Below are positions 1 through 55,332 of a DNA stretch of 55,332 bases, one piece after another. Position numbers and translations under genes: made by a program. The notes below the pieces were generated by a model. The model was given only the letters and a program-made list of their open reading frames with translations. It was not told the DNA's origin and made no database searches. The stretch is taken from positions 1 to 55,332 of the forward strand of contig CAMCVO010000009.1 of NCBI GenBank assembly GCA_945881945.1. The letters run 5' to 3'. Each line of letters begins with the position of its first letter. Position 1 is the first letter of the stretch. This stretch comes from Bifidobacterium breve. Lineage in GTDB: Bacteria; Actinomycetota; Actinomycetes; Nanopelagicales; Nanopelagicaceae.

Positions 1-58
1 ATCTAACGGTAAATCTTAGTCATCACCACCGATACCCTTAAGCCTTGTAAGTAATAAT

Positions 59-146
59 GGAGGATTCGCATAGCGGCCGAGTGCGCACGCTTGGAAAGCG
101 TGTGTAGGGCAACCTACCGAGGGTTCAAATCCCTCATCCTCCGCCA
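59..146 (+). tRNA. tRNA-Ser(GGA)
   Basis: The 7-bp acceptor stem GGAGGAT/ATCCTCC is intact, with discriminator G143 and an encoded CCA at 144-146. The anticodon loop TTGGAAA places anticodon GGA at 93-95. The long variable arm (stem around GTAGGGCAACCTAC) and the T-loop GGTTCAAATCC are typical of a class II serine tRNA. It reads UCC/UCU. It is one of three serine tRNAs in the first 20 kb. Confidence 0.97.
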
Positions 147-152
147 GATTGA

Positions 153-1589
153 TTAAATCTCAACGCCAATATATTTAGTCTCTAAAAACTCTTCAATCCC
201 AGCAAACCCGCCTTCACGGCCCAAACCTGATTGCTTAAAGCCACCAAAGGGTGCAGCTGGATCTGAGATAACACCTTTGTTTATCGCCACCATGCCAGAC
301 TCCAAAGACTCTGCCACCTTCATCGCTCGCTTTAAATCAGTTGAGTAAACATAAGCAATCAAGCCAAACTCTGTTGCATTAGCTAATTCAATAGCTTGAT
401 CATCTGAGTTTGTAATAACAATAGGTGCAACCGGTCCAAATATTTCTTGCTTTAATATTGGATTATCATTTTTAACAGATAAGACAGTGGCCGGATAAAA
501 AGCACCAGCTCCTGTTGGAGATTTACCACCTGTTTTAATAGCACCACCTGCAGCTACAGATGTTTCAACAAGCTCTGCAATTTTATTGCGCTCTTTGACT
601 GAAACACTTGCTCCTAGTTGGGCACCAGTTGTTGTGCCAGGTGCCATCTTTAAACCACCCATTGCTTTGGTAAGTTTTTCAGTGAACTCATCTGCTACCT
701 CTTTAGCAACGTAGAATCTATTTGCAGCGGTGCAGGCAGCGCCACCATTTCGCATCTTGGCAAGAAGTGCCCCACTAACTGCATCATCAATGTTGGCATC
801 TGATAAAACTAAAAATGGCGCATTGCCGCCTAACTCCATTGAGCATCTGATGACTTGATCAGCTGCCTCTTTTAACAGCACCCGACCAACCTCTGTTGAG
901 CCGGTGAAAGATAAGTTAACAACTCTTGGATCCTTTAACATCTTTGCAATTGCCGGACCTGTTGGAGAAGGCAAAATCAAATTAACTACACCTGCTGGAA
1001 CTCCAGCACGTTCTAAAATCTCAACTATTGCTAGAGCAGTAAGTGGGGTCTCACCTGCAGGTTTTAGAATGACTGTGCAACCGGCAGCAAGTGCTGGTCC
1101 AATTTTTCTGGTTGCCATCGCAGCAGGAAAATTCCACGGAGTAATTAAAAGAGAAACACCAATTGGTTGTTTGGTGACAATAATTTTTTTATCACCACTT
1201 GGGGAGGTTCTAAACTCACCATTGATTCGTACCGCCTCCTCTGAAAACCATCTAAAAAACTCTGCCGCGTATAAAATCTCACCCTTAGCATCACTTAATA
1301 CTTTGCCATTCTCTCTTGAAATAATCTCAGCTAATCGATCAGCCTCTGCCACCATAATTTCAAATGCTTTACGCAGAATTTCACCACGGACTCGGGGCGC
1401 CATCTTTGCCCAACTCTTAAAGGCGCGATGAGCTGCATCTATTGCTTGGATGCATTGCTCCTCAGATGAGATCTGAACATTGGCAATTACTGATTCATCA
1501 GATGGATCTGTAACTGGCAGAGTTGATGTGCCATTAACCCATTTGCCATCAATATAGAGCTGGGTAGAAAGTTGCATAAAGATAAGCAT
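153..1589 (-). CDS. gabD: NAD(P)-dependent succinate-semialdehyde dehydrogenase (aldehyde dehydrogenase family)
   Basis: This is a full-length 478-residue aldehyde dehydrogenase. It would oxidise succinate semialdehyde to succinate in the cytoplasm, feeding the TCA cycle from GABA or related compounds. Visible family features are TPWNFP near the cofactor site, FTGSTEVG in the Rossmann segment, the general-base region MELGGNAP, and the catalytic cysteine in GGAACTAANRF. The C-terminal PFGGFKQSGLGREGG matches the SSADH subgroup. Substrate specificity is inferred from overall resemblance; another short-chain semialdehyde is possible. The first ATG (1589) has only weak ribosome-binding potential, and a second in-frame ATG four codons later (1577) fits family N-termini (MQLSTQLYIDG) equally well. 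The 3' end lies 6 bases from the end of tRNA-Ser(GGA), tail to tail. Confidence 0.85.
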   Translation of the reverse strand: MLIFMQLSTQLYIDGKWVNGTSTLPVTDPSDESVIANVQISSEEQCIQAIDAAHRAFKSWAKMAPRVRGEILRKAFEIMVAEADRLAEIISRENGKVLSDAKGEILYAAEFFRWFSEEAVRINGEFRTSPSGDKKIIVTKQPIGVSLLITPWNFPAAMATRKIGPALAAGCTVILKPAGETPLTALAIVEILERAGVPAGVVNLILPSPTGPAIAKMLKDPRVVNLSFTGSTEVGRVLLKEAADQVIRCSMELGGNAPFLVLSDANIDDAVSGALLAKMRNGGAACTAANRFYVAKEVADEFTEKLTKAMGGLKMAPGTTTGAQLGASVSVKERNKIAELVETSVAAGGAIKTGGKSPTGAGAFYPATVLSVKNDNPILKQEIFGPVAPIVITNSDDQAIELANATEFGLIAYVYSTDLKRAMKVAESLESGMVAINKGVISDPAAPFGGFKQSGLGREGGFAGIEEFLETKYIGVEI

Positions 1590-1660
1590 ACGCTCACTTA
1601 TTAACGCTTAAAAATCAAGAAATAAACAGGCGTATACTTACCTCTCTATAACTTCTAATT

Positions 1661-1664
1661 GGAG
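1661..1664 (+). promoter_or_regulatory. Ribosome binding site deciding the permease start
   Basis: GGAG lies at 1661-1664. A GTG at 1666 opens the longest frame but is only one base downstream, too close to use this site. The in-frame GTG at 1678 is 13 bases away and is the more plausible start. A TATACT sequence at 1633-1638 is a candidate -10 element. Confidence 0.4.
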
Positions 1665-1677
1665 TGTGTTTTCAACA

Positions 1678-4020
1678 GTGCCTAAGTCTTGGAGTGATAA
1701 CGCACCAGCGCCAAAGGTGCTCAAAGAGCATGCTCACTTGAAAGATCCCTTTCTATACCGACTAAAGAGTCGATTATTAGGTAAGCCAATTAACCGCCAC
1801 TCACTGCATGAGCAGCGCCTATCAAAACGACATGCCTATGGAGTTTTATCCTCAGATTGCATCTCAAGCTCTGCCTATGGTGGTGAGCAAATACTTGTGG
1901 CATTGATTCCAGCCTTTGGGTTAGCCGCCTTCACAATCTTTACTCCACTAATTGGCGTGATCTTGATTATGTTGTTAATTATCACCTTTTCATATCGGGA
2001 TGTAATTAACACCTATACCAGAGCGGGTGGGGCATATGTAGTAGCAAGAGAGAATTTTGGCAAGGTGATCTCCCAGGTTGCAGCAATTGAATTGATATTT
2101 GGTTACATAATTACGGTAGCAATTCAAACTGCAGCAGGAGTGGCGGCAATAATTTCTGCCATCCCAGAGTTAACCGATTATAAAGTTTTACTAACTATTT
2201 CAGTTATTGCCTTACTTACTTACATAAATTTACGGGGTATAAAAGATGCTGGTTTAATCTTTGTGCTTCCTTCCTATCTATTTCTAGTTGGCATGTTCAC
2301 AGTCTTTATTTTTGGCATCTACCGAAACTTCACTGGAACACTTCCGGAGTATGCAACTAATACACCTGGGCTTTTACCGTTGGGTGAGGCGCAGGGTTTA
2401 TTAAGTCTTGCCGCTATTTTGTTGATTTTAAAAGCATTTGCCAATGGCAGTGCATCCTTAACTGGGTTAGAGGCAATTTCAGATTCAGTTGCCCTATTTA
2501 AAGAGCCTGAGCACAATAATGCGAGAAAAACTCTAATGGCAATGAGTGCAAGTTTAGCTATATTAATAATTGGAATTGCCTGGCTTGCCCATCAAGTAGT
2601 GGCAGTGCCTTACGCCTCCGGAACGCCCACTGTGATTTCTCTAGTTGCACAAGCATCACTTGGCGATACTTTATTTGGTGAAAGTTTTTACTACTTTGTT
2701 CAGGCCGCAACTACATTTATCCTCTTTGCTGGCGCTAACACCTGCTTTAATGCCTTTCCAAACATGGTAAATATTGTGGCAAATGATGGCTTTTTACCAA
2801 AACAATTAACAAAACGTGGCCACAGATTAGCTTTTTCTAATGGAATTATTTTTATCTCCAGCTTTGCAATTATCTTAGTTATCGCATCCAAGGCCAGTAT
2901 CACCACCTTGGCTGCAATTTATGCCTTGGCAGTATTTATAGGTTTTGCATTAACTGGCTTTGGGATGGCAAAGAAAAATCGCAATAACAAGGGGAAGTAC
3001 TACCTACACCTAACCACTGGTGTTATTGCAATTACAACGGTGATCTTGCTGTCAGTTTTAAAGTTTGCCGATGGCACTTGGTTGGTAGTTATTGGAACAC
3101 CAATTGTTGCTGCCATCATGCTTAGATTTAATCAACGTTACAGTCAAGAAAATAAGGCTCTGATTCTTTCAAGTAAGGATTCAAGGGCCACCTCAATTAC
3201 CCGTCACGATGTAACGGTTTTAGTAGATCGAATTGATATTGCAACTGTAGGGGCTATTCGTTACGCCCGAAGTTTAAAACCTAGAAACATAAATGCAGTT
3301 CACTTTGTAATTGATGATAGACGAGCTGAGGAGTTAACCAAGAGTTGGCAAGAAAACCCAGCCTTTGCCGATGTTGCACTTGAGTTAATTGATTGCCCAG
3401 ATCGCAGATTAGTCAATTCAGTTGTTGATTACGCACAAACTGTTACGGTTGCCGCCGATGTTGAATTAACATTATTACTGCCACGCCGGGCTTACTCAAA
3501 GTTTTTAGGACGCTTACTCCATGACCAAACTGCTGAATCTATTGCTGGTCCCATCTCACAGATACCTCGTGTGGTTGCCACCATTATTCCATTTGATGTT
3601 CAAAAAATTATTGCCGACCAAGAAGGTATACAAATACCCCGCGGTATTGAACAGCCAAAGTTGGAGGAGTTAAAACGAGCACAAAGTACATTTACCAAGC
3701 TGCCAGTAGCCACCGCTAGTAAACCAACTGAGCCAATTAGTCATTATGCTGAGGATGTAACTCCGATTGGAAATATCACCTGGCGAAAACGTGCGCATGT
3801 TCAAGGAAGAGTAAGTGCAATAAAGTCTGCCCCCTCTGGTTCTTCCCCATTAGTTGAGGTTGAGGTATGGGATGAAAGTGGTGGAGTTACATTGCAATTT
3901 TTAGGTCGGCGTGAGATCTCAGGTCTTGATGTTGGGTCGCAGTTAAAAGCTGAAGGTATGGTGGGTGAAGATAATGGTCAATTAATTATTTTAAATCCCT
4001 CATATGAGATTATTGTTTAA
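1678..4020 (+). CDS. APC-superfamily permease fused to a C-terminal OB-fold domain
   Basis: About 780 residues in three parts. Residues ~60-490 form a multi-helix APC (amino acid-polyamine-organocation) transporter core. Next comes a ~200-residue soluble region. The last ~80 residues, beginning GNITWRKRAHVQG and ending LIILNPSYEIIV, read as a small OB-fold barrel. From knowledge of actinobacteria, an APC permease (Rv2690c type) and a separate OB-fold protein (Rv2694c type) usually sit a few genes apart in one cluster near trkA genes and dut. Here they appear as one chain. The substrate is unknown; amino acid or cation transport would be a guess. The TAA stop shares a TTAA with the convergent tadA stop. 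Confidence 0.8.
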   Translation: MPKSWSDNAPAPKVLKEHAHLKDPFLYRLKSRLLGKPINRHSLHEQRLSKRHAYGVLSSDCISSSAYGGEQILVALIPAFGLAAFTIFTPLIGVILIMLLIITFSYRDVINTYTRAGGAYVVARENFGKVISQVAAIELIFGYIITVAIQTAAGVAAIISAIPELTDYKVLLTISVIALLTYINLRGIKDAGLIFVLPSYLFLVGMFTVFIFGIYRNFTGTLPEYATNTPGLLPLGEAQGLLSLAAILLILKAFANGSASLTGLEAISDSVALFKEPEHNNARKTLMAMSASLAILIIGIAWLAHQVVAVPYASGTPTVISLVAQASLGDTLFGESFYYFVQAATTFILFAGANTCFNAFPNMVNIVANDGFLPKQLTKRGHRLAFSNGIIFISSFAIILVIASKASITTLAAIYALAVFIGFALTGFGMAKKNRNNKGKYYLHLTTGVIAITTVILLSVLKFADGTWLVVIGTPIVAAIMLRFNQRYSQENKALILSSKDSRATSITRHDVTVLVDRIDIATVGAIRYARSLKPRNINAVHFVIDDRRAEELTKSWQENPAFADVALELIDCPDRRLVNSVVDYAQTVTVAADVELTLLLPRRAYSKFLGRLLHDQTAESIAGPISQIPRVVATIIPFDVQKIIADQEGIQIPRGIEQPKLEELKRAQSTFTKLPVATASKPTEPISHYAEDVTPIGNITWRKRAHVQGRVSAIKSAPSGSSPLVEVEVWDESGGVTLQFLGRREISGLDVGSQLKAEGMVGEDNGQLIILNPSYEIIV

Positions 4021-4466
4021 CGCTTAGTAGTAAAGAAGTCAACTAAAAGCTCACTGCACTCTTTTTCCAATACTCCACTTAATACCTCTGGCTTATAGAT
4101 AGCTCTTGTATCTCGAAGTAAATCCCAAACTGATCCAACAGCCCCATACTTTTCATCAAAGGAGCCAAAAACTAATCTTTTAATTCTGCTTTGCGCAATC
4201 GCGCCAGCACACATCCCGCATGGCTCAAGTGTTACCACCATGGTTAAATCATCTAATCGGTAATTACCTAATTTCTTCGCAGCATTTCTGATCGCAACAA
4301 TCTCAGCATGAGCGGTGGGATCATTATCTTGCTCTCTTAAATTTGCACCCATTCCAAGTATGTTGCCATCATCATCAATAACTAAAGCACCAACTGGTAC
4401 ATCACCTTTTATGGCAGCCTCTTTGGCAAGTAAAATTGCCTGTTGCATTAAAGATTTGTAATCCAC
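4017..4466 (-). CDS. tadA: tRNA-specific adenosine deaminase TadA
   Basis: 149 residues. It converts A34 to inosine in tRNA-Arg(ACG); that tRNA is encoded in this window at 12097-12169. The zinc-dependent deaminase signature is complete: HAE at residues 53-55 (His ligand and catalytic Glu) and PCGMC with the two Cys ligands at 83 and 86. The GTG start at 4466 overlaps the upstream gene's TAG stop by one base, indicating translational coupling. An in-frame ATG seven codons in is an alternative start. The stop overlaps the convergent permease stop in a shared TTAA. Confidence 0.93.
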   Translation of the reverse strand: MDYKSLMQQAILLAKEAAIKGDVPVGALVIDDDGNILGMGANLREQDNDPTAHAEIVAIRNAAKKLGNYRLDDLTMVVTLEPCGMCAGAIAQSRIKRLVFGSFDEKYGAVGSVWDLLRDTRAIYKPEVLSGVLEKECSELLVDFFTTKR

Positions 4467-4924
4467 TAATTACTTTCTATTACCTGATTAAATTGTTCAC
4501 CAAAACCTAACCTACGCGCAATCGCCTCTAATTGTTCATCTGGATACAACTCACTGTCATCTAAAATGGTCAGTAACTCCATCTCACTAACCCCTAAATC
4601 ATTTAGCAGATCTAAATCCCCACCAGGTTGGGCTTCATCCTCTTCCTCAGGGAACTCAAGATCTAAAACTTCAATCAACTCTGCTGCCACCTCATAATCT
4701 AATGCGTAGGTGATATCTGAGATCATCATCTGCATTTGATCCCCTAAAGCTCTAGCAATAATTACAAACTCATCCTCAATTGCAATTAACGCAATCGCCC
4801 CACCATTGGTTTGTTGGGCTCTTAGCGAATCAATAACTGCGCCAATATCTCTAGTTGCAACAAGTTGGGCCGCATCCCACCTGCCATCTTCATGCCAGGC
4901 GATAATTCCAAAATCTACTGACAT
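4466..4924 (-). CDS. tRNA adenosine deaminase-associated protein
   Basis: 152 residues, strongly acidic, with an acidic stretch EFPEEEDEAQPGGDLDLL in the middle and no membrane segment. It matches the actinobacterial family usually annotated as tRNA adenosine deaminase-associated protein, found next to tadA. The biochemical role is unknown. Its stop overlaps the tadA start by one base, so the two are probably one transcript. It diverges from upp across a 106-base spacer. Confidence 0.8.
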   Translation of the reverse strand: MSVDFGIIAWHEDGRWDAAQLVATRDIGAVIDSLRAQQTNGGAIALIAIEDEFVIIARALGDQMQMMISDITYALDYEVAAELIEVLDLEFPEEEDEAQPGGDLDLLNDLGVSEMELLTILDDSELYPDEQLEAIARRLGFGEQFNQVIESN

Positions 4925-5018
4925 TTAGATCACACCCTTTCTGCAACCTTATGCTCAAAATCTGCCCTTCTTATTCTCCCTTTATTCTGCGCTAATTGGT
5001 AGTAGGGCTTTCCCCTTG

Positions 5019-5024
5019 TAGAGT
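5019..5024 (+). promoter_or_regulatory. -10 element of leaderless upp promoter
   Basis: TAGAGT is followed by exactly six bases and then the GTG start of upp at 5031. This places the transcription start at or next to the start codon. Confidence 0.55.
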
Positions 5025-5030
5025 AATTAT

Positions 5031-5669
5031 GTGAAAATCCATATTGCAGACCACCCGCTGATTACACACAAGCTAACGGTGCTGCGGGATGAAAAAACTG
5101 ATTCACCAACCTTTAGGCGTTTAACTGAAGAGATTGTCACCTTACTTGCCTATGAGGCAATGCGAGAGGTGAAAACCAAATCGGTAAGTGTGAAAACACC
5201 TGTTGCAATGGCACAAGGTGTGCAGTTAACTAAACCAAAACCGGTTGTGGTGCCCATACTAAGAGCAGGACTTGGCATGCTAGAGGGATTTTCTAGATTA
5301 ATTCCAACTGCTGAAATTGGTTTTCTTGGCATGGTGCGAAATGAGCAGACATTGAAGGCAACAACCTATGCAAACAGATTGCCTGAAGAATTGCATGGCC
5401 GTCAGTGCTACATATTAGATCCGATGCTTGCCACTGGTGGAACCTTGGTCGCAGCAATTGAGTTCTTACAAGAAAAAGGTGCTACAGATATAACTGCAAT
5501 TTGTATCTTGGCTGCCCCAGAAGGTGTTGCGGTACTAGAGAAAGCATTTGCATCCAGCTCGTTGCAATTAAAACTTGTTACTGGCGCCCTCGATGAACGA
5601 TTAAATGAAAAGGGATACATAGTGCCAGGACTTGGCGATGCTGGCGACCGATTGTATGGGGTGATTTAA
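5031..5669 (+). CDS. upp: Uracil phosphoribosyltransferase
   Basis: 212 residues. It salvages uracil with PRPP to UMP. The PRPP-binding loop is recognisable as [11 protein letters not shown], and the C-terminal uracil-binding segment as [16 protein letters not shown]. The GTG start is supported by a TANNNT -10 six bases upstream. The stop codon abuts the ATG of the malic enzyme gene with no spacer, so the two are likely cotranscribed. Confidence 0.96.
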
Positions 5670-7046
5670 ATGGCCAGTACCTCACCAGGTTATGGCATCA
5701 CAATCCGAGTTGATGGACCAGCCTCTGCTCAACCAGTCTCGGAGATAACGCAAGCTATTCTGGCAACTGGTGCAACCATTACCGCACTTGATGTAGTTGA
5801 ATCTGTACTAGACCGCGTGGTAATTGATGTTACTTGTGATGCAATTGATGCTGAACATGCTGAGGCGATTACTGCCGCCCTTTCAGCAAATAAGAACTTA
5901 AATGTGAGGAAGGTTTCTGATCGTACATTTTTATTACATCTTGGTGGAAAAATAGAGATTGCCTCAAAAGTCCCACTTAAAACTCGGGATGATCTCTCCC
6001 GTGCCTACACGCCAGGGGTTGCAAGAATTTCACAAGCAATTGCTAAGGATCCATCTGATTTAAGAAGATTAACCATAAAGCGAAATACTGTTGCAGTTGT
6101 TACTGATGGTTCAGCAGTTTTAGGGCTTGGAAATATTGGTCCGGGGGCAGCACTGCCGGTAATGGAGGGAAAGGCAGCTTTATTTAAAAGATTTGCTGAT
6201 GTTGATGCTTGGCCAGTATGCCTAGACACCCAAGATGTTGATGAGATTGTAAGAACTGTTCAAATCATTGCACCTGTTTATGGTGGTATTAATTTGGAGG
6301 ATATATCTGCCCCTCGTTGTTTTGAAATAGAGGCACGGCTTAGAGATCTCCTTGATATTCCGGTATTTCATGATGACCAACATGGCACTGCCATTGTGGT
6401 GCTGGCTGCTTTAACAAATGCATTAAAACTTGTGAAGAAGGATTTAAAGTCATCCAAGATTGTGCTTAGCGGTGTGGGAGCTGCTGGAACAGCGGTTGCT
6501 AGATTATTGGTAGCAAAGGGTGCTAAAAATATTATTGGCTTTGATAAGGATGGGTTGGTTTTTGAGGACAAGGGTGCGGAAGATCCAATGCGAAAGTGGT
6601 TTGTAACAAACTGCTCGCCTGGAACGTTCCGAGGAGATATTCACTCTGCGATGAAGGATGCTGATGTATTTATCGGCGTAAGTGCGCCAAATGTATTAAA
6701 TGAAGATGATGTTAAATCTATGGCAAAAGGTGCAATTGTATTTGCACTTGCTAACCCTGATCCTGAAATTGATCCAGCTCTGGCGAGAAAACATGCAGCT
6801 GTTGTTGCAACTGGTAGGAGTGACCAACCAAATCAAATCAATAATGTTTTAGCATTCCCTGGAATCTTTCGTGGGTTGCTTGATGCCCACATCAACAAGA
6901 TCACCGACAATATGTTGGTTCTGGCAGCTGAAGCAATTGCCTCTTGTGTTTCAGCTGAGCAATTAAATGCTAATTTCATTGTGCCAAGTGTTTTTGACTT
7001 AAATGTTGTGCAGAAAGTGGCAGCAGCTGTTAAAAAATCCTCTTGA
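5670..7046 (+). CDS. NAD(P)-dependent malic enzyme with N-terminal ACT-like domain
   Basis: 458 residues. Residues 1-~85 resemble an ACT regulatory domain. The rest is a bacterial malic enzyme converting malate to pyruvate and CO2. Landmarks include [24 protein letters not shown], the metal-binding FHDDQHGTA, and the nucleotide-binding [13 protein letters not shown]. The ACT-like front end occurs in other actinobacterial malic enzymes and suggests allosteric control by a small ligand, which the sequence does not identify. It follows upp directly, with no gap. Its TGA overlaps a TTG that could open the DedA gene. Confidence 0.88.
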
Positions 7047-7048
7047 GC

Positions 7049-7657
7049 ATGATTGATTTTGCCGCCTCATTTGATGAGCAATTGTCCCCAGTTGCACCAT
7101 TTCTTTTCTATGTAGTTATTGCTGGAATTATCTTTATTGAAACTGGACTGCTTGTTGGTTTCTTTTTACCAGGTGACTCATTACTTTTTAGCGCTGGGTT
7201 AGTTGCTGCTGCCCGAGATGATATTAATATCGTCTTCCTGGTATTTTCGATATTTCTAGCTGCCTTTATTGGTGATCAGGTTGGTTATGTGCTTGGGCGA
7301 AAGATTGGTAGGCCCTACTTAGAAAAACACAAATCAAAGCGGATGGTTCGCATGCTAGAACGTAGTGAAAGATTTTATGCACGCTATGGCTGGTGGTCAG
7401 TTGTAATTGCGCGTTACATTCCTTGGGTTAGAACCTTTGTGCCGCCAATAGCTGGCACGGTAAAGATGAATTACTACAAATTCTTATCTGCAAATGCCCT
7501 GGGTGCACTTTTATGGGGAGTAGGAATTACCTTAGCTGGTTATTACTCTGGCTCTATTCCATGGGTCAAAGATATCTCTTACGCACTTGCTGCTTTCTTT
7601 ATATCAGCATCTTTACTGGTGGCATTTAGAAATTACTTGCGTGATAGACGAGATTGA
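7049..7657 (+). CDS. DedA family membrane protein
   Basis: About 202 residues with several hydrophobic helices. It carries the DedA/SNARE-associated signature: FLPGDSLLFSAG, the acidic/Arg segment GDQVGYVLGRKIG, and RYIPWVRTFVPPIAG. This family contains proposed lipid flippases and proton-dependent transporters in the inner membrane. A TTG at 7043 overlaps the malic enzyme stop, but the ATG at 7049 gives a more normal N-terminus (MIDFAASFDEQ). It is probably the last gene of the upp operon. Its 3' end overlaps the convergent YdcZ gene by 25 bases. Confidence 0.88.
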   Translation: MIDFAASFDEQLSPVAPFLFYVVIAGIIFIETGLLVGFFLPGDSLLFSAGLVAAARDDINIVFLVFSIFLAAFIGDQVGYVLGRKIGRPYLEKHKSKRMVRMLERSERFYARYGWWSVVIARYIPWVRTFVPPIAGTVKMNYYKFLSANALGALLWGVGITLAGYYSGSIPWVKDISYALAAFFISASLLVAFRNYLRDRRD

Positions 7658-8580
7658 CCATTAACTACAACACCTAAATAGGTAAGTGCAATTCCAGCAA
7701 TTAAAAATGGTGAGATAACAGTGCCTGGTGTTGGCAAGAGTAGATCAATAAGTAGTGAGCCAATCAACATCCCACCAACACTAAAGAGAGTGAACTCAAG
7801 TACTCCAAGGTGTTGAACTATGTGGGAGGAGAGTGCAATATAAATTACTCCAATTGAACCACCCAGAAACATCCATAAGGGTGCGGTTTGAAAGTTAAGA
7901 ATTGAGTGATCGGTAAAGAGTGATCTGAGTAAAAGTAATAAAAGCAAAAAACTTGTACCAGTAATGAAATTTAACCAAGATGTGGCAAAACTCTTATTTG
8001 AGTGTGAATTAATCCGGCCATTTAGCGCCCGTTGAACCCCAACCCAACTGCCAGCAAAAAAAGCTAACCCAAGGGCGATTATTGAAAAATTACTCAACTC
8101 AAATCTGTCCCAGGCAGATAACACAACTGCAAGTACAGTAATAATTGCAGCTACCACTCTGCGCTTAGTAATTAAAGTTTTAGTACCACCACTCAAAGCT
8201 GATTTATCTACCCAAAGAGAAATTGCAGTTTGACCAGCCAAAGAGGCGACAGTAAAAAGGGCAACACCTGCTATCGGCACCACATAGGTTTGCATTGCTA
8301 CAAAGGATGCACCAAGTACTCCGGCAGTTATTGTCCATGCTGGCATTTTGTTTAAATTAATCGCAGTAAATATCTGGCGAAACCCAGCTCTGACATCTTG
8401 TCTAACTAATGCAATACCACTTATAAAAAGTAATCCAGTAGAAAATGAAACTAGTGCTGCCTCTAGTGAGTCACCCATTTTTTCAGACAGTGCACCATTT
8501 ACTCTAGATTGAATAGCGATTAAGACCCCTGATATGGCAGATAAGAGTTCAAGGCCAACTACTTTTTCACTTTTCTTAAT
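7633..8580 (-). CDS. YdcZ-type DMT transporter, apparently starting at AUU
   Basis: A hydrophobic protein with the duplicated five-helix layout of the YdcZ branch (PF04657 type) of drug/metabolite exporters. The first standard ATG (8478) would cut off the start of the first repeat. The open frame continues upstream through a stretch that fits the family (AISGVLIAIQSRVNGAL). It reaches an ATT codon at 8580-8578 that lies seven bases after a perfect AAGGAG (8593-8588). No ATG, GTG or TTG occurs in that upstream stretch. I therefore infer an AUU start giving 315 residues. The substrate is unknown. A 10-bp inverted repeat overlaps the ribosome-binding site. Confidence 0.78.
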   Translation of the reverse strand: MKKSEKVVGLELLSAISGVLIAIQSRVNGALSEKMGDSLEAALVSFSTGLLFISGIALVRQDVRAGFRQIFTAINLNKMPAWTITAGVLGASFVAMQTYVVPIAGVALFTVASLAGQTAISLWVDKSALSGGTKTLITKRRVVAAIITVLAVVLSAWDRFELSNFSIIALGLAFFAGSWVGVQRALNGRINSHSNKSFATSWLNFITGTSFLLLLLLLRSLFTDHSILNFQTAPLWMFLGGSIGVIYIALSSHIVQHLGVLEFTLFSVGGMLIGSLLIDLLLPTPGTVISPFLIAGIALTYLGVVVNGQSRLSRK

Positions 8581-8587
8581 AGCAACT

Positions 8588-8593
8588 CTCCTT
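8588..8593 (-). promoter_or_regulatory. Strong Shine-Dalgarno that decides the AUU start
   Basis: AAGGAG on the minus strand is seven bases before ATT at 8580-8578. It is partly inside the 3' arm of the adjacent inverted repeat. Confidence 0.7.
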
Positions 8594-8615
8594 AAAGTTT
8601 TTTACAACTTTAAGG
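8590..8615. repeat. Perfect 10-bp inverted repeat overlapping the transporter RBS
   Basis: The arms are CCTTAAAGTT (8590-8599) and AACTTTAAGG (8606-8615), with a six-base loop between. As leftward RNA the hairpin would hold the AAGGAG of the transporter gene in its stem. As DNA it looks like an operator. It is AT-rich with no U-tract, so it is a poor intrinsic terminator. Confidence 0.6.
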
Positions 8616-8629
8616 TAAGAGTAGCGAAA

Positions 8630-9757
8630 TTAGGGCAGTGAAGGGGCTGAGCCTAAGGTGATGTTATAAGTTCTAGTAGAGCTGCCAGAATCAACCACTA
8701 CCGTAATTTGATCTCCTGGCGCCTTACTTCTGATTCTAACAATTGCAGTTACCGCATCATTTACCTTAAACCCATTAATGCTTCTGACAATTGTGCCAAC
8801 AGTTAGGCCTGCTTTTTCGGCAGCGCTATCTGCTGTTATGTTGCTAATTCTTAAACCAGGTCCAGCAAAGACTGGATCAAATAACACCCCTAAAAATGGC
8901 TTAGTTGATTTACCAGTAGCAATTAATTCATCAGCAATCCGCTTTGCCTGATTAATTGGGATTGAAAAACCTAATCCAATATTTCCATTTGCGCCAAAGG
9001 CAGAGCCTAGGGTTGCAATTGCAGAGTTAACACCAACTGCTCTACCTTGGGCATCAACTAATGGGCCACCTGAGTTACCTGGATTAATAGCAGCATCAGT
9101 TTGAATCGCATCCATAAAACTTTCCGTATTACTTGACCCAGTTGTTACTGGTCGATTTAAAGCTGAAACAATTCCACTAGTTACAGTTCCAGATAATCCC
9201 AGCGGTGAACCAAATGCAACTACAGCATCCCCGATTGCAATTGATGATGAATCTCCGATTGGGATCTCAGGCAGATTTCCTTTTCTGATTGAAACCACCG
9301 CTAGGTCATACTCAGAGTTTCTACCAACAATTGTGGCCGGAAAGATATCGCCATTGTTGAGCTCAACCTCAATCTTGCCACTTGTTGCTGCACTTTCAAT
9401 GACATGGTTATTAGTGATTATGTAAGACAAAGAGGAGTTTGATTTATAAATTGAACCTGAGCCCGAGCCTGAGCCTGTGGCAGTACTAATTTTAATTGAA
9501 ACTACTGATGCAGATACTGATTGGGCGATGCTTTTTATATTTGCTCCAGTTGCACCAATATCAATTGCACTTCTGCCTTTAGGGCAGCTGCCATTTGTTG
9601 ATGCAAAAAGTGCCTTGGTTTTATTATCAATACAAGCCTTTACTACTGGCACATTATTGTTGTTTGCAACTGCAAAACCACCAACACTTACTGCGCCAAT
9701 TAGAAATCCAGCTACAACTTTGCTAAATCCGTTTTGCATACCCCTCCAATAACTCAT
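8630..9757 (-). CDS. HtrA/DegP-like membrane-anchored serine protease with PDZ domain
   Basis: About 375 residues from the ATG at 9757. A signal-anchor helix (residues ~15-32) is followed by a short two-cysteine module (C42, C58; ACIDNKTKALF...SCPKG). Then comes the trypsin-like domain with H118 (TNNHV), D151 (YDLAVV) and S229 (GNSGGP), and a C-terminal PDZ domain (~288-365). It probably acts outside the membrane in protein quality control. A -10 sequence TAGTAT six bases before ATG 9757 supports a leaderless start. An ATG at 9739 with GGAGGGG close upstream is an alternative. The longest frame opens at a TTG (9763), which is less likely. Confidence 0.9.
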   Translation of the reverse strand: MSYWRGMQNGFSKVVAGFLIGAVSVGGFAVANNNNVPVVKACIDNKTKALFASTNGSCPKGRSAIDIGATGANIKSIAQSVSASVVSIKISTATGSGSGSGSIYKSNSSLSYIITNNHVIESAATSGKIEVELNNGDIFPATIVGRNSEYDLAVVSIRKGNLPEIPIGDSSSIAIGDAVVAFGSPLGLSGTVTSGIVSALNRPVTTGSSNTESFMDAIQTDAAINPGNSGGPLVDAQGRAVGVNSAIATLGSAFGANGNIGLGFSIPINQAKRIADELIATGKSTKPFLGVLFDPVFAGPGLRISNITADSAAEKAGLTVGTIVRSINGFKVNDAVTAIVRIRSKAPGDQITVVVDSGSSTRTYNITLGSAPSLP

Positions 9758-9763
9758 GGCCAA

Positions 9764-9769
9764 ATACTA
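9764..9769 (-). promoter_or_regulatory. -10 element of leaderless htrA-like promoter
   Basis: Minus-strand TAGTAT, six bases, then ATG at 9757-9755. Confidence 0.5.
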
Positions 9770-9913
9770 GGGTTAAATCCTGTAAGTTACCTTAAAGATT
9801 TCTGATCATTACCTAGATCTTTGACCCCATGCCACTGCCAAAGTTTTAGATAAATCAGGGTATAAATAAGTGTTTACATAAGGCTTAAGACAAAACCTCA
9901 TTTGCCTTCCAAC

Positions 9914-11017
9914 TTACCTAATTACCTCTTTTGATCTAGTAATTGAATCTAAGAAATCCAGATCAGGAGTAACACCAATGCCATCCCCGGTTGGTACAGT
10001 CAAATAGCCATCATCCATAACAAATGGAGTTGTTACATCCTGCTTAAAATATCGGGCAGAGGCTGATGTATCGCCAGGCAGTGTGAAGCCAGGTAAGGCG
10101 GCTAAGGCTAAATTGGCAGCCCTGCCAATTCCAGTCTCTAACATTCCACCGCACCAAACTGGTACCCGATTCTCAACACATAAATCATGAATTTTCACCG
10201 ACTCTAAGTAACCACCAACTCTGCCTGGTTTGATATTAATAACAGTTGTAGCTTTAAGCGCTAACGCATCTTGAGCAGATTGCAAAGAGATAATTGATTC
10301 ATCAAGGCAGATTGGGGTTTTTACCTCTTTGGCAAGTAATGCGTGTCCTAAAATGTCATGCTCATCTAATGGTTGCTCAATTAGTAGTAAATTAAAATCA
10401 TCAAGCTGTGCTAAGTGCTTGCCATCATCTCTTGTATAAGCCTGATTTGCATCAACTTGTAGGGGGATCTCTGGGTAGATCTGCCGAATACTTTTAACTG
10501 CGTTGATATCCCAACCTGGTTCGATCTTCAATTTAATTCTTCGATATCCAGCATCAACATAGGATTTAACCTCTTCAGCTAAAGATTCTAAATTGTTTGC
10601 AATTCCCACAGAAACACCACATTCAACCTTATTTTTAGTAGCACCTAGATACTTCGCCAATGACATTTTTTGATCACGAAGTTGAGCATCTAATATTGCA
10701 GTTTCCAGTGATGCCTTTGCCATTTGGCCACCTAGAAATGGCTTTAAAATTGTGGCAACCTCTTCAGCCTTGAAATCACCAGCTGAATTAAGAGCAGGAA
10801 TTAAAAACCTTTTAATTAAATCAATGCATGCATGGGTGTACTCCGGTGAGTAAAGCGGCTCAGACATTGCCACACACTCAGCCCAGCCGATAGTGCCGTT
10901 TTCGTTGATCACTTTTACCATTAAAACTTGGCGCGAAGATTGTGTTCCAAATGAGGTTCTAAACGGCCTAACTAGTGGCAGTTCAATAACCCGTAATTCC
11001 ACCTCTGTTAATTTCAT
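9914..11017 (-). CDS. Enolase-superfamily racemase (probable N-succinylamino-acid racemase / OSBS-like)
   Basis: 367 residues of the muconate-lactonizing subgroup. Catalytic landmarks are the KxK pair in RIKLKIEPG, metal ligands in QVDANQAY, LIEQPL and CLDESI, and the acid/base lysine in INIKPGRVGG. Family members act as o-succinylbenzoate synthase (MenC) or N-succinylamino-acid racemase. No other men gene is in the window. The start overlaps by four bases (ATGA) the end of a GNAT gene of the type found beside N-succinylamino-acid racemases. I therefore favour a role in converting D-amino acids to L-forms through N-succinylation. A menC role cannot be excluded from sequence alone. Confidence 0.78.
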   Translation of the reverse strand: MKLTEVELRVIELPLVRPFRTSFGTQSSRQVLMVKVINENGTIGWAECVAMSEPLYSPEYTHACIDLIKRFLIPALNSAGDFKAEEVATILKPFLGGQMAKASLETAILDAQLRDQKMSLAKYLGATKNKVECGVSVGIANNLESLAEEVKSYVDAGYRRIKLKIEPGWDINAVKSIRQIYPEIPLQVDANQAYTRDDGKHLAQLDDFNLLLIEQPLDEHDILGHALLAKEVKTPICLDESIISLQSAQDALALKATTVINIKPGRVGGYLESVKIHDLCVENRVPVWCGGMLETGIGRAANLALAALPGFTLPGDTSASARYFKQDVTTPFVMDDGYLTVPTGDGIGVTPDLDFLDSITRSKEVIR

Positions 11018-11724
11018 ATCCGCACAACATATTCATTATTGCTTGAAAAGCCAATTACTTTCCCACCCTGCTCAAACGCCTTAAGGAATTGCTCACGGAC
11101 ATTTCTTCGCCACTTAAGATTTTCAGCTTTATCAACAGCTCTTATTTCTACTATGTCTTTTGGAATCTGAATCAATAAATCTCTCTCCTGTGGCGCAGTA
11201 ATAAGATCCCTGGACACTGGATTTTCACCAATTACCGACCAGCTAGCGATTAAACGATCTGATTCATCACCGGCATTTAAAGTATCTGGCATATCACTAT
11301 AAAAATTTGGATGATAAGAGGAGATATCTACACCTAGCTTGACCAGATTTAGTTTTGCATTTCGGCTAACTAATGGATCAAAGGTCCAGGCAATCTCCTT
11401 ATAGTTGTTTTTCTTAGCCCAGTGCCACTGATCAATTTTTAAAGCATGGCCAATTCCATAATCTCTATACTCTTCTAAAACTGCGGCCATATGTGAGTGT
11501 AAATGTAATCCACCATTAGTTGCTGGAAATGCAAAAGCTGCGCCCACACATTTTGAATCAATGAAAGCACCGGATAGATAGGCCCCGCTATGCACCATCG
11601 CTTGCAGAAGATTGGATGTGATCTCAGTGCCTGAATCCATGGGCCAGGTTAGATCAAATACGTTGCGACCTAAACTAAGGTCGGTAGGAGAGGTAAGTTC
11701 ACGAACAGTAACTGTGGGCTTCAT
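11014..11724 (-). CDS. GNAT-family N-acyltransferase, partner of the racemase
   Basis: 236 residues with a GNAT fold. The acyl-CoA-binding segment is recognisable around EEYRDYGIGHALKIDQ, followed by the conserved ITWTFDPL-type stretch (IAWTFDPLVSRNAKLNL) of the COG3375 group. That group is known to sit next to N-succinylamino-acid racemase in Geobacillus and Deinococcus, where it succinylates D-amino acids. Translation of the racemase gene is probably coupled to it through the ATGA overlap. TAAGAT lies nine bases before the ATG, so the mRNA probably has a very short leader. Confidence 0.72.
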   Translation of the reverse strand: MKPTVTVRELTSPTDLSLGRNVFDLTWPMDSGTEITSNLLQAMVHSGAYLSGAFIDSKCVGAAFAFPATNGGLHLHSHMAAVLEEYRDYGIGHALKIDQWHWAKKNNYKEIAWTFDPLVSRNAKLNLVKLGVDISSYHPNFYSDMPDTLNAGDESDRLIASWSVIGENPVSRDLITAPQERDLLIQIPKDIVEIRAVDKAENLKWRRNVREQFLKAFEQGGKVIGFSSNNEYVVRI

Positions 11725-11851
11725 TGTAGAACAATCTTAGCGAAGAATTAAACACTGTTTCTAGTCCAATGCTTAATTTCCTATAAATCCTTGATTTGTT
11801 GAGATCTTGTTCTGTTTATAACTTTGGTATTTACTCGTAAATAAAATTATT

Positions 11852-12004
11852 TTAACTCTGGGTTGGATCTATCCCATCAGATAGTGAGTTCCACTGATTC
11901 TTTGGCTTTCTTTCATATTGCTTTTTACTACTTTTTTTAATTAATCTAATCAATAAATAAATCATGCTGATTAAAAGCAGCAGGCTCATCAGTACAGAAT
12001 CCAT
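11852..12004 (-). CDS. Small single-helix membrane protein, 50 residues
   Basis: An uncalled short gene. Residues ~4-22 are one hydrophobic helix (MSLLLLISMIYLLIRLI), followed by a basic stretch KKSSKKQYERKPK and the tail WNSLSDGIDPTQS. The W-x-x-L-x-x-G-x-D-P-T tail resembles the C-terminus of actinobacterial small membrane proteins such as the trp-operon-associated family. The start is supported by TAGGCT (12011-12016 on the minus strand) exactly six bases before the ATG, the same leaderless arrangement as known genes here. Function unknown. It lies alone between the GNAT gene and tRNA-Arg. The rest of the spacer (11725-11851 and 12017-12096) shows nothing I recognise. Confidence 0.65.
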   Translation of the reverse strand: MDSVLMSLLLLISMIYLLIRLIKKSSKKQYERKPKNQWNSLSDGIDPTQS

Positions 12005-12010
12005 TTAACA

Positions 12011-12016
12011 AGCCTA
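12011..12016 (-). promoter_or_regulatory. -10 element of leaderless small membrane protein gene
   Basis: Minus-strand TAGGCT, six bases, then ATG at 12004-12002. Confidence 0.5.
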
Positions 12017-12096
12017 TGCCAAATTCTCTAATTTGCCAGAGTGGCTTTGATGATCTTATGAGGAGGCTAGAAACTTTCTCTTACTTAACAAAATTG

Positions 12097-12169
12097 TGCG
12101 CCCGTAGGGATTCGAACCCCAAACCTTCTGATCCGTAGTCAGATGCTCTATCCGTTGAGCTACGGGCGC
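12097..12169 (-). tRNA. tRNA-Arg(ACG)
   Basis: The acceptor stem GCGCCCG/CGGGCGC and the T-arm GGTTCGAATCC are intact. The anticodon loop CTACGGA gives anticodon ACG (complement of 12134-12136). No CCA is encoded, unlike the serine tRNAs nearby, so CCA must be added by the nucleotidyltransferase at 43055. A34 is the substrate of TadA, also in this window. Confidence 0.96.
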
Positions 12170-12201
12170 AAGTATTTAGTGTTAGGAAGTCTAGCGATTT
12201 A

Positions 12202-13509
12202 TTAAGACCTACCCAAACTTATTAGTCGCTTCCAATCCACCTCTTTTACCCTTGGTTTTCCAGCAATCTCTCCCGATATGACTTCTGAGGCATTTATTTT
12301 TTCCCATGCTGTTTGGTCAATTACCTCATGTCCTGACTTTAATAATGAAGTTATCCCTTCACTATCTTTTGGTTCCTTTAAGTTCCCAATGATCAGGTCA
12401 ACTACATCACTTGAATCACTTTTATTTGTACCGATCACACCAGTTGGTCCTCGTTTTGCCCAGCCAACTGCATAAACATTGTGTTCAACATGTCCTGCGA
12501 TGTTTTTAACTCTTCCGCTTTCAATGTTTACGCCCGAGCAACTGGTCGACTCATAGCCGATCGCTGAAATTACTAAACCTGCTTTAATTGAGAAAGTTTC
12601 ATCAGTTGGAATAACTTTTCCATTTTCAACTTTATTCTTTTTAAATACTACCTCTTCTACTTTATCTTTGCCTTTAATCTCAATTGGTGTGGAAAGAAAC
12701 TTAATCTCAAGTTTTCTAGCCAAGCCTTTTTTGGCTTGATCTGCAATTGCCTTCATCGCCTCAATATTATTTTTTAAATCTTTTTCAATCTCTTCTAAAC
12801 CATCGATCCGTTCAATAGCTGCTTGAATCTGGTTAGAATCAATAAATACATCAGTGTTTTCCAATTTGGGTAGATCTCTAAGCTCTGGAGCTGTAAAAGC
12901 TGCATGCTCTGGCCCGCGTCTGCCACAGATAATAACTGTGCGAATGTTGCTTTGTTTTAATTTTACTAACGCATGATCTGCTACATCAGTGGGATCGAGT
13001 TCGGTTGGATCAATTGCCAAGATTCGTGCTACATCCATGGCTACATTCCCAGCACCAATTACTACCGCTGTTTGCGCAGACATATCAACTTCAACATCTA
13101 CATAATTAGGGTGAGCGTTATACCAAGGAACAAATTCTGCAGCTGAAAGTGAGTTTTTTAGCTCCTCTCCTGCAATCCCAAGCTTTCGCCCCACCGATGC
13201 ACCAGTTGCTAGAACCACTGCATCATATTGATCTCTTAAATCTTTTAAGGAGACATCTTTACCCAACTCAATGTTGGCAAATAAGCGAAAACCTCTCTCC
13301 TTGGCAATCTTTTCAAATACCTTTGAAACAGTTTTTATTTTAGGATGATCTGGCGCAACTCCACTCCTTACCAAACCCCATGGGGTGGGCAGTCGTTCAA
13401 TCATGTCGATTGAAAAAGTGAGCTCCTCATTTTGTGCTTTTTGAAATGCTTGCGCAGTGAAGTATCCAGCAGGGCCTGCTCCAACAATTGCGATTTTATA
13501 AGTTGGCAA
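12202..13509 (-). CDS. fpr: Ferredoxin/adrenodoxin-type NADP+ reductase (FprA-like)
   Basis: 435 residues. An N-terminal FAD site (VGAGPAGYFTAQAF) is followed by TPWGLVRSGVAPDHP, typical of adrenodoxin-reductase-like ferredoxin-NADP reductases. The NADP site is VIGAGNVAMDVARIL and the C-terminal FAD contact is VGWAKRGPTGVIGTN. It would transfer electrons between NADPH and ferredoxin in the cytoplasm. The start codon appears to be TTG (13509) with a purine-rich GGGGGAAAG just upstream. It is flanked by tRNA-Arg downstream and tRNA-Ser(GCT) upstream, both on the same strand. Confidence 0.92.
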   Translation of the reverse strand: MPTYKIAIVGAGPAGYFTAQAFQKAQNEELTFSIDMIERLPTPWGLVRSGVAPDHPKIKTVSKVFEKIAKERGFRLFANIELGKDVSLKDLRDQYDAVVLATGASVGRKLGIAGEELKNSLSAAEFVPWYNAHPNYVDVEVDMSAQTAVVIGAGNVAMDVARILAIDPTELDPTDVADHALVKLKQSNIRTVIICGRRGPEHAAFTAPELRDLPKLENTDVFIDSNQIQAAIERIDGLEEIEKDLKNNIEAMKAIADQAKKGLARKLEIKFLSTPIEIKGKDKVEEVVFKKNKVENGKVIPTDETFSIKAGLVISAIGYESTSCSGVNIESGRVKNIAGHVEHNVYAVGWAKRGPTGVIGTNKSDSSDVVDLIIGNLKEPKDSEGITSLLKSGHEVIDQTAWEKINASEVISGEIAGKPRVKEVDWKRLISLGRS

Positions 13510-13546
13510 CTTTCCCCCAGCTTCGTAAATTTCTATTGTTTAACAC

Positions 13547-13639
13547 TGGCGGAGACGAGAGGATTTGAACCTCCGAAACCCTTTAGGGGTTAACCTCATT
13601 AGCAGTGAGGCGCACTAGACCGGGCTATGCGACGTCTCC
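13547..13639 (-). tRNA. tRNA-Ser(GCT)
   Basis: Acceptor stem GGAGACG/CGTCTCC, discriminator G (13550) and an encoded CCA (13549-13547). The anticodon loop CTGCTAA gives GCT (complement of 13601-13603). There is a long variable arm with stem AACCCC/GGGGTT-like pairing. It reads AGC/AGU. Confidence 0.96.
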
Positions 13640-13694
13640 AACTGTGCAAGATTACCGCCATTGGCTCATCGCTAGCCAATTTACGCCCTCAAGG

Positions 13695-13700
13695 TAGGCT
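13695..13700 (+). promoter_or_regulatory. -10 element of leaderless aminopeptidase P promoter
   Basis: TAGGCT, six bases, then GTG at 13707. Confidence 0.55.
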
Positions 13701-13706
13701 TACCGT

Positions 13707-15167
13707 GTGAATTCAGCTAGTAATGCCAATAGTGGTGGAAAAGATACTGAAGTAAGAACCCACGATATTCCAATAGCTGATGCGATGGTTGAGTTTATGA
13801 AAGTGGGTTGGGCACCATCGCCACTAGATGGCGTAACCGCTCATCCATCAATTCCCTACACAAAAATACGTAGAGATAAAGTTTCTAAACAATTTGTTGG
13901 CAAGAGATTAATTTTTCCATCAGGCTCTTTAAAGGTTCGAAGCAATGACTCTGATTATCAGTTTAGAGCTCACTCTGCTTTTAGTTGGTTTACTGGAATT
14001 GTTGCATCAGATTGTGTTCCAGATTCTTTATTTATAATGGAGCCAACAGCTGATGGGCATCAAGGGTTGCTCTTTATTCACCCAAGATCTCCTCGAGATA
14101 ATAATGAGTTTTATAAAAATACAAGATATGGTGAGTTTTGGGTAGGCAGAAGAATGACCTTGGATGAAACCGAAACTAAATATGCTCTGCAAGTTAAACA
14201 GATTGAATCAATTGAGGAGTTTTTGTCAGATAAAAAGGAAACACTGCTGGTCCGAGGACAAGATCCAGCAATAGATAAGTTGGTAGTTGAAGATACTGAG
14301 AGCGAAAAAGAATTTCTAAATTATATTTCAGTTATGCGAGCAGTTAAAGATAAATATGAAATCGATGAGATGCAAAAGGCAATTGATGCATCAGTTCGTG
14401 GCTTTGCCGATATGGTCCGAATTTTTCCAGCAGCAACTGCTGTGCCACGAGGTGAGCGGGTAGTTGAAGCAGCCTTTTATGGCAGAGCCAGACTTGAGGG
14501 AAATGACAATGGCTATCCAAGCATTGTGGCCTCTGGTGCTCATGCCTGCATACTGCACTGGATAAAAAATGATGGTGATGTTTTGCCAGGTGATCTAATT
14601 TTAATTGATGCTGGGGTAGAGGTTGAATCCCACTACACCGCAGATATCACTAGAACATTCCCAGTCAATGGAAAATTCACACAAGCACAGCGCAATATCT
14701 ACATGATTGTCTACAAAGCCCAACAAGCAGGAATTGCTGCAATAAAGCCGGGGGCAAGATTTAGGGATATTCACAACGCGTGCATGGTTGAGATTGCTCG
14801 AGGCGCCCAAGAGCTTGGCGTATTACCAATATCTGCAGAGGAATCTTTGTTGGCTGAAAATGGTCTACATAGAAGGTGGCAGTTTCATGGTTCAGGCCAT
14901 CACCTTGGTATTGATGTGCATGATTGCGCACATGCGCGAAAAGAGCAGTACTCAGATGCCCTACTTGAACCAGGAATGATTTTGACAGTTGAACCAGGTT
15001 TTTATGTTCAACCCGATGACACATTATTCCCAGAGGAGTATCGAGGAATTGGGGTGCGAATTGAGGATGATATTTTGGTTACGGAGTCAGGTGCAAAAAT
15101 ATTAAGTAATGCACTTCCTCGTCACCCCGATGAGGTTGAGGCATATATGGCAAAGCTGCTTAAGTAA
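13707..15167 (+). CDS. pepP: Xaa-Pro aminopeptidase (aminopeptidase P, M24)
   Basis: 486 residues. An N-terminal AMP_N-type domain is followed by the pita-bread M24B metallopeptidase domain. The five metal ligands can be placed: the two Asp in LIDAGVEVESHYTADITRTF, His in GSGHHLGIDVHD, Glu in LTVEPGFY and Glu in GVRIEDD. It removes N-terminal residues preceding proline, in the cytoplasm. The GTG start is supported by the leaderless -10 pattern. It is convergent with the small Cys-rich gene, with two bases between the stop codons. Confidence 0.94.
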   Translation: MNSASNANSGGKDTEVRTHDIPIADAMVEFMKVGWAPSPLDGVTAHPSIPYTKIRRDKVSKQFVGKRLIFPSGSLKVRSNDSDYQFRAHSAFSWFTGIVASDCVPDSLFIMEPTADGHQGLLFIHPRSPRDNNEFYKNTRYGEFWVGRRMTLDETETKYALQVKQIESIEEFLSDKKETLLVRGQDPAIDKLVVEDTESEKEFLNYISVMRAVKDKYEIDEMQKAIDASVRGFADMVRIFPAATAVPRGERVVEAAFYGRARLEGNDNGYPSIVASGAHACILHWIKNDGDVLPGDLILIDAGVEVESHYTADITRTFPVNGKFTQAQRNIYMIVYKAQQAGIAAIKPGARFRDIHNACMVEIARGAQELGVLPISAEESLLAENGLHRRWQFHGSGHHLGIDVHDCAHARKEQYSDALLEPGMILTVEPGFYVQPDDTLFPEEYRGIGVRIEDDILVTESGAKILSNALPRHPDEVEAYMAKLLK

Positions 15168-15169
15168 TA

Positions 15170-15325
15170 TCAATTACTTGTCTTAGTTTTAACCTCTACT
15201 ATCTCACAAGGTGCACCGTCGCAACAATTAGTTTTCATATGGCAATTTGGGCATAACCATCTAGTTGATACTGGATCATAAGGAATGCTGCAGAAGTCAC
15301 AGGGCATCTGATTATTTGCACCCAT
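15170..15325 (-). CDS. Small cysteine-rich (zinc-ribbon-like) protein, 51 residues
   Basis: A short gene with a good AGAGGAG ribosome-binding site nine bases before its ATG (15325), starting five bases after the stop of the upstream holin-like gene. The cysteines are arranged as PCDFC near residue 10, LCPNC near residue 26, and NCCDGAPC near residue 35. Two CxxC pairs suggest one zinc-binding ribbon. No known family was recognised and the function is unknown. Its position makes it the last gene of the sdh-holin transcript. Confidence 0.7.
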   Translation of the reverse strand: MGANNQMPCDFCSIPYDPVSTRWLCPNCHMKTNCCDGAPCEIVEVKTKTSN

Positions 15326-15330
15326 CTTAT

Positions 15331-15681
15331 TTAGCTCCTCTGGCTTTTAATTGCACGATTAATAATGGTAGTAACTACTGAGATTATCAAAGAAGCAGCC
15401 AGAGCTGACCAAAAATCTGTAACATCTAAGGCGCTACTCCATCTTGCAGTAAGCATTAACATGGCAGCATTAATTACAAAAGCAAATAAGCCAAGTGATA
15501 ACAAAATTGCCGGCAAAGTTAATAGCTTAATTATTGAACCAATGATCCCGTTAATTACCCCAAATAAAAGTGCCACCCATAGGTAACTCCAGGCAGTGCC
15601 ATTAACACTTACCCCTGAAACTAAGGATGTTGCTGCCCAAAAGGCGAGTGCGCCAACAAGTAGGCGAACAATTAAATTCAC
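15331..15681 (-). CDS. Holin-4-type small membrane protein (PF04020-like)
   Basis: 116 residues with four hydrophobic helices, and the family-type pattern of WVALLFGVINGIIG followed by LPAILLSLGLFAFVINAAML. Although named after phage holins, this family is widespread in bacterial chromosomes and its function is unknown. No phage genes are nearby. The GTG start follows the sdhB stop by three bases, so it is likely cotranscribed with sdh. Confidence 0.82.
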   Translation of the reverse strand: MNLIVRLLVGALAFWAATSLVSGVSVNGTAWSYLWVALLFGVINGIIGSIIKLLTLPAILLSLGLFAFVINAAMLMLTARWSSALDVTDFWSALAASLIISVVTTIINRAIKSQRS

Positions 15682-15684
15682 AAA

Positions 15685-16446
15685 CTAAACAATACCCTCA
15701 CGTTTGCGAATCTTTGAGCCAAGCCACCTGACTGGGTCGTACTTAACATCAACTACCCGCTCCTTCATTGGGATAATTGCGTTATCGGTAATCTTTATAT
15801 GCTCTGGGCAAACTTCTGTACAACATTTTGTTATGTTACACATGCCAAGTCCGTGCTCTGCCTGCGCCTTTTGTTTGCGATTTTTTAAGATATCAAGTGG
15901 GTGCATATCAAGCTCAGCTAACCGAATAAAAAATCTAGGGCCAGCAAATGATTTCTTATTCTCTTCGTGGTCTCGAATTACATGGCAGGTGTCTTGACAT
16001 AGGAAACATTCAATACACTTTCTGAACTCCTGGCTTCGTTCAACATCAACTTGCGCCATTCTTACCTCACCCGCCTTTAAACCAGCAGGGGGTGTGAAGG
16101 AATCGACCTCCATAGCCTTCTTATAATTAAATGAAACATCTGTAACTAAATCTTTAATTACTGGAAAAGCTCTAAGTGGGGTAATGGTGATGGTTTCACC
16201 CTCTTCAAAATTTGCCACCTGGGTCATGCAAGCAAGCCGTGGCTTACCATTTATTTCCATTGAACAGGAGCCACACTTACCCGCCTTGCAATTCCATCTA
16301 ACTGCTAGATCACCCATCTGAGTTGCTTGCACCCGGTGGATTACATCTAAAACAACTTCGCCCTCATTTGCTTCGACCTCAACATCTTTAAGCGCACCTG
16401 TCTTTGAATCTCCGCGCCAGATTCTAAGTTTTACTCTCTTACTCAT
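15685..16446 (-). CDS. sdhB: Succinate dehydrogenase iron-sulfur subunit
   Basis: 253 residues. The [2Fe-2S] ligands are in WNCKAGKCGSCSMEINGK plus a downstream Cys (RLACMTQ). The C-terminal ferredoxin part holds CIECFLCQDTC and CNITKCCTEVCPE for the [4Fe-4S] and [3Fe-4S] clusters. It passes electrons from the flavoprotein SdhA to the membrane subunit. The ATG overlaps the end of sdhA by four bases. Confidence 0.96.
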   Translation of the reverse strand: MSKRVKLRIWRGDSKTGALKDVEVEANEGEVVLDVIHRVQATQMGDLAVRWNCKAGKCGSCSMEINGKPRLACMTQVANFEEGETITITPLRAFPVIKDLVTDVSFNYKKAMEVDSFTPPAGLKAGEVRMAQVDVERSQEFRKCIECFLCQDTCHVIRDHEENKKSFAGPRFFIRLAELDMHPLDILKNRKQKAQAEHGLGMCNITKCCTEVCPEHIKITDNAIIPMKERVVDVKYDPVRWLGSKIRKREGIV

Positions 16447-18341
16447 GATCTGACCCCCGCGTTATTTGGTAACTCTTCTTTGCTTAAATACTTCTCTAGC
16501 TCATCAATATCAAATAAATCAAATAATTCATTTGGCATCTTAGGTAGTTTTTGTTGTTTAACTACTACCTCTTTGCCATTAAAGGAGGAGATGTTATTTT
16601 GCGAGCGCCACTTAGGATCCATTACTGGGAAGTCATCTCTAGTATGTCCACCACGAGATTCCTCCCTCACAATCGCAGATTTTGCGGTGCTCTCTGCCAC
16701 TAGCAACATATTGTCTAGATCAAATGAAAGGTGAAATCCTGGATTAAATAATCTATCCCCACTTACTGCAACATTTTCAATACGTTTTCTAATTGCTGCA
16801 ATCTTTTCAATCGCATCCTGTAATTCACTTTTGGTTCTAATAATGCCAACTAGGTTATGAGTTATCTCTTGTAACTCTTGGTGAAGGGTGTATGGGTTCT
16901 CTCCGCCAGTACGTTTAAAAGGGGCTGCAATTCTTTCAGCTGCATCTTTGATCGATGCATCAGAGACTTTTACAGATTGGCAACCCTTTACATACTCAAC
17001 AGCGCCTGCTCCGGCACGTCTGCCAAAAACCAAAAGATCAGAGAGTGAGTTACCGCCTAATCGATTTGACCCATGCATGCCACCTGCAACCTCACCTGCT
17101 GCATATAGCCCTGGAACTCCAATAGCGGCTGCAGTATCCGGATCTACCTCAACTCCACCCATTACATAATGACAGGTTGGTCCAACCTCCATTGGCTCCT
17201 TTGTAATATCAACACCAGCTAATTCATAAAACTGATGCCACATCGATGGCAATCGCTTTTTAATTACCTCAGCTGGAATTCGTTTTGAAACATCAAGGAA
17301 TACACCACCATGTGGTGAGCCACGTCCGGCCTTCACCTCAGCATTAATAGCTCTAGCAACCTCATCACGTGGTAGTAACTCTGGGGGACGGCGATTATTA
17401 TCTTGATCTAAGTACCAACGATCTGCCTCTGCCTCATTATCGGCATACTTATCTTTAAATACATCTGGAATGTATTTAAACATAAATCGCTCACCAGTTG
17501 TGTTGGTTAAAACACCACCCTCACCGCGTACTGATTCAGTTACTAAAATTCCACGTACTGATGGAGGCCAAACCATTCCAGTTGGATGAAATTGTAAAAA
17601 CTCCATATCAACTAAGTTGCCGCCAGCTTTTAATGCCAGTGCGTGACCATCCCCAGTACCCTCCCAGGAGTTTGAGGTGATCTTAAATGTTTTTCCAACA
17701 CCACCTGTTGCAAGTATTACCGCTGGGGCCTCAAATAAAAGCTCATTGCCATTTTCACGCCGGTAACCATAAGCACCAGTTACTTTGCCACTCTCCTTTA
17801 AAACTTCAGTGATTGTTACTTCAGCAAAAACCTTTAAATAACTCTCAGCATCTCCATGCTCTTTCTTATCTTGTTGTTGCATGGCAACAATCTTTTGTTG
17901 CATGGTTCTAATCAACTCAAGACCGGTGCGATCGCCAACGTGGGCAAGACGTGGGTATTCATGTCCACCAAAGTTTCGTTGTGAAATCTTTCCCTCACCA
18001 GTGCGATCAAAAAGGGCGCCCCAAAGTTCAAGCTCCCAAACTCGGTCTGGTGCTTCTTTGGCATGAAGCTCAGCCATTCGATAATGATTTAAAAATTTTC
18101 CACCACGCATAGTGTCTCTAAAGTGAACCTGCCAGCCATCTTTATCATTGACATTTCCCATTGAGGCTGCAATTCCACCCTCTGCCATAACGGTGTGGGC
18201 TTTGCCAAATAATGATTTACAAATAATTGCTACCCGAAGTCCTGCCTCGCGAGCCTCTACCGCCGCACGTAAACCGGCACCACCAGCGCCAATTACCAAA
18301 ACATCATAATTGTGTCGCTCCATTGGGATCTTCTCGCTCAT
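16443..18341 (-). CDS. sdhA: Succinate dehydrogenase flavoprotein subunit
   Basis: 632 residues. It oxidises succinate to fumarate. The N-terminal FAD dinucleotide fold is VIGAGGAGLRAAVEA. The segment KAHTVMAEGGIAASMG carries the His expected to bind FAD covalently. The HPTG motif (LQFHPTGMVWP) and the catalytic-region RGEGGVL and GSNRLGGNSL are present. An AAAGGGG ribosome-binding site lies about nine bases before the ATG. It follows sdhC by 15 bases. Confidence 0.97.
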   Translation of the reverse strand: MSEKIPMERHNYDVLVIGAGGAGLRAAVEAREAGLRVAIICKSLFGKAHTVMAEGGIAASMGNVNDKDGWQVHFRDTMRGGKFLNHYRMAELHAKEAPDRVWELELWGALFDRTGEGKISQRNFGGHEYPRLAHVGDRTGLELIRTMQQKIVAMQQQDKKEHGDAESYLKVFAEVTITEVLKESGKVTGAYGYRRENGNELLFEAPAVILATGGVGKTFKITSNSWEGTGDGHALALKAGGNLVDMEFLQFHPTGMVWPPSVRGILVTESVRGEGGVLTNTTGERFMFKYIPDVFKDKYADNEAEADRWYLDQDNNRRPPELLPRDEVARAINAEVKAGRGSPHGGVFLDVSKRIPAEVIKKRLPSMWHQFYELAGVDITKEPMEVGPTCHYVMGGVEVDPDTAAAIGVPGLYAAGEVAGGMHGSNRLGGNSLSDLLVFGRRAGAGAVEYVKGCQSVKVSDASIKDAAERIAAPFKRTGGENPYTLHQELQEITHNLVGIIRTKSELQDAIEKIAAIRKRIENVAVSGDRLFNPGFHLSFDLDNMLLVAESTAKSAIVREESRGGHTRDDFPVMDPKWRSQNNISSFNGKEVVVKQQKLPKMPNELFDLFDIDELEKYLSKEELPNNAGVRS

Positions 18342-18356
18342 TATCTATCGCCCCTT

Positions 18357-19199
18357 TTAAAAGAAGTAGAAATTGGTAATGGCCCCACTTGCGACCTGGC
18401 GGACGTAGAGATCAGTTAATGCAACACCAAATAATGAGACCCAAGCAAAATTTGGATGGTAGTGGTTTAACTTGGAAACTATTGTCCATGCTTTATATCT
18501 AATTGGATGTTTTGAGAATGTTTTTAATCGCCCACCTAATGTATGACGGCAGGTATGACATGAAGCTGAATAAAGCCAGAGCAGAGTTGCATTAGCTAGA
18601 AGAACTAAGGTGCCAACACTCATATGTCCCCATTCACCCTCCTCATTTTTAAAGGCGATGATTGCGTCATAGGTCAAAATTATGTTAAGTACTAAACCTG
18701 CATAGAAAAACCAACGATGGCCGTTTTGTAATATTAAAGGCGCTCTAGTTTCACCTGTGTACTTTTTATGAGGTTCTGCTACAGCACAGGCAGGTGGTGA
18801 CATCCAAAAGGAGCGGTAGTAGGCCTTACGGTAGTAGTAACAGGTCATTCTAAAACCTAATGGAAAGATTAAAATAAATAATGCTGGTGAAATCAATAGA
18901 CCAAACAATGTGATGGAACCTATTGGTGAGCCAAAGTGAGCAGCACCTTCGACGCAAACAGTTGATAAACATGGTGAATAAAATGGTGAGATTAAAGGTT
19001 CGGCAAAGTAATTTTTATTTTCAAAAGCTCTGAAGGTGGCATAAATAACAAATAAAATTAAAACTGTAAATGTAATTAATGGCTGTAGCCACCAACGATC
19101 AGTTCTTAAAGTTTTATCTGTTAGTAAGGCTCTGCCAGCGGAAAACACACCGGTCTCTTCAACTTTTGAATCTAGTAAGGCCATGGGCTTAGTTTGCAC
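18357..19199 (-). CDS. sdhC: Succinate dehydrogenase membrane anchor subunit (cytochrome b type)
   Basis: About 280 residues with roughly five membrane helices. This is a single long anchor subunit like the one in actinobacterial Sdh1-type complexes (Rv0249c type), rather than separate short SdhC and SdhD. Several conserved His are candidate haem ligands (for example in GHRWFFY, SCHTCRHTL, LNHYHPNF). The longest frame starts at TTG 19214, but a TAGCGT -10 sequence overlaps that codon (19214-19219), which argues against it. GTG 19199 or ATG 19184 are better candidates; I used 19199 with modest confidence. It is the first gene of the sdhCAB transcript. Confidence 0.88.
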   Translation of the reverse strand: MQTKPMALLDSKVEETGVFSAGRALLTDKTLRTDRWWLQPLITFTVLILFVIYATFRAFENKNYFAEPLISPFYSPCLSTVCVEGAAHFGSPIGSITLFGLLISPALFILIFPLGFRMTCYYYRKAYYRSFWMSPPACAVAEPHKKYTGETRAPLILQNGHRWFFYAGLVLNIILTYDAIIAFKNEEGEWGHMSVGTLVLLANATLLWLYSASCHTCRHTLGGRLKTFSKHPIRYKAWTIVSKLNHYHPNFAWVSLFGVALTDLYVRQVASGAITNFYFF

Positions 19200-19270
19200 T
19201 TGCTGCTTGTTCAACGCTAGGTGAGAGTGCGCTGAATGGATATGAAATCAACCACAAAATTAATTAAATC

Positions 19271-19356
19271 TGGCGGAGGGCGTGGGATTTGAACCCACGA
19301 AGGTTTCCCTTGCCGGTTTTCAAGACCGGTGCACTCGGCCACTATGCGAGCCCTCC
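19271..19356 (-). tRNA. tRNA-Ser(TGA)
   Basis: Acceptor stem GGAGGGC/GCCCTCC, discriminator G and an encoded CCA (19273-19271). The anticodon loop CTTGAAA gives TGA. A long variable arm is present. It reads UCA and probably UCG/UCU. It lies 49 bases upstream of the stop codon of the HAD gene, which belongs to the serS transcript. Confidence 0.96.
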
Positions 19357-19405
19357 GTGGGCAAACTTACCTGCAATAGCGGTGGTGCCAAAATTTAGGA
19401 GTTTC

Positions 19406-20239
19406 TTATTCGGGAAGGGATAGTAATTGCTCAATCACCTTTGCCACGCCATCTTCTTGATGTGCATCGGTTTGAAATTTTGCATACTTCATTACATCAG
19501 GGTGGCCATCTTCCATCGCCCATGACCTACCGGCCCAAGAGAGCATAGAAAAATCATTTGGGTTATCACCAAATGTCACACAATCATCAGCAGTTAATCC
19601 ATGCCGGTCTGCCATCTTTGCCAAGGTTGCACCCTTACTTACACCAAATGCTGAGATTTCTAGTAATGAATCAGTTGAATTGGAGTGAGTTACAGTTGCA
19701 ATTCCATCAAGAACATTGTTCGCCATTAACAACATTTCATCTGATGAAAATTCACCATTAATGCAGCGAGCTAGTATTTTTAAGGCGGGGGAAGTAATTA
19801 TCTCTTCAATCTTTTCTACCCCTAGATTCTCAGCGCCAACATCCCACCGTGGGACATACTTTTTTTCACGATGAAACTGCTGATTGACCTCAACTGCAAA
19901 TGTAACTGACGGTATCGCTTTTCGTACTCGCTCAACAGTCTCTAGTTGTGCTTGAACTGAAAATAGCCACTCCTCCAAAATTTGCTCATTAATAAAGTCA
20001 TACAACATAGCCCCGTTGCCACAAATACCTAGACCAAAATTGAAGTTCTCTTTTATTTCTTTCATCCACCTAATTGGTCGGCCGGTAACAAAATAAATAT
20101 GAATTCCAGCAGCATGCGCTGCGGCAAAAGCAATCTTGGTTCGCTCTGAGATAAAGCCATAATTTGCAACTATGGTGCCATCTAAATCTGTACCAATTAA
20201 TTTGGGACGTTTACCGGTAACTTTTTTTAACTCGCTCAC
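19406..20239 (-). CDS. Cof-type HAD-superfamily phosphatase
   Basis: 277 residues. HAD motif I is GTDLDGTI, with the nucleophile and acid Asp. The lysine lies in the [15 protein letters not shown] stretch, and motif IV is [12 protein letters not shown]. The Cof subfamily has a large cap domain and hydrolyses sugar phosphates, FMN or similar metabolites; the substrate is not evident. The GTG start overlaps the serS stop as GTGA, so expression is coupled to serS. Confidence 0.86.
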
Positions 20240-21498
20240 GCGCTGACCAAAGTATCCATCCCAAGAAATGGAATTAAAGCCTTTGGTACTTTAACGCTGC
20301 CATCTTTTTGCTGGTGATTTTCTAAAATCGCAACAATTGTTCTAGGAACTGCCACTAATGTGCCGTTCAAGGTGGCCACTGGCTTTGTGCCTTTTTCTTC
20401 TTTGTATCTAATGTTTAACCGTCGTGCTTGAAACTGGGTGCAGTTTGAGGTGCTGGTGACCTCACGGTAGGCCCCTTGGGTTGGAATCCAAGCTTCAATA
20501 TCAAATTTTCTTACCGCACTTGCTCCCAAGTCAGCACTTGCCACATCAATAACACGGTATGCAATCTCTAGAGAATTAAAAAATTCCTTTTCCCAAGCTA
20601 GTAATTTCTTATGCTCTTCTTGGGCATCCTCTGGCTTACAAAATGTGAACATTTCAACCTTTTCAAATTGGTGCACTCGAATAATGCCTCGAGTATCTTT
20701 ACCGTAACTGCCTGCCTCTCTTCTAAAACATGGTGAATAGCCAGCGTATCTAATTGGTAGATTATCTAAAATTTCATCCATATGAAAAGCTGCAAGCGGT
20801 ACCTCTGAGGTGCCGACTAAGTAAAGATCATCTTCCTTTAAATAGTAGACATTCTCAGCAGCTTGTCCCAAAAACCCAGTTCCCTCCATTGCAGCCGGCT
20901 TTACCAATACTGGTGGAATCATTGGAATAAAACCTGCTTTAACTGCAGATGAGATCGCATAATTAACTAATGCAAGTTCAAGTAGTGCGCCAACACCAGT
21001 CAGGTAGTAGGAACGTGCGCCTGCCACCTTTGCGCCTCGTTCAGTATCAATTGCTTTAATAATTTTACCAATCTCAACATGATCCTTAGGTTCAAATCCC
21101 TCAGCCTTAAAGTCACGTGGTGTGCCAACAGTTTCAATAACTTTAAAATCAGCCTCACCACCAATTGGTGCTGCTGGGTCAATTAGGTTTGCAATTAAAA
21201 GCGCTATCTTGTTAACCCGTTCCTCAGCCTCTGCCCGCTTGCTATCTGCTGCCTTTACTGATGTTGCAAGTTTTTTTGCATTTTCAAGAAGTGCATTTTT
21301 CTCATCCGGTTTAGCAGAACCAACCGCTTTTGATAATATATTTTGTTCTGCACGCAAAGATTCAAACTCAACAATGGCCTCTCGGCGTTCATCATCTGCC
21401 TTTATTAATTGATCAACCACAGCCGGATCTTCACCCCGTACTTTTTGAGAGTTTCTGAAAAGATCAGGGTTTTCTCTTAACGCCTTTAAATCGATCAT
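20236..21498 (-). CDS. serS: Seryl-tRNA synthetase
   Basis: 420 residues. An N-terminal antiparallel coiled coil (residues ~30-100), which contacts the long variable arm of tRNA-Ser, is followed by the class II catalytic core. Motif 2 is [16 protein letters not shown] and motif 3 is [24 protein letters not shown] -10 lies eight bases before the ATG, so the mRNA leader is only one or two bases. tRNA-Ser(TGA) lies just past the next gene, and two more serine tRNAs are in the window. Confidence 0.97.
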
Positions 21499-21516
21499 AT
21501 GAAAGTAGCCTACCGA

Positions 21517-22347
21517 TTACCTTGCTTGAGGATAGGAACCTAGAAAACGAATATCCTCACAAATTTGTTTTAAGCCAGCCACTGCAGCACTTATTGGCTC
21601 ATCATCAATATGGCCAAGGGCATCAATAATGAAGTGGTAATGGCCCAAGCCACTACCGGTTGGCCTACTTTGAATAAATGTTAAGTTCACCTGGTGTTTT
21701 GCAAACTCATTTAATATCTCAAGAAGTGCACCGGCATGATCAATTCCAATAAACACCACAAGTGAGCTGCGGTCCTTACCAGTTGCACCTATTTGCCTAC
21801 CTGGTTTTTCCACCACAACAAACCTAGTTACCGCTGCCTGGTTATCGCCAATGTTTTCGGTAATGATCTTTAAATTATAATTTTTAGCCGCATTAGTGCC
21901 AGCAATTGCTGCTTGGTAATCTCCCTTACTCAATCCTTTTGCTGCAGCTGCTGTTGATGATGTCTCAATTATCTGAGCAGTTGGATAATTTTTAGCGATA
22001 AAATTTCGACATTGAGCCTCAGCATGTGGATGAGTGGCAATTGATTTAATACTTTTTGGATCAATGTTTGGCAAAGTAAGTAATGCAAATGAAACAGGCA
22101 GTGTTACCTCTTGGGTAATTACTAGAGGTTGACCAATTGCTAACTCATCTAATGTTCTAGCAACTACACCCTCTACAGAGTTTTCAATTGGCACCAGTGC
22201 TTTTTGGCAATCACCATTTCGTACTGCATCTAGTGCTGCTGTTACGTTGGCATATGCAATTAACTCATCACCACTTGTGGCAATTTTTTGCAATGCAGCT
22301 TCAGTGAAGGTACCAGCTGGCCCAAGATAGCCATACTTAATTGACAT
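21517..22347 (-). CDS. pheA: Prephenate dehydratase
   Basis: 276 residues. It converts prephenate to phenylpyruvate in phenylalanine biosynthesis. The periplasmic-binding-like catalytic domain begins YGYLGPAGTFTEAAL and includes the IENSVEGVV active-site segment. A C-terminal ACT domain (from about residue 195, SSLVVFIGIDHAGALLEIL) should give feedback control by phenylalanine (ESRP-like motif IQSRPTG). A TACCCT -10 six bases before the ATG lies in the last codons of the GDPD gene, so pheA probably has its own leaderless promoter. Confidence 0.95.
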   Translation of the reverse strand: MSIKYGYLGPAGTFTEAALQKIATSGDELIAYANVTAALDAVRNGDCQKALVPIENSVEGVVARTLDELAIGQPLVITQEVTLPVSFALLTLPNIDPKSIKSIATHPHAEAQCRNFIAKNYPTAQIIETSSTAAAAKGLSKGDYQAAIAGTNAAKNYNLKIITENIGDNQAAVTRFVVVEKPGRQIGATGKDRSSLVVFIGIDHAGALLEILNEFAKHQVNLTFIQSRPTGSGLGHYHFIIDALGHIDDEPISAAVAGLKQICEDIRFLGSYPQAR

Positions 22348-22350
22348 GGG

Positions 22351-23037
22351 TTAAGGGTAGCCGAGGATCTTTCGTGCTCGTGCCGGATAATCAGTTATTA
22401 CAGCTTGCACACCTAAATCCTGGCAAAGTTTCAAATCATCCTCATCATTTACTGTCCAAACCAACACTTGTTTGCCCCGCTGGTGCTGAGTCACTACAAA
22501 TGAGTGATCTGATTTGATTATTGCAATGTTTGCAGCAACTATTTTAGTTGGATTAACTCTTGCAAGAATCTTTCTACTAAGTAAATAACCGCTTTGATAA
22601 CCGCTTTTTTTATTTCGTAATGTTGCAAGGTAGGAGAAGGAGATCAGAAATACTTGTATGCCACTTTTCTCAATCTGTTTCATCTTAGTTGCAAGCAATT
22701 TATGGATCTGTTTTTCAATCTCACCGCCTGATGGAACTGGGTGTTTTGATTCAATTAGTAAATCCTTTTGATTTAAAATAGCAAGATCTAGTAATTGATC
22801 TAATCTAAAGGGATTGATGCTTTGCCTTAACTCGGCGTAATCCTTATCCGCTACTTTAAAATCTAATTTTGAGAGCCGCTTAGCATTGCTATCGTGGTAG
22901 CAAATGATCTGCTTGTCCTTTGTTAACCTAACATCACACTCAAAGCCATCTGCGCCTTGCTCAACAGCTGCTAAGTAAGCCGCTTCTGAGCCTTCAGTAA
23001 ATTCACCAGATGCACCACGGTGGGCATAGATTCGCAT
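22351..23037 (-). CDS. Glycerophosphodiester phosphodiesterase family protein
   Basis: 228 residues, cytoplasmic. The GDPD barrel is marked by AHRGASGEFTEGS, GFECDVRLTKD and LLIESKHP, which hold the catalytic His and the metal-binding Glu/Asp residues. The end has the usual VWTVNDEDDL and ITDYP. It likely hydrolyses glycerophosphodiesters from lipid turnover. Three bases separate it from pheA. It is divergent from the PP2C gene across a short spacer. Confidence 0.9.
   Translation of the reverse strand: MRIYAHRGASGEFTEGSEAAYLAAVEQGADGFECDVRLTKDKQIICYHDSNAKRLSKLDFKVADKDYAELRQSINPFRLDQLLDLAILNQKDLLIESKHPVPSGGEIEKQIHKLLATKMKQIEKSGIQVFLISFSYLATLRNKKSGYQSGYLLSRKILARVNPTKIVAANIAIIKSDHSFVVTQHQRGKQVLVWTVNDEDDLKLCQDLGVQAVITDYPARARKILGYP
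22354..22359 (-). promoter_or_regulatory. -10 element of leaderless pheA promoter
   Basis: Minus-strand TACCCT, six bases, then ATG at 22347-22345. The hexamer is inside the last codons of the GDPD gene. Confidence 0.5.
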
Positions 23038-23088
23038 GAATTGCCCAGCCTTTCTTTTCTGAATCGATTATGTGGTGAGATTGGCTCT

Positions 23089-23865
23089 ATGAAATGGCAG
23101 TTTAACTCCTTTGCGCAAACAGATCTTGGTTTGGTGCGCGAGGGTAATGAGGATTCGGCTGTGAGTTGCGCAAATTTAATTGCTGTTGCCGATGGCATGG
23201 GTGGGCATGCTGGTGGCGAGGTTGCCTCTGCGATCGCCATTGATTCATTAATTAAATTAATACCACTACTTGCAGATGAAAGTATCGATCTTGATTCTCG
23301 GGAAGATTTATTTCTAAACATCACACATGAAATTGACCTAAAGATTTTAGATCAAAGTAAATCCCACCCTGAGTTATCTGGCATGGGAACCACCTTAACT
23401 GCGCTGAGTATTTTGAATAACAATGTTGAACTACTACATGTAGGAGATTCAAGATGTTATCGATTTCGTGATAACAAACTTCACCAATTAAGTTATGACC
23501 ACACTGTGATGCAGGAGTTATTAGATCAAGGCCGGCTTACCCCACAGGAGGTATTTGATCACCCACAGCGATCCTTACTTACTCAAGCTTTGATGGGAGA
23601 CTCAGGACTTGATCCAATTTTGCTCACCTTTGAAATTAAAAAAAGTGATTGCTTTTTATTGTGTAGTGATGGCCTAACCAATGTTTTATCTGATTATGAG
23701 ATCAGTAAAATCATCGAAGCAAATAAAGATGATCAAATCCCGCATGCTTTAATAAAAGAGGTCAGGTCAAAGGGGGCGCCAGATAACATCACAATTATTT
23801 GGAGTCAGGTAACCTCAGATAACCAGCCAGTTAAGATCATAAAATTCGGAGCAGCTAATGAATAA
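23089..23865 (+). CDS. PP2C-family Ser/Thr phosphatase (PstP-like, catalytic domain only)
   Basis: About 258 residues from the ATG at 23089. The metal-binding PP2C motifs are present: REGNEDS, ADGMGGHAGGE, HVGDSRCYRF, LLCSDGLTN and GAPDNITII. It should dephosphorylate substrates of the adjacent PknB-type kinase. Actinobacterial PstP normally continues into a transmembrane helix and an extracellular domain; both are missing here, so this is a soluble minimal version. A longer frame from 23020 would overlap the divergent GDPD gene and does not look like the family. The 3' end overlaps the kinase start by eight bases. Confidence 0.9.
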   Translation: MKWQFNSFAQTDLGLVREGNEDSAVSCANLIAVADGMGGHAGGEVASAIAIDSLIKLIPLLADESIDLDSREDLFLNITHEIDLKILDQSKSHPELSGMGTTLTALSILNNNVELLHVGDSRCYRFRDNKLHQLSYDHTVMQELLDQGRLTPQEVFDHPQRSLLTQALMGDSGLDPILLTFEIKKSDCFLLCSDGLTNVLSDYEISKIIEANKDDQIPHALIKEVRSKGAPDNITIIWSQVTSDNQPVKIIKFGAANE

Positions 23866-25402
23866 TCCTGTAAATCAGTTAGCCGCTGGCCGCTACTTAG
23901 TTGGTCAGATGATCGGTACTGGTGGCATGGCAGATGTTTATTTAGGAAAAGACACCAGACTAAACCGAGAGGTAGCGATAAAGGTTTTACGGCGGGATTT
24001 AGCAAAAGATCCAGCCTTTGTGGCTAGATTTAAAAAGGAGGCGTTAGCTGCTGGTGGATTAAGCCACCCAGGAATTGTGGCAGTTTATGACTCTGGTGAA
24101 GAGAATGATTCACCATATATTGTGATGGAGTTAATCTCTGGAATTACTCTGCGTCAGTTAATGTTAAATGGTGAAATCTTGCAGGTGAAATCACTTGAAA
24201 TTATCAAAGGAATTTTGCAAGCACTTGATTATTCGCACAGCAAAGGAATTGTGCATCGAGATATTAAGCCTGGAAACATCATGATTACTGACTCTGGTGA
24301 TATTAAGGTTATGGATTTTGGTATTGCTAGAGCAACCGATGATATTGGTGCAACAATGACTAGTACCTGGAATGTTGTAGGTACAGCCCAATATTTATCT
24401 CCTGAGCAGGCAACTGGTGAGATTGCCGATGGTAGAAGTGATCTTTATTCACTTGGTTGCGTGATGTATGAGTTATTGACTGGTAGACCACCATTTACCG
24501 GTGACACACCAGTTTCAGTTGCCTATCAACATGTATCTGCACCCATAACGCCAGCATCACAAATAAATCCAAACCTTGATACAAATATTGATCGGATGCT
24601 TGAGGTGGTTCTAGCTAAACAACCATCAAATAGATATCAAGATGCCAAGGCGATGCTGACAGATATAGAACATGTGATTAAAGGTGAACCTGTTACGACC
24701 AAGATTAAAAAGGTTATCCCACGGCGTAAATTAATCACCATCCTTGCTTTAGCGGTATCCCTGATCGCATTAATAAGTGGTGGTTACCTGGTTACTTCAC
24801 CAAATGGGGCAACAGTTAAAGTGCCAAATGTGGTTGGTTTAACTGAAGATGAAGCTAGAGCATTACTTAAAAGTTTTAATATAAATATTGAACGAGCACC
24901 TGATGCAAAAATTCCAATTAATCGAGTTGCATCGCAATTACCACTTGCAACTGCGGATGCAACAGCGGGAAGTAGTGTGACTCTAACTATCTCAGATGGA
25001 CCTGGGAACACCACTATTCCAGTTGGTTTAATTGGCTTATCCTTAGAGGAGGCCAGATATAGATTGTCCTCTGCCGGACTACTTATTTCCCAAACAATTG
25101 CAATTGATTCAGATCAAGCACCAGGTGTTGTGCTAAGTATCAATCCAGTTCCAGGAACCACAATTACTGCTGGTAGCGGTGTAGTACTTGAGATTGCAAG
25201 TGGAAGTGTGCAGGTGCCATCACTGGTTGGTTTAAATGAGATTGGCGCTAAGACTGTATTAACTCAAGCAGGCTTCCTCATCCGGGAGATAACTGCTTAT
25301 GATCCTAGTAAGGCACTTGGAGAAATTCTTGCTCAAGCTCCAGAGGCTGGTGCTACTAAGACAATTGGCAGCATTGTCACTATTACAATCAATAAGAATT
25401 AA
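23858..25402 (+). CDS. pknB: PASTA-domain Ser/Thr protein kinase (PknB type)
   Basis: 514 residues. The Hanks kinase domain has the G-loop GTGGMADVYLG (20-30), Lys42 in AIKVL, HRD at 133-135, DFG at 153-155 and a Thr/Ser-rich activation loop (TMTST, ~167-171). A single transmembrane helix spans ~291-312. Three extracellular PASTA repeats begin near residues 319, 385 and 451, each opening like VPNVVGL. It senses muropeptides or lipid II and controls cell-wall growth. Mycobacterial PknB has four PASTA repeats. It follows the phosphatase with an eight-base overlap. rodA, pbpA, pknA and FHA genes, usual neighbours, are absent. Confidence 0.95.
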   Translation: MNNPVNQLAAGRYLVGQMIGTGGMADVYLGKDTRLNREVAIKVLRRDLAKDPAFVARFKKEALAAGGLSHPGIVAVYDSGEENDSPYIVMELISGITLRQLMLNGEILQVKSLEIIKGILQALDYSHSKGIVHRDIKPGNIMITDSGDIKVMDFGIARATDDIGATMTSTWNVVGTAQYLSPEQATGEIADGRSDLYSLGCVMYELLTGRPPFTGDTPVSVAYQHVSAPITPASQINPNLDTNIDRMLEVVLAKQPSNRYQDAKAMLTDIEHVIKGEPVTTKIKKVIPRRKLITILALAVSLIALISGGYLVTSPNGATVKVPNVVGLTEDEARALLKSFNINIERAPDAKIPINRVASQLPLATADATAGSSVTLTISDGPGNTTIPVGLIGLSLEEARYRLSSAGLLISQTIAIDSDQAPGVVLSINPVPGTTITAGSGVVLEIASGSVQVPSLVGLNEIGAKTVLTQAGFLIREITAYDPSKALGEILAQAPEAGATKTIGSIVTITINKN

Positions 25403-26037
25403 ACTTTTATAACTACTGGAGACAACCCTTCAGATCTTGCGCGAGCGCCCTTATCACCACAGATCTGCAGCCAATTACCAATTATTTGATAACCATGTTC
25501 GGTTAGGACCGACTCTGGATGAAATTGAACACCACAAATTGCTAATGTTTTATGTTGTATTGCCATTACAACACCAGACTCGGTAGTACCTGTTACCTCA
25601 AGAGAATCTGGCAAACTCTCTCGTTCAACAGCAAGTGAGTGATAGCGAGTTGCAGTAAATGGGGAGGGGATATTTTCTAAAACTGATTTGCTTTGGTGAG
25701 TCACAAGTGAGGTTTTACCATGCAGTAATTCTGGTGCTCTGGAGACTGTTGCACCATAAGCCACCGCAATTGCTTGATGACCTAGGCATACGCCAAGGAG
25801 TGGAATCTTTTTATCGGCGCAGTACTTAACTAACTCAATACTTATGCCAGCAGACTCTGGCGTACCAGGGCCGGGTGAGATTAAGACGCCATCATATTTA
25901 TCTGCTTGGCTTACCTTTATTGAATTATTTCTAACCACCATGCACTCTGCCCCTAACTGCTGCAGATACTGAACTAGGTTAAAGACAAAGGAGTCATAAT
26001 TGTCGATAACTAGAATCTTGCGGGCTGTGGTGCTCAT
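25399..26037 (-). CDS. Glutamine amidotransferase, anthranilate/aminodeoxychorismate synthase component II
   Basis: 212 residues, class I glutamine amidotransferase. The nucleophile Cys84 is in GVCLGHQAI, the catalytic His-Glu in VQFHPES, and the oxyanion strand in SPGPGTP. It provides ammonia to a TrpE- or PabB-type partner, not in this window. Its place between pknB and crgA matches the gene named trpG/pabA at the same position in mycobacteria. The stop shares a TTAA with the convergent pknB stop. It is divergent from crgA with only 27 bases between start codons. Confidence 0.9.
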   Translation of the reverse strand: MSTTARKILVIDNYDSFVFNLVQYLQQLGAECMVVRNNSIKVSQADKYDGVLISPGPGTPESAGISIELVKYCADKKIPLLGVCLGHQAIAVAYGATVSRAPELLHGKTSLVTHQSKSVLENIPSPFTATRYHSLAVERESLPDSLEVTGTTESGVVMAIQHKTLAICGVQFHPESVLTEHGYQIIGNWLQICGDKGARARSEGLSPVVIKV

Positions 26038-26052
26038 CAGCCAATTGTGTAG

Positions 26053-26058
26053 TAATCT
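26053..26058 (+). promoter_or_regulatory. -10 element of leaderless crgA promoter
   Basis: TAATCT, six bases, then ATG at 26065. It is located in the 27-base divergent spacer shared with the amidotransferase gene. Confidence 0.55.
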
Positions 26059-26064
26059 GCGGCC

Positions 26065-26334
26065 ATGCCGAAGTCAAAGCTGCGCGATAAGGTTCGCCAA
26101 AAGAAGAAGGCTGCTCCGGCTATTGAGCAGTTGGCTGCCAAAGATCAAAAGTTGGAGTCTCCTAGCTGGCTAGCGCCAGTTATGCTCGCAAACTTTATTG
26201 TTGGGCTTATTTGGATCGTGGTTTTCTACATAAGTGGTACTGCCTACCCAATTCCAGGAATTGGTGCTTGGAATATGTTGGTTGGCTTTGGTTTTGTTGG
26301 TGTTGGCTTCTCACTAGCCACCCGTTGGCACTAA
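26065..26334 (+). CDS. crgA: Cell division protein CrgA
   Basis: 89 residues. A basic cytoplasmic N-terminus (MPKSKLRDKVRQKKK) is followed by two transmembrane helices (LAPVMLANFIVGLIWIVVFY and NMLVGFGFVGVGFSLA). This layout and the terminal ATRWH are the hallmark of CrgA, which in actinobacteria recruits wall synthesis enzymes to the FtsZ ring. The gene is small but strongly supported by family resemblance, its position beside trpG/pabA, and a leaderless -10. Confidence 0.93.
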   Translation: MPKSKLRDKVRQKKKAAPAIEQLAAKDQKLESPSWLAPVMLANFIVGLIWIVVFYISGTAYPIPGIGAWNMLVGFGFVGVGFSLATRWH

Positions 26335-26350
26335 TTACATCACTGTAATT
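26333..26350. repeat. 7-bp inverted repeat after crgA
   Basis: AATTACA and TGTAATT flank TCAC, immediately at the crgA stop. It is AT-rich with no T-tract, so it reads more like a protein-binding palindrome than a terminator. No regulator was identified. Confidence 0.35.
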
Positions 26351-26358
26351 CTCCACAC

Positions 26359-26380
26359 GGTGGATAAGTGTTGTGGATAA
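26359..26380 (-). promoter_or_regulatory. Pair of DnaA-box-like 9-mers
   Basis: On the minus strand, TTATCCACC (26367-26359) and a perfect TTATCCACA (26380-26372) lie 13 bases apart in the same orientation, upstream of the Fe-S reductase promoter. This matches the DnaA-box consensus. Actual binding is untested. Confidence 0.45.
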
Positions 26381-26410
26381 CTTTTGACCCAAAAAAAGCA
26401 ACCCCTCACC

Positions 26411-26416
26411 TACCCT
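26411..26416 (+). promoter_or_regulatory. -10 element of leaderless Fe-S reductase promoter
   Basis: TACCCT, six bases, then GTG at 26423. Confidence 0.55.
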
Positions 26417-26422
26417 TGACCT

Positions 26423-28483
26423 GTGCTCGTACTAATCGCCTATCTATTCACTGCCGCGGCAGTGGGCATCTTCTCTTATCGAGCCTTTGAGTTATATAAG
26501 AAAATATCTGCTGGTCAAAGTGACCCATCTCGATTTAACAATAAAGCTGCACGTTTAAAAAATATGTTGGTGGAGGTTTTATCCCACACCAAAATGCTTA
26601 ACTTCACCGTAACTGGTGTTGCGCATTGGTTTGTAATGATTGGCTTTGGTGGCCTACTTGGCACATTAATTACCGCCTACGCACAATTAGTAAATCCAGC
26701 TTGGACACTTCCAATCATCGGACATTTTGTTGGTTATGAATTATTTGTAGAGACTATTGCAGCAGCAACAGGTGTTGGCATAGTTGCTTTAATTGGAATT
26801 AGACAATTTACTAAAGTTGCACGCCCTGGAAGAAGATCTAGATTTTTTGGTTCAGGAAATAAGAAAGCTTATTATGTAGAAGCAACTATTTTAGCAGTGG
26901 TCTTTTGTGTTATGGCACTTCGTGGGTTAGAGGGCGCCTTACTTAATGTTGATAGTTGGAGTTGGCACTATGTAATCTCATACCCAGCAGTTGTATTTTT
27001 TAGCAGTTACTCAATAAGTGAGATCGAAAATCTAATTAAAGTAATTGCCTTTATCAAGATCCTAGTTTCAATGACCTGGTTTATTGTGGTTGGAATCAAC
27101 CTAACCATGGGTATTGCTTGGCATAGATTCTTAGCCTTCTTTAATATCTACTTTAAGAGAACTCCAGGCAAAGTGAATGCACTAGGGCCGTTGCCGGTAA
27201 TGCTTTCGCATGGCAAAGAGATCAATTTTGAGGATCCTAAAGAGGATGATGTCTTTGGTATTGGAAGTGCTGCTGACATATCTTGGAAAGGTCTTCTTGA
27301 TATGTCTACCTGCACTGAGTGCGGCAGGTGCCAATCCCAATGCCCAGCCTGGCACACTGAAAAACCGCTATCACCCAAGCTTTTAATCATGGCGATGCGA
27401 GACCATGCATTAGCCAAGGTTGGTACTGAATCTGCATCCACCACCAAGATTGTTGGAAATGCACATGAGAATGCAATCTCATTAGATGTCTTATGGTCCT
27501 GCACAACCTGTGGTGCTTGTGTTGAAGAGTGTCCAGTTGATATTGAGCATGTTGATCACATTGTTAATATGCGAAGGTTTCAAGTTTTAGTTGAATCAGA
27601 GTTTCCAACTGAGTTAGGAAATACATTCCGTAATTTAGAAAAGGCTGGAAATCCATGGGGTGCTAATCGAGTCGATCGCGACGCTTGGATTAAAGAGGTT
27701 GATTTTCCAGTTACCGTAATTGATTCAGTTATTCCAGAAGATGTTGAGTATTTATTTTGGGTTGGTTGTGCTGGTGCTTATGAGGAGCGAGCAAAGAAGA
27801 CCACCAAGGCAGTTGCTGAGCTGTTGTATATGTCAGGAGTTAGCTTTGGTGTCTTAGGAAAGCGTGAGACTTGCACTGGAGATCCAGCAAGGCGAAGTGG
27901 TAATGAGTTTTTATATCAGATTTTATCTAGAGAAAATATTGAAACCTTGCAGCAGACCTTTGGAACTCGTGGTGTTAAAAAGGTAGTCGTCACCTGCCCA
28001 CACTGCTTTACAACAATTGGTAGAGATTACAAACAACAAGGTTTTGAGTTACAGATGGTCCACCATACTCAATTGCTGAATCAATTAGTTAAAGAGGCAA
28101 GATTAAAACCAATCGCACCTGCTGCAGCTGATGCTAAAAAACTTACCTACCATGATCCTTGTTATCTTGGCCGGCACAATCAAATATATGAACCGCCACG
28201 GGAGTTATTAGCCTCAGCTGGTGTTGAGGTAACTGAGATGCCAAGAAATAAAGAGCGGTCATTTTGTTGCGGCGCAGGTGGGGGCCGGATGTGGATGGAG
28301 GAAAAAATTGGTGAGCGGATCAATTTAAATCGGGTTGATGAGGCAATTGCCACCGGTGCTGAAGAGGTTGCTGTGGCTTGCCCATTTTGCCGAGTAATGG
28401 TCTCTGATGGCATGGTGGCCAAGAACAGCTCAGTTGAGGTGCTTGATGTGGCTCAAATTATGCTGCGAAATGTTAAAAGATAA
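26423..28483 (+). CDS. Membrane-bound Fe-S reductase with CCG domains (heterodisulfide-reductase-like)
   Basis: 686 residues. The N-terminal ~260 residues hold about five to six membrane helices of a cytochrome-b-like (NarI-type) domain. Two [4Fe-4S] ferredoxin motifs follow: CTECGRCQSQCP and CTTCGACVEECP. Two cysteine-rich CCG-type domains complete the protein; the second contains HDPCYLGRHN and FCCGAGGG. The architecture equals the actinobacterial iron-sulfur reductase of the Rv0338c type, whose electron partners are unclear. It probably links the quinone pool to a cytoplasmic donor. The GTG start is supported by a TANNNT -10 six bases upstream. Confidence 0.9.
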   Translation: MLVLIAYLFTAAAVGIFSYRAFELYKKISAGQSDPSRFNNKAARLKNMLVEVLSHTKMLNFTVTGVAHWFVMIGFGGLLGTLITAYAQLVNPAWTLPIIGHFVGYELFVETIAAATGVGIVALIGIRQFTKVARPGRRSRFFGSGNKKAYYVEATILAVVFCVMALRGLEGALLNVDSWSWHYVISYPAVVFFSSYSISEIENLIKVIAFIKILVSMTWFIVVGINLTMGIAWHRFLAFFNIYFKRTPGKVNALGPLPVMLSHGKEINFEDPKEDDVFGIGSAADISWKGLLDMSTCTECGRCQSQCPAWHTEKPLSPKLLIMAMRDHALAKVGTESASTTKIVGNAHENAISLDVLWSCTTCGACVEECPVDIEHVDHIVNMRRFQVLVESEFPTELGNTFRNLEKAGNPWGANRVDRDAWIKEVDFPVTVIDSVIPEDVEYLFWVGCAGAYEERAKKTTKAVAELLYMSGVSFGVLGKRETCTGDPARRSGNEFLYQILSRENIETLQQTFGTRGVKKVVVTCPHCFTTIGRDYKQQGFELQMVHHTQLLNQLVKEARLKPIAPAAADAKKLTYHDPCYLGRHNQIYEPPRELLASAGVEVTEMPRNKERSFCCGAGGGRMWMEEKIGERINLNRVDEAIATGAEEVAVACPFCRVMVSDGMVAKNSSVEVLDVAQIMLRNVKR

Positions 28484-28554
28484 GGGTAAACCACCACAGA
28501 TTCTCAGTTAATCCTCAGGATAGTAGATAATGATCAACCTTGAGGTGATGCCCA

Positions 28555-29298
28555 ATGACAACTCTTAAAGAAAGAGTAAGTAGTAGCTCAGAAGTTATCC
28601 AGAACACGCAAAAAATTCTGGTTGTAGATGATGAGAACAGTATTAGTGAACTTATTGCCACCAGTTTAAAATTTGTTGGCTTTGATGTTCGAACTGCAGC
28701 CTCTGGCTCTGAAGCTTTACAAATTGCAGAGGCGTTTAAACCTCATGTATTAATTCTTGATGTGATGTTGCCTGATCAAAATGGTTTTGAGGTCTGCCGG
28801 CAACTGCGAAGTGAAGGACATAATGTTGGCGTTTTGTTTTTGACCGCTAAAGACTCAGTTGAGGACAAGATTGCTGGCTTAACAATTGGTGGCGATGACT
28901 ACATGACCAAGCCATTCTCACTTGAGGAGTTGGTGGCCCGGCTTCGTGCCCTATTGCGACGAACAGGTGTTACTCAAGTTTTAGCAGATGATGAAAAAAT
29001 TAGATTCGCCGATCTTGAATTAGATGAGGCAACTCATGAAGTTAGACGAGCTGGCAATCTAGTTGATCTATCGCCAACTGAATTTTTACTACTGCGCTAT
29101 CTAATGATTAATGCAGATCGAGTGGTGAGTAAATCTCAGATATTAGATCATGTCTGGCAGTATGACTTTAGAGGAGATATGGGAATTGTTGAAACATATG
29201 TTTCCTACCTGCGCAAGAAAATCGATGTCTATGAGCCAGCCTTAATTCATACTGTACGTGGAGTTGGATACCGATTGAGGTTGCCAGCAGGTAAGTAA
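28555..29298 (+). CDS. OmpR/PhoB-family response regulator
   Basis: 247 residues. The receiver domain has the acidic pocket VVDDEN (24-28) and phosphoacceptor Asp69 (LILDVMLP), plus the T/K switch residues in LFLTAKD and YMTKPFS. A winged-helix DNA-binding domain fills the C-terminal ~100 residues (SPTEFLLLRYLM to TVRGVGYRLR). A GAGGTG ribosome-binding site precedes the ATG. The sensor kinase follows after 17 bases, so the two form one operon. The signal and targets are unknown. Confidence 0.94.
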   Translation: MTTLKERVSSSSEVIQNTQKILVVDDENSISELIATSLKFVGFDVRTAASGSEALQIAEAFKPHVLILDVMLPDQNGFEVCRQLRSEGHNVGVLFLTAKDSVEDKIAGLTIGGDDYMTKPFSLEELVARLRALLRRTGVTQVLADDEKIRFADLELDEATHEVRRAGNLVDLSPTEFLLLRYLMINADRVVSKSQILDHVWQYDFRGDMGIVETYVSYLRKKIDVYEPALIHTVRGVGYRLRLPAGK

Positions 29299-29315
29299 TT
29301 GATCACAATTAGCAG

Positions 29316-30782
29316 ATGAATTCAACCTTAAGTAGGGTGCGCACTCCGCTCTCACTTTGGAGTTTACGCAACCGGCTTATCTTGGCATCGGTTGTTTTAG
29401 CTAGCTGTGCAATTATTGCCTCAGATTTTGCTGCAAATGCCGCTCTACGTACATACCTAATTTCCCAAGTGGATGATCAATTAATCAGTATCTCAGGCAC
29501 ATCGTTAAGTCGTCTAGATCGTGCTGGTATTGCCCCTCTTGATGGCGGTGACAAAAACTCACCATATAAAGTTTTAGAGCCGCTGCGCGGAGTACCAACT
29601 GCAATCTCCATCACCTTGTTAGATATGGATGGCAATTTAATTGGACAAGTAGGTGGTGAGTTAGGTGGGAAGAATTTTGCAGTAACTGGTATGAAAATTA
29701 CTGAGGTAAGTAATTACAAAAATAAGCCTTTCACTATTGATGGCAAAGATGGACAACCTGATATTCGGGCACTGGCGCAAATGTTGCCAACTGGATTAGG
29801 TAGTGTGATTGTTGCAGACTCACTTGAAAAAGTTGATAAAACTTTAAGTCAATTACGTTTTCTCTTTTTAATTTTAGGCATTATTGCTTTAACTGCAATT
29901 GGTTTAGCAGCAAGGTGGATTATCGCACTTGGCTTGCGACCACTTGAAGCGGTTGAAGATACTGCCGAGGCAATTGCAGCTGGTGATCTGTCGGCGCGTT
30001 TGCCTGCAGCCAAACCAGATACCGAGGTGGGCCGATTAACTACCTCACTAAACACCATGCTTTCGCGAATTGAAGAATCATTTACTGCTCGGGTGGCGAG
30101 TGAGAACAAGTTAAGAAGATTTGTTGCCGATGCCTCCCATGAACTTCGCACTCCGCTTACGGCAATCCGTGGCTTTGCCGAATTACATCGACAAGGGGCT
30201 GTAGTTGGTCAAGAGAAAACTAGTGAGTTAATTTCTCGAATTGAAAAAGAATCTGTGCGAATGAGCAGTTTGGTTGAGGATTTACTTCTGCTTGCCCGAC
30301 TTGATCAAGCAAGAGAGTTAGCTAAAGACCCAGTTGATTTAAATACTTTAATTGCTGATGCTGTTGCCTCAGCTAAAGCCGCAGGTCCTGAGCACCCAAT
30401 TGAGGTCAATCTAGATGAGAGTGAGATATTTGTGTTGGGTGATTCTCAGCGCATACATCAAGTAATTGCAAATCTGTTAGCAAATGCCAGAACCCACACC
30501 CCAGTTGGCACAAAAATAATTATTACCGCAGGAGTAGGAGTAAATGAAACGACAATTTCTGTTACCGATAATGGTCCTGGCCTTTCGCAATCAGATCAGG
30601 AAAGAATCTTTGAAAGATTTTATCGAGCAGATCCATCACGGGTAAGAAATAGCGGTGAAGGAAGTGGTCTTGGTTTATCAATTGTTGATGCAGTAATGAA
30701 AGCACATGGTGGTTATGTCAGTGTTAAATCAAATCTGGGTGAAGGTGCAACCTTCACATTACATTTTTTAAATCAGGAGTAA
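29316..30782 (+). CDS. Sensor histidine kinase
   Basis: 488 residues. The first transmembrane helix is at ~20-42, an extracytoplasmic sensor region of about 140 residues follows, and the second helix is at ~182-205. HAMP spans ~205-258. The dimerisation/phosphoacceptor domain carries His275 (ADASHELRTP). The ATPase domain has N (IANLLANARTHTP), G1 (VTDNGPGL) and G2 (GEGSGLGLSIV) boxes. It would phosphorylate the preceding response regulator. The layout resembles actinobacterial MprB/TcrS-type kinases, but the ligand cannot be told from sequence. Confidence 0.94.
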   Translation: MNSTLSRVRTPLSLWSLRNRLILASVVLASCAIIASDFAANAALRTYLISQVDDQLISISGTSLSRLDRAGIAPLDGGDKNSPYKVLEPLRGVPTAISITLLDMDGNLIGQVGGELGGKNFAVTGMKITEVSNYKNKPFTIDGKDGQPDIRALAQMLPTGLGSVIVADSLEKVDKTLSQLRFLFLILGIIALTAIGLAARWIIALGLRPLEAVEDTAEAIAAGDLSARLPAAKPDTEVGRLTTSLNTMLSRIEESFTARVASENKLRRFVADASHELRTPLTAIRGFAELHRQGAVVGQEKTSELISRIEKESVRMSSLVEDLLLLARLDQARELAKDPVDLNTLIADAVASAKAAGPEHPIEVNLDESEIFVLGDSQRIHQVIANLLANARTHTPVGTKIIITAGVGVNETTISVTDNGPGLSQSDQERIFERFYRADPSRVRNSGEGSGLGLSIVDAVMKAHGGYVSVKSNLGEGATFTLHFLNQE

Positions 30783-31361
30783 TTACTCAATCTTGCTTTT
30801 ATGAAAGTTAAGCCAAGATTTAGATGGAGTTGGTCCTCGTTGGCCTTGATATCTTGAGCCATAAACTGCTGAACCATATGGATGTTCAGCCGGTGAGGAT
30901 AATTTAATTAAACAGAGCTGACCAATCTTCATTCCAGGAAATAATTTCACTGGTAAGTTTGCAACATTTGAAAGCTCAAGTGTGATATGACCAGAAAAAC
31001 CTGGATCAATGAAGCCAGCAGTTGAGTGAGTTAACAAACCTAAACGACCAAGGGATGACTTTCCCTCTAATCTTCCGGCGATATCATCTGGCAAAGTTAT
31101 GACCTCATAGGTACTAGCTAATACAAACTCTCCTGGGTGCAAAATAAAATGCTCATCAGGAGCCACCGCTACCTCGCGGGTTAAATCAGGTTGCTCAATT
31201 GATGGATCAATTACTGAGTACTTGTGGTTTTCAAAGACCCGAAAAAACCTATCGAGGCGAACATCAACACTGGAGGGTTGGACCATTGCATCGGTAAAGG
31301 GCTCAACCTTTACTCGGCCGGCGGTGATCTCCGCCTTAATATCTCGATCACTTAGTAGCAC
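30783..31361 (-). CDS. dcd: dCTP deaminase (possibly bifunctional, dUMP-forming)
   Basis: About 192 residues from the GTG at 31361 (start [12 protein letters not shown] matches the family). The longest frame from 31388 adds nine residues not seen in homologues. Family landmarks are [33 protein letters not shown] with the catalytic Glu, and the C-terminal [13 protein letters not shown]. Actinobacterial Dcd enzymes are often bifunctional, making dUMP directly; I infer this only by lineage. TAGGGT lies eight bases before the GTG. It is convergent with the histidine kinase, with no spacer. Confidence 0.93.
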
Positions 31362-31453
31362 AATCGCAGACCCTATCCTGAATAACAAAAATGTGAGGTT
31401 AAAACCTACTGGTGGGTATTGATTAAGTTACCCATCAGTAGCATGCTTATCCC

Positions 31454-33280
31454 ATGGGACATTACATAGCCAATCTGCGAGATATTGAGTTTTGCTTATT
31501 TGATTTATTTGATCGGGAATCGATTTTAGGCAAATCACTTTATAAAGATTTAGATCGCCCAACCGCTATGGGAATGCTTGAAGAGGTTAAGCGAATGGCT
31601 GAAAATGATTTAGCTGCCTCATTTGTTGATGGTGACCAAATAAAGGTTAAATTTGATCCAGCAACTGGGGATGCAAAACTTCCAGAGTCATTTAAAAAAT
31701 CCTACAAAACTTTTATGGACAATGAGTGGTGGCGAATTGATGCCCCAGTTGATTTAGGTGGCACCGCTATTCCACCATCAATTAGATGGGCAATTGCTGA
31801 GATGGTCTTAGGTTCAAACCCTGCAATTCATATTTATGCCTCCGGTAGCGCCTTTGCACATGTTGCACATGTTTTTGGCACGCTAGAACAAAAAAAGATT
31901 GCTAAGTTAATGATTGATAAGCAGTGGGGTGCAACCATGATGCTTACTGAACCAGATGCTGGTAGTGATGTTGGTGCTGGTCGCACTAAGGCGGTTAAGC
32001 AAGCAGATGGCACATGGCACATAACTGGCAACAAGAGATTTATTACCTCAGGAGATTCTGATCTAACAGAGAACATAATTCACTTTGTATTGGCAAGACC
32101 AGAGGGTGCGGTTGCTGGAACTAAAGGCTTAGATCTCTACCTTATTCCTAAATTTATGTTTGATTTTGAAACTGGTGAACTTGGTAAGCGAAATGGTGTT
32201 TATGTAACTAAGTTAGAGGACAAGATGGGATTAAATGTCTCAACTACCTGCGAAGTTAGTTTGGGTGAGAAAGAACCAGCTGTTGGGTACCTGTTAGGTG
32301 AGGTCCATGACGGTATTGCTCAAATGTTTAAGGTTATTGAGTACGCCCGCATGATGGTGGGTACTAAAGCTATCGCAACATTAAGTGCTGGCTACCAACA
32401 GGCACTTTCTTATGCAAAAACTCGTGTGCAAGGTCCAGATCTAACGGTGGCAAAGGATAAAAACAGTCCTCGGGTTGAAATTATTAAGCACCCTGATGTG
32501 CGCAGATCTTTAATGGTGCAAAAGTCATACTCAGAAGGTATGCGTGCTTTAGTTTTATACACCGCAACTATTCAAGATGCATTTGCCTTAGCTGAGGCAG
32601 AGGGTGGCGACAAAGACAAACTAGAGGATCTGCACCTAATCAATGATTTATTGCTGCCAATTGTTAAAGGTTATGGCAGTGAGAAATCTTGGACATTACT
32701 TGGTACTGAATCACTACAAACCTTTGGTGGCTCTGGCTTTACTACCGACTGGCCACTTGAGCAATATGTAAGAGATGCCAAGATTGATACTTTGTATGAA
32801 GGAACAACTGCAATCCAAGGATTAGATTTCTTCTTCCGAAAGATTGTGAGAGATCGTGGTCGATCAATAACAATTATTGGTAAAGAGATTGCCAAGTTTG
32901 CCTCTGCTGGTGGAAATTTGCCTGAGGAGAAGAAAGCACTTCTTAAAGCGTTAGAGGATGTGCAGGCAATGATCGGCCATATGGTTGGTGTTGCAATGCA
33001 GTCTCAGGAGAATCCAAAAGAGATTTATAAGGTTGGATTAAGCACCTCAAGATTATTAATGGCAACTGGGGATCTAATCATTGCTTGGCTACTGCTTCGC
33101 CAGGCAGATATTGCACAAAGCAAGTTGGCAACTGCTGGTAAAGACACTGAATTTTTTAACGGCAAAATTGCTTCGGCTAAGTTTTTTGTTCGATCAGTTC
33201 TGCCACATATCTCAGTTGAGCGAGCAGTAGTTGAGTCTGAGACTGGTGAAATTATGAACATTGCCGAAAGCGCCTTTTAA
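31454..33280 (+). CDS. Acyl-CoA dehydrogenase (FadE5-like)
   Basis: 608 residues, a long acyl-CoA dehydrogenase of the FadE5 type with a ~70-residue N-terminal extension before the usual fold. The flavin/substrate signatures MMLTEPDAGSDVGAG and ITGNKRFITSGD are present, and the C-terminal LQTFGGSGFTTDWPLEQYVRDAKIDTLYEGTT region contains the catalytic-base Glu position typical of the family. It introduces the first double bond in fatty acyl-CoA beta-oxidation. It stands alone, divergent from dcd. A TAGCAT at 31439-31444 is a possible -10. Confidence 0.92.
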   Translation: MGHYIANLRDIEFCLFDLFDRESILGKSLYKDLDRPTAMGMLEEVKRMAENDLAASFVDGDQIKVKFDPATGDAKLPESFKKSYKTFMDNEWWRIDAPVDLGGTAIPPSIRWAIAEMVLGSNPAIHIYASGSAFAHVAHVFGTLEQKKIAKLMIDKQWGATMMLTEPDAGSDVGAGRTKAVKQADGTWHITGNKRFITSGDSDLTENIIHFVLARPEGAVAGTKGLDLYLIPKFMFDFETGELGKRNGVYVTKLEDKMGLNVSTTCEVSLGEKEPAVGYLLGEVHDGIAQMFKVIEYARMMVGTKAIATLSAGYQQALSYAKTRVQGPDLTVAKDKNSPRVEIIKHPDVRRSLMVQKSYSEGMRALVLYTATIQDAFALAEAEGGDKDKLEDLHLINDLLLPIVKGYGSEKSWTLLGTESLQTFGGSGFTTDWPLEQYVRDAKIDTLYEGTTAIQGLDFFFRKIVRDRGRSITIIGKEIAKFASAGGNLPEEKKALLKALEDVQAMIGHMVGVAMQSQENPKEIYKVGLSTSRLLMATGDLIIAWLLLRQADIAQSKLATAGKDTEFFNGKIASAKFFVRSVLPHISVERAVVESETGEIMNIAESAF

Positions 33281-33305
33281 ATTTAATTAAAGCAATCGTT
33301 TAATG

Positions 33306-33311
33306 TAAGGT
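33306..33311 (+). promoter_or_regulatory. -10 element of leaderless EamA transporter promoter
   Basis: TAAGGT, six bases, then GTG at 33318. Confidence 0.5.
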
Positions 33312-33317
33312 GCCTGT

Positions 33318-34235
33318 GTGAAGCATCGTGCTGAATTTTTAATGATCTCTGCCGCTTTGGGCTTTGCCTTTGGTGGAGTTGCTGCCAAAATTCTTCGTGA
33401 GGCAGATATGGATGCCTTTCGGTTAACCCAAATCAGAATTACCGGTGCAGCGATACTCCTTCTTTCATTTGCTATATATAAAGGTAAGAAGCAGTTGTAC
33501 GCTCGAAAAGATGAATTAAAAGATTTGATTCTCTTTGGAATTATTGGCGTATCAGCTGTTACATCATTTTACTTTTTTGCAATTAAATATCTTTTTGTCT
33601 CTGTTGCATTAGTTATTGAGTTCACCGCATCAATTTGGATTGTGCTCTACCTAAGATTTATAAAGAAAAAGCAGATCTCACCGATTATGTGGTGGGGTAT
33701 TGCATGTGCCTTCTCAGGTCTTTTCTTGCTCTCTCAAATTTGGACCGGCACAACACTTAACCCACTTGGGGTAGCAGTTGCCTTTGCAGATGCTTTTGCC
33801 CTTGCTATTTACTTTTTACTCGTCGACCGCCTCTCTCAGACTAGAACCTCACTTTCCTTAATGACTTGGGGAATTGGCGTTTCAGCAATCTTCTGGGCAT
33901 TAATTTTGCCATGGTGGAACTTCCCATTTGAATTTCTCACCGATACATACTCCCTTGAAGGATCACTTTCTAACTACAGCGCCCCTGGCTGGGCATTAGT
34001 TATTTGGATAATAATTATTGGCACAGTAATTCCATATCTACTAACTGTCACTGGTGTCCGTGAGTTATCAGCTAGCACTGGCAGTGTTATTGGAATGATT
34101 GAACCATTATTTGCAGGAGCTATCGCATGGTGGTTGTTAAATGAAGCCTTTAATACCACCCAACTTATTGGCTGTGCAATATTGCTATTTGGAATCTATT
34201 TAGCTGATAAAGCTAGATCACGGGTTAGCAAGTAA
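33318..34235 (+). CDS. EamA-family (DMT) transporter
   Basis: 305 residues with ten predicted membrane helices in two EamA repeats. The first ends with the VIEFTASIWIVLYLRFIKKKQ segment, the second with MIEPLFAGAIAWWLLNEAFN. This family exports amino acids, nucleobases or other small metabolites; the substrate is not evident. The GTG start is supported by a leaderless -10. Its TAA overlaps the carbonic anhydrase ATG by one base. Confidence 0.9.
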   Translation: MKHRAEFLMISAALGFAFGGVAAKILREADMDAFRLTQIRITGAAILLLSFAIYKGKKQLYARKDELKDLILFGIIGVSAVTSFYFFAIKYLFVSVALVIEFTASIWIVLYLRFIKKKQISPIMWWGIACAFSGLFLLSQIWTGTTLNPLGVAVAFADAFALAIYFLLVDRLSQTRTSLSLMTWGIGVSAIFWALILPWWNFPFEFLTDTYSLEGSLSNYSAPGWALVIWIIIIGTVIPYLLTVTGVRELSASTGSVIGMIEPLFAGAIAWWLLNEAFNTTQLIGCAILLFGIYLADKARSRVSK

Positions 34236-34726
34236 TGAGTAGTTTTGATGAATTATTTGCAGCAAATGATGAGTTTATAAAAAACTTTAAATCACAGGAT
34301 TTAACTGGTGAAGCCAAAAAAGGTTTAGCAATTATTACTTGTATGGATTCAAGGATTGATCCACTTCGCATTGTTGGAATGAGTGCTGGAGATGCAAAGA
34401 TATTAAGAAATGCTGGTGCGAGAGTTACTGAGGATGTACTTCGAACTTTAATTCTTGCTACTACCTTGCTTAATGTAAGTAGGGTTTTAGTTATGCCACA
34501 CACTGATTGTCGAATGGCAAGCGGCACTGAGGAGCAGATCCATGCAACTATCTTAGAAAGAAGTGGCATAGATACTAGAAGTGTTGAGATTAGAACTGTT
34601 AGTGATCAGCTCTCAGCGTTAAAATCTGATTTGGTCAGAATTAAACAGTTTCCCTTGCTGCCAAAAGATATTGAGGTGGTTGGTGGGATTTATAATGTTA
34701 AAACTGGTGAGCTAAAAAGAATTTAA
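34235..34726 (+). CDS. Beta-class carbonic anhydrase
   Basis: 163 residues, a short beta-carbonic anhydrase. Zinc ligands Cys36 and Asp38 (TCMDSR), His89 and Cys92 (PHTDC), and the active-site Arg in CMDSRIDP are all in place. It interconverts CO2 and bicarbonate in the cytoplasm, supplying bicarbonate for carboxylations. It is translationally coupled to the EamA gene (TAATG). The stop shares a TTAA with dnaB. Confidence 0.93.
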   Translation: MSSFDELFAANDEFIKNFKSQDLTGEAKKGLAIITCMDSRIDPLRIVGMSAGDAKILRNAGARVTEDVLRTLILATTLLNVSRVLVMPHTDCRMASGTEEQIHATILERSGIDTRSVEIRTVSDQLSALKSDLVRIKQFPLLPKDIEVVGGIYNVKTGELKRI

Positions 34727-36123
34727 TTATCCTTCACAAACTTCTCAGCTGGTGCGAAGTTTGCTGCCATATCGGTAAATCTGGCCAAGTGAAGTTGAGC
34801 AGATACGGTGATAGTTCTAGTTGGGCCATTTCGATGTTTTGCTACAATTAAATCAGCCTCACCTGATCTATTTTGTGAGTCATATAAATCTTCTCGGTGA
34901 AGCAAGATAACCACATCTGCATCCTGCTCAATCGAGCCAGATTCACGAAGATCTGAAAGCATTGGTTTTTTATCTGATCTTTGCTCAGGGGATCGGTTTA
35001 ACTGTGAGATAGCAACTACTGGCACATTTAACTCTTTGGCTAATAACTTTAATTGTCGAGAGAACTCAGAGACCTCTTGTTGCCGGTTTTCTACCTTCTT
35101 ACCGCTGGTCATAAGTTGTAAGTAATCGATCACAATCAGCTTTAAATTATGGCGCTGCTTTAATCTTCTCGCCTTTGCCCTGATCTCCATAAGTGAAAGA
35201 TTTGGTGAATCATCAATAAATAACGGGGCATCTGAAATCTCACCCATTCGCCGGGCCATCTTTGCCCACTCCTCTTCACCTAATTGACCAGATCTAATGT
35301 TATTAAGTGGCACACGTGCTTCAGCTGAAAGCATTCTCATAGTAATTTCAGAGCGGCTCATTTCAAGTGAGAAAATTACTGAGGTTTCGCGCTTATGAAT
35401 TGAGGCATAGCGTGCGATATCTAAACCAAGGGTTGATTTACCAACCGCCGGACGTGCTGCCAGCACAATCATATTTCCAGGATGAAAACCGTTTGTTAGC
35501 GCATCTAAATCTTTAAAGCCAGTCTTAACACCCTCACCAACTACACCTGCTGAGATCTTTTCAATCTCATCATAAGCTGCAGGAAGTAATTCAGAAAGTT
35601 GTACATAATCCTCAGCCTCTCGTCTTTCTGTTACTGCATAAACTTCAGCTTGTGCTTGATCAACTGCGTCATCAACCTCACCCTCATCGGTGTAACCAAG
35701 TTGCACAATCTTGGTGCCAGCTTCAACCAGCCTTCGCATAATTGCGCGCTCTCGAATTATCTTTGCGTAGTAACCAGCATTAGCTGCAGTTGGTACTGAT
35801 GAGATTAATGTGTGTAGGTATGGCGCACCACCTGCTCTTACTAAATCACCACGCTTTGTTAACTCAGCTGAGACAGTTACTGGATCTGCTGGCTCTCCTC
35901 TGCCGTAGAGATCAACAATTGCGTCATAAATTAATTCATGTGCTGGCCGGTAGAAATCACGCTCTCGTAAGATCTCAACCACATCACTAATTGCATCCTT
36001 TGATAAAAGCATGCCGCCTAATACAGATTGTTCAGCAATTACATCTTGTGGTGGGGTGCGCTCAAACTCAGCGGAGTTGTTTTTGCCTCTGCTTGAATTA
36101 GATGGAAACTCTGCGATGCTCAT
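34723..36123 (-). CDS. dnaB: Replicative DNA helicase
   Basis: 466 residues. The N-terminal DnaB domain begins PPQDVIAEQSVLGGML. The RecA-like ATPase carries Walker A ARPAVGKST, Walker B LIVIDYLQLM, and the DLRESGSIEQDADVVILLHR segment. No intein is present, although mycobacterial dnaB often has one. A GGAGGG ribosome-binding site lies seven bases before the ATG. The 280-base upstream spacer separates it from the rpsF-rplI operon and holds several DnaA-box-like sequences, so it has its own promoter. Confidence 0.97.
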   Translation of the reverse strand: MSIAEFPSNSSRGKNNSAEFERTPPQDVIAEQSVLGGMLLSKDAISDVVEILRERDFYRPAHELIYDAIVDLYGRGEPADPVTVSAELTKRGDLVRAGGAPYLHTLISSVPTAANAGYYAKIIRERAIMRRLVEAGTKIVQLGYTDEGEVDDAVDQAQAEVYAVTERREAEDYVQLSELLPAAYDEIEKISAGVVGEGVKTGFKDLDALTNGFHPGNMIVLAARPAVGKSTLGLDIARYASIHKRETSVIFSLEMSRSEITMRMLSAEARVPLNNIRSGQLGEEEWAKMARRMGEISDAPLFIDDSPNLSLMEIRAKARRLKQRHNLKLIVIDYLQLMTSGKKVENRQQEVSEFSRQLKLLAKELNVPVVAISQLNRSPEQRSDKKPMLSDLRESGSIEQDADVVILLHREDLYDSQNRSGEADLIVAKHRNGPTRTITVSAQLHLARFTDMAANFAPAEKFVKDN

Positions 36124-36276
36124 ATAACAACCCTCCCATCTACCACTGACAAAGTAAGAAAAGTATTAATAAATAATGGTTTTTACGCCTAGGAGGCAAA
36201 GATAATCCCTTTACTCACCCAGTGCATGAACTGATTTTAAGGTTGTGAGGTTGGCTGTGTAGTACCTGTGATTAAC

Positions 36277-36371
36277 AGTGGATAAGGATGTGGGTAAGTT
36301 AGAGATATCGGTGGATAAGTATTTATTGAAGGAAAAATCAAGCGCAGAAACAGGGTTTAGCTTGTGGAGAA
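36277..36371 (-). promoter_or_regulatory. Cluster of four DnaA-box-like 9-mers upstream of dnaB
   Basis: Minus-strand sequences are TTATCCACT (36285-36277), TTACCCACA (36297-36289), TTATCCACC (36318-36310) and TTCTCCACA (36371-36363). Each differs by one base from TTATCCACA and all face the same way. They fill most of the spacer between the rplI terminator and dnaB; I see no convincing gene there. Confidence 0.5.
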
Positions 36372-36407
36372 AACTTTTTTTCACCCATCTCATTATTTGG
36401 TGAATGA

Positions 36408-36439
36408 AAAAAGCCCCCCATTTAACTGGAGGGCTTTTT
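36408..36439 (-). terminator. Intrinsic terminator of the rpsF-ssb-rpsR-rplI operon
   Basis: A 13-bp stem with one C/A mismatch: arms 36408-36420 and 36427-36439, loop of six bases, GC-rich centre GCCC/GGGC. It is flanked by A/T runs on both sides, so it could also act in the other direction. It starts 14 bases after the rplI stop. Confidence 0.85.
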
Positions 36440-36453
36440 AAGTATTTTCTTAA

Positions 36454-36903
36454 TTACTTATCTGAGACCACATTAATTGGCACATTTGCCACAACCTGAG
36501 ACTCAAGTGCAATCTTGATTGTGTACTTTCCAACCTTTTTAATGTGCTTATCCATCTTGATCTTATGACGATCAATGGTTTCGCTAGTTGCACTCTTTAT
36601 CGCTGCAACTATCGCTTTGTCAGTTACTGAACCAAACATTGATCCAGTTGCGCCAACTTTAACCTTGACAATTACATTAGCTTTTTCAAGCTTGGCTTTA
36701 ATCTCTTTGGCATGATCAAGATCGCGGATCTGGCGGGTTGTGCGAGCACGCTTAATTCCATCAATCTGACCCTCTCCACCTTTGGTCCACATAATTGCAG
36801 AGCCTCTGGCTAGTAAAAAGTTTCGGCCATAACCATCTTTAACAGTTACAACATCTCCGGCCCCACCTAAACCTGCTACCTCGCGTGTAAGGATTAATTT
36901 CAT
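36454..36903 (-). CDS. rplI: 50S ribosomal protein L9
   Basis: 149 residues. The N-terminal rRNA-binding domain MKLILTREVAGLGGAGDVVTVKDGYGRNFLLARG is the L9 signature (quoted in part: GYGRNFLLARG). It is followed by a long helix and a C-terminal domain with the GSVTDKAIVAAIK segment. An AAGGAG ribosome-binding site precedes it. Last gene of the operon, followed by an intrinsic terminator. Confidence 0.97.
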   Translation of the reverse strand: MKLILTREVAGLGGAGDVVTVKDGYGRNFLLARGSAIMWTKGGEGQIDGIKRARTTRQIRDLDHAKEIKAKLEKANVIVKVKVGATGSMFGSVTDKAIVAAIKSATSETIDRHKIKMDKHIKKVGKYTIKIALESQVVANVPINVVSDK

Positions 36904-36917
36904 TTTTGATTATCTCC

Positions 36918-37211
36918 TTATCGCGCAGTTGAGGTGTAAGGCAGAAGCGCCATCTCACGGCTGTTTTTAACCGCGGCTGCTACTGCTCGTTGGTGTTGGG
37001 TACAAGCACCGGTGATTCGGCGAGAGCGAATCTTGCCTCGATCGGTGATGTATTTACGCAGGGTGGCAATATCTTTGTAATCAATATATGTCACCTTGTC
37101 GCGGCAAAAAGAGCATGGCTTCTTTTTGAACTTCTTCATCGCAGCAGCGGCGGCTGCTGACTTTGATTGCTTAGCTTTTTCTCTAAGCGTTTTATTACTT
37201 CTTGCTCCCAC
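36918..37211 (-). CDS. rpsR: 30S ribosomal protein S18 with N-terminal extension
   Basis: 97 residues, somewhat longer than usual because of a ~24-residue Lys/Ala-rich N-terminal extension. The extension is real: the GTG at 37211 has AAGGAG seven bases upstream, while the internal Met25 has no good site. The core has [10 protein letters not shown] with a CxxC pair, then the S18 helices [27 protein letters not shown] (core motif [13 protein letters not shown]). S18 pairs with S6, encoded in the same operon. Confidence 0.96.
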
Positions 37212-37276
37212 TGTGGTGCTCCTTTAGTTAGGGCCCTGTTATTTAAAACAGGAATGGTTTGGTTTGTTTTACTTAT

Positions 37277-37780
37277 TTAAAAAGGTGGTGCGTCATCACT
37301 TGGTGTAGTTGACCAGCCGCCACCTACTGGGGCTGCTGACCATGGATCATCAGTTGATGAGCTTTGGCTTGAACCAGTTGGGGCGCTATAGGTATTGCCA
37401 GCGCCAGCTGCTCGTGCCGTCTTTGTAACCTTAGCTGTTGCATTGCGAAGTGAAGGTCCAACCTCATCAACTTCAACCTCAAACACAGTTCGCTTTTCAC
37501 CCTCTTTGGTCTCATAAGAGCGTTGCTTTAATCGTCCAGAGACAATTACTCGCATGCCCTTAGTTAGTGACTCAGCTACATTCTCAGCAGCTTGTCGCCA
37601 AATCTGGCATTGTAAAAAGAGGCTATCGCCATCTTTCCACTCATTTGTGGTCTTATCTAGGTAACGTGGAGTTGATGCCACAGTAAATTTTGCAACTGCT
37701 GCTCCACTTGGTGTAAAGCGCAACTCTGGATCACTGACCAAATTACCGATCATAGTTAGGTTGGTATCGCCTGCTGCCAT
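37277..37780 (-). CDS. ssb: Single-stranded DNA-binding protein
   Basis: 167 residues. An N-terminal OB-fold ([22 protein letters not shown], positions 5-26) is followed by a Gly/Ser/Thr-rich linker. The C-terminus is acidic, DDAPPF, the tip that docks replication partners. It coats single-stranded DNA during replication and repair. A GGGAG ribosome-binding site is present. It sits between rpsF and rpsR as in most actinobacteria. Confidence 0.97.
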
Positions 37781-37831
37781 TTTTATTTCTCCCTTATCTG
37801 CGTTAGATGCTTGTTGGTTATTTGTTGGGGA

Positions 37832-38116
37832 TTACTCTGGGCGTACAACTTTAGTTCTTAGCACTGACTCATTTAAATTAAGTTGACGATCCAACTCTTT
37901 AACTGGTGCTGGCTCAGATTGCATATCGATAACTGCGTAAATACCTTCGCCCTTTTTATTTATTTCAAAGGACATCCGGCGCTTACCCCAGATATCTAAC
38001 TTATTTACTTTTCCGCCACCTTCTTTAATAATCTTAAGATAAGTCTCAAGACTTGGGGCAACGGTCTTCTCTTCTAAATCAGGATCTAAAATGACCATGA
38101 GTTCATAGCGACGCAT
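37832..38116 (-). CDS. rpsF: 30S ribosomal protein S6
   Basis: 94 residues. It begins [16 protein letters not shown], with the conserved central [16 protein letters not shown]. It forms a heterodimer with S18 in the small subunit platform. It is the first gene of the operon. The GAGGTGG ribosome-binding site lies inside a possible leader hairpin that could allow S6:S18 feedback control. Confidence 0.97.
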
Positions 38117-38182
38117 TTTTTAAACCACCTCTGGACTAAAGCGGCCACGGGATTTCCGCGGCAGGTGTTAGAGCTAAGGGTA
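38117..38182 (-). promoter_or_regulatory. rpsF promoter and structured leader (candidate S6:S18 control element)
   Basis: Minus-strand TACCCT (38182-38177) is a probable -10, giving a leader of about 55 bases. The leader holds a 7-bp hairpin GCCGCGG/CCGTGGC (38162-38144, loop of five bases). An outer pairing of CACCT (38167-38163) with AGGTG (38130-38126) would cover the ribosome-binding site. rpsF leaders in several phyla are known to bind S6:S18. The fit to that motif is by eye. Confidence 0.45.
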
Positions 38183-38206
38183 GTCAAAGGGGTAAAAAGA
38201 GGGAAA

Positions 38207-39376
38207 TTAATCTCTTTTTGCTGTGGAGGAGGTGGTTAGATCCCGCATCAAAATATAGGTAAATGTGCAAACCCCCACCACTCGCAGCAATGTGGCAAGG
38301 GCGTAACCACCTGCTGGTAATCCAAATTGCGCATCTGAAAACAAAGCTAAGTACTGCCAGATTGCCAGGTGGTAGGTGATCTCAGTTGCTTGCCAAAACC
38401 AAAAGACGGGCAACTGCTTACGATTTTGTAAAGCAATTACAGCAAGGGGTGTTAACCACAATACATATTGTGGTGAGTAAACCTTGCCCACTGTTGTGAA
38501 AATTACTAAGGCAAAGAGAGCCACCGCAGCAAGATTGGGCAATTTTCCTAGCTTTAATAAGTAAAAAGCTAATCCAATAAAAAATCCAATTGAAATTAAT
38601 GGATAGATTAGATCAAGGTATGCAACATTTATATCAAGAAGTGAAAGTGCAAACCAGATCGATCCAAAATCTGCTCCACGTTCTAAATTTAACTTGAAAA
38701 ATCGCCACCAACCATCAAAGTGGATCAAGGCAATAGGAATATTGATTGCACTCCAAAACAAAGCTGTCGTAAAAAGGTATCGACAAAAGAGCTGTATCTG
38801 AGATGATCGATAGAAAATAATGGCAACTGGAAGGAGTAAAACTATTGGAAAAAATTTTGTCGCAATAGAGACTCCAAGCCAAATACCACTTACTTCATAC
38901 TTTTTCTTATCAAAGTAGTAGATGGCAAGTAATGTGCTTACTACCGCCCACATATCCCAATTAATAAAAAGACTAGCTACTACTGCCGGGGCTAATGGAA
39001 ACAGGTATTGATAGGCAGGTGAAATTTTTCTTACAATAATCGCTGAGATAAAAAATAGAACAATAATGATTAAGGCATTGATATCAAAGAAGGTGCGAAA
39101 TGAGTTCTCACTTGGGGTAATAAATGAGATCAACCAGTTGCCAAGACCAATAACGGGTGGATACTCAATTGAGTTTGTTGGTGAAAGGTAAGGGAAGGTG
39201 TTGGTATCTAAGCTGCGCTCTGAAAAAAGTGCTGGAATGTCGGTGTAGCAAGCGTGGACATAATTATCAGGTGAGGCCCAATCATTTACTCGGCAGTGAT
39301 TAAATTTAAGAAATGAGATCACTGCAGCTAATAAAAGTATTACAACAAAGGATCTACTTACCAATTTGGTAAGCAA
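38207..39376 (-). CDS. GT87-type membrane mannosyltransferase-like protein
   Basis: 389 residues with about nine to ten membrane helices. It resembles the DUF2029/GT87 family of polyprenyl-phosphomannose-dependent transferases. It sits between ponA and rpsF, exactly where actinobacteria carry the Rv0051-type member. Landmarks include FINWDMWAVVSTLLAIYYFD and the helix SPQYVLWLTPL. It probably adds a sugar to a lipid or wall polymer on the outer face of the membrane; the acceptor is unknown. The start is probably TTG at 39376, four bases after the ponA stop. Confidence 0.8.
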   Translation of the reverse strand: MLTKLVSRSFVVILLLAAVISFLKFNHCRVNDWASPDNYVHACYTDIPALFSERSLDTNTFPYLSPTNSIEYPPVIGLGNWLISFITPSENSFRTFFDINALIIIVLFFISAIIVRKISPAYQYLFPLAPAVVASLFINWDMWAVVSTLLAIYYFDKKKYEVSGIWLGVSIATKFFPIVLLLPVAIIFYRSSQIQLFCRYLFTTALFWSAINIPIALIHFDGWWRFFKLNLERGADFGSIWFALSLLDINVAYLDLIYPLISIGFFIGLAFYLLKLGKLPNLAAVALFALVIFTTVGKVYSPQYVLWLTPLAVIALQNRKQLPVFWFWQATEITYHLAIWQYLALFSDAQFGLPAGGYALATLLRVVGVCTFTYILMRDLTTSSTAKRD

Positions 39377-39379
39377 GTG

Positions 39380-41338
39380 TTATCTCTTTTTCTTAGGTGA
39401 TGGTGAAGGAGATGGTGGAATTAGGGCAGGATCCATCTCTGGTACGGCATTGATAAAGCTGACTGGCTCAGTACCGCCAATAAATGCTGGGGATGGAAAA
39501 TCTTGAACTGGTGCATTTTTTAAGTAACCTTTAACAAACTCAGCCCAGATTCGTGCTGGGAAGGAACCACCAGTTACTGAAGTTAGTCCGCCAATTCCAT
39601 TTAATGATTGAGTTGCATCATCTCGATAAAATGCAACAGAGGCTGCCACCTCTGGTGTGTAGCCATTAAACCAAGCAGATGCGTTGTCATTTGAGGTACC
39701 AGTCTTGCCAGCTGTTGGTCTGGCAACTCTGGCACCAACTACTGCAGCAGTTCCAGAGATGGTTGCTTTGCTTAACGCATAGGTCAGATCTGCCATTACA
39801 TCTTTCCTAAAAACCTCTTGGGCTTGGATTCTGCCTTGGTACAAGATTCCCTTGTTTGGTCCTTGAACTTCATTGATGATAAATGGTTCTGCATAAACAC
39901 CTTGCGCTGCAAAGGTTGCATATGAGTTTGCTAAATCAATTACATGAGGACTTGCAGCTCCAAGAGATACAGATGGTGATGCAACCATTTCAACTGAGGT
40001 TGGAATTCCAGCACGTCTTGCAACATCTACCACTTTCTCTAAACCAGCCTTCATCCCAAGGGGCACATAAATCGTATTAACTGATTTTTCGGTGGCGGTT
40101 AAGAGTGACATCTGCCCCCAACTCTCTGCGCCATAATTATTAACTTGGTAGGCCCGACCAATCCCATCGTCATAAACTTTTGGTGAATCACCATCCCAAA
40201 TTGAAGAAAGTGGAATTCCCTGCTCCAAGGCAGCAATTAAAGTGAAGGCTTTAAATGATGATCCGCCAGAGGTTATCCCTTGAGTGGCAGCGTTAAATTG
40301 ATACTTTAAATAATCATTTCCACCATACATTGCCAAAATCTCACCAGTGCCAGGTTTAATCGCTACCAAGCCAATATGTAAATTCTCCGGAGCTTTAGTT
40401 GGTGCCTCTTTATTAACTGCAGCCACCGCAGCCTCTTGCGCCTCTTTTACTAAGGTGGTTTTTATGATGTAGCCACCAATCATTAGTTGCTCATCAGTAA
40501 AACCTAACTGATTCAACTCCCGCTCTACCCAGGAGATTACATAGCCTTTTGGTCCAGCAAGTGCACCTGAGGTAACTCTTGGATTTATTGCTGGTAATTT
40601 AGTTTTATCTGCTACATCTTTATCTAGCCACTTTTTCTCCACCATACCATCTAGTACATATTCAAATCTTGCCTCTAACCTAGCTATGTTTTCCTTTTTA
40701 AATCCTGGGTCATACAAGCCTGGGCTACGTAATAAACTTGCTAATACTGCAGATTGGCCAATAGTTAATTTCTCCACAGTTGTACCAAAGTAAACCTGGG
40801 ATGCGGTTTGCACGCCGTATGAGCCGCGGCCAAAGTAAATAGTGTTTAGGTAGTTTTCTAATATCTCATCTTTAGTAAATTGGTTTTCTAGCTTTATCGC
40901 AATTACCAACTCTTTTACCTTACGTTGGATAGATCGCTCGGGAGTTAAAAACGCGGTTTTGGCATACTGCTGAGTGATAGTTGAACCACCTCTGCCTTGT
41001 CCCAAATTTACTACGTTATCCCAAACAGCCGAGGCAATAGCAAGTGGGTTGATTGCCCGATTACTATAAAAATTTCTATCCTCTGCTGCCATCACCGCAT
41101 TGCGTACATTTACTGGAATCTCAGCCAAGGTAACTATGGTTCGATTCTCAGAACCAATTCGACCAATTTCACTTCCATCTGCATATTGAATAATTGTTGC
41201 TTGGCTATTTACATAAGCATTTGGGTCTGGAATAGAGACTGTGAAGTAGGCAAAGCCAAACAAAAAAACTCCCGCGACAAAGGTGAAGCCGGCGGCCAAA
41301 AAACCCAACCTAGGAAGTTTTTCCACAAAATTACTCAT
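39380..41338 (-). CDS. Class A penicillin-binding protein (PonA type)
   Basis: 652 residues. One N-terminal membrane helix is followed by the GT51 glycosyltransferase domain, with the catalytic Glu region AAEDRNFY, GGSTITQQYAKT and RKVKELVIAIKLE. The transpeptidase domain has SxxK (GGSSFKAF), SxN (KSVNTIY) and KTG (GKTGTSND). A Pro/Ser-rich tail ends SPSPSPKKKR. It polymerises and crosslinks peptidoglycan. TAATCT six bases before the ATG indicates a leaderless start. It diverges from nothing; DUF5318 lies upstream on the same strand. Confidence 0.96.
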   Translation of the reverse strand: MSNFVEKLPRLGFLAAGFTFVAGVFLFGFAYFTVSIPDPNAYVNSQATIIQYADGSEIGRIGSENRTIVTLAEIPVNVRNAVMAAEDRNFYSNRAINPLAIASAVWDNVVNLGQGRGGSTITQQYAKTAFLTPERSIQRKVKELVIAIKLENQFTKDEILENYLNTIYFGRGSYGVQTASQVYFGTTVEKLTIGQSAVLASLLRSPGLYDPGFKKENIARLEARFEYVLDGMVEKKWLDKDVADKTKLPAINPRVTSGALAGPKGYVISWVERELNQLGFTDEQLMIGGYIIKTTLVKEAQEAAVAAVNKEAPTKAPENLHIGLVAIKPGTGEILAMYGGNDYLKYQFNAATQGITSGGSSFKAFTLIAALEQGIPLSSIWDGDSPKVYDDGIGRAYQVNNYGAESWGQMSLLTATEKSVNTIYVPLGMKAGLEKVVDVARRAGIPTSVEMVASPSVSLGAASPHVIDLANSYATFAAQGVYAEPFIINEVQGPNKGILYQGRIQAQEVFRKDVMADLTYALSKATISGTAAVVGARVARPTAGKTGTSNDNASAWFNGYTPEVAASVAFYRDDATQSLNGIGGLTSVTGGSFPARIWAEFVKGYLKNAPVQDFPSPAFIGGTEPVSFINAVPEMDPALIPPSPSPSPKKKR

Positions 41339-41344
41339 GTAGCA

Positions 41345-41350
41345 AGATTA
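41345..41350 (-). promoter_or_regulatory. -10 element of leaderless ponA promoter
   Basis: Minus-strand TAATCT, six bases, then ATG at 41338-41336. It lies in the 16-base gap between DUF5318 and ponA. Confidence 0.5.
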
Positions 41351-41354
41351 CCCG

Positions 41355-41756
41355 TTAATCATCATCTAATAAGGTGTGAACCTTTCGTGGTGGCTTTCGA
41401 TACCTGCCATCACCCAATAAAAAGGATTCAACTAGGTGATTCCAGTGGCAATCGGTGCAGATCTCCACAACATAGACGCGAAACTCACCATACTCACTTT
41501 GCATTTGGGCTAATTCATCTTGATTCTTAATTCGACCTGAGTATTGGCCGAGTTGATCGCCAAAGGCATACCGAAGTTCAACAATCTTGAACTTTTTGCA
41601 AACGGGGCAAGAGCGCTTAGTTAACTCGCCATGATATTTTGCAGCTCTCCTCAGGTAAGGATCAGCATCACAGGCATCCATTGCACTAGCTGAACCTTGA
41701 AACAGCGCAATTAAGGTGCGACGTTTGCTTAATGAGTAATCAATGCTCGATCTCAT
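41355..41756 (-). CDS. DUF5318-family zinc-ribbon-like protein
   Basis: About 133 residues from the ATG at 41756 (MRSSIDYSLSKRRTL). The longest frame runs to 41864 but would overlap the divergent MFS gene and lacks family support. Two CxxC pairs (SCPVC and ICTDCHWN) are probable zinc ligands. The family lies beside ponA in many actinobacteria (Rv0049 type) and has no known function. TATGTT seven bases before the ATG is a probable -10. Confidence 0.82.
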   Translation of the reverse strand: MRSSIDYSLSKRRTLIALFQGSASAMDACDADPYLRRAAKYHGELTKRSCPVCKKFKIVELRYAFGDQLGQYSGRIKNQDELAQMQSEYGEFRVYVVEICTDCHWNHLVESFLLGDGRYRKPPRKVHTLLDDD

Positions 41757-41811
41757 GGTGGCTAACATAAGATCCAAGGTTAATCCTAATTTAATTACTA
41801 CGCTTACACCT

Positions 41812-43080
41812 ATGGGTATTTGGCCAGTTGGTAAAGGCTCGAGATTAAATCGAATACTTGCCATCCGCTGGAGTGGCCAGTTAACTGATGGTTTATTTCA
41901 ATCAGCACTTGCTAGTTTTATCCTATTTTCACCAGAGCGTGCACCAAACGCCATCTCAGCCGCTCTTGCTTTTGCGGTGGTATTACTTCCGTATTCACTT
42001 ATTGGCCCCTACGTTGGCATCTTTTTAGATCGTTTCTCTCGCCAACGCATAATTAGGAATTGTAATTACTTAAGGGCAATGAATTTATTAATTATTGCAT
42101 GGTTAATAAATACTGGCTCAACTGGAATGGTTTTAACTTTATTTGTTTTGATTGCCTTTGGTGTTAATCGTTTAATCCTCTCTGGATTGTCTGCAGGACT
42201 ACCGCTGTTGGTTAAAAAAGAGGAGTTAATTGCAGCAAATGCGTTGGCGGTTACCGGTGGCACCATCTGGGTAGTTATTGGTGGTGGTATTGGTATTGGA
42301 ATTAAAAATTTACTAAGCCAAAATTCAGATGCGGATTTTGCTGATGCGGTTGTAATTTTAATCGCTGCCTTTGGATTTTTAACCGCAGCGTTAGCTTGTT
42401 TTAGATTGAGTAAATATGAAATTGGACCTGCTGAATATGAAAGTGATCTTGAAGCCCGTGGTTATAAAGAGGTGTTAGAAGGGTTGGCAATCTTACGCTC
42501 TCACTCAGATGCACTGCGCGGAATTTTATCTGTTGGCATTCAACGAGGTGGTATTACTGCTTTAACTTTAATGGCCTTACTGTTGGAGCGAAATTCATTT
42601 AATGATCCATCCGATCCAGATGCAGGTCTTGCTGGTTTTGGTATGGCACTTGCTATTGCTGGAATTGGAATTGGTTTAGGTGCAATTATCTCTCCGTATG
42701 GCGTAATTAGATTTGGCCGGCATCGATGGATGAGGTTGTTAATGTTTTTATGTATTCCACCATTGTTAATTTATGCCGCGGGGGTAAATGAAATTTCTAT
42801 GATTGGCAGTGCCTTCTTGGTTGGGCTTTGTGGCCAAGGAATTAAGGTGACTAATGATGCACTGGTGCAATCAAAGATAACTGATGGTTTTCGAGGAAGG
42901 GTTTTTGCATTTTATGATGTGGCGGTAAACGCTGGAGTTGTTACTGGAGCAGTAGGTGCAGCATTGATATTGCCTGATAATGGGTTAACAGCGGTGTTGC
43001 CACTTATGGTTGCACTCTTCTATCTATTTTCAGCAACAGTTTTAATGCGTCGGGCTAACTTTGCTCCTTCCGCCACTTAA
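41812..43080 (+). CDS. Major facilitator superfamily transporter
   Basis: About 422 residues, twelve membrane helices. I chose ATG 41812 (MGIWPVGKGSRLNRILAIRW) because TACGCT lies seven bases upstream and the longer frame to 41743 would run into DUF5318. The loop DRFSRQRIIRN after helix 2 is the usual basic MFS loop. The substrate is unknown; drug or metabolite efflux is typical for this sort. The 3' end overlaps the convergent cca gene by 26 bases. Confidence 0.85.
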   Translation: MGIWPVGKGSRLNRILAIRWSGQLTDGLFQSALASFILFSPERAPNAISAALAFAVVLLPYSLIGPYVGIFLDRFSRQRIIRNCNYLRAMNLLIIAWLINTGSTGMVLTLFVLIAFGVNRLILSGLSAGLPLLVKKEELIAANALAVTGGTIWVVIGGGIGIGIKNLLSQNSDADFADAVVILIAAFGFLTAALACFRLSKYEIGPAEYESDLEARGYKEVLEGLAILRSHSDALRGILSVGIQRGGITALTLMALLLERNSFNDPSDPDAGLAGFGMALAIAGIGIGLGAIISPYGVIRFGRHRWMRLLMFLCIPPLLIYAAGVNEISMIGSAFLVGLCGQGIKVTNDALVQSKITDGFRGRVFAFYDVAVNAGVVTGAVGAALILPDNGLTAVLPLMVALFYLFSATVLMRRANFAPSAT

Positions 43081-44488
43081 GTAACTCTGCTGTAGCTTTT
43101 TCCTCTCCTTGCGGACCATGCTCAAGTCGGAGCTCAAGTAGGAAATCGTAAGCTTTGCCCACCATTGGTGAGGGCTTAATTCCAAGAATTTGCATAATCT
43201 GATCACCTGTTAAGTCTGGACGAATTTTATTTAGCTCCTCTTGTGCCATTAAAACTTCAATTCGCTCCTCTAATTGGTCATAAATTTTTGCCAGCCCATC
43301 AGCTTTTTGTTTATTTCTAGTTGTGCAATCTGCCCGTGTGAGTAGATGTAGGTGGGTGAGTAATTCACCAGCATCCCTGACATATCTGCGAACTGCTGAA
43401 TCAGTCCACTCACCTAAGCCGTAACCATGAAATCGAAGATGTAAAAAGGTAAGTTTAGAAACATCGTTAACTAGTTGGTTATCAAATCTAAGTTTTTTTA
43501 ATCGTTCCTTACACATTCGAGCGCCAACTACCTCATGATGATGAAATGAAACACCACCACCTGGAATTAATTGCTTTGTTTTAGGTTTACCAATGTCATG
43601 TAATAACGCAGCAAGGCGCAGGGTTAAATTAGGCCCGCCTAAGCGCTGCTCTAGCCCAATCGCCTTCTCTAATACGGTAAGTGAATGCTCATAGACATCT
43701 TTATGGTGATGGTGCTCATCTATCTCTAATTTTAATTTAGGCACCTCTGGTAGGAAGTAATTAGCTAGCCCAGTTTCAACTAATAGGGTGATCCCAATTC
43801 TTGGAGAAGGGCTTAAAATGATTTTTGTAAACTCATCTCGAATGCGCTCAGCTGAGATAATCTCCAACCGCGCAGACATATCTTTAATTGCAGTAATAAT
43901 TGCAGGATCTACTTCGAAATTAAGTTGACTCATAAATCTGGCTGCCCGCATCATTCGAAGTGGATCATCGGTAAATGAGTCCTCTGGCTTACCTGGAGTT
44001 TTGATCAACTTATTTTGCAAATCAGTAACACCGTTAAATAAATCTATAAAGGTTGGTTGGTCAGTAGTTAACTCAAGTGCCATCGCATTGATTGTGAAAT
44101 CTCTTCTTGCTAAATCTGCCTCAATTGATTTGCCAAATTCAACATCTGGCTTTCTAGAGGATGAGTCATAACTTTCACTTCGGTAAGTTGTGATCTCAAC
44201 TGTGATCTCACCTTTTTTACCAGCAACTGTGCCAAAGGCTGCGCCAATATCCCAAACTGAATCTGCCCATTTTTCTAGAATTTTCTCAGATTGTTTAGGT
44301 AGGGCATCAGTTGTGAAATCTAAATCATTTCCTAATCTTCCTAAGATCGCATCGCGTACTGGTCCACCAACTAATGCCAATTTAAATCCTGCGGCCTTAA
44401 ATTGCTTTGCCAGATCGGTAGCAGCTGGTGCCTGCTTGGTTAAAGTGGTGATCGCAAGTTGGGTAGCAGCATCAATGGGAGTTTTCAC
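43055..44488 (-). CDS. cca: CCA tRNA nucleotidyltransferase
   Basis: 477 residues. The class II polymerase-beta-type head has LVGGPVRDAILGRLGNDLDFTTDALP (core GGPVRD and DLDFT motifs), with the metal-binding DxD, then RRDFTINAMAL. A C-terminal HD domain carries LLHDIGKP. It adds or repairs the 3' CCA of tRNAs, needed at least for tRNA-Arg(ACG) here, which lacks an encoded CCA. Often labelled pcnA in actinobacteria. GTG start; it is divergent from the Nudix gene with 85 bases between. Confidence 0.95.
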   Translation of the reverse strand: MKTPIDAATQLAITTLTKQAPAATDLAKQFKAAGFKLALVGGPVRDAILGRLGNDLDFTTDALPKQSEKILEKWADSVWDIGAAFGTVAGKKGEITVEITTYRSESYDSSSRKPDVEFGKSIEADLARRDFTINAMALELTTDQPTFIDLFNGVTDLQNKLIKTPGKPEDSFTDDPLRMMRAARFMSQLNFEVDPAIITAIKDMSARLEIISAERIRDEFTKIILSPSPRIGITLLVETGLANYFLPEVPKLKLEIDEHHHHKDVYEHSLTVLEKAIGLEQRLGGPNLTLRLAALLHDIGKPKTKQLIPGGGVSFHHHEVVGARMCKERLKKLRFDNQLVNDVSKLTFLHLRFHGYGLGEWTDSAVRRYVRDAGELLTHLHLLTRADCTTRNKQKADGLAKIYDQLEERIEVLMAQEELNKIRPDLTGDQIMQILGIKPSPMVGKAYDFLLELRLEHGPQGEEKATAELLKWRKEQS

Positions 44489-44561
44489 GGTGGCACTAGG
44501 TTAGAGCAGGCTGGCATAGCGTTGAGTGGGCAATACCCGAAAAACTGCCAGATTGACCCAG

Positions 44562-44567
44562 TATCCT
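44562..44567 (+). promoter_or_regulatory. -10 element of leaderless Nudix gene promoter
   Basis: TATCCT, six bases, then ATG at 44574. This moves the start 48 bases inside the longest open frame. Confidence 0.55.
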
Positions 44568-44573
44568 TGCTAT

Positions 44574-45167
44574 ATGACCCCAGCAGATAATGCGGGTGGC
44601 AATCAGGATTTAAACAGTGCTCGAAAGAGTGCGCAAAGTGGTGGTTCTGGTAAGCCCGCTAAAAAACATAATTCAGCAAACCGCAAAAATAATAAGGGTG
44701 GTCAGGGTGGAAAAAATTCACCTCGTGTTAGATATGCCAAGCGAGTTGATGAGGTTAGTGCCGGCGGCCTAGTTATTGATAAAACTGGTACTAAGGGATT
44801 GTTAATCGGCAGGTTAGATCCAAAGGATGCCTCCCATGAAAGATTGCTGTGGTCACTTCCAAAGGGCCATATTGAAGATGGTGAATCACCAGAGCAAGCT
44901 GCGATTCGAGAAGTGGCGGAGGAGACTGGAATTAAAAGTGAGATTACTCGGTCTTTGGGAGTAATTGATTTTTGGTTTATGGCAAGTGGAAAGAGAATTC
45001 ATAAGACGGTACATCATTATTTGTTTATGGAGGTTGGTGGCAAGTTGGCCCCCCAAGTTACTGAAGTTGATGATGTTGCATGGTTTCCAATTGATGAGAT
45101 TGTAAGTAAGTTGGCATACCCAGATGAGCGCAAGTTAATTGCAAAATCAGGGCAACTAGTACCGTGA
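44574..45167 (+). CDS. Nudix hydrolase (MutT4-like)
   Basis: About 197 residues. Residues ~1-60 are a low-complexity, Gly/Lys/Asn-rich basic tail (KPAKKHNSANRKNNKGGQGG). The Nudix domain follows with its box GHIEDGESPEQAAIREVAEETGI (key residues G, E, REVAEE). It would hydrolyse a nucleoside-diphosphate derivative; the substrate is unknown. The position between cca and murJ matches mutT4 (Rv3908). The GTGA overlap with the next gene suggests coupled translation. Confidence 0.9.
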   Translation: MTPADNAGGNQDLNSARKSAQSGGSGKPAKKHNSANRKNNKGGQGGKNSPRVRYAKRVDEVSAGGLVIDKTGTKGLLIGRLDPKDASHERLLWSLPKGHIEDGESPEQAAIREVAEETGIKSEITRSLGVIDFWFMASGKRIHKTVHHYLFMEVGGKLAPQVTEVDDVAWFPIDEIVSKLAYPDERKLIAKSGQLVP

Positions 45168-46261
45168 AAAGAATATTTCTTTTTACTCTAATGCTGTTAC
45201 TACCAACCTTATTTTCTATACCGCAGGCACAAGCAGTCCAAGAAATTGTCATTACCGAACCCACCTATCGAATGTCAGATGGTGTTTTTATTGATGACCA
45301 ATTAGCGCTAAAACTAGCGCCTAGTGGCAGTTTAGGAGTTTTGATTTATGCCCCGACCAAAGCTGTAAGGAGTTGGCAAATAGATCCTGCAACTATTGCA
45401 GAGATAGTTGCCATGAGTGATGGCTACAGCCTTTCAGATGGTTCAGCGCCAGTTGGCCAACAGATTGCCAAGGATTGGTTGCTTCAATTCATTAAGGTCA
45501 GCAAGAATGAAAAAGTCTCAGTAATTACCTATGGAAACCCCTCTGCTTACTGGGTTGATCAGATAATAAACAAACAGATTACATATATAGATGCCTATGG
45601 CAAAATTTTCTTAGAAACATTGTTAGGAAAGGCTACTGGTCAAAGCTTGGTTAAAAACATCCAAAAACAAAGCTTGAGTAAGCAAAATATTAGTTTACTT
45701 AAGTATGCCCAACAGCAGATTGATTTACTTGGAACGTTAGTTGATCAGAAAGAGTTACTTTCATATCAGTTACGGCTAGCACAAATCTTAAATCCTGGCA
45801 TTAAAAAAGGTAGTTTAAGCGCTTTGTTGGAAGATTATAATCAGTCTATTGCGCAGCTTAGAAATAAATTGAAAGTTACCAAGAGTAGATTTACTGTTAC
45901 CTCTGCCAAAGAGGAATTGCCGGTTACTTTAATAAATAATTTTGACCAAACAGTTAATTTGAAATTAAGTGTTCGAGCATTAAACAGTAAGGTTTTAGTA
46001 ACTCCAATCCAACAGATTGCACTTGAGGCAAAATCTAAACAGCAAGTTCTACTACCAGTTGAAGTTTTAGCCTCTGGTGAATCATCATTACTTGCACAGC
46101 TAACTAACCTAGAGAATAAACCGGTTGGGTATCCAGTAAATATAAATCTAAAACTATCTGTAATTAGTCCAGTTGCCACTTGGATTACCTCTGGTGCTGC
46201 AGTACTTTTATTTATCGCTGCCTTAATCCAAAGCCTTCGTAGAGTAAGGAGGCGAAAGTAA
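45164..46261 (+). CDS. Secreted/anchored DUF6049-like protein, shortened
   Basis: 365 residues. An N-terminal signal peptide (MKRIFLFTLMLLLPTLFSIP, cleavage near AQAVQ) precedes an extracytoplasmic region. A C-terminal transmembrane helix (ITSGAAVLLFIAALIQSL) ends in the basic RRVRRRK. Position between the Nudix gene and murJ corresponds to the DUF6049 protein of other actinobacteria (Rv3909 type, roughly 800 residues), so this is under half the normal size. The homology is inferred mostly from position and topology. Function unknown, possibly tied to MurJ. It ends one base into the murJ ATG. Confidence 0.7.
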   Translation: MKRIFLFTLMLLLPTLFSIPQAQAVQEIVITEPTYRMSDGVFIDDQLALKLAPSGSLGVLIYAPTKAVRSWQIDPATIAEIVAMSDGYSLSDGSAPVGQQIAKDWLLQFIKVSKNEKVSVITYGNPSAYWVDQIINKQITYIDAYGKIFLETLLGKATGQSLVKNIQKQSLSKQNISLLKYAQQQIDLLGTLVDQKELLSYQLRLAQILNPGIKKGSLSALLEDYNQSIAQLRNKLKVTKSRFTVTSAKEELPVTLINNFDQTVNLKLSVRALNSKVLVTPIQQIALEAKSKQQVLLPVEVLASGESSLLAQLTNLENKPVGYPVNINLKLSVISPVATWITSGAAVLLFIAALIQSLRRVRRRK

Positions 46262-47850
46262 TGTCGGATAATCACTTGTTTAAAGCCACTTCCACCATGG
46301 CATTAGGCACGATAGCTTCTCGTGTTACTGGGTTAATTAGAAATTTGATGTTAGCTGCACTTCTTGGAACTGCAATTCTGGGTGATACATACAATGTTGC
46401 AAACACTATGCCAAACATTTTGTATAACTTGTTAATTGGTGGTGCCTTAACGGCGGTCTTTGTTCCGCAAATTGTCAGATCTTTACGAGATACCGATCAA
46501 GGTTCTGCCTTTATCTCTAGGTTATTTACAGTTACGGTGACTTTTCTATTTGCGCTGACAGCACTGGGAATTTTCATGGCCCCCCAATTAGTAACTATCT
46601 ATGCTCCAGAGTACGCCGGCTCTAAAGAATTTGAAGTCACCGTAACTTTAATGCGTTATTGCCTGCCACAAATATTTTTCCTAGGTCTATTTGCACTGCT
46701 TGGACAAATTGCTAATGCAAAAGATCGATTTGGGCCAATGATGTGGGCCCCGGTTTTAAACAACTTAATGGCAATTGCTCTCTTTTACTTCTTATTAGTA
46801 AGTCGCGGTGATATTTCCTTGGCAAATATCTCAAGTCAAGATCTACTTTGGTTAGGGCTAGGAACTTCAGCTGGATATTTGGCTCAGGCCTTAATTTTAT
46901 TTCCAGTAGTTTTTAAGTCAGGTGTAAGGCTTTCACTGAGATTTGATTGGGGTAACTCACAAATCATTAAATCATTTAAGTTGGCTGGTTGGAGTCTTGT
47001 ATATGCAATGATTTCACAGTTATCTTATTTAGTTACAATAAATATTGCCACCTCTGCCGCAGTCAAATCAGCTGCTGATGGATTATCCACTGGTGTTGGT
47101 TATACCCCATATGCAAATGCTTATTTGATATTGATCTTGCCACACTCAATTATTACCGTCTCAATAGTAACTGTTCTCCTACCTAAGTTATCAAACTTGG
47201 TGATTGATAAAAGATATAAAGATGTCTCAGATTCAATGTCTTTGACAATTAGGTTGATGGGTATTTTTATTATCCCTGCAGCTATTTTATTTTTAGTATT
47301 TGGTGAGGTTATTGCCAAAGTATTGTTCTTTAGTATCCCAACAGAGGATGCAAGTTATTTAGGACTTACCCTTTCTGCCTTTGCTTTGGGATTAATCCCG
47401 GTGAGCATTAATTTGGTTTTACTTCGTGGGTTAAATGCTTTTGAAAATCTTAAATCCCAGGTGTTGGGTAATTTTATTATGAATCTAATCTCGGTGGTTT
47501 TATCATTAATTGCTGCAAGTTATTTAGAGCCAAAATGGGTTACGGTGGGACTCGCTGTGATATTTACAGTTCACTACTTTATTGGCGCTGGCATATCTTT
47601 TATTTTGATAAAGAAACATGGGGTAGAAATACCGATATTGAAATTGGCCAGTTTTTACCTAAGATTAATCTTAATCTTTGCAGCTGCAGCCTTGCCGGTC
47701 TGGCTTTTTAGATCCTCTGCCCCAGGCGGGAATTTTATTTACCTAATACTTGTTTTACTCTCATCAGCGGTTTTCTATCTATTGTTACTAAGAGCTCTAA
47801 AAATAAGTGAGGTCACAACCTTGATAAATGTAATTAAAGGCCGAAGGTAA
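46261..47850 (+). CDS. murJ: Lipid II flippase MurJ (MviN)
   Basis: 529 residues with about 14 membrane helices. Signature stretches are TMALGTIASRVTGLIRNLMLA near the N-terminus (core ASRVTGLIRN), YNVANTMPNILYNLLIGGAL, and the central LPHSIITVSIVTVLLPKLS. It flips lipid II across the membrane for wall synthesis. Mycobacterial MviN has an added cytoplasmic pseudokinase and extracellular domain; this version stops after the transporter core. Overlap TAATG with the preceding gene. Confidence 0.95.
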   Translation: MSDNHLFKATSTMALGTIASRVTGLIRNLMLAALLGTAILGDTYNVANTMPNILYNLLIGGALTAVFVPQIVRSLRDTDQGSAFISRLFTVTVTFLFALTALGIFMAPQLVTIYAPEYAGSKEFEVTVTLMRYCLPQIFFLGLFALLGQIANAKDRFGPMMWAPVLNNLMAIALFYFLLVSRGDISLANISSQDLLWLGLGTSAGYLAQALILFPVVFKSGVRLSLRFDWGNSQIIKSFKLAGWSLVYAMISQLSYLVTINIATSAAVKSAADGLSTGVGYTPYANAYLILILPHSIITVSIVTVLLPKLSNLVIDKRYKDVSDSMSLTIRLMGIFIIPAAILFLVFGEVIAKVLFFSIPTEDASYLGLTLSAFALGLIPVSINLVLLRGLNAFENLKSQVLGNFIMNLISVVLSLIAASYLEPKWVTVGLAVIFTVHYFIGAGISFILIKKHGVEIPILKLASFYLRLILIFAAAALPVWLFRSSAPGGNFIYLILVLLSSAVFYLLLLRALKISEVTTLINVIKGRR

Positions 47851-47856
47851 TAGGCT
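47851..47856 (+). promoter_or_regulatory. -10 element of leaderless trxB promoter
   Basis: TAGGCT begins right after the murJ stop, six bases, then ATG at 47863. Confidence 0.5.
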
Positions 47857-47862
47857 GGATCA

Positions 47863-48792
47863 ATGAGCGATATAAACGAGGTAGTAATTGTTGGTTCTGG
47901 TCCTGCTGGCTATACAGCTGCTATTTATGCCGCAAGAGCTCAACTAAAACCAATTATTTATGAAGGCTCAGTTACAGCAGGTGGTGCGTTGATGAATACC
48001 ACTGAGGTTGAAAATTTTCCTGGATTTGCAACTGGAGTTATGGGACCGGAGTTGATGGAGGCAATGCGCAAGCAGGTTGAGCGCTTTGATGCAAAAATTG
48101 TTACTGATGACATTGTTTCAATGAAATTAACTGGTGATATAAAAGAGTTAACAGATGGCTCTGGAAATACTGTTAGAGCTAAAGCGGTGATATTAGCGAT
48201 GGGGTCGGCATATAAAGAGATTGGATTGCCAAACGAAAAAAGATTATCTGGTCGTGGCGTATCTTGGTGTGCAACCTGTGATGGATTCTTTTTCCGAGAA
48301 CAAATGATTGCAGTGGTTGGTGGAGGTGACTCAGCTATGGAGGAGGCTAACTTCTTAACTAAATTTGCAAGTAAGGTGGTATTAATACATCGCCGAGATA
48401 AATTTCGAGCCTCAAAAATTATGATTGATCGCGCTGCTGCCAACCCCAAGATAGAGTTTCTATTCAATCATGAAGTAATTGATGTTTTAGGCGAAGACAA
48501 GGTGGTTGGCCTAAAACTGAAAAATACCCAAACTGGTGAAGAAAGTGTTAAAGATTTCACCGGCTTATTTGTTGCAATTGGGCACTTGCCGCGAAGTGAG
48601 TTGGTGAAAGGTCAGGTGGAGTTAAATAATGATGGTTATGTGCAGGTTGAGGGAAGAGGCACTAAAACAAAGATTTCTGGCGTTTTTGCCTGTGGTGATT
48701 TAGTTGATTTCACATACCGCCAGGCAATTACCGCAGCTGGTTCTGGCTGCCAAGCTGCCTTGGATGCCGAGCGTTATTTAGCAGGACATTAA
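47863..48792 (+). CDS. trxB: Thioredoxin reductase
   Basis: 309 residues. The FAD motif is [17 protein letters not shown], the redox-active pair is WCATCDG, the NADPH motif is [14 protein letters not shown], and the C-terminal FAD contact is [21 protein letters not shown] (core [11 protein letters not shown]). It reduces the thioredoxin encoded next. A leaderless -10 suggests it can be transcribed independently of murJ. Confidence 0.97.
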
Positions 48793-48832
48793 GCATTAAA
48801 AGTAGAATAAGTAGATAACCAAAGGAGAGAAA

Positions 48833-49156
48833 ATGGCCACAACAAAGGTAACTACAGCTGATTTTGATTCAGTTGTTTTAAAAAGTGCAACACCAGTTTT
48901 AGTTGATTTCTGGGCGGAATGGTGTGGCCCGTGCCGTGCTGTTGGACCGATTTTAGAAGAGATCTCCAATGAGTATGGCGATAAGCTAAAAATTGTTAAG
49001 TTAAATACCGATGAAGAAGGCTCAATTGCGATGAAGTATGGCATCTCATCAATTCCAACTATGAATGTATTTGTAGGTGGAGAGATAGTAAAAACAATTG
49101 TGGGTGCCAAACCTAAGCCAGCGCTGCTGAAAGACCTAGAAAATTTCATTAAATAA
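48833..49156 (+). CDS. trxA: Thioredoxin
   Basis: 107 residues, with active site WCGPCR and cis-Pro region SIPTMNVF. A strong AAAGGAG ribosome-binding site lies just before the ATG. It follows trxB by 40 bases. Confidence 0.97.
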   Translation: MATTKVTTADFDSVVLKSATPVLVDFWAEWCGPCRAVGPILEEISNEYGDKLKIVKLNTDEEGSIAMKYGISSIPTMNVFVGGEIVKTIVGAKPKPALLKDLENFIK

Positions 49157-49182
49157 CTAGTCGATAAAAGTCGTAACAAACT

Positions 49183-50313
49183 ATGAACGATCTGCCAAAA
49201 TTAGGTGATCGTTCTGGTGCGATTGAACTAATCTCAAATACTTTGCTGCGGTTAGGATTTATCTCATCACCTTCTGATATTTTTGATGAGAAATTAACTC
49301 AAGGCGTGAAAGCATTTCAGCAAGATCGAGGATTAACTGTTAATGGGCTTATCAACGAAATCACTGCCCGATCATTAGAAGAAGCAAGGTTTAGACTTGG
49401 TGATCGAGTTTTGGTATTTAACACAACAGCATTAATGCGTGGTGATGATGTTGCTAATTTGCAAGATCGGTTAATTCAAATGGGATTTAACTGTGGCAAG
49501 GTTGATGGGGTTTATGAGATAACTACTGAAAATGCAGTAAAGGAGTTTCAAAAATCAGTAGGGATACTTTCAGATGGTAGGTGTGGCCCGGCAACCTTAA
49601 TCTCGTTGATGAGATTAGCGAAAACGGTTTCTGGTGGTGCACCATCTGCATTGAGAGAGAGCATTAACCATTCAGTCAGGTCACCAGCACTAGCAAATAA
49701 AGTTATTGTGATTGATCCTAGTTGGGGTGGTGAATTCACCGGTGAAAGCGCAAATGGAGTTAATGAATCAGAGATTGTTTTTGATTTGGCTCAAAGATTA
49801 GAAGGAAGATTAATCGCCCTGGGTGTAAATGTGATTTTAACTAGAAGTGCTAATAACTCACCCTTAGAAAAAGATAGAATTAAGGTTGCCAACTCGGTAA
49901 ATGCAGATTTAGTTATTGCGCTAAAAGTAGATAGTTATAAGAATGAGAAGGCCAATGGTGTTGCTACTTATTTCTATGGCCGTGAAGATAAAGGTGTTAG
50001 ATCTGTTGTTGGTGAGCGCTTTGCAAACTTAATTCAACGAGAGATATGTGCCCGAACTGATCTATTGAATTGCCACACCCATGGTAAAAGTTGGGATTTA
50101 TTGCGCCTGACTGTTGCACCTACTATAAGAATTGATCTTGGATACCTTTCAAACCCTCAAGATGCCAGGCGACTTTCTATCGCTGCTTTTCGAGACCAGT
50201 TAGCTGAGGCGATAGTTGTAGCAATACAGCGGCTTTACTTATCCACTGAAGATGACGCTAAAACTGGGACTTTAAAAATTTCAGATCTACGTAGGGCGGG
50301 AATTAGGAATTAA
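49183..50313 (+). CDS. cwlM: CwlM-like protein: two peptidoglycan-binding domains plus degenerate amidase domain
   Basis: 376 residues, no signal peptide, so cytoplasmic. Residues ~5-70 and ~75-145 are PG_binding_1-type repeats; ~172-350 is an Amidase_3-like domain. The expected zinc His of the PGHGG motif is Trp181 (DPSWGG), the second His is Lys248 (VIALKVD), and the catalytic Glu is Asp318 (RIDLGYLSNP). This predicts no hydrolase activity. In mycobacteria CwlM is a cytoplasmic PknB substrate that regulates MurA. The C-terminal TGTLKISDLRRAG (Thr361/Thr363) is a candidate phosphorylation tail. Position after trxA and before parB fits cwlM. Confidence 0.9.
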   Translation: MNDLPKLGDRSGAIELISNTLLRLGFISSPSDIFDEKLTQGVKAFQQDRGLTVNGLINEITARSLEEARFRLGDRVLVFNTTALMRGDDVANLQDRLIQMGFNCGKVDGVYEITTENAVKEFQKSVGILSDGRCGPATLISLMRLAKTVSGGAPSALRESINHSVRSPALANKVIVIDPSWGGEFTGESANGVNESEIVFDLAQRLEGRLIALGVNVILTRSANNSPLEKDRIKVANSVNADLVIALKVDSYKNEKANGVATYFYGREDKGVRSVVGERFANLIQREICARTDLLNCHTHGKSWDLLRLTVAPTIRIDLGYLSNPQDARRLSIAAFRDQLAEAIVVAIQRLYLSTEDDAKTGTLKISDLRRAGIRN

Positions 50314-50333
50314 TTTGTTTTGCGTTAGAAAAG

Positions 50334-52220
50334 TTAATTAAAAATTCCACCTTTTGTTAAGGCCTGCTCTAATTCTGCTGTGGCTGCTTTCGCCGCTGAG
50401 CGAGTGATATGGGATGCATCTCGATAGAGAATAAAATCTTTATTTGTCGCTTCACAAGATTTATTGCAAAACCAATGATATGGATCAATTTTTATTAGCT
50501 CTTTAATAACAGCATTTGGGGATCTATTAATTTGATTACAGGAGTCAAGTGATTTATGAGCTAAACACCTTGGTATGTTTTTCTCTGGCTTTGGTGTATC
50601 GGTTAGATAAACCATGTCAGTCACATATCCATCTAATTGTTTATGTAGTTCCGTTTGGGCTTTAAGGTAATAGAACTCCTTGCTCATATCTTTCGAATTA
50701 AGGTTGTAGTGAGAAAAAGCACTTGCCAGCAATACCTCTGGTTGTAATTTCTTTATTCTTTCAATTGAATTATTCTGCCATTGCCTACACTCCTCACCGT
50801 TGTATGCACCCCGGTTTGAAATTGGTAACTTTAACGCAGAACAACCTGACTTTGTTAAAGATATCAATCTAAATCCTTTATTTATGGCGATGCGCTCTAC
50901 TGCATCAAACCATTGCGCTGCGTGTGAGTCACCAAATAAAACAATTGTTTTATTTGAGGTCAATTCCCCATACAAACAATCTTTTGAGGTTTTAACTCCC
51001 CAGCTTGCATGACAGTCATCGTCATAAATAGCAGGCAGTGATGTGATCGCAGAGAGATCAATATTTAGAGCTTTTTCTTTAATAAAGATATTGGTGGTGT
51101 GAGTATTCAAAACAATAACACCGGCAATAAACAGGCAGGAGGTTGTTGCTGCAAATACTAAAACGGTTTTTGATAAATCAAGTTTTGAATATCTAATAGG
51201 TTGTTCAATATAGCGGTGCGTTAGTTCTGCTAGAAATAAGATGGCTGTAATCGCTAGAAGTTTTTCATTCAAATCAATTTTGCGCTCAAACACTAAGGAG
51301 GGTATGGCAAGTACGGGCCAGTGCCAAAGATAGAGAGGGTAGGAAATGGTGCCTAACCGTTGCATTAAAGGGTTGTTTAACAAATTCTTAAATACGGTTG
51401 GCCAATTACCAATCGAAAAGATCAATAGAAATGATCCAAAGACTGGAATTGCAGCTAGCGACCCAGGGAAGGGGCTCTGTCTTGTAAGTAGATAGACAGC
51501 CCAAATTATTAAAACTGCTCCAAGCAATGAACAGGTTTTGTAAAAAACTTTGCTTAAAACTTTATGCTTTTTTGGGATAAAAACAATTAGAGCCCCCGCA
51601 GCTAACTCCCAAGCCCTGGTATGTAATGAATAAAAGGTAAAGATTGGCGAGTTGGGGGTTTGGAGTATAGAGAAAGTCAATGAGATGAAAAAAACTGACA
51701 AGATTGCAATTTTTAATGCTTTAACACCAAGTTTGGAAAACAAAAGAATGAAAAGTGGCCAAATTAAATAAAACTGCTCCTCTACGGCAAGTGACCAGTA
51801 ATGTATAAAAGGAGAGGCTGCCTCACCTAGGTTTTGGTAATCATTTTCCCATACAGCAAAAGCATAATTTGGAAGCAATAGTGTTACCGCAATTATATCC
51901 CTACCTAATTGATAGCGATCTAGAGGTGGTAGTAATAAGTAGCATACTGCTGCGGTAATTAGTAAAACTAAAGCTGAGGCTGGAAGTAATCTTTTGATCC
52001 TGCGATGATAGAAGTTTCCTAGATTCAAACTGCCTGTTGTTGATATCTCTTTTATAATTAAATTTGTAATTAGGTAGCCTGAGATTACATAGAAAATATC
52101 TACCCCGATAAAGCCACCTGGTAGGAAATCTGCATGGTAGAAAATTACTAAGGCCACAGCAAGTGCTCGCAAGCCTTGGATTTCTAAAATTTTTGACGTA
52201 CTTTTGTCGGATTTTCTCAT
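50334..52220 (-). CDS. OafA/YrhL-type acyltransferase with C-terminal SGNH domain
   Basis: 628 residues. The N-terminal ~360 residues are the ten-helix acyltransferase_3 membrane domain (LRALAVALVIFYHADFLPGG with the catalytic His; SLAVEEQFYLIWPLF). The C-terminal SGNH/GDSL-like domain has VLFGDSHAAQWF and RDASHITRSAA, with Ser, Asp and His in place. Such proteins O-acetylate surface polysaccharides or peptidoglycan. It sits between cwlM and parB, where relatives lack such a gene, so it may be a lineage-specific insertion. Base composition looks a little more AT-rich than its neighbours by eye. Confidence 0.92.
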   Translation of the reverse strand: MRKSDKSTSKILEIQGLRALAVALVIFYHADFLPGGFIGVDIFYVISGYLITNLIIKEISTTGSLNLGNFYHRRIKRLLPASALVLLITAAVCYLLLPPLDRYQLGRDIIAVTLLLPNYAFAVWENDYQNLGEAASPFIHYWSLAVEEQFYLIWPLFILLFSKLGVKALKIAILSVFFISLTFSILQTPNSPIFTFYSLHTRAWELAAGALIVFIPKKHKVLSKVFYKTCSLLGAVLIIWAVYLLTRQSPFPGSLAAIPVFGSFLLIFSIGNWPTVFKNLLNNPLMQRLGTISYPLYLWHWPVLAIPSLVFERKIDLNEKLLAITAILFLAELTHRYIEQPIRYSKLDLSKTVLVFAATTSCLFIAGVIVLNTHTTNIFIKEKALNIDLSAITSLPAIYDDDCHASWGVKTSKDCLYGELTSNKTIVLFGDSHAAQWFDAVERIAINKGFRLISLTKSGCSALKLPISNRGAYNGEECRQWQNNSIERIKKLQPEVLLASAFSHYNLNSKDMSKEFYYLKAQTELHKQLDGYVTDMVYLTDTPKPEKNIPRCLAHKSLDSCNQINRSPNAVIKELIKIDPYHWFCNKSCEATNKDFILYRDASHITRSAAKAATAELEQALTKGGIFN

Positions 52221-52250
52221 CTTATTGGATCTAATTGGTGGAAAAAGAGT

Positions 52251-53141
52251 TTAGGAATTTTTCAATATCTTGGTGTTAATTCTTTCTAGATCTTCAATAG
52301 TGGCAAACTCAATTACTATTTTGCCTTTTTGTTTGCCCAACTCCACACTAACCCTGGTGTCTAGGTGATCTGATAATTGATCTGAAATCTGTTTTAACTT
52401 TGGTGCAATGATCTTGCCACTTCTTATCGAGCCTGCTTTTACTTTGGCGCCACCGGTAGCAACAATCTCCTCAACAGCTCTAACAGTTAACCCTTCAGCC
52501 ACTATCCGGTTAGCTAAATTTTCAATCTCTTTTTCATCTGTTAAAGATAAAAGTGCTCTGGCGTGCCCAGCTGAGATCACACCTGCTGCCACCTTTCGTT
52601 GCACAGAAAGAGGCAGATTTAATAGCCGCATCGTGTTGGTTATTGCAGGCCTTGATTTACTTAATTTAGCCGCTAATTCATCATGGGTATAAGAGAAATC
52701 ATTTAGTAACTGTTGATACGCCGCACCCTCCTCAAGTGGATTTAATTGACTGCGGTGAATATTTTCAATTAACGCCTCGCGAAGTAATTGATCATCGGTA
52801 GTTTGTCTAATAATTACTGGAATGCTTTTTAAGCCAGCAAGTTTGGCGGCACGGAATCTGCGCTCACCCATAATTAATTGATACTTGCCATTACCAATTG
52901 ATCTAACAACTGGTGGTTGAAGTAGGCCAATCTCTTTAATTGAAAGTGCTAACTCGGTTAATTGATCCTCATCAAAAACAGTTCTTGGTTGTTTTGGATT
53001 AGCGCTGATGTTATTAAGATCAATCTCATCTCGATTAGCTGTTACTACCCCACTTGCAGTTTTAATCTCAGTTGGCATTATTGAGGTGGGAATTAATGCA
53101 TCCAACCCTCTACCTAAGCCACCCTTGCGAGTACTCATCAA
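52251..53141 (-). CDS. parB: Chromosome partitioning protein ParB
   Basis: 296 residues. The N-terminus is KGGLGRGLDALIP. The CTPase/ParB motif is LIMGERRFRAAKLAG, preceded by NPKQPRTVFD. The helix-turn-helix is around ELAAKLSKSRPAITNTMRLL (positions ~155-175), and a C-terminal dimerisation domain follows. It binds parS sites, two of which lie 1-1.5 kb upstream. The ATG overlaps parA by four bases; a second Met directly follows. Confidence 0.97.
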   Translation of the reverse strand: MMSTRKGGLGRGLDALIPTSIMPTEIKTASGVVTANRDEIDLNNISANPKQPRTVFDEDQLTELALSIKEIGLLQPPVVRSIGNGKYQLIMGERRFRAAKLAGLKSIPVIIRQTTDDQLLREALIENIHRSQLNPLEEGAAYQQLLNDFSYTHDELAAKLSKSRPAITNTMRLLNLPLSVQRKVAAGVISAGHARALLSLTDEKEIENLANRIVAEGLTVRAVEEIVATGGAKVKAGSIRSGKIIAPKLKQISDQLSDHLDTRVSVELGKQKGKIVIEFATIEDLERINTKILKNS

Positions 53142-54058
53142 GCACTCTCATTCTTAACATTAATTGGCGCACCACCTCGGTTTGCAATCTCTCTAGCCAC
53201 TGACATGTATGCAATAGCACCAGGACTTGATGCATCATATGTCATAACTGTTTGGCCATAAGATGGGGCTTCAGAAACCCTTACCGCTCTTGGTATTGGA
53301 ATATTTATTAACTCAGTTGGGAAATGTTTTTTAACATTATCTGCCACATCATTTGCCAATCTAGTTCTGCCATCAAACATAGTTAAAACAATGGTGGTAA
53401 GTGAGATCTTAGGATTTAATCTCTTCTGCACCTCACCTAAAGTTTGTAATAGTAAAGACAAGCCCTCTAATGAGTAGTACTCACATTGAATTGGAACTAA
53501 CACCTCATCTGCTGCGGCGAGTGCGTTAATAGTTAACAAACCTAAACTTGGTGGACAATCAATAAATACATAATCAAACCTTTGGCCAGCATTTTGTTTT
53601 GCTAATAAGTAAGTTTGTAGTGCGGCTTGTAATCTAAACTCTCTTGCAACTGTAGGAACTAGTTGTATTTCAGCTCCTGCTAAATCTGAGTTTGCTGCCA
53701 CAGCTTCTAAATGTGGAAAGCCAGCAACCTTTACCGCAACATTTGCAATTGGTAGATCATTAATTAAGACATCATAAATTCCACCATTTGCACTTCGATC
53801 AATTCCAAATGCGGTTGAGGCATTTCCTTGTGGATCTAAATCAATTACCAAAACCTTTAATCCACCCATGGATAGGGCGGCAGCAATATTTACTGCGGAG
53901 GTGGTTTTACCTACCCCACCCTTTTGGTTGGCAACGGTGAAGATTCGAGTCTTTAGTGGAGCCACCATCGGCTCCTTTAGCCGGCGTACCCCAATAACTG
54001 GCCTGCCTCCAACACCTGGTTGGGAGTTTGTTTCATGTGAAACATCATCTGCCCTCAT
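53138..54058 (-). CDS. parA: Chromosome partitioning ATPase ParA (Soj)
   Basis: 306 residues. The deviant Walker A KGGVGKTTSAVN, Walker A' region LVIDLDPQGNASTAFG and Walker B VFIDCPPSLGLLT are intact. It moves ParB-parS complexes along the nucleoid. A ~35-residue N-terminal extension precedes the ATPase fold and is encoded over a parS-like site (54029-54044). Confidence 0.97.
   Translation of the reverse strand: MRADDVSHETNSQPGVGGRPVIGVRRLKEPMVAPLKTRIFTVANQKGGVGKTTSAVNIAAALSMGGLKVLVIDLDPQGNASTAFGIDRSANGGIYDVLINDLPIANVAVKVAGFPHLEAVAANSDLAGAEIQLVPTVAREFRLQAALQTYLLAKQNAGQRFDYVFIDCPPSLGLLTINALAAADEVLVPIQCEYYSLEGLSLLLQTLGEVQKRLNPKISLTTIVLTMFDGRTRLANDVADNVKKHFPTELINIPIPRAVRVSEAPSYGQTVMTYDASSPGAIAYMSVAREIANRGGAPINVKNESA
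54029..54044. promoter_or_regulatory. parS site inside parA (15 of 16 bases)
   Basis: TGTTTCATGTGAAACA differs from the parS consensus TGTTTCACGTGAAACA by one central base. It covers parA codons 6-10. Confidence 0.8.
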
Positions 54059-54067
54059 GGGGCGAAG

Positions 54068-54664
54068 TTAAGCACCCTTACTCACCTCAACCACCCGTGC
54101 CACAGGCAGATTGGGTAGTGATATTTCATGGATTTTTGCAGTGGCACCCTTTTTAAACTTGGTGGTAGCAAGCTCATCCGCTGCGCTCTCACCTTTGATC
54201 GCCAAAAGATGGCCGCCTTTGGGGATCATATGCCAGCTGATTTGGATTAACTTCTCAAGTGGGGCAACCGCCCTGGCGGTAACCACCTCAAACTGTTTTT
54301 TGACCGTTTCAGCCCTGCCCCTGATTACCTCAACTGGAATCTGAAGTTGATCGACTACCTCATTTAAGAAATCCACCCGCCGCTGCAAAGGCTCAATCAG
54401 CGTTACCTTCAAATCAGGCCTTGCTAGTGCGATCACAATCCCAGGAAGTCCTGCCCCAGAGCCAATATCGGCCAGCCGAACACCCTCTTTAATAATGGTG
54501 GTGACTGGGATGCAGTTTGCAATATGGCGCTCCCAGATCCGATCCCCCTCTTTGGGGCCAATCAAGCCGCGCTCAATCCCAGTAGTTTCTAGCAGGGTTG
54601 CATAAGCCTGGATCTTTCCCTGGTTTTGGCCAAAAAAGGCTAATAGCTCAGGGGTTGGTTTCAC
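54068..54664 (-). CDS. rsmG: 16S rRNA (guanine-527-N7)-methyltransferase RsmG (GidB)
   Basis: 198 residues. The SAM-binding motif is LADIGSGAGLPGIVIAL, with VTLIEPLQRRVDFL following, and VTARAVAPLEKL later in the domain. It methylates G527 of 16S rRNA. The GTG start at 54664 lies inside a perfect parS palindrome, with AAGG six bases upstream. It is preceded by jag after eight bases. Confidence 0.96.
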   Translation of the reverse strand: MKPTPELLAFFGQNQGKIQAYATLLETTGIERGLIGPKEGDRIWERHIANCIPVTTIIKEGVRLADIGSGAGLPGIVIALARPDLKVTLIEPLQRRVDFLNEVVDQLQIPVEVIRGRAETVKKQFEVVTARAVAPLEKLIQISWHMIPKGGHLLAIKGESAADELATTKFKKGATAKIHEISLPNLPVARVVEVSKGA

Positions 54665-54672
54665 GTGAAACC
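54657..54672. promoter_or_regulatory. parS site over the rsmG start codon
   Basis: GGTTTCACGTGAAACC is a perfect 16-bp palindrome containing the 14-base parS core GTTTCACGTGAAAC. The rsmG GTG (54664-54662) is at its centre. Confidence 0.92.
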
Positions 54673-55173
54673 TTAGGCTGGAAGAACTACCACACAGCGA
54701 TCTGGGTCTTCACCCTCAGATTCACTGGTTAGGCCAATCTCCTGAATGGTGTCATGGACAACCTTGCGTTCAAAGGCGTTCATTGGACGAAGCTTTATCG
54801 CCTCCCCAGTGGATTTCACCTCTTCAGCAGTCTCCTTGGCCAACTGAGCTAACTCAGCCTTTTTATCACTTCTAAAGTTGTCGATATCTAGCATCAACCT
54901 ACTTCTCTCGCCCAATGAGGTTTGAACTGCAAGCCGGGTTAGCTCTTGGAGTGAATCTAGGACCTCACCACGACCGCCAACTAGGTGGGAGAGTTTTCCG
55001 CCAGCAATCGCTAGGGCTGCTCGATCATTTTCCACATCAATATCAATATCCCCATCAAGGTCGGCGATATCTAGCAAAGCCTCTAGGTAATCAGCTGCTA
55101 TATCCCCTTCCTCCTCAAGTTGGGCGATCAGACTCTTCTTCTCAACAACCTTTTCACTCTTTACTTCGCTCAT
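54673..55173 (-). CDS. Jag/KhpB-type RNA-binding protein (KH-R3H)
   Basis: 166 residues, acidic N-terminal half. The type II KH domain has GKLSHLVGGRGEVLDSLQ (GxxG-like VGGRG). The R3H domain has the terminal NAFERKVVHDTI with Arg and His. It lies between yidC and rsmG as in other actinobacteria (Rv3920c type) and probably binds RNA. Its exact role is unclear. Confidence 0.93.
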   Translation of the reverse strand: MSEVKSEKVVEKKSLIAQLEEEGDIAADYLEALLDIADLDGDIDIDVENDRAALAIAGGKLSHLVGGRGEVLDSLQELTRLAVQTSLGERSRLMLDIDNFRSDKKAELAQLAKETAEEVKSTGEAIKLRPMNAFERKVVHDTIQEIGLTSESEGEDPDRCVVVLPA

Positions 55174-55235
55174 TACTCCTCCAAGGTGGTATTTATACTG
55201 CTTTGATAGTTTTTGTACTAATTTGTGCGGTTTAT

Positions 55236-55332
55236 CTACTTGCGCTTCTTCTTTCGTTTTTTCTCTCGTTTAGGTTGGTTTCGTTGTCCACCCTGGTCTG
55301 GTTGCTCTTCAATAATTGTGGTGCCATCTGGG
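55236..55332 (-). CDS. yidC: YidC membrane insertase, C-terminal fragment
   Basis: The last 31 codons of a gene running off the right edge, ending at TAG 55238-55236. The visible tail is hydrophilic and highly basic (KREKKRKKKRK), as in the cytoplasmic C-terminus of actinobacterial YidC. The identification depends mainly on position upstream of jag. Confidence 0.75.
   Translation of the reverse strand, partial: PDGTTIIEEQPDQGGQRNQPKREKKRKKKRK

Follow-up and report, generated by a model that had tools for sequence, protein, structure and literature searches.

The window, that is, the whole stretch of 55,332 nucleotides analysed here, carries an open reading frame that a sequence-only reading had taken for CwlM, with the Amidase_3 fold and the peptidoglycan-binding repeats retained. 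The gene, its domains and its conserved neighbours are located as follows.

46261..47850, + strand: murJ, lipid II flippase, 529 aa, without the mycobacterial intracellular domain
47863..49156, + strand: trxB and trxA, conserved neighbours of cwlM
49183..50313, + strand: cwlM, 376 aa, catalytically degenerate Amidase_3 protein (ORF and domain search)
49438..49599, + strand: second PG_binding_1 repeat, aa 86-139, with another repeat N-terminal of it (domain search)
49705..50229, + strand: Amidase_3 domain, aa 175-349 (domain search, 119 bits)

Two PG_binding_1 repeats were found in the ORF, in the domain order by which Boutte et al. (2016) define CwlM, and the tree and the synteny agreed with the orthology and gene neighbourhood that the same authors describe. 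The gene order murJ-trxB-trxA-cwlM / parB-parA was kept in the relatives wherever the contig reaches. Domain order and synteny thus bore out the identity of the gene, and the 119-bit match and the two repeats did the same for its domains. The order murJ-trxB-trxA-cwlM-parB is that of M. tuberculosis as well. Across the assembly (1.1 Mb, 86% complete), no Amidase_3 match other than this cwlM was obtained. CwlM was found in 55 of the 60 relatives searched and in every genome of family f1 in the class search, most of these genomes being 96-100% complete. The family f1 is called Nanopelagicaceae here, the nearest loci lying in records of Candidatus Nanopelagicaceae, Candidatus Nanopelagicus and acI-type actinobacteria. 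The ORF (49183-50313) is genuine and encodes the one CwlM orthologue of an actinobacterium of the Nanopelagicaceae (acI) type. Two genomes labelled 'MAG: Bifidobacterium breve' (L037 and L051), whose CwlM were 83% and 75% identical to that of the window, appear to be Nanopelagicaceae bins that carry the wrong name.

The cwlM ATG is preceded, at a distance of three codons, by an in-frame TAA, and the highest Kyte-Doolittle mean of any 17-residue stretch in the N-terminus is just 1.1. Since the stop codon and the low hydropathy leave no possibility of an export signal, the protein lacks a secretion signal like the CwlM of Boutte et al. (2016), as had been claimed. Over the whole of cwlM, dN/dS was 0.03-0.08, and none of the comparisons of the amidase domain exceeded 0.07, these values being approximate with synonymous sites near saturation. 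The gene is under strong purifying selection.

The AF2 model of CwlM, built from 22 family sequences, had a mean pLDDT of 69; the amidase domain was mostly at 75-90, and residues 74-112, residues 143-167 and the tail were poorly modelled. Approximately residues 166-358 matched solved Amidase_3 enzymes with Z of 20-27 and Foldseek E values down to 2e-15, and the N-terminal repeat region (model residues 1-77) was also matched structurally. Among the best 18 rows, the LytC/AmiA/CwlD-type enzymes (4rn7, 5emi, 7rag, 1jwq) shared the fold (Z 24-27, rmsd 1.3-2.5), but they possess His-Glu-His plus Glu at the active site. As a class, these amidases act outside the cytoplasm. EnvC and ActH-type proteins are likewise wall hydrolase homologues turned regulators; however, they are extracytoplasmic amidase activators and have no phospho-tail. 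EnvC is cited in PMC4946905.

To place the active-site residues, the protein was aligned with solved amidases and with 125 CwlM orthologues.

49723..49725, + strand: W181, replaces the first zinc His (the His of PGHGG)
49765..49767, + strand: E195, zinc-ligand Glu, retained
49924..49926, + strand: K248, replaces the second zinc His
50071..50094, + strand: CwlM-specific motif C297-H-T-H300-G-K302-S-W304
50134..50136, + strand: D318, replaces the catalytic Glu, as in mycobacteria

The sequence-only reading had put W181, K248 and D318 at the two zinc His and the catalytic Glu and had proposed an alignment of Amidase_3 active sites across actinobacterial CwlM. The alignments agreed with these residue numbers exactly and added E195. 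Its statement that all key amidase residues are replaced went too far, since E195 is retained and the change of Glu to Asp at position 318 is conservative and common; 11 of the 125 CwlM have it with the other three residues intact (HEHD). The site of the window's CwlM therefore reads W-E-K-D, with three of the four Amidase_3 positions changed, and does not have the His-Glu-His zinc ligands plus catalytic Glu of an active enzyme. At the position of E195, Glu was present in 105 of the 125 orthologues; the complete HEHE site was present in 42. In a pairwise alignment with CwlV, which shifts by two, E197 appeared as the kept Glu; this candidate was rejected because the other enzymes and all HEHE CwlM give position 195. 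Since W-E-K-D was common to 23/23 sampled genomes of the window's genus and the nearest genus, it is not a product of chance or of assembly error. These comparisons support the loss of a workable metal site from the window's CwlM. The CwlM-specific motif has the general form C-x-T-H-x-K-x-W. Whether the site was intact or degenerate, C297, H300 and W304 showed higher conservation than the catalytic residues, and the C297-W304 motif may mark a groove for a ligand or a partner.

A degenerate site is normal for CwlM and not special to the window's genome, because the 2016 description of actinobacterial CwlM (Boutte et al., PMC4946905) already included degenerate sites, a cytoplasmic location and the PTG/TGT tail, and the mycobacterial CwlM shows R-E-R-D. 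The Mycobacterium protein (Rv3915 / MSMEG_6935) is alike in having two PG_binding_1 repeats and Amidase_3, no signal peptide, a T-G-T tail, and both His and the catalytic Glu degenerate with the zinc-ligand Glu kept. It differs in that the window's protein has W and K for R and R, Lys at T386 and Leu for Phe at +3, and does not have the acids of the mycobacterial REEEL. The HEHE CwlM of other actinobacterial families, and of the basal f1 member G028, share the architecture, the C297-W304 motif and usually a T-G-x-L tail, but keep all four Amidase_3 residues.

The history of the site was followed on a CwlM tree of 101 rows (quick method, SH-aLRT support). On this tree, f1 formed one clade (support 96), whose basal member G028 is still HEHE; the next branch is FEHD, most others are x-E-H-D, and the window's genus and its neighbour are W-E-K-D. 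Within f1, the first His and the Glu changed prior to the loss of the second His. Loss of the first His required at least 7 changes on the 101-row tree. Mycobacteria and their family were mostly R-E-R-D or L-E-R-D. Since their sister family f46 retains HEHE, the tree indicates that mycobacteria lost the site separately from f1. The decay in f1 came after the basal HEHE lineage and independently of mycobacteria. Across CwlM, no association was found between a degenerate site and the presence of the tail.

The C-terminus of the window's CwlM, KTGTLKISDL, contains the following feature.

50263..50274, + strand: putative phospho-acceptor tail core T361-G-T363-L364 (family alignment)

KTGTL was aligned to the tails of other CwlM. 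T361, G362 and L364 were invariant in 41/41 f1 members and T363 was present in 40/41, and commonest-residue identity within f1 was 88% for the tail, 79% for the amidase domain and 68-74% for the repeats. The likeness to the TGT tail of mycobacterial CwlM that had been claimed was confirmed: T361 and T363 align with T382 and T384 of M. tuberculosis CwlM, and the equivalent of T386 is Lys. T382 is the essential phosphosite of M. tuberculosis CwlM (PMC6180346). M. tuberculosis was not among the 346 genomes drawn, and the reference was an M. tuberculosis CwlM sequence with 95% ungapped identity to a mycobacterial genome; its T382, T384, T386, E178 and E179 fall on the published positions and its C-terminal peptide matches PMC6180346.

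PknB, which had also been claimed for the window, was found beside a phosphatase gene.

23020..23865, + strand: PP2C phosphatase, pstP-like
23858..25402, + strand: pknB, PASTA Ser/Thr kinase with 3 PASTA domains, presumed kinase of CwlM (NCBIfam PknB_PASTA_kin, 529 bits)

The pknB locus (window 23020-26037) consists of these two genes and an adjoining trpG-like gene. The mycobacterial pknB locus includes pknA, pbpA, rodA, fhaB and fhaA, and none of these was present at 23020-26037, in agreement with the earlier remark that FHA genes are missing there. Each of the 41 genomes searched had PASTA domains. The window's genome encodes another Ser/Thr kinase with PASTA domains (635 aa; L294 2015-3922, contig C16), an alternative candidate for the CwlM kinase.

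In mycobacteria, CwlM is phosphorylated by PknB, MurA is stimulated approximately 30-fold and the amidase site is dispensable (PMC4946905). How much CwlM matters for MurA in vivo is nevertheless contested, in mycobacteria too (PMC12723410). The window's CwlM is cytoplasmic and catalytically dead, and by analogy we consider it likely to regulate the synthesis of peptidoglycan precursors under the control of phosphorylation, with both the phosphorylation and the activation of MurA carried over from mycobacteria. Under conditions that allow growth, PknB or the second PASTA kinase would phosphorylate T361 and possibly also T363; phospho-CwlM would raise MurA activity, and starvation would reverse this. 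A literature search outside subscription journals returned no relevant description of a CwlM or PknB circuit in Nanopelagicales.

In the MurA of the window's genome (L034 1468-2781), Asp stands at the place of the catalytic Cys, a state shared by the whole set of 77 actinobacterial genomes in the comparison. Such an Asp-type MurA is expected to be fosfomycin-insensitive. A contact between the two proteins was proposed in 2025, in which E178/E179 of CwlM form salt bridges to R346/R355 of MurA (PMC12723410). The CwlM positions correspond to the following residues in the window.

49660..49665, + strand: S160-I161, at the positions of M. tuberculosis CwlM E178/E179, the proposed MurA contact (alignment)

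The MurA residues at Arg346 and Arg355 were both basic in 2/22 f1 genomes vs 50/55 others, and an acid at CwlM position 178 or 179 was present in 3/22 vs 41/55. By these alignments, most f1 genomes have lost the residues for the proposed salt bridges in CwlM and in MurA alike. The CwlM acids and the MurA arginines covaried with a Fisher p of 4.5e-7, which comes mostly from one clade; by independent pairs, six pairs gave 1-3 concordant and none discordant, with a median p of 0.25. Since the contrast rests mostly on one clade, co-evolution of CwlM and MurA is not claimed. The f1 MurJ proteins with a readable end, the window's included, stop at 518-545 aa. In M. tuberculosis, the MurJ linker E541-F680 binds unphosphorylated CwlM (PMC6180346). 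As the readable f1 MurJ end before or at the start of this linker, the linker was not found in f1.

The loss of the charged residues would fit a protein that no longer regulates MurA and instead regulates or scaffolds another wall step, e.g. MurJ or lipid II traffic, through its repeats and dead groove. Furthermore, murJ lies just 5' of cwlM at each locus where the contig extends that far. However, the CwlM-MurA interface is itself a prediction, tested solely in vitro and with mild effects in vivo (PMC12723410), and the region of MurJ that binds CwlM (M. tuberculosis residue 541 on) is absent here. We regard a role in another wall step as unlikely.

In M. tuberculosis, the CwlM tail is read by FhaA (PMC6180346). 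By family searches, on which the absences in the window's genome rest, the FhaA_N domain was found in 0/14 f1 genomes vs 63/66 others, and this reading of the phospho-tail by FhaA was thus not recovered in f1. Exactly one FHA domain per genome was found in 30/30 f1 genomes (13 genera), namely the window's own 86% complete assembly and 29 relatives, and it belongs to a GarA/OdhI-like protein. In the window's genome, the GarA-like gene (L032, 1462-1908, contig C2) lies between gcvH and a MerR-type gene (gcvH-garA-merR); its best NCBIfam match was OdhI with 111 bits, below the cut-off of 200. Its N-terminus DLTSTLNLRQL, with the TSTL motif, resembles the CwlM tail, and most f1 GarA N-termini carry T-[STA]-T-[LI], like T-G-T-L in CwlM. 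The phospho-tail might accordingly be read by this sole FHA protein rather than by MurA, which would tie wall synthesis to 2-oxoglutarate metabolism. However, the GarA of L160, L161 and L179 are without the motif, and the likeness may reflect merely a shared kinase. A matched change in this lineage was considered and rejected, as T-S-T-[LMI] in GarA and T-G-x-L in CwlM are widespread in other families of the class too. A GarA reader in place of MurA is thus improbable.

Residual catalysis or metal binding through E195, D318 and others such as H300 would be compatible with the retention of E195 in most of the family, with the carboxylate that Asp318 can provide, and with the invariance of H300. 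The His ligands, however, are Trp and Lys throughout the close relatives, and CwlM with an intact site conserve H300 to the same degree, hence it is no replacement ligand. No other His or Glu was seen at the metal site by sequence, a finding that the earlier reading had named as one that would speak against it. Removal of the last two ligands from M. smegmatis CwlM did not affect growth (PMC4946905). We give this alternative very little credence. The same applies to a decaying relic whose site was lost through relaxed selection in a shrinking genome, for although the lost partner surfaces and the way in which the family shed its site residues step by step would suit it, the low dN/dS, the near-invariant tail and the presence of CwlM in nearly all relatives searched do not.

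The phosphorylation-controlled regulator of precursor synthesis remains the best explanation, and the missing mycobacterial partners, i.e. FhaA, the MurJ intracellular domain and the E178/E179 and R346/R355 pairs, weaken it, as does an earlier report, cited in PMC4946905, of amidase activity in M. tuberculosis CwlM. The sequence-only reading had suggested that the wall-control circuit survives in a minimal genome. This holds for half of it: CwlM, its tail, PknB, PP2C and MurA are present, but FhaA is missing family-wide and the MurJ domain and the charged CwlM-MurA contacts are gone. Because these are missing, CwlM would have to make its contact elsewhere on the protein, the probable sites being the conserved tail with the amidase groove (the C297-W304 patch) and the peptidoglycan-binding repeats. 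Since the tail is strongly constrained in spite of these losses, the phospho-switch of Nanopelagicaceae CwlM may have been rewired, the conserved job of the tail being a different MurA contact or a GarA-like reader; we put this forward tentatively, as possible rather than probable. If so, the mycobacterial partners are not the reason for the class-wide conservation of the tail.

What is new here is that the switch and its tail persist in a tiny-genome lake lineage though three mycobacterial partner contacts are missing. FhaA and the tail can each occur without the other: f1 has the tail without FhaA, and 25 genomes have FhaA with a CwlM lacking the T-G motif. This is a natural experiment: one family, complete genomes included, has the tail without the partners, and others have FhaA without the tail. 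The contrast tells the role that the switch has across the class apart from what mycobacteria have added to it, and offers a direct test of the CwlM-MurA interface proposed in 2025.

The CwlM without the T-G phospho-tail despite the presence of FhaA belonged to families f2, f5, f32, f34, f38, f39 and f41. In f34 and f39, most CwlM sites were degenerate too, and the tail-less CwlM may have lost the switch. The 42 CwlM with a complete HEHE site, e.g. those of L070 and L072, occur in a protein family reported to be without export signals, which raises the possibility that they cut cytoplasmic muropeptides or precursors.
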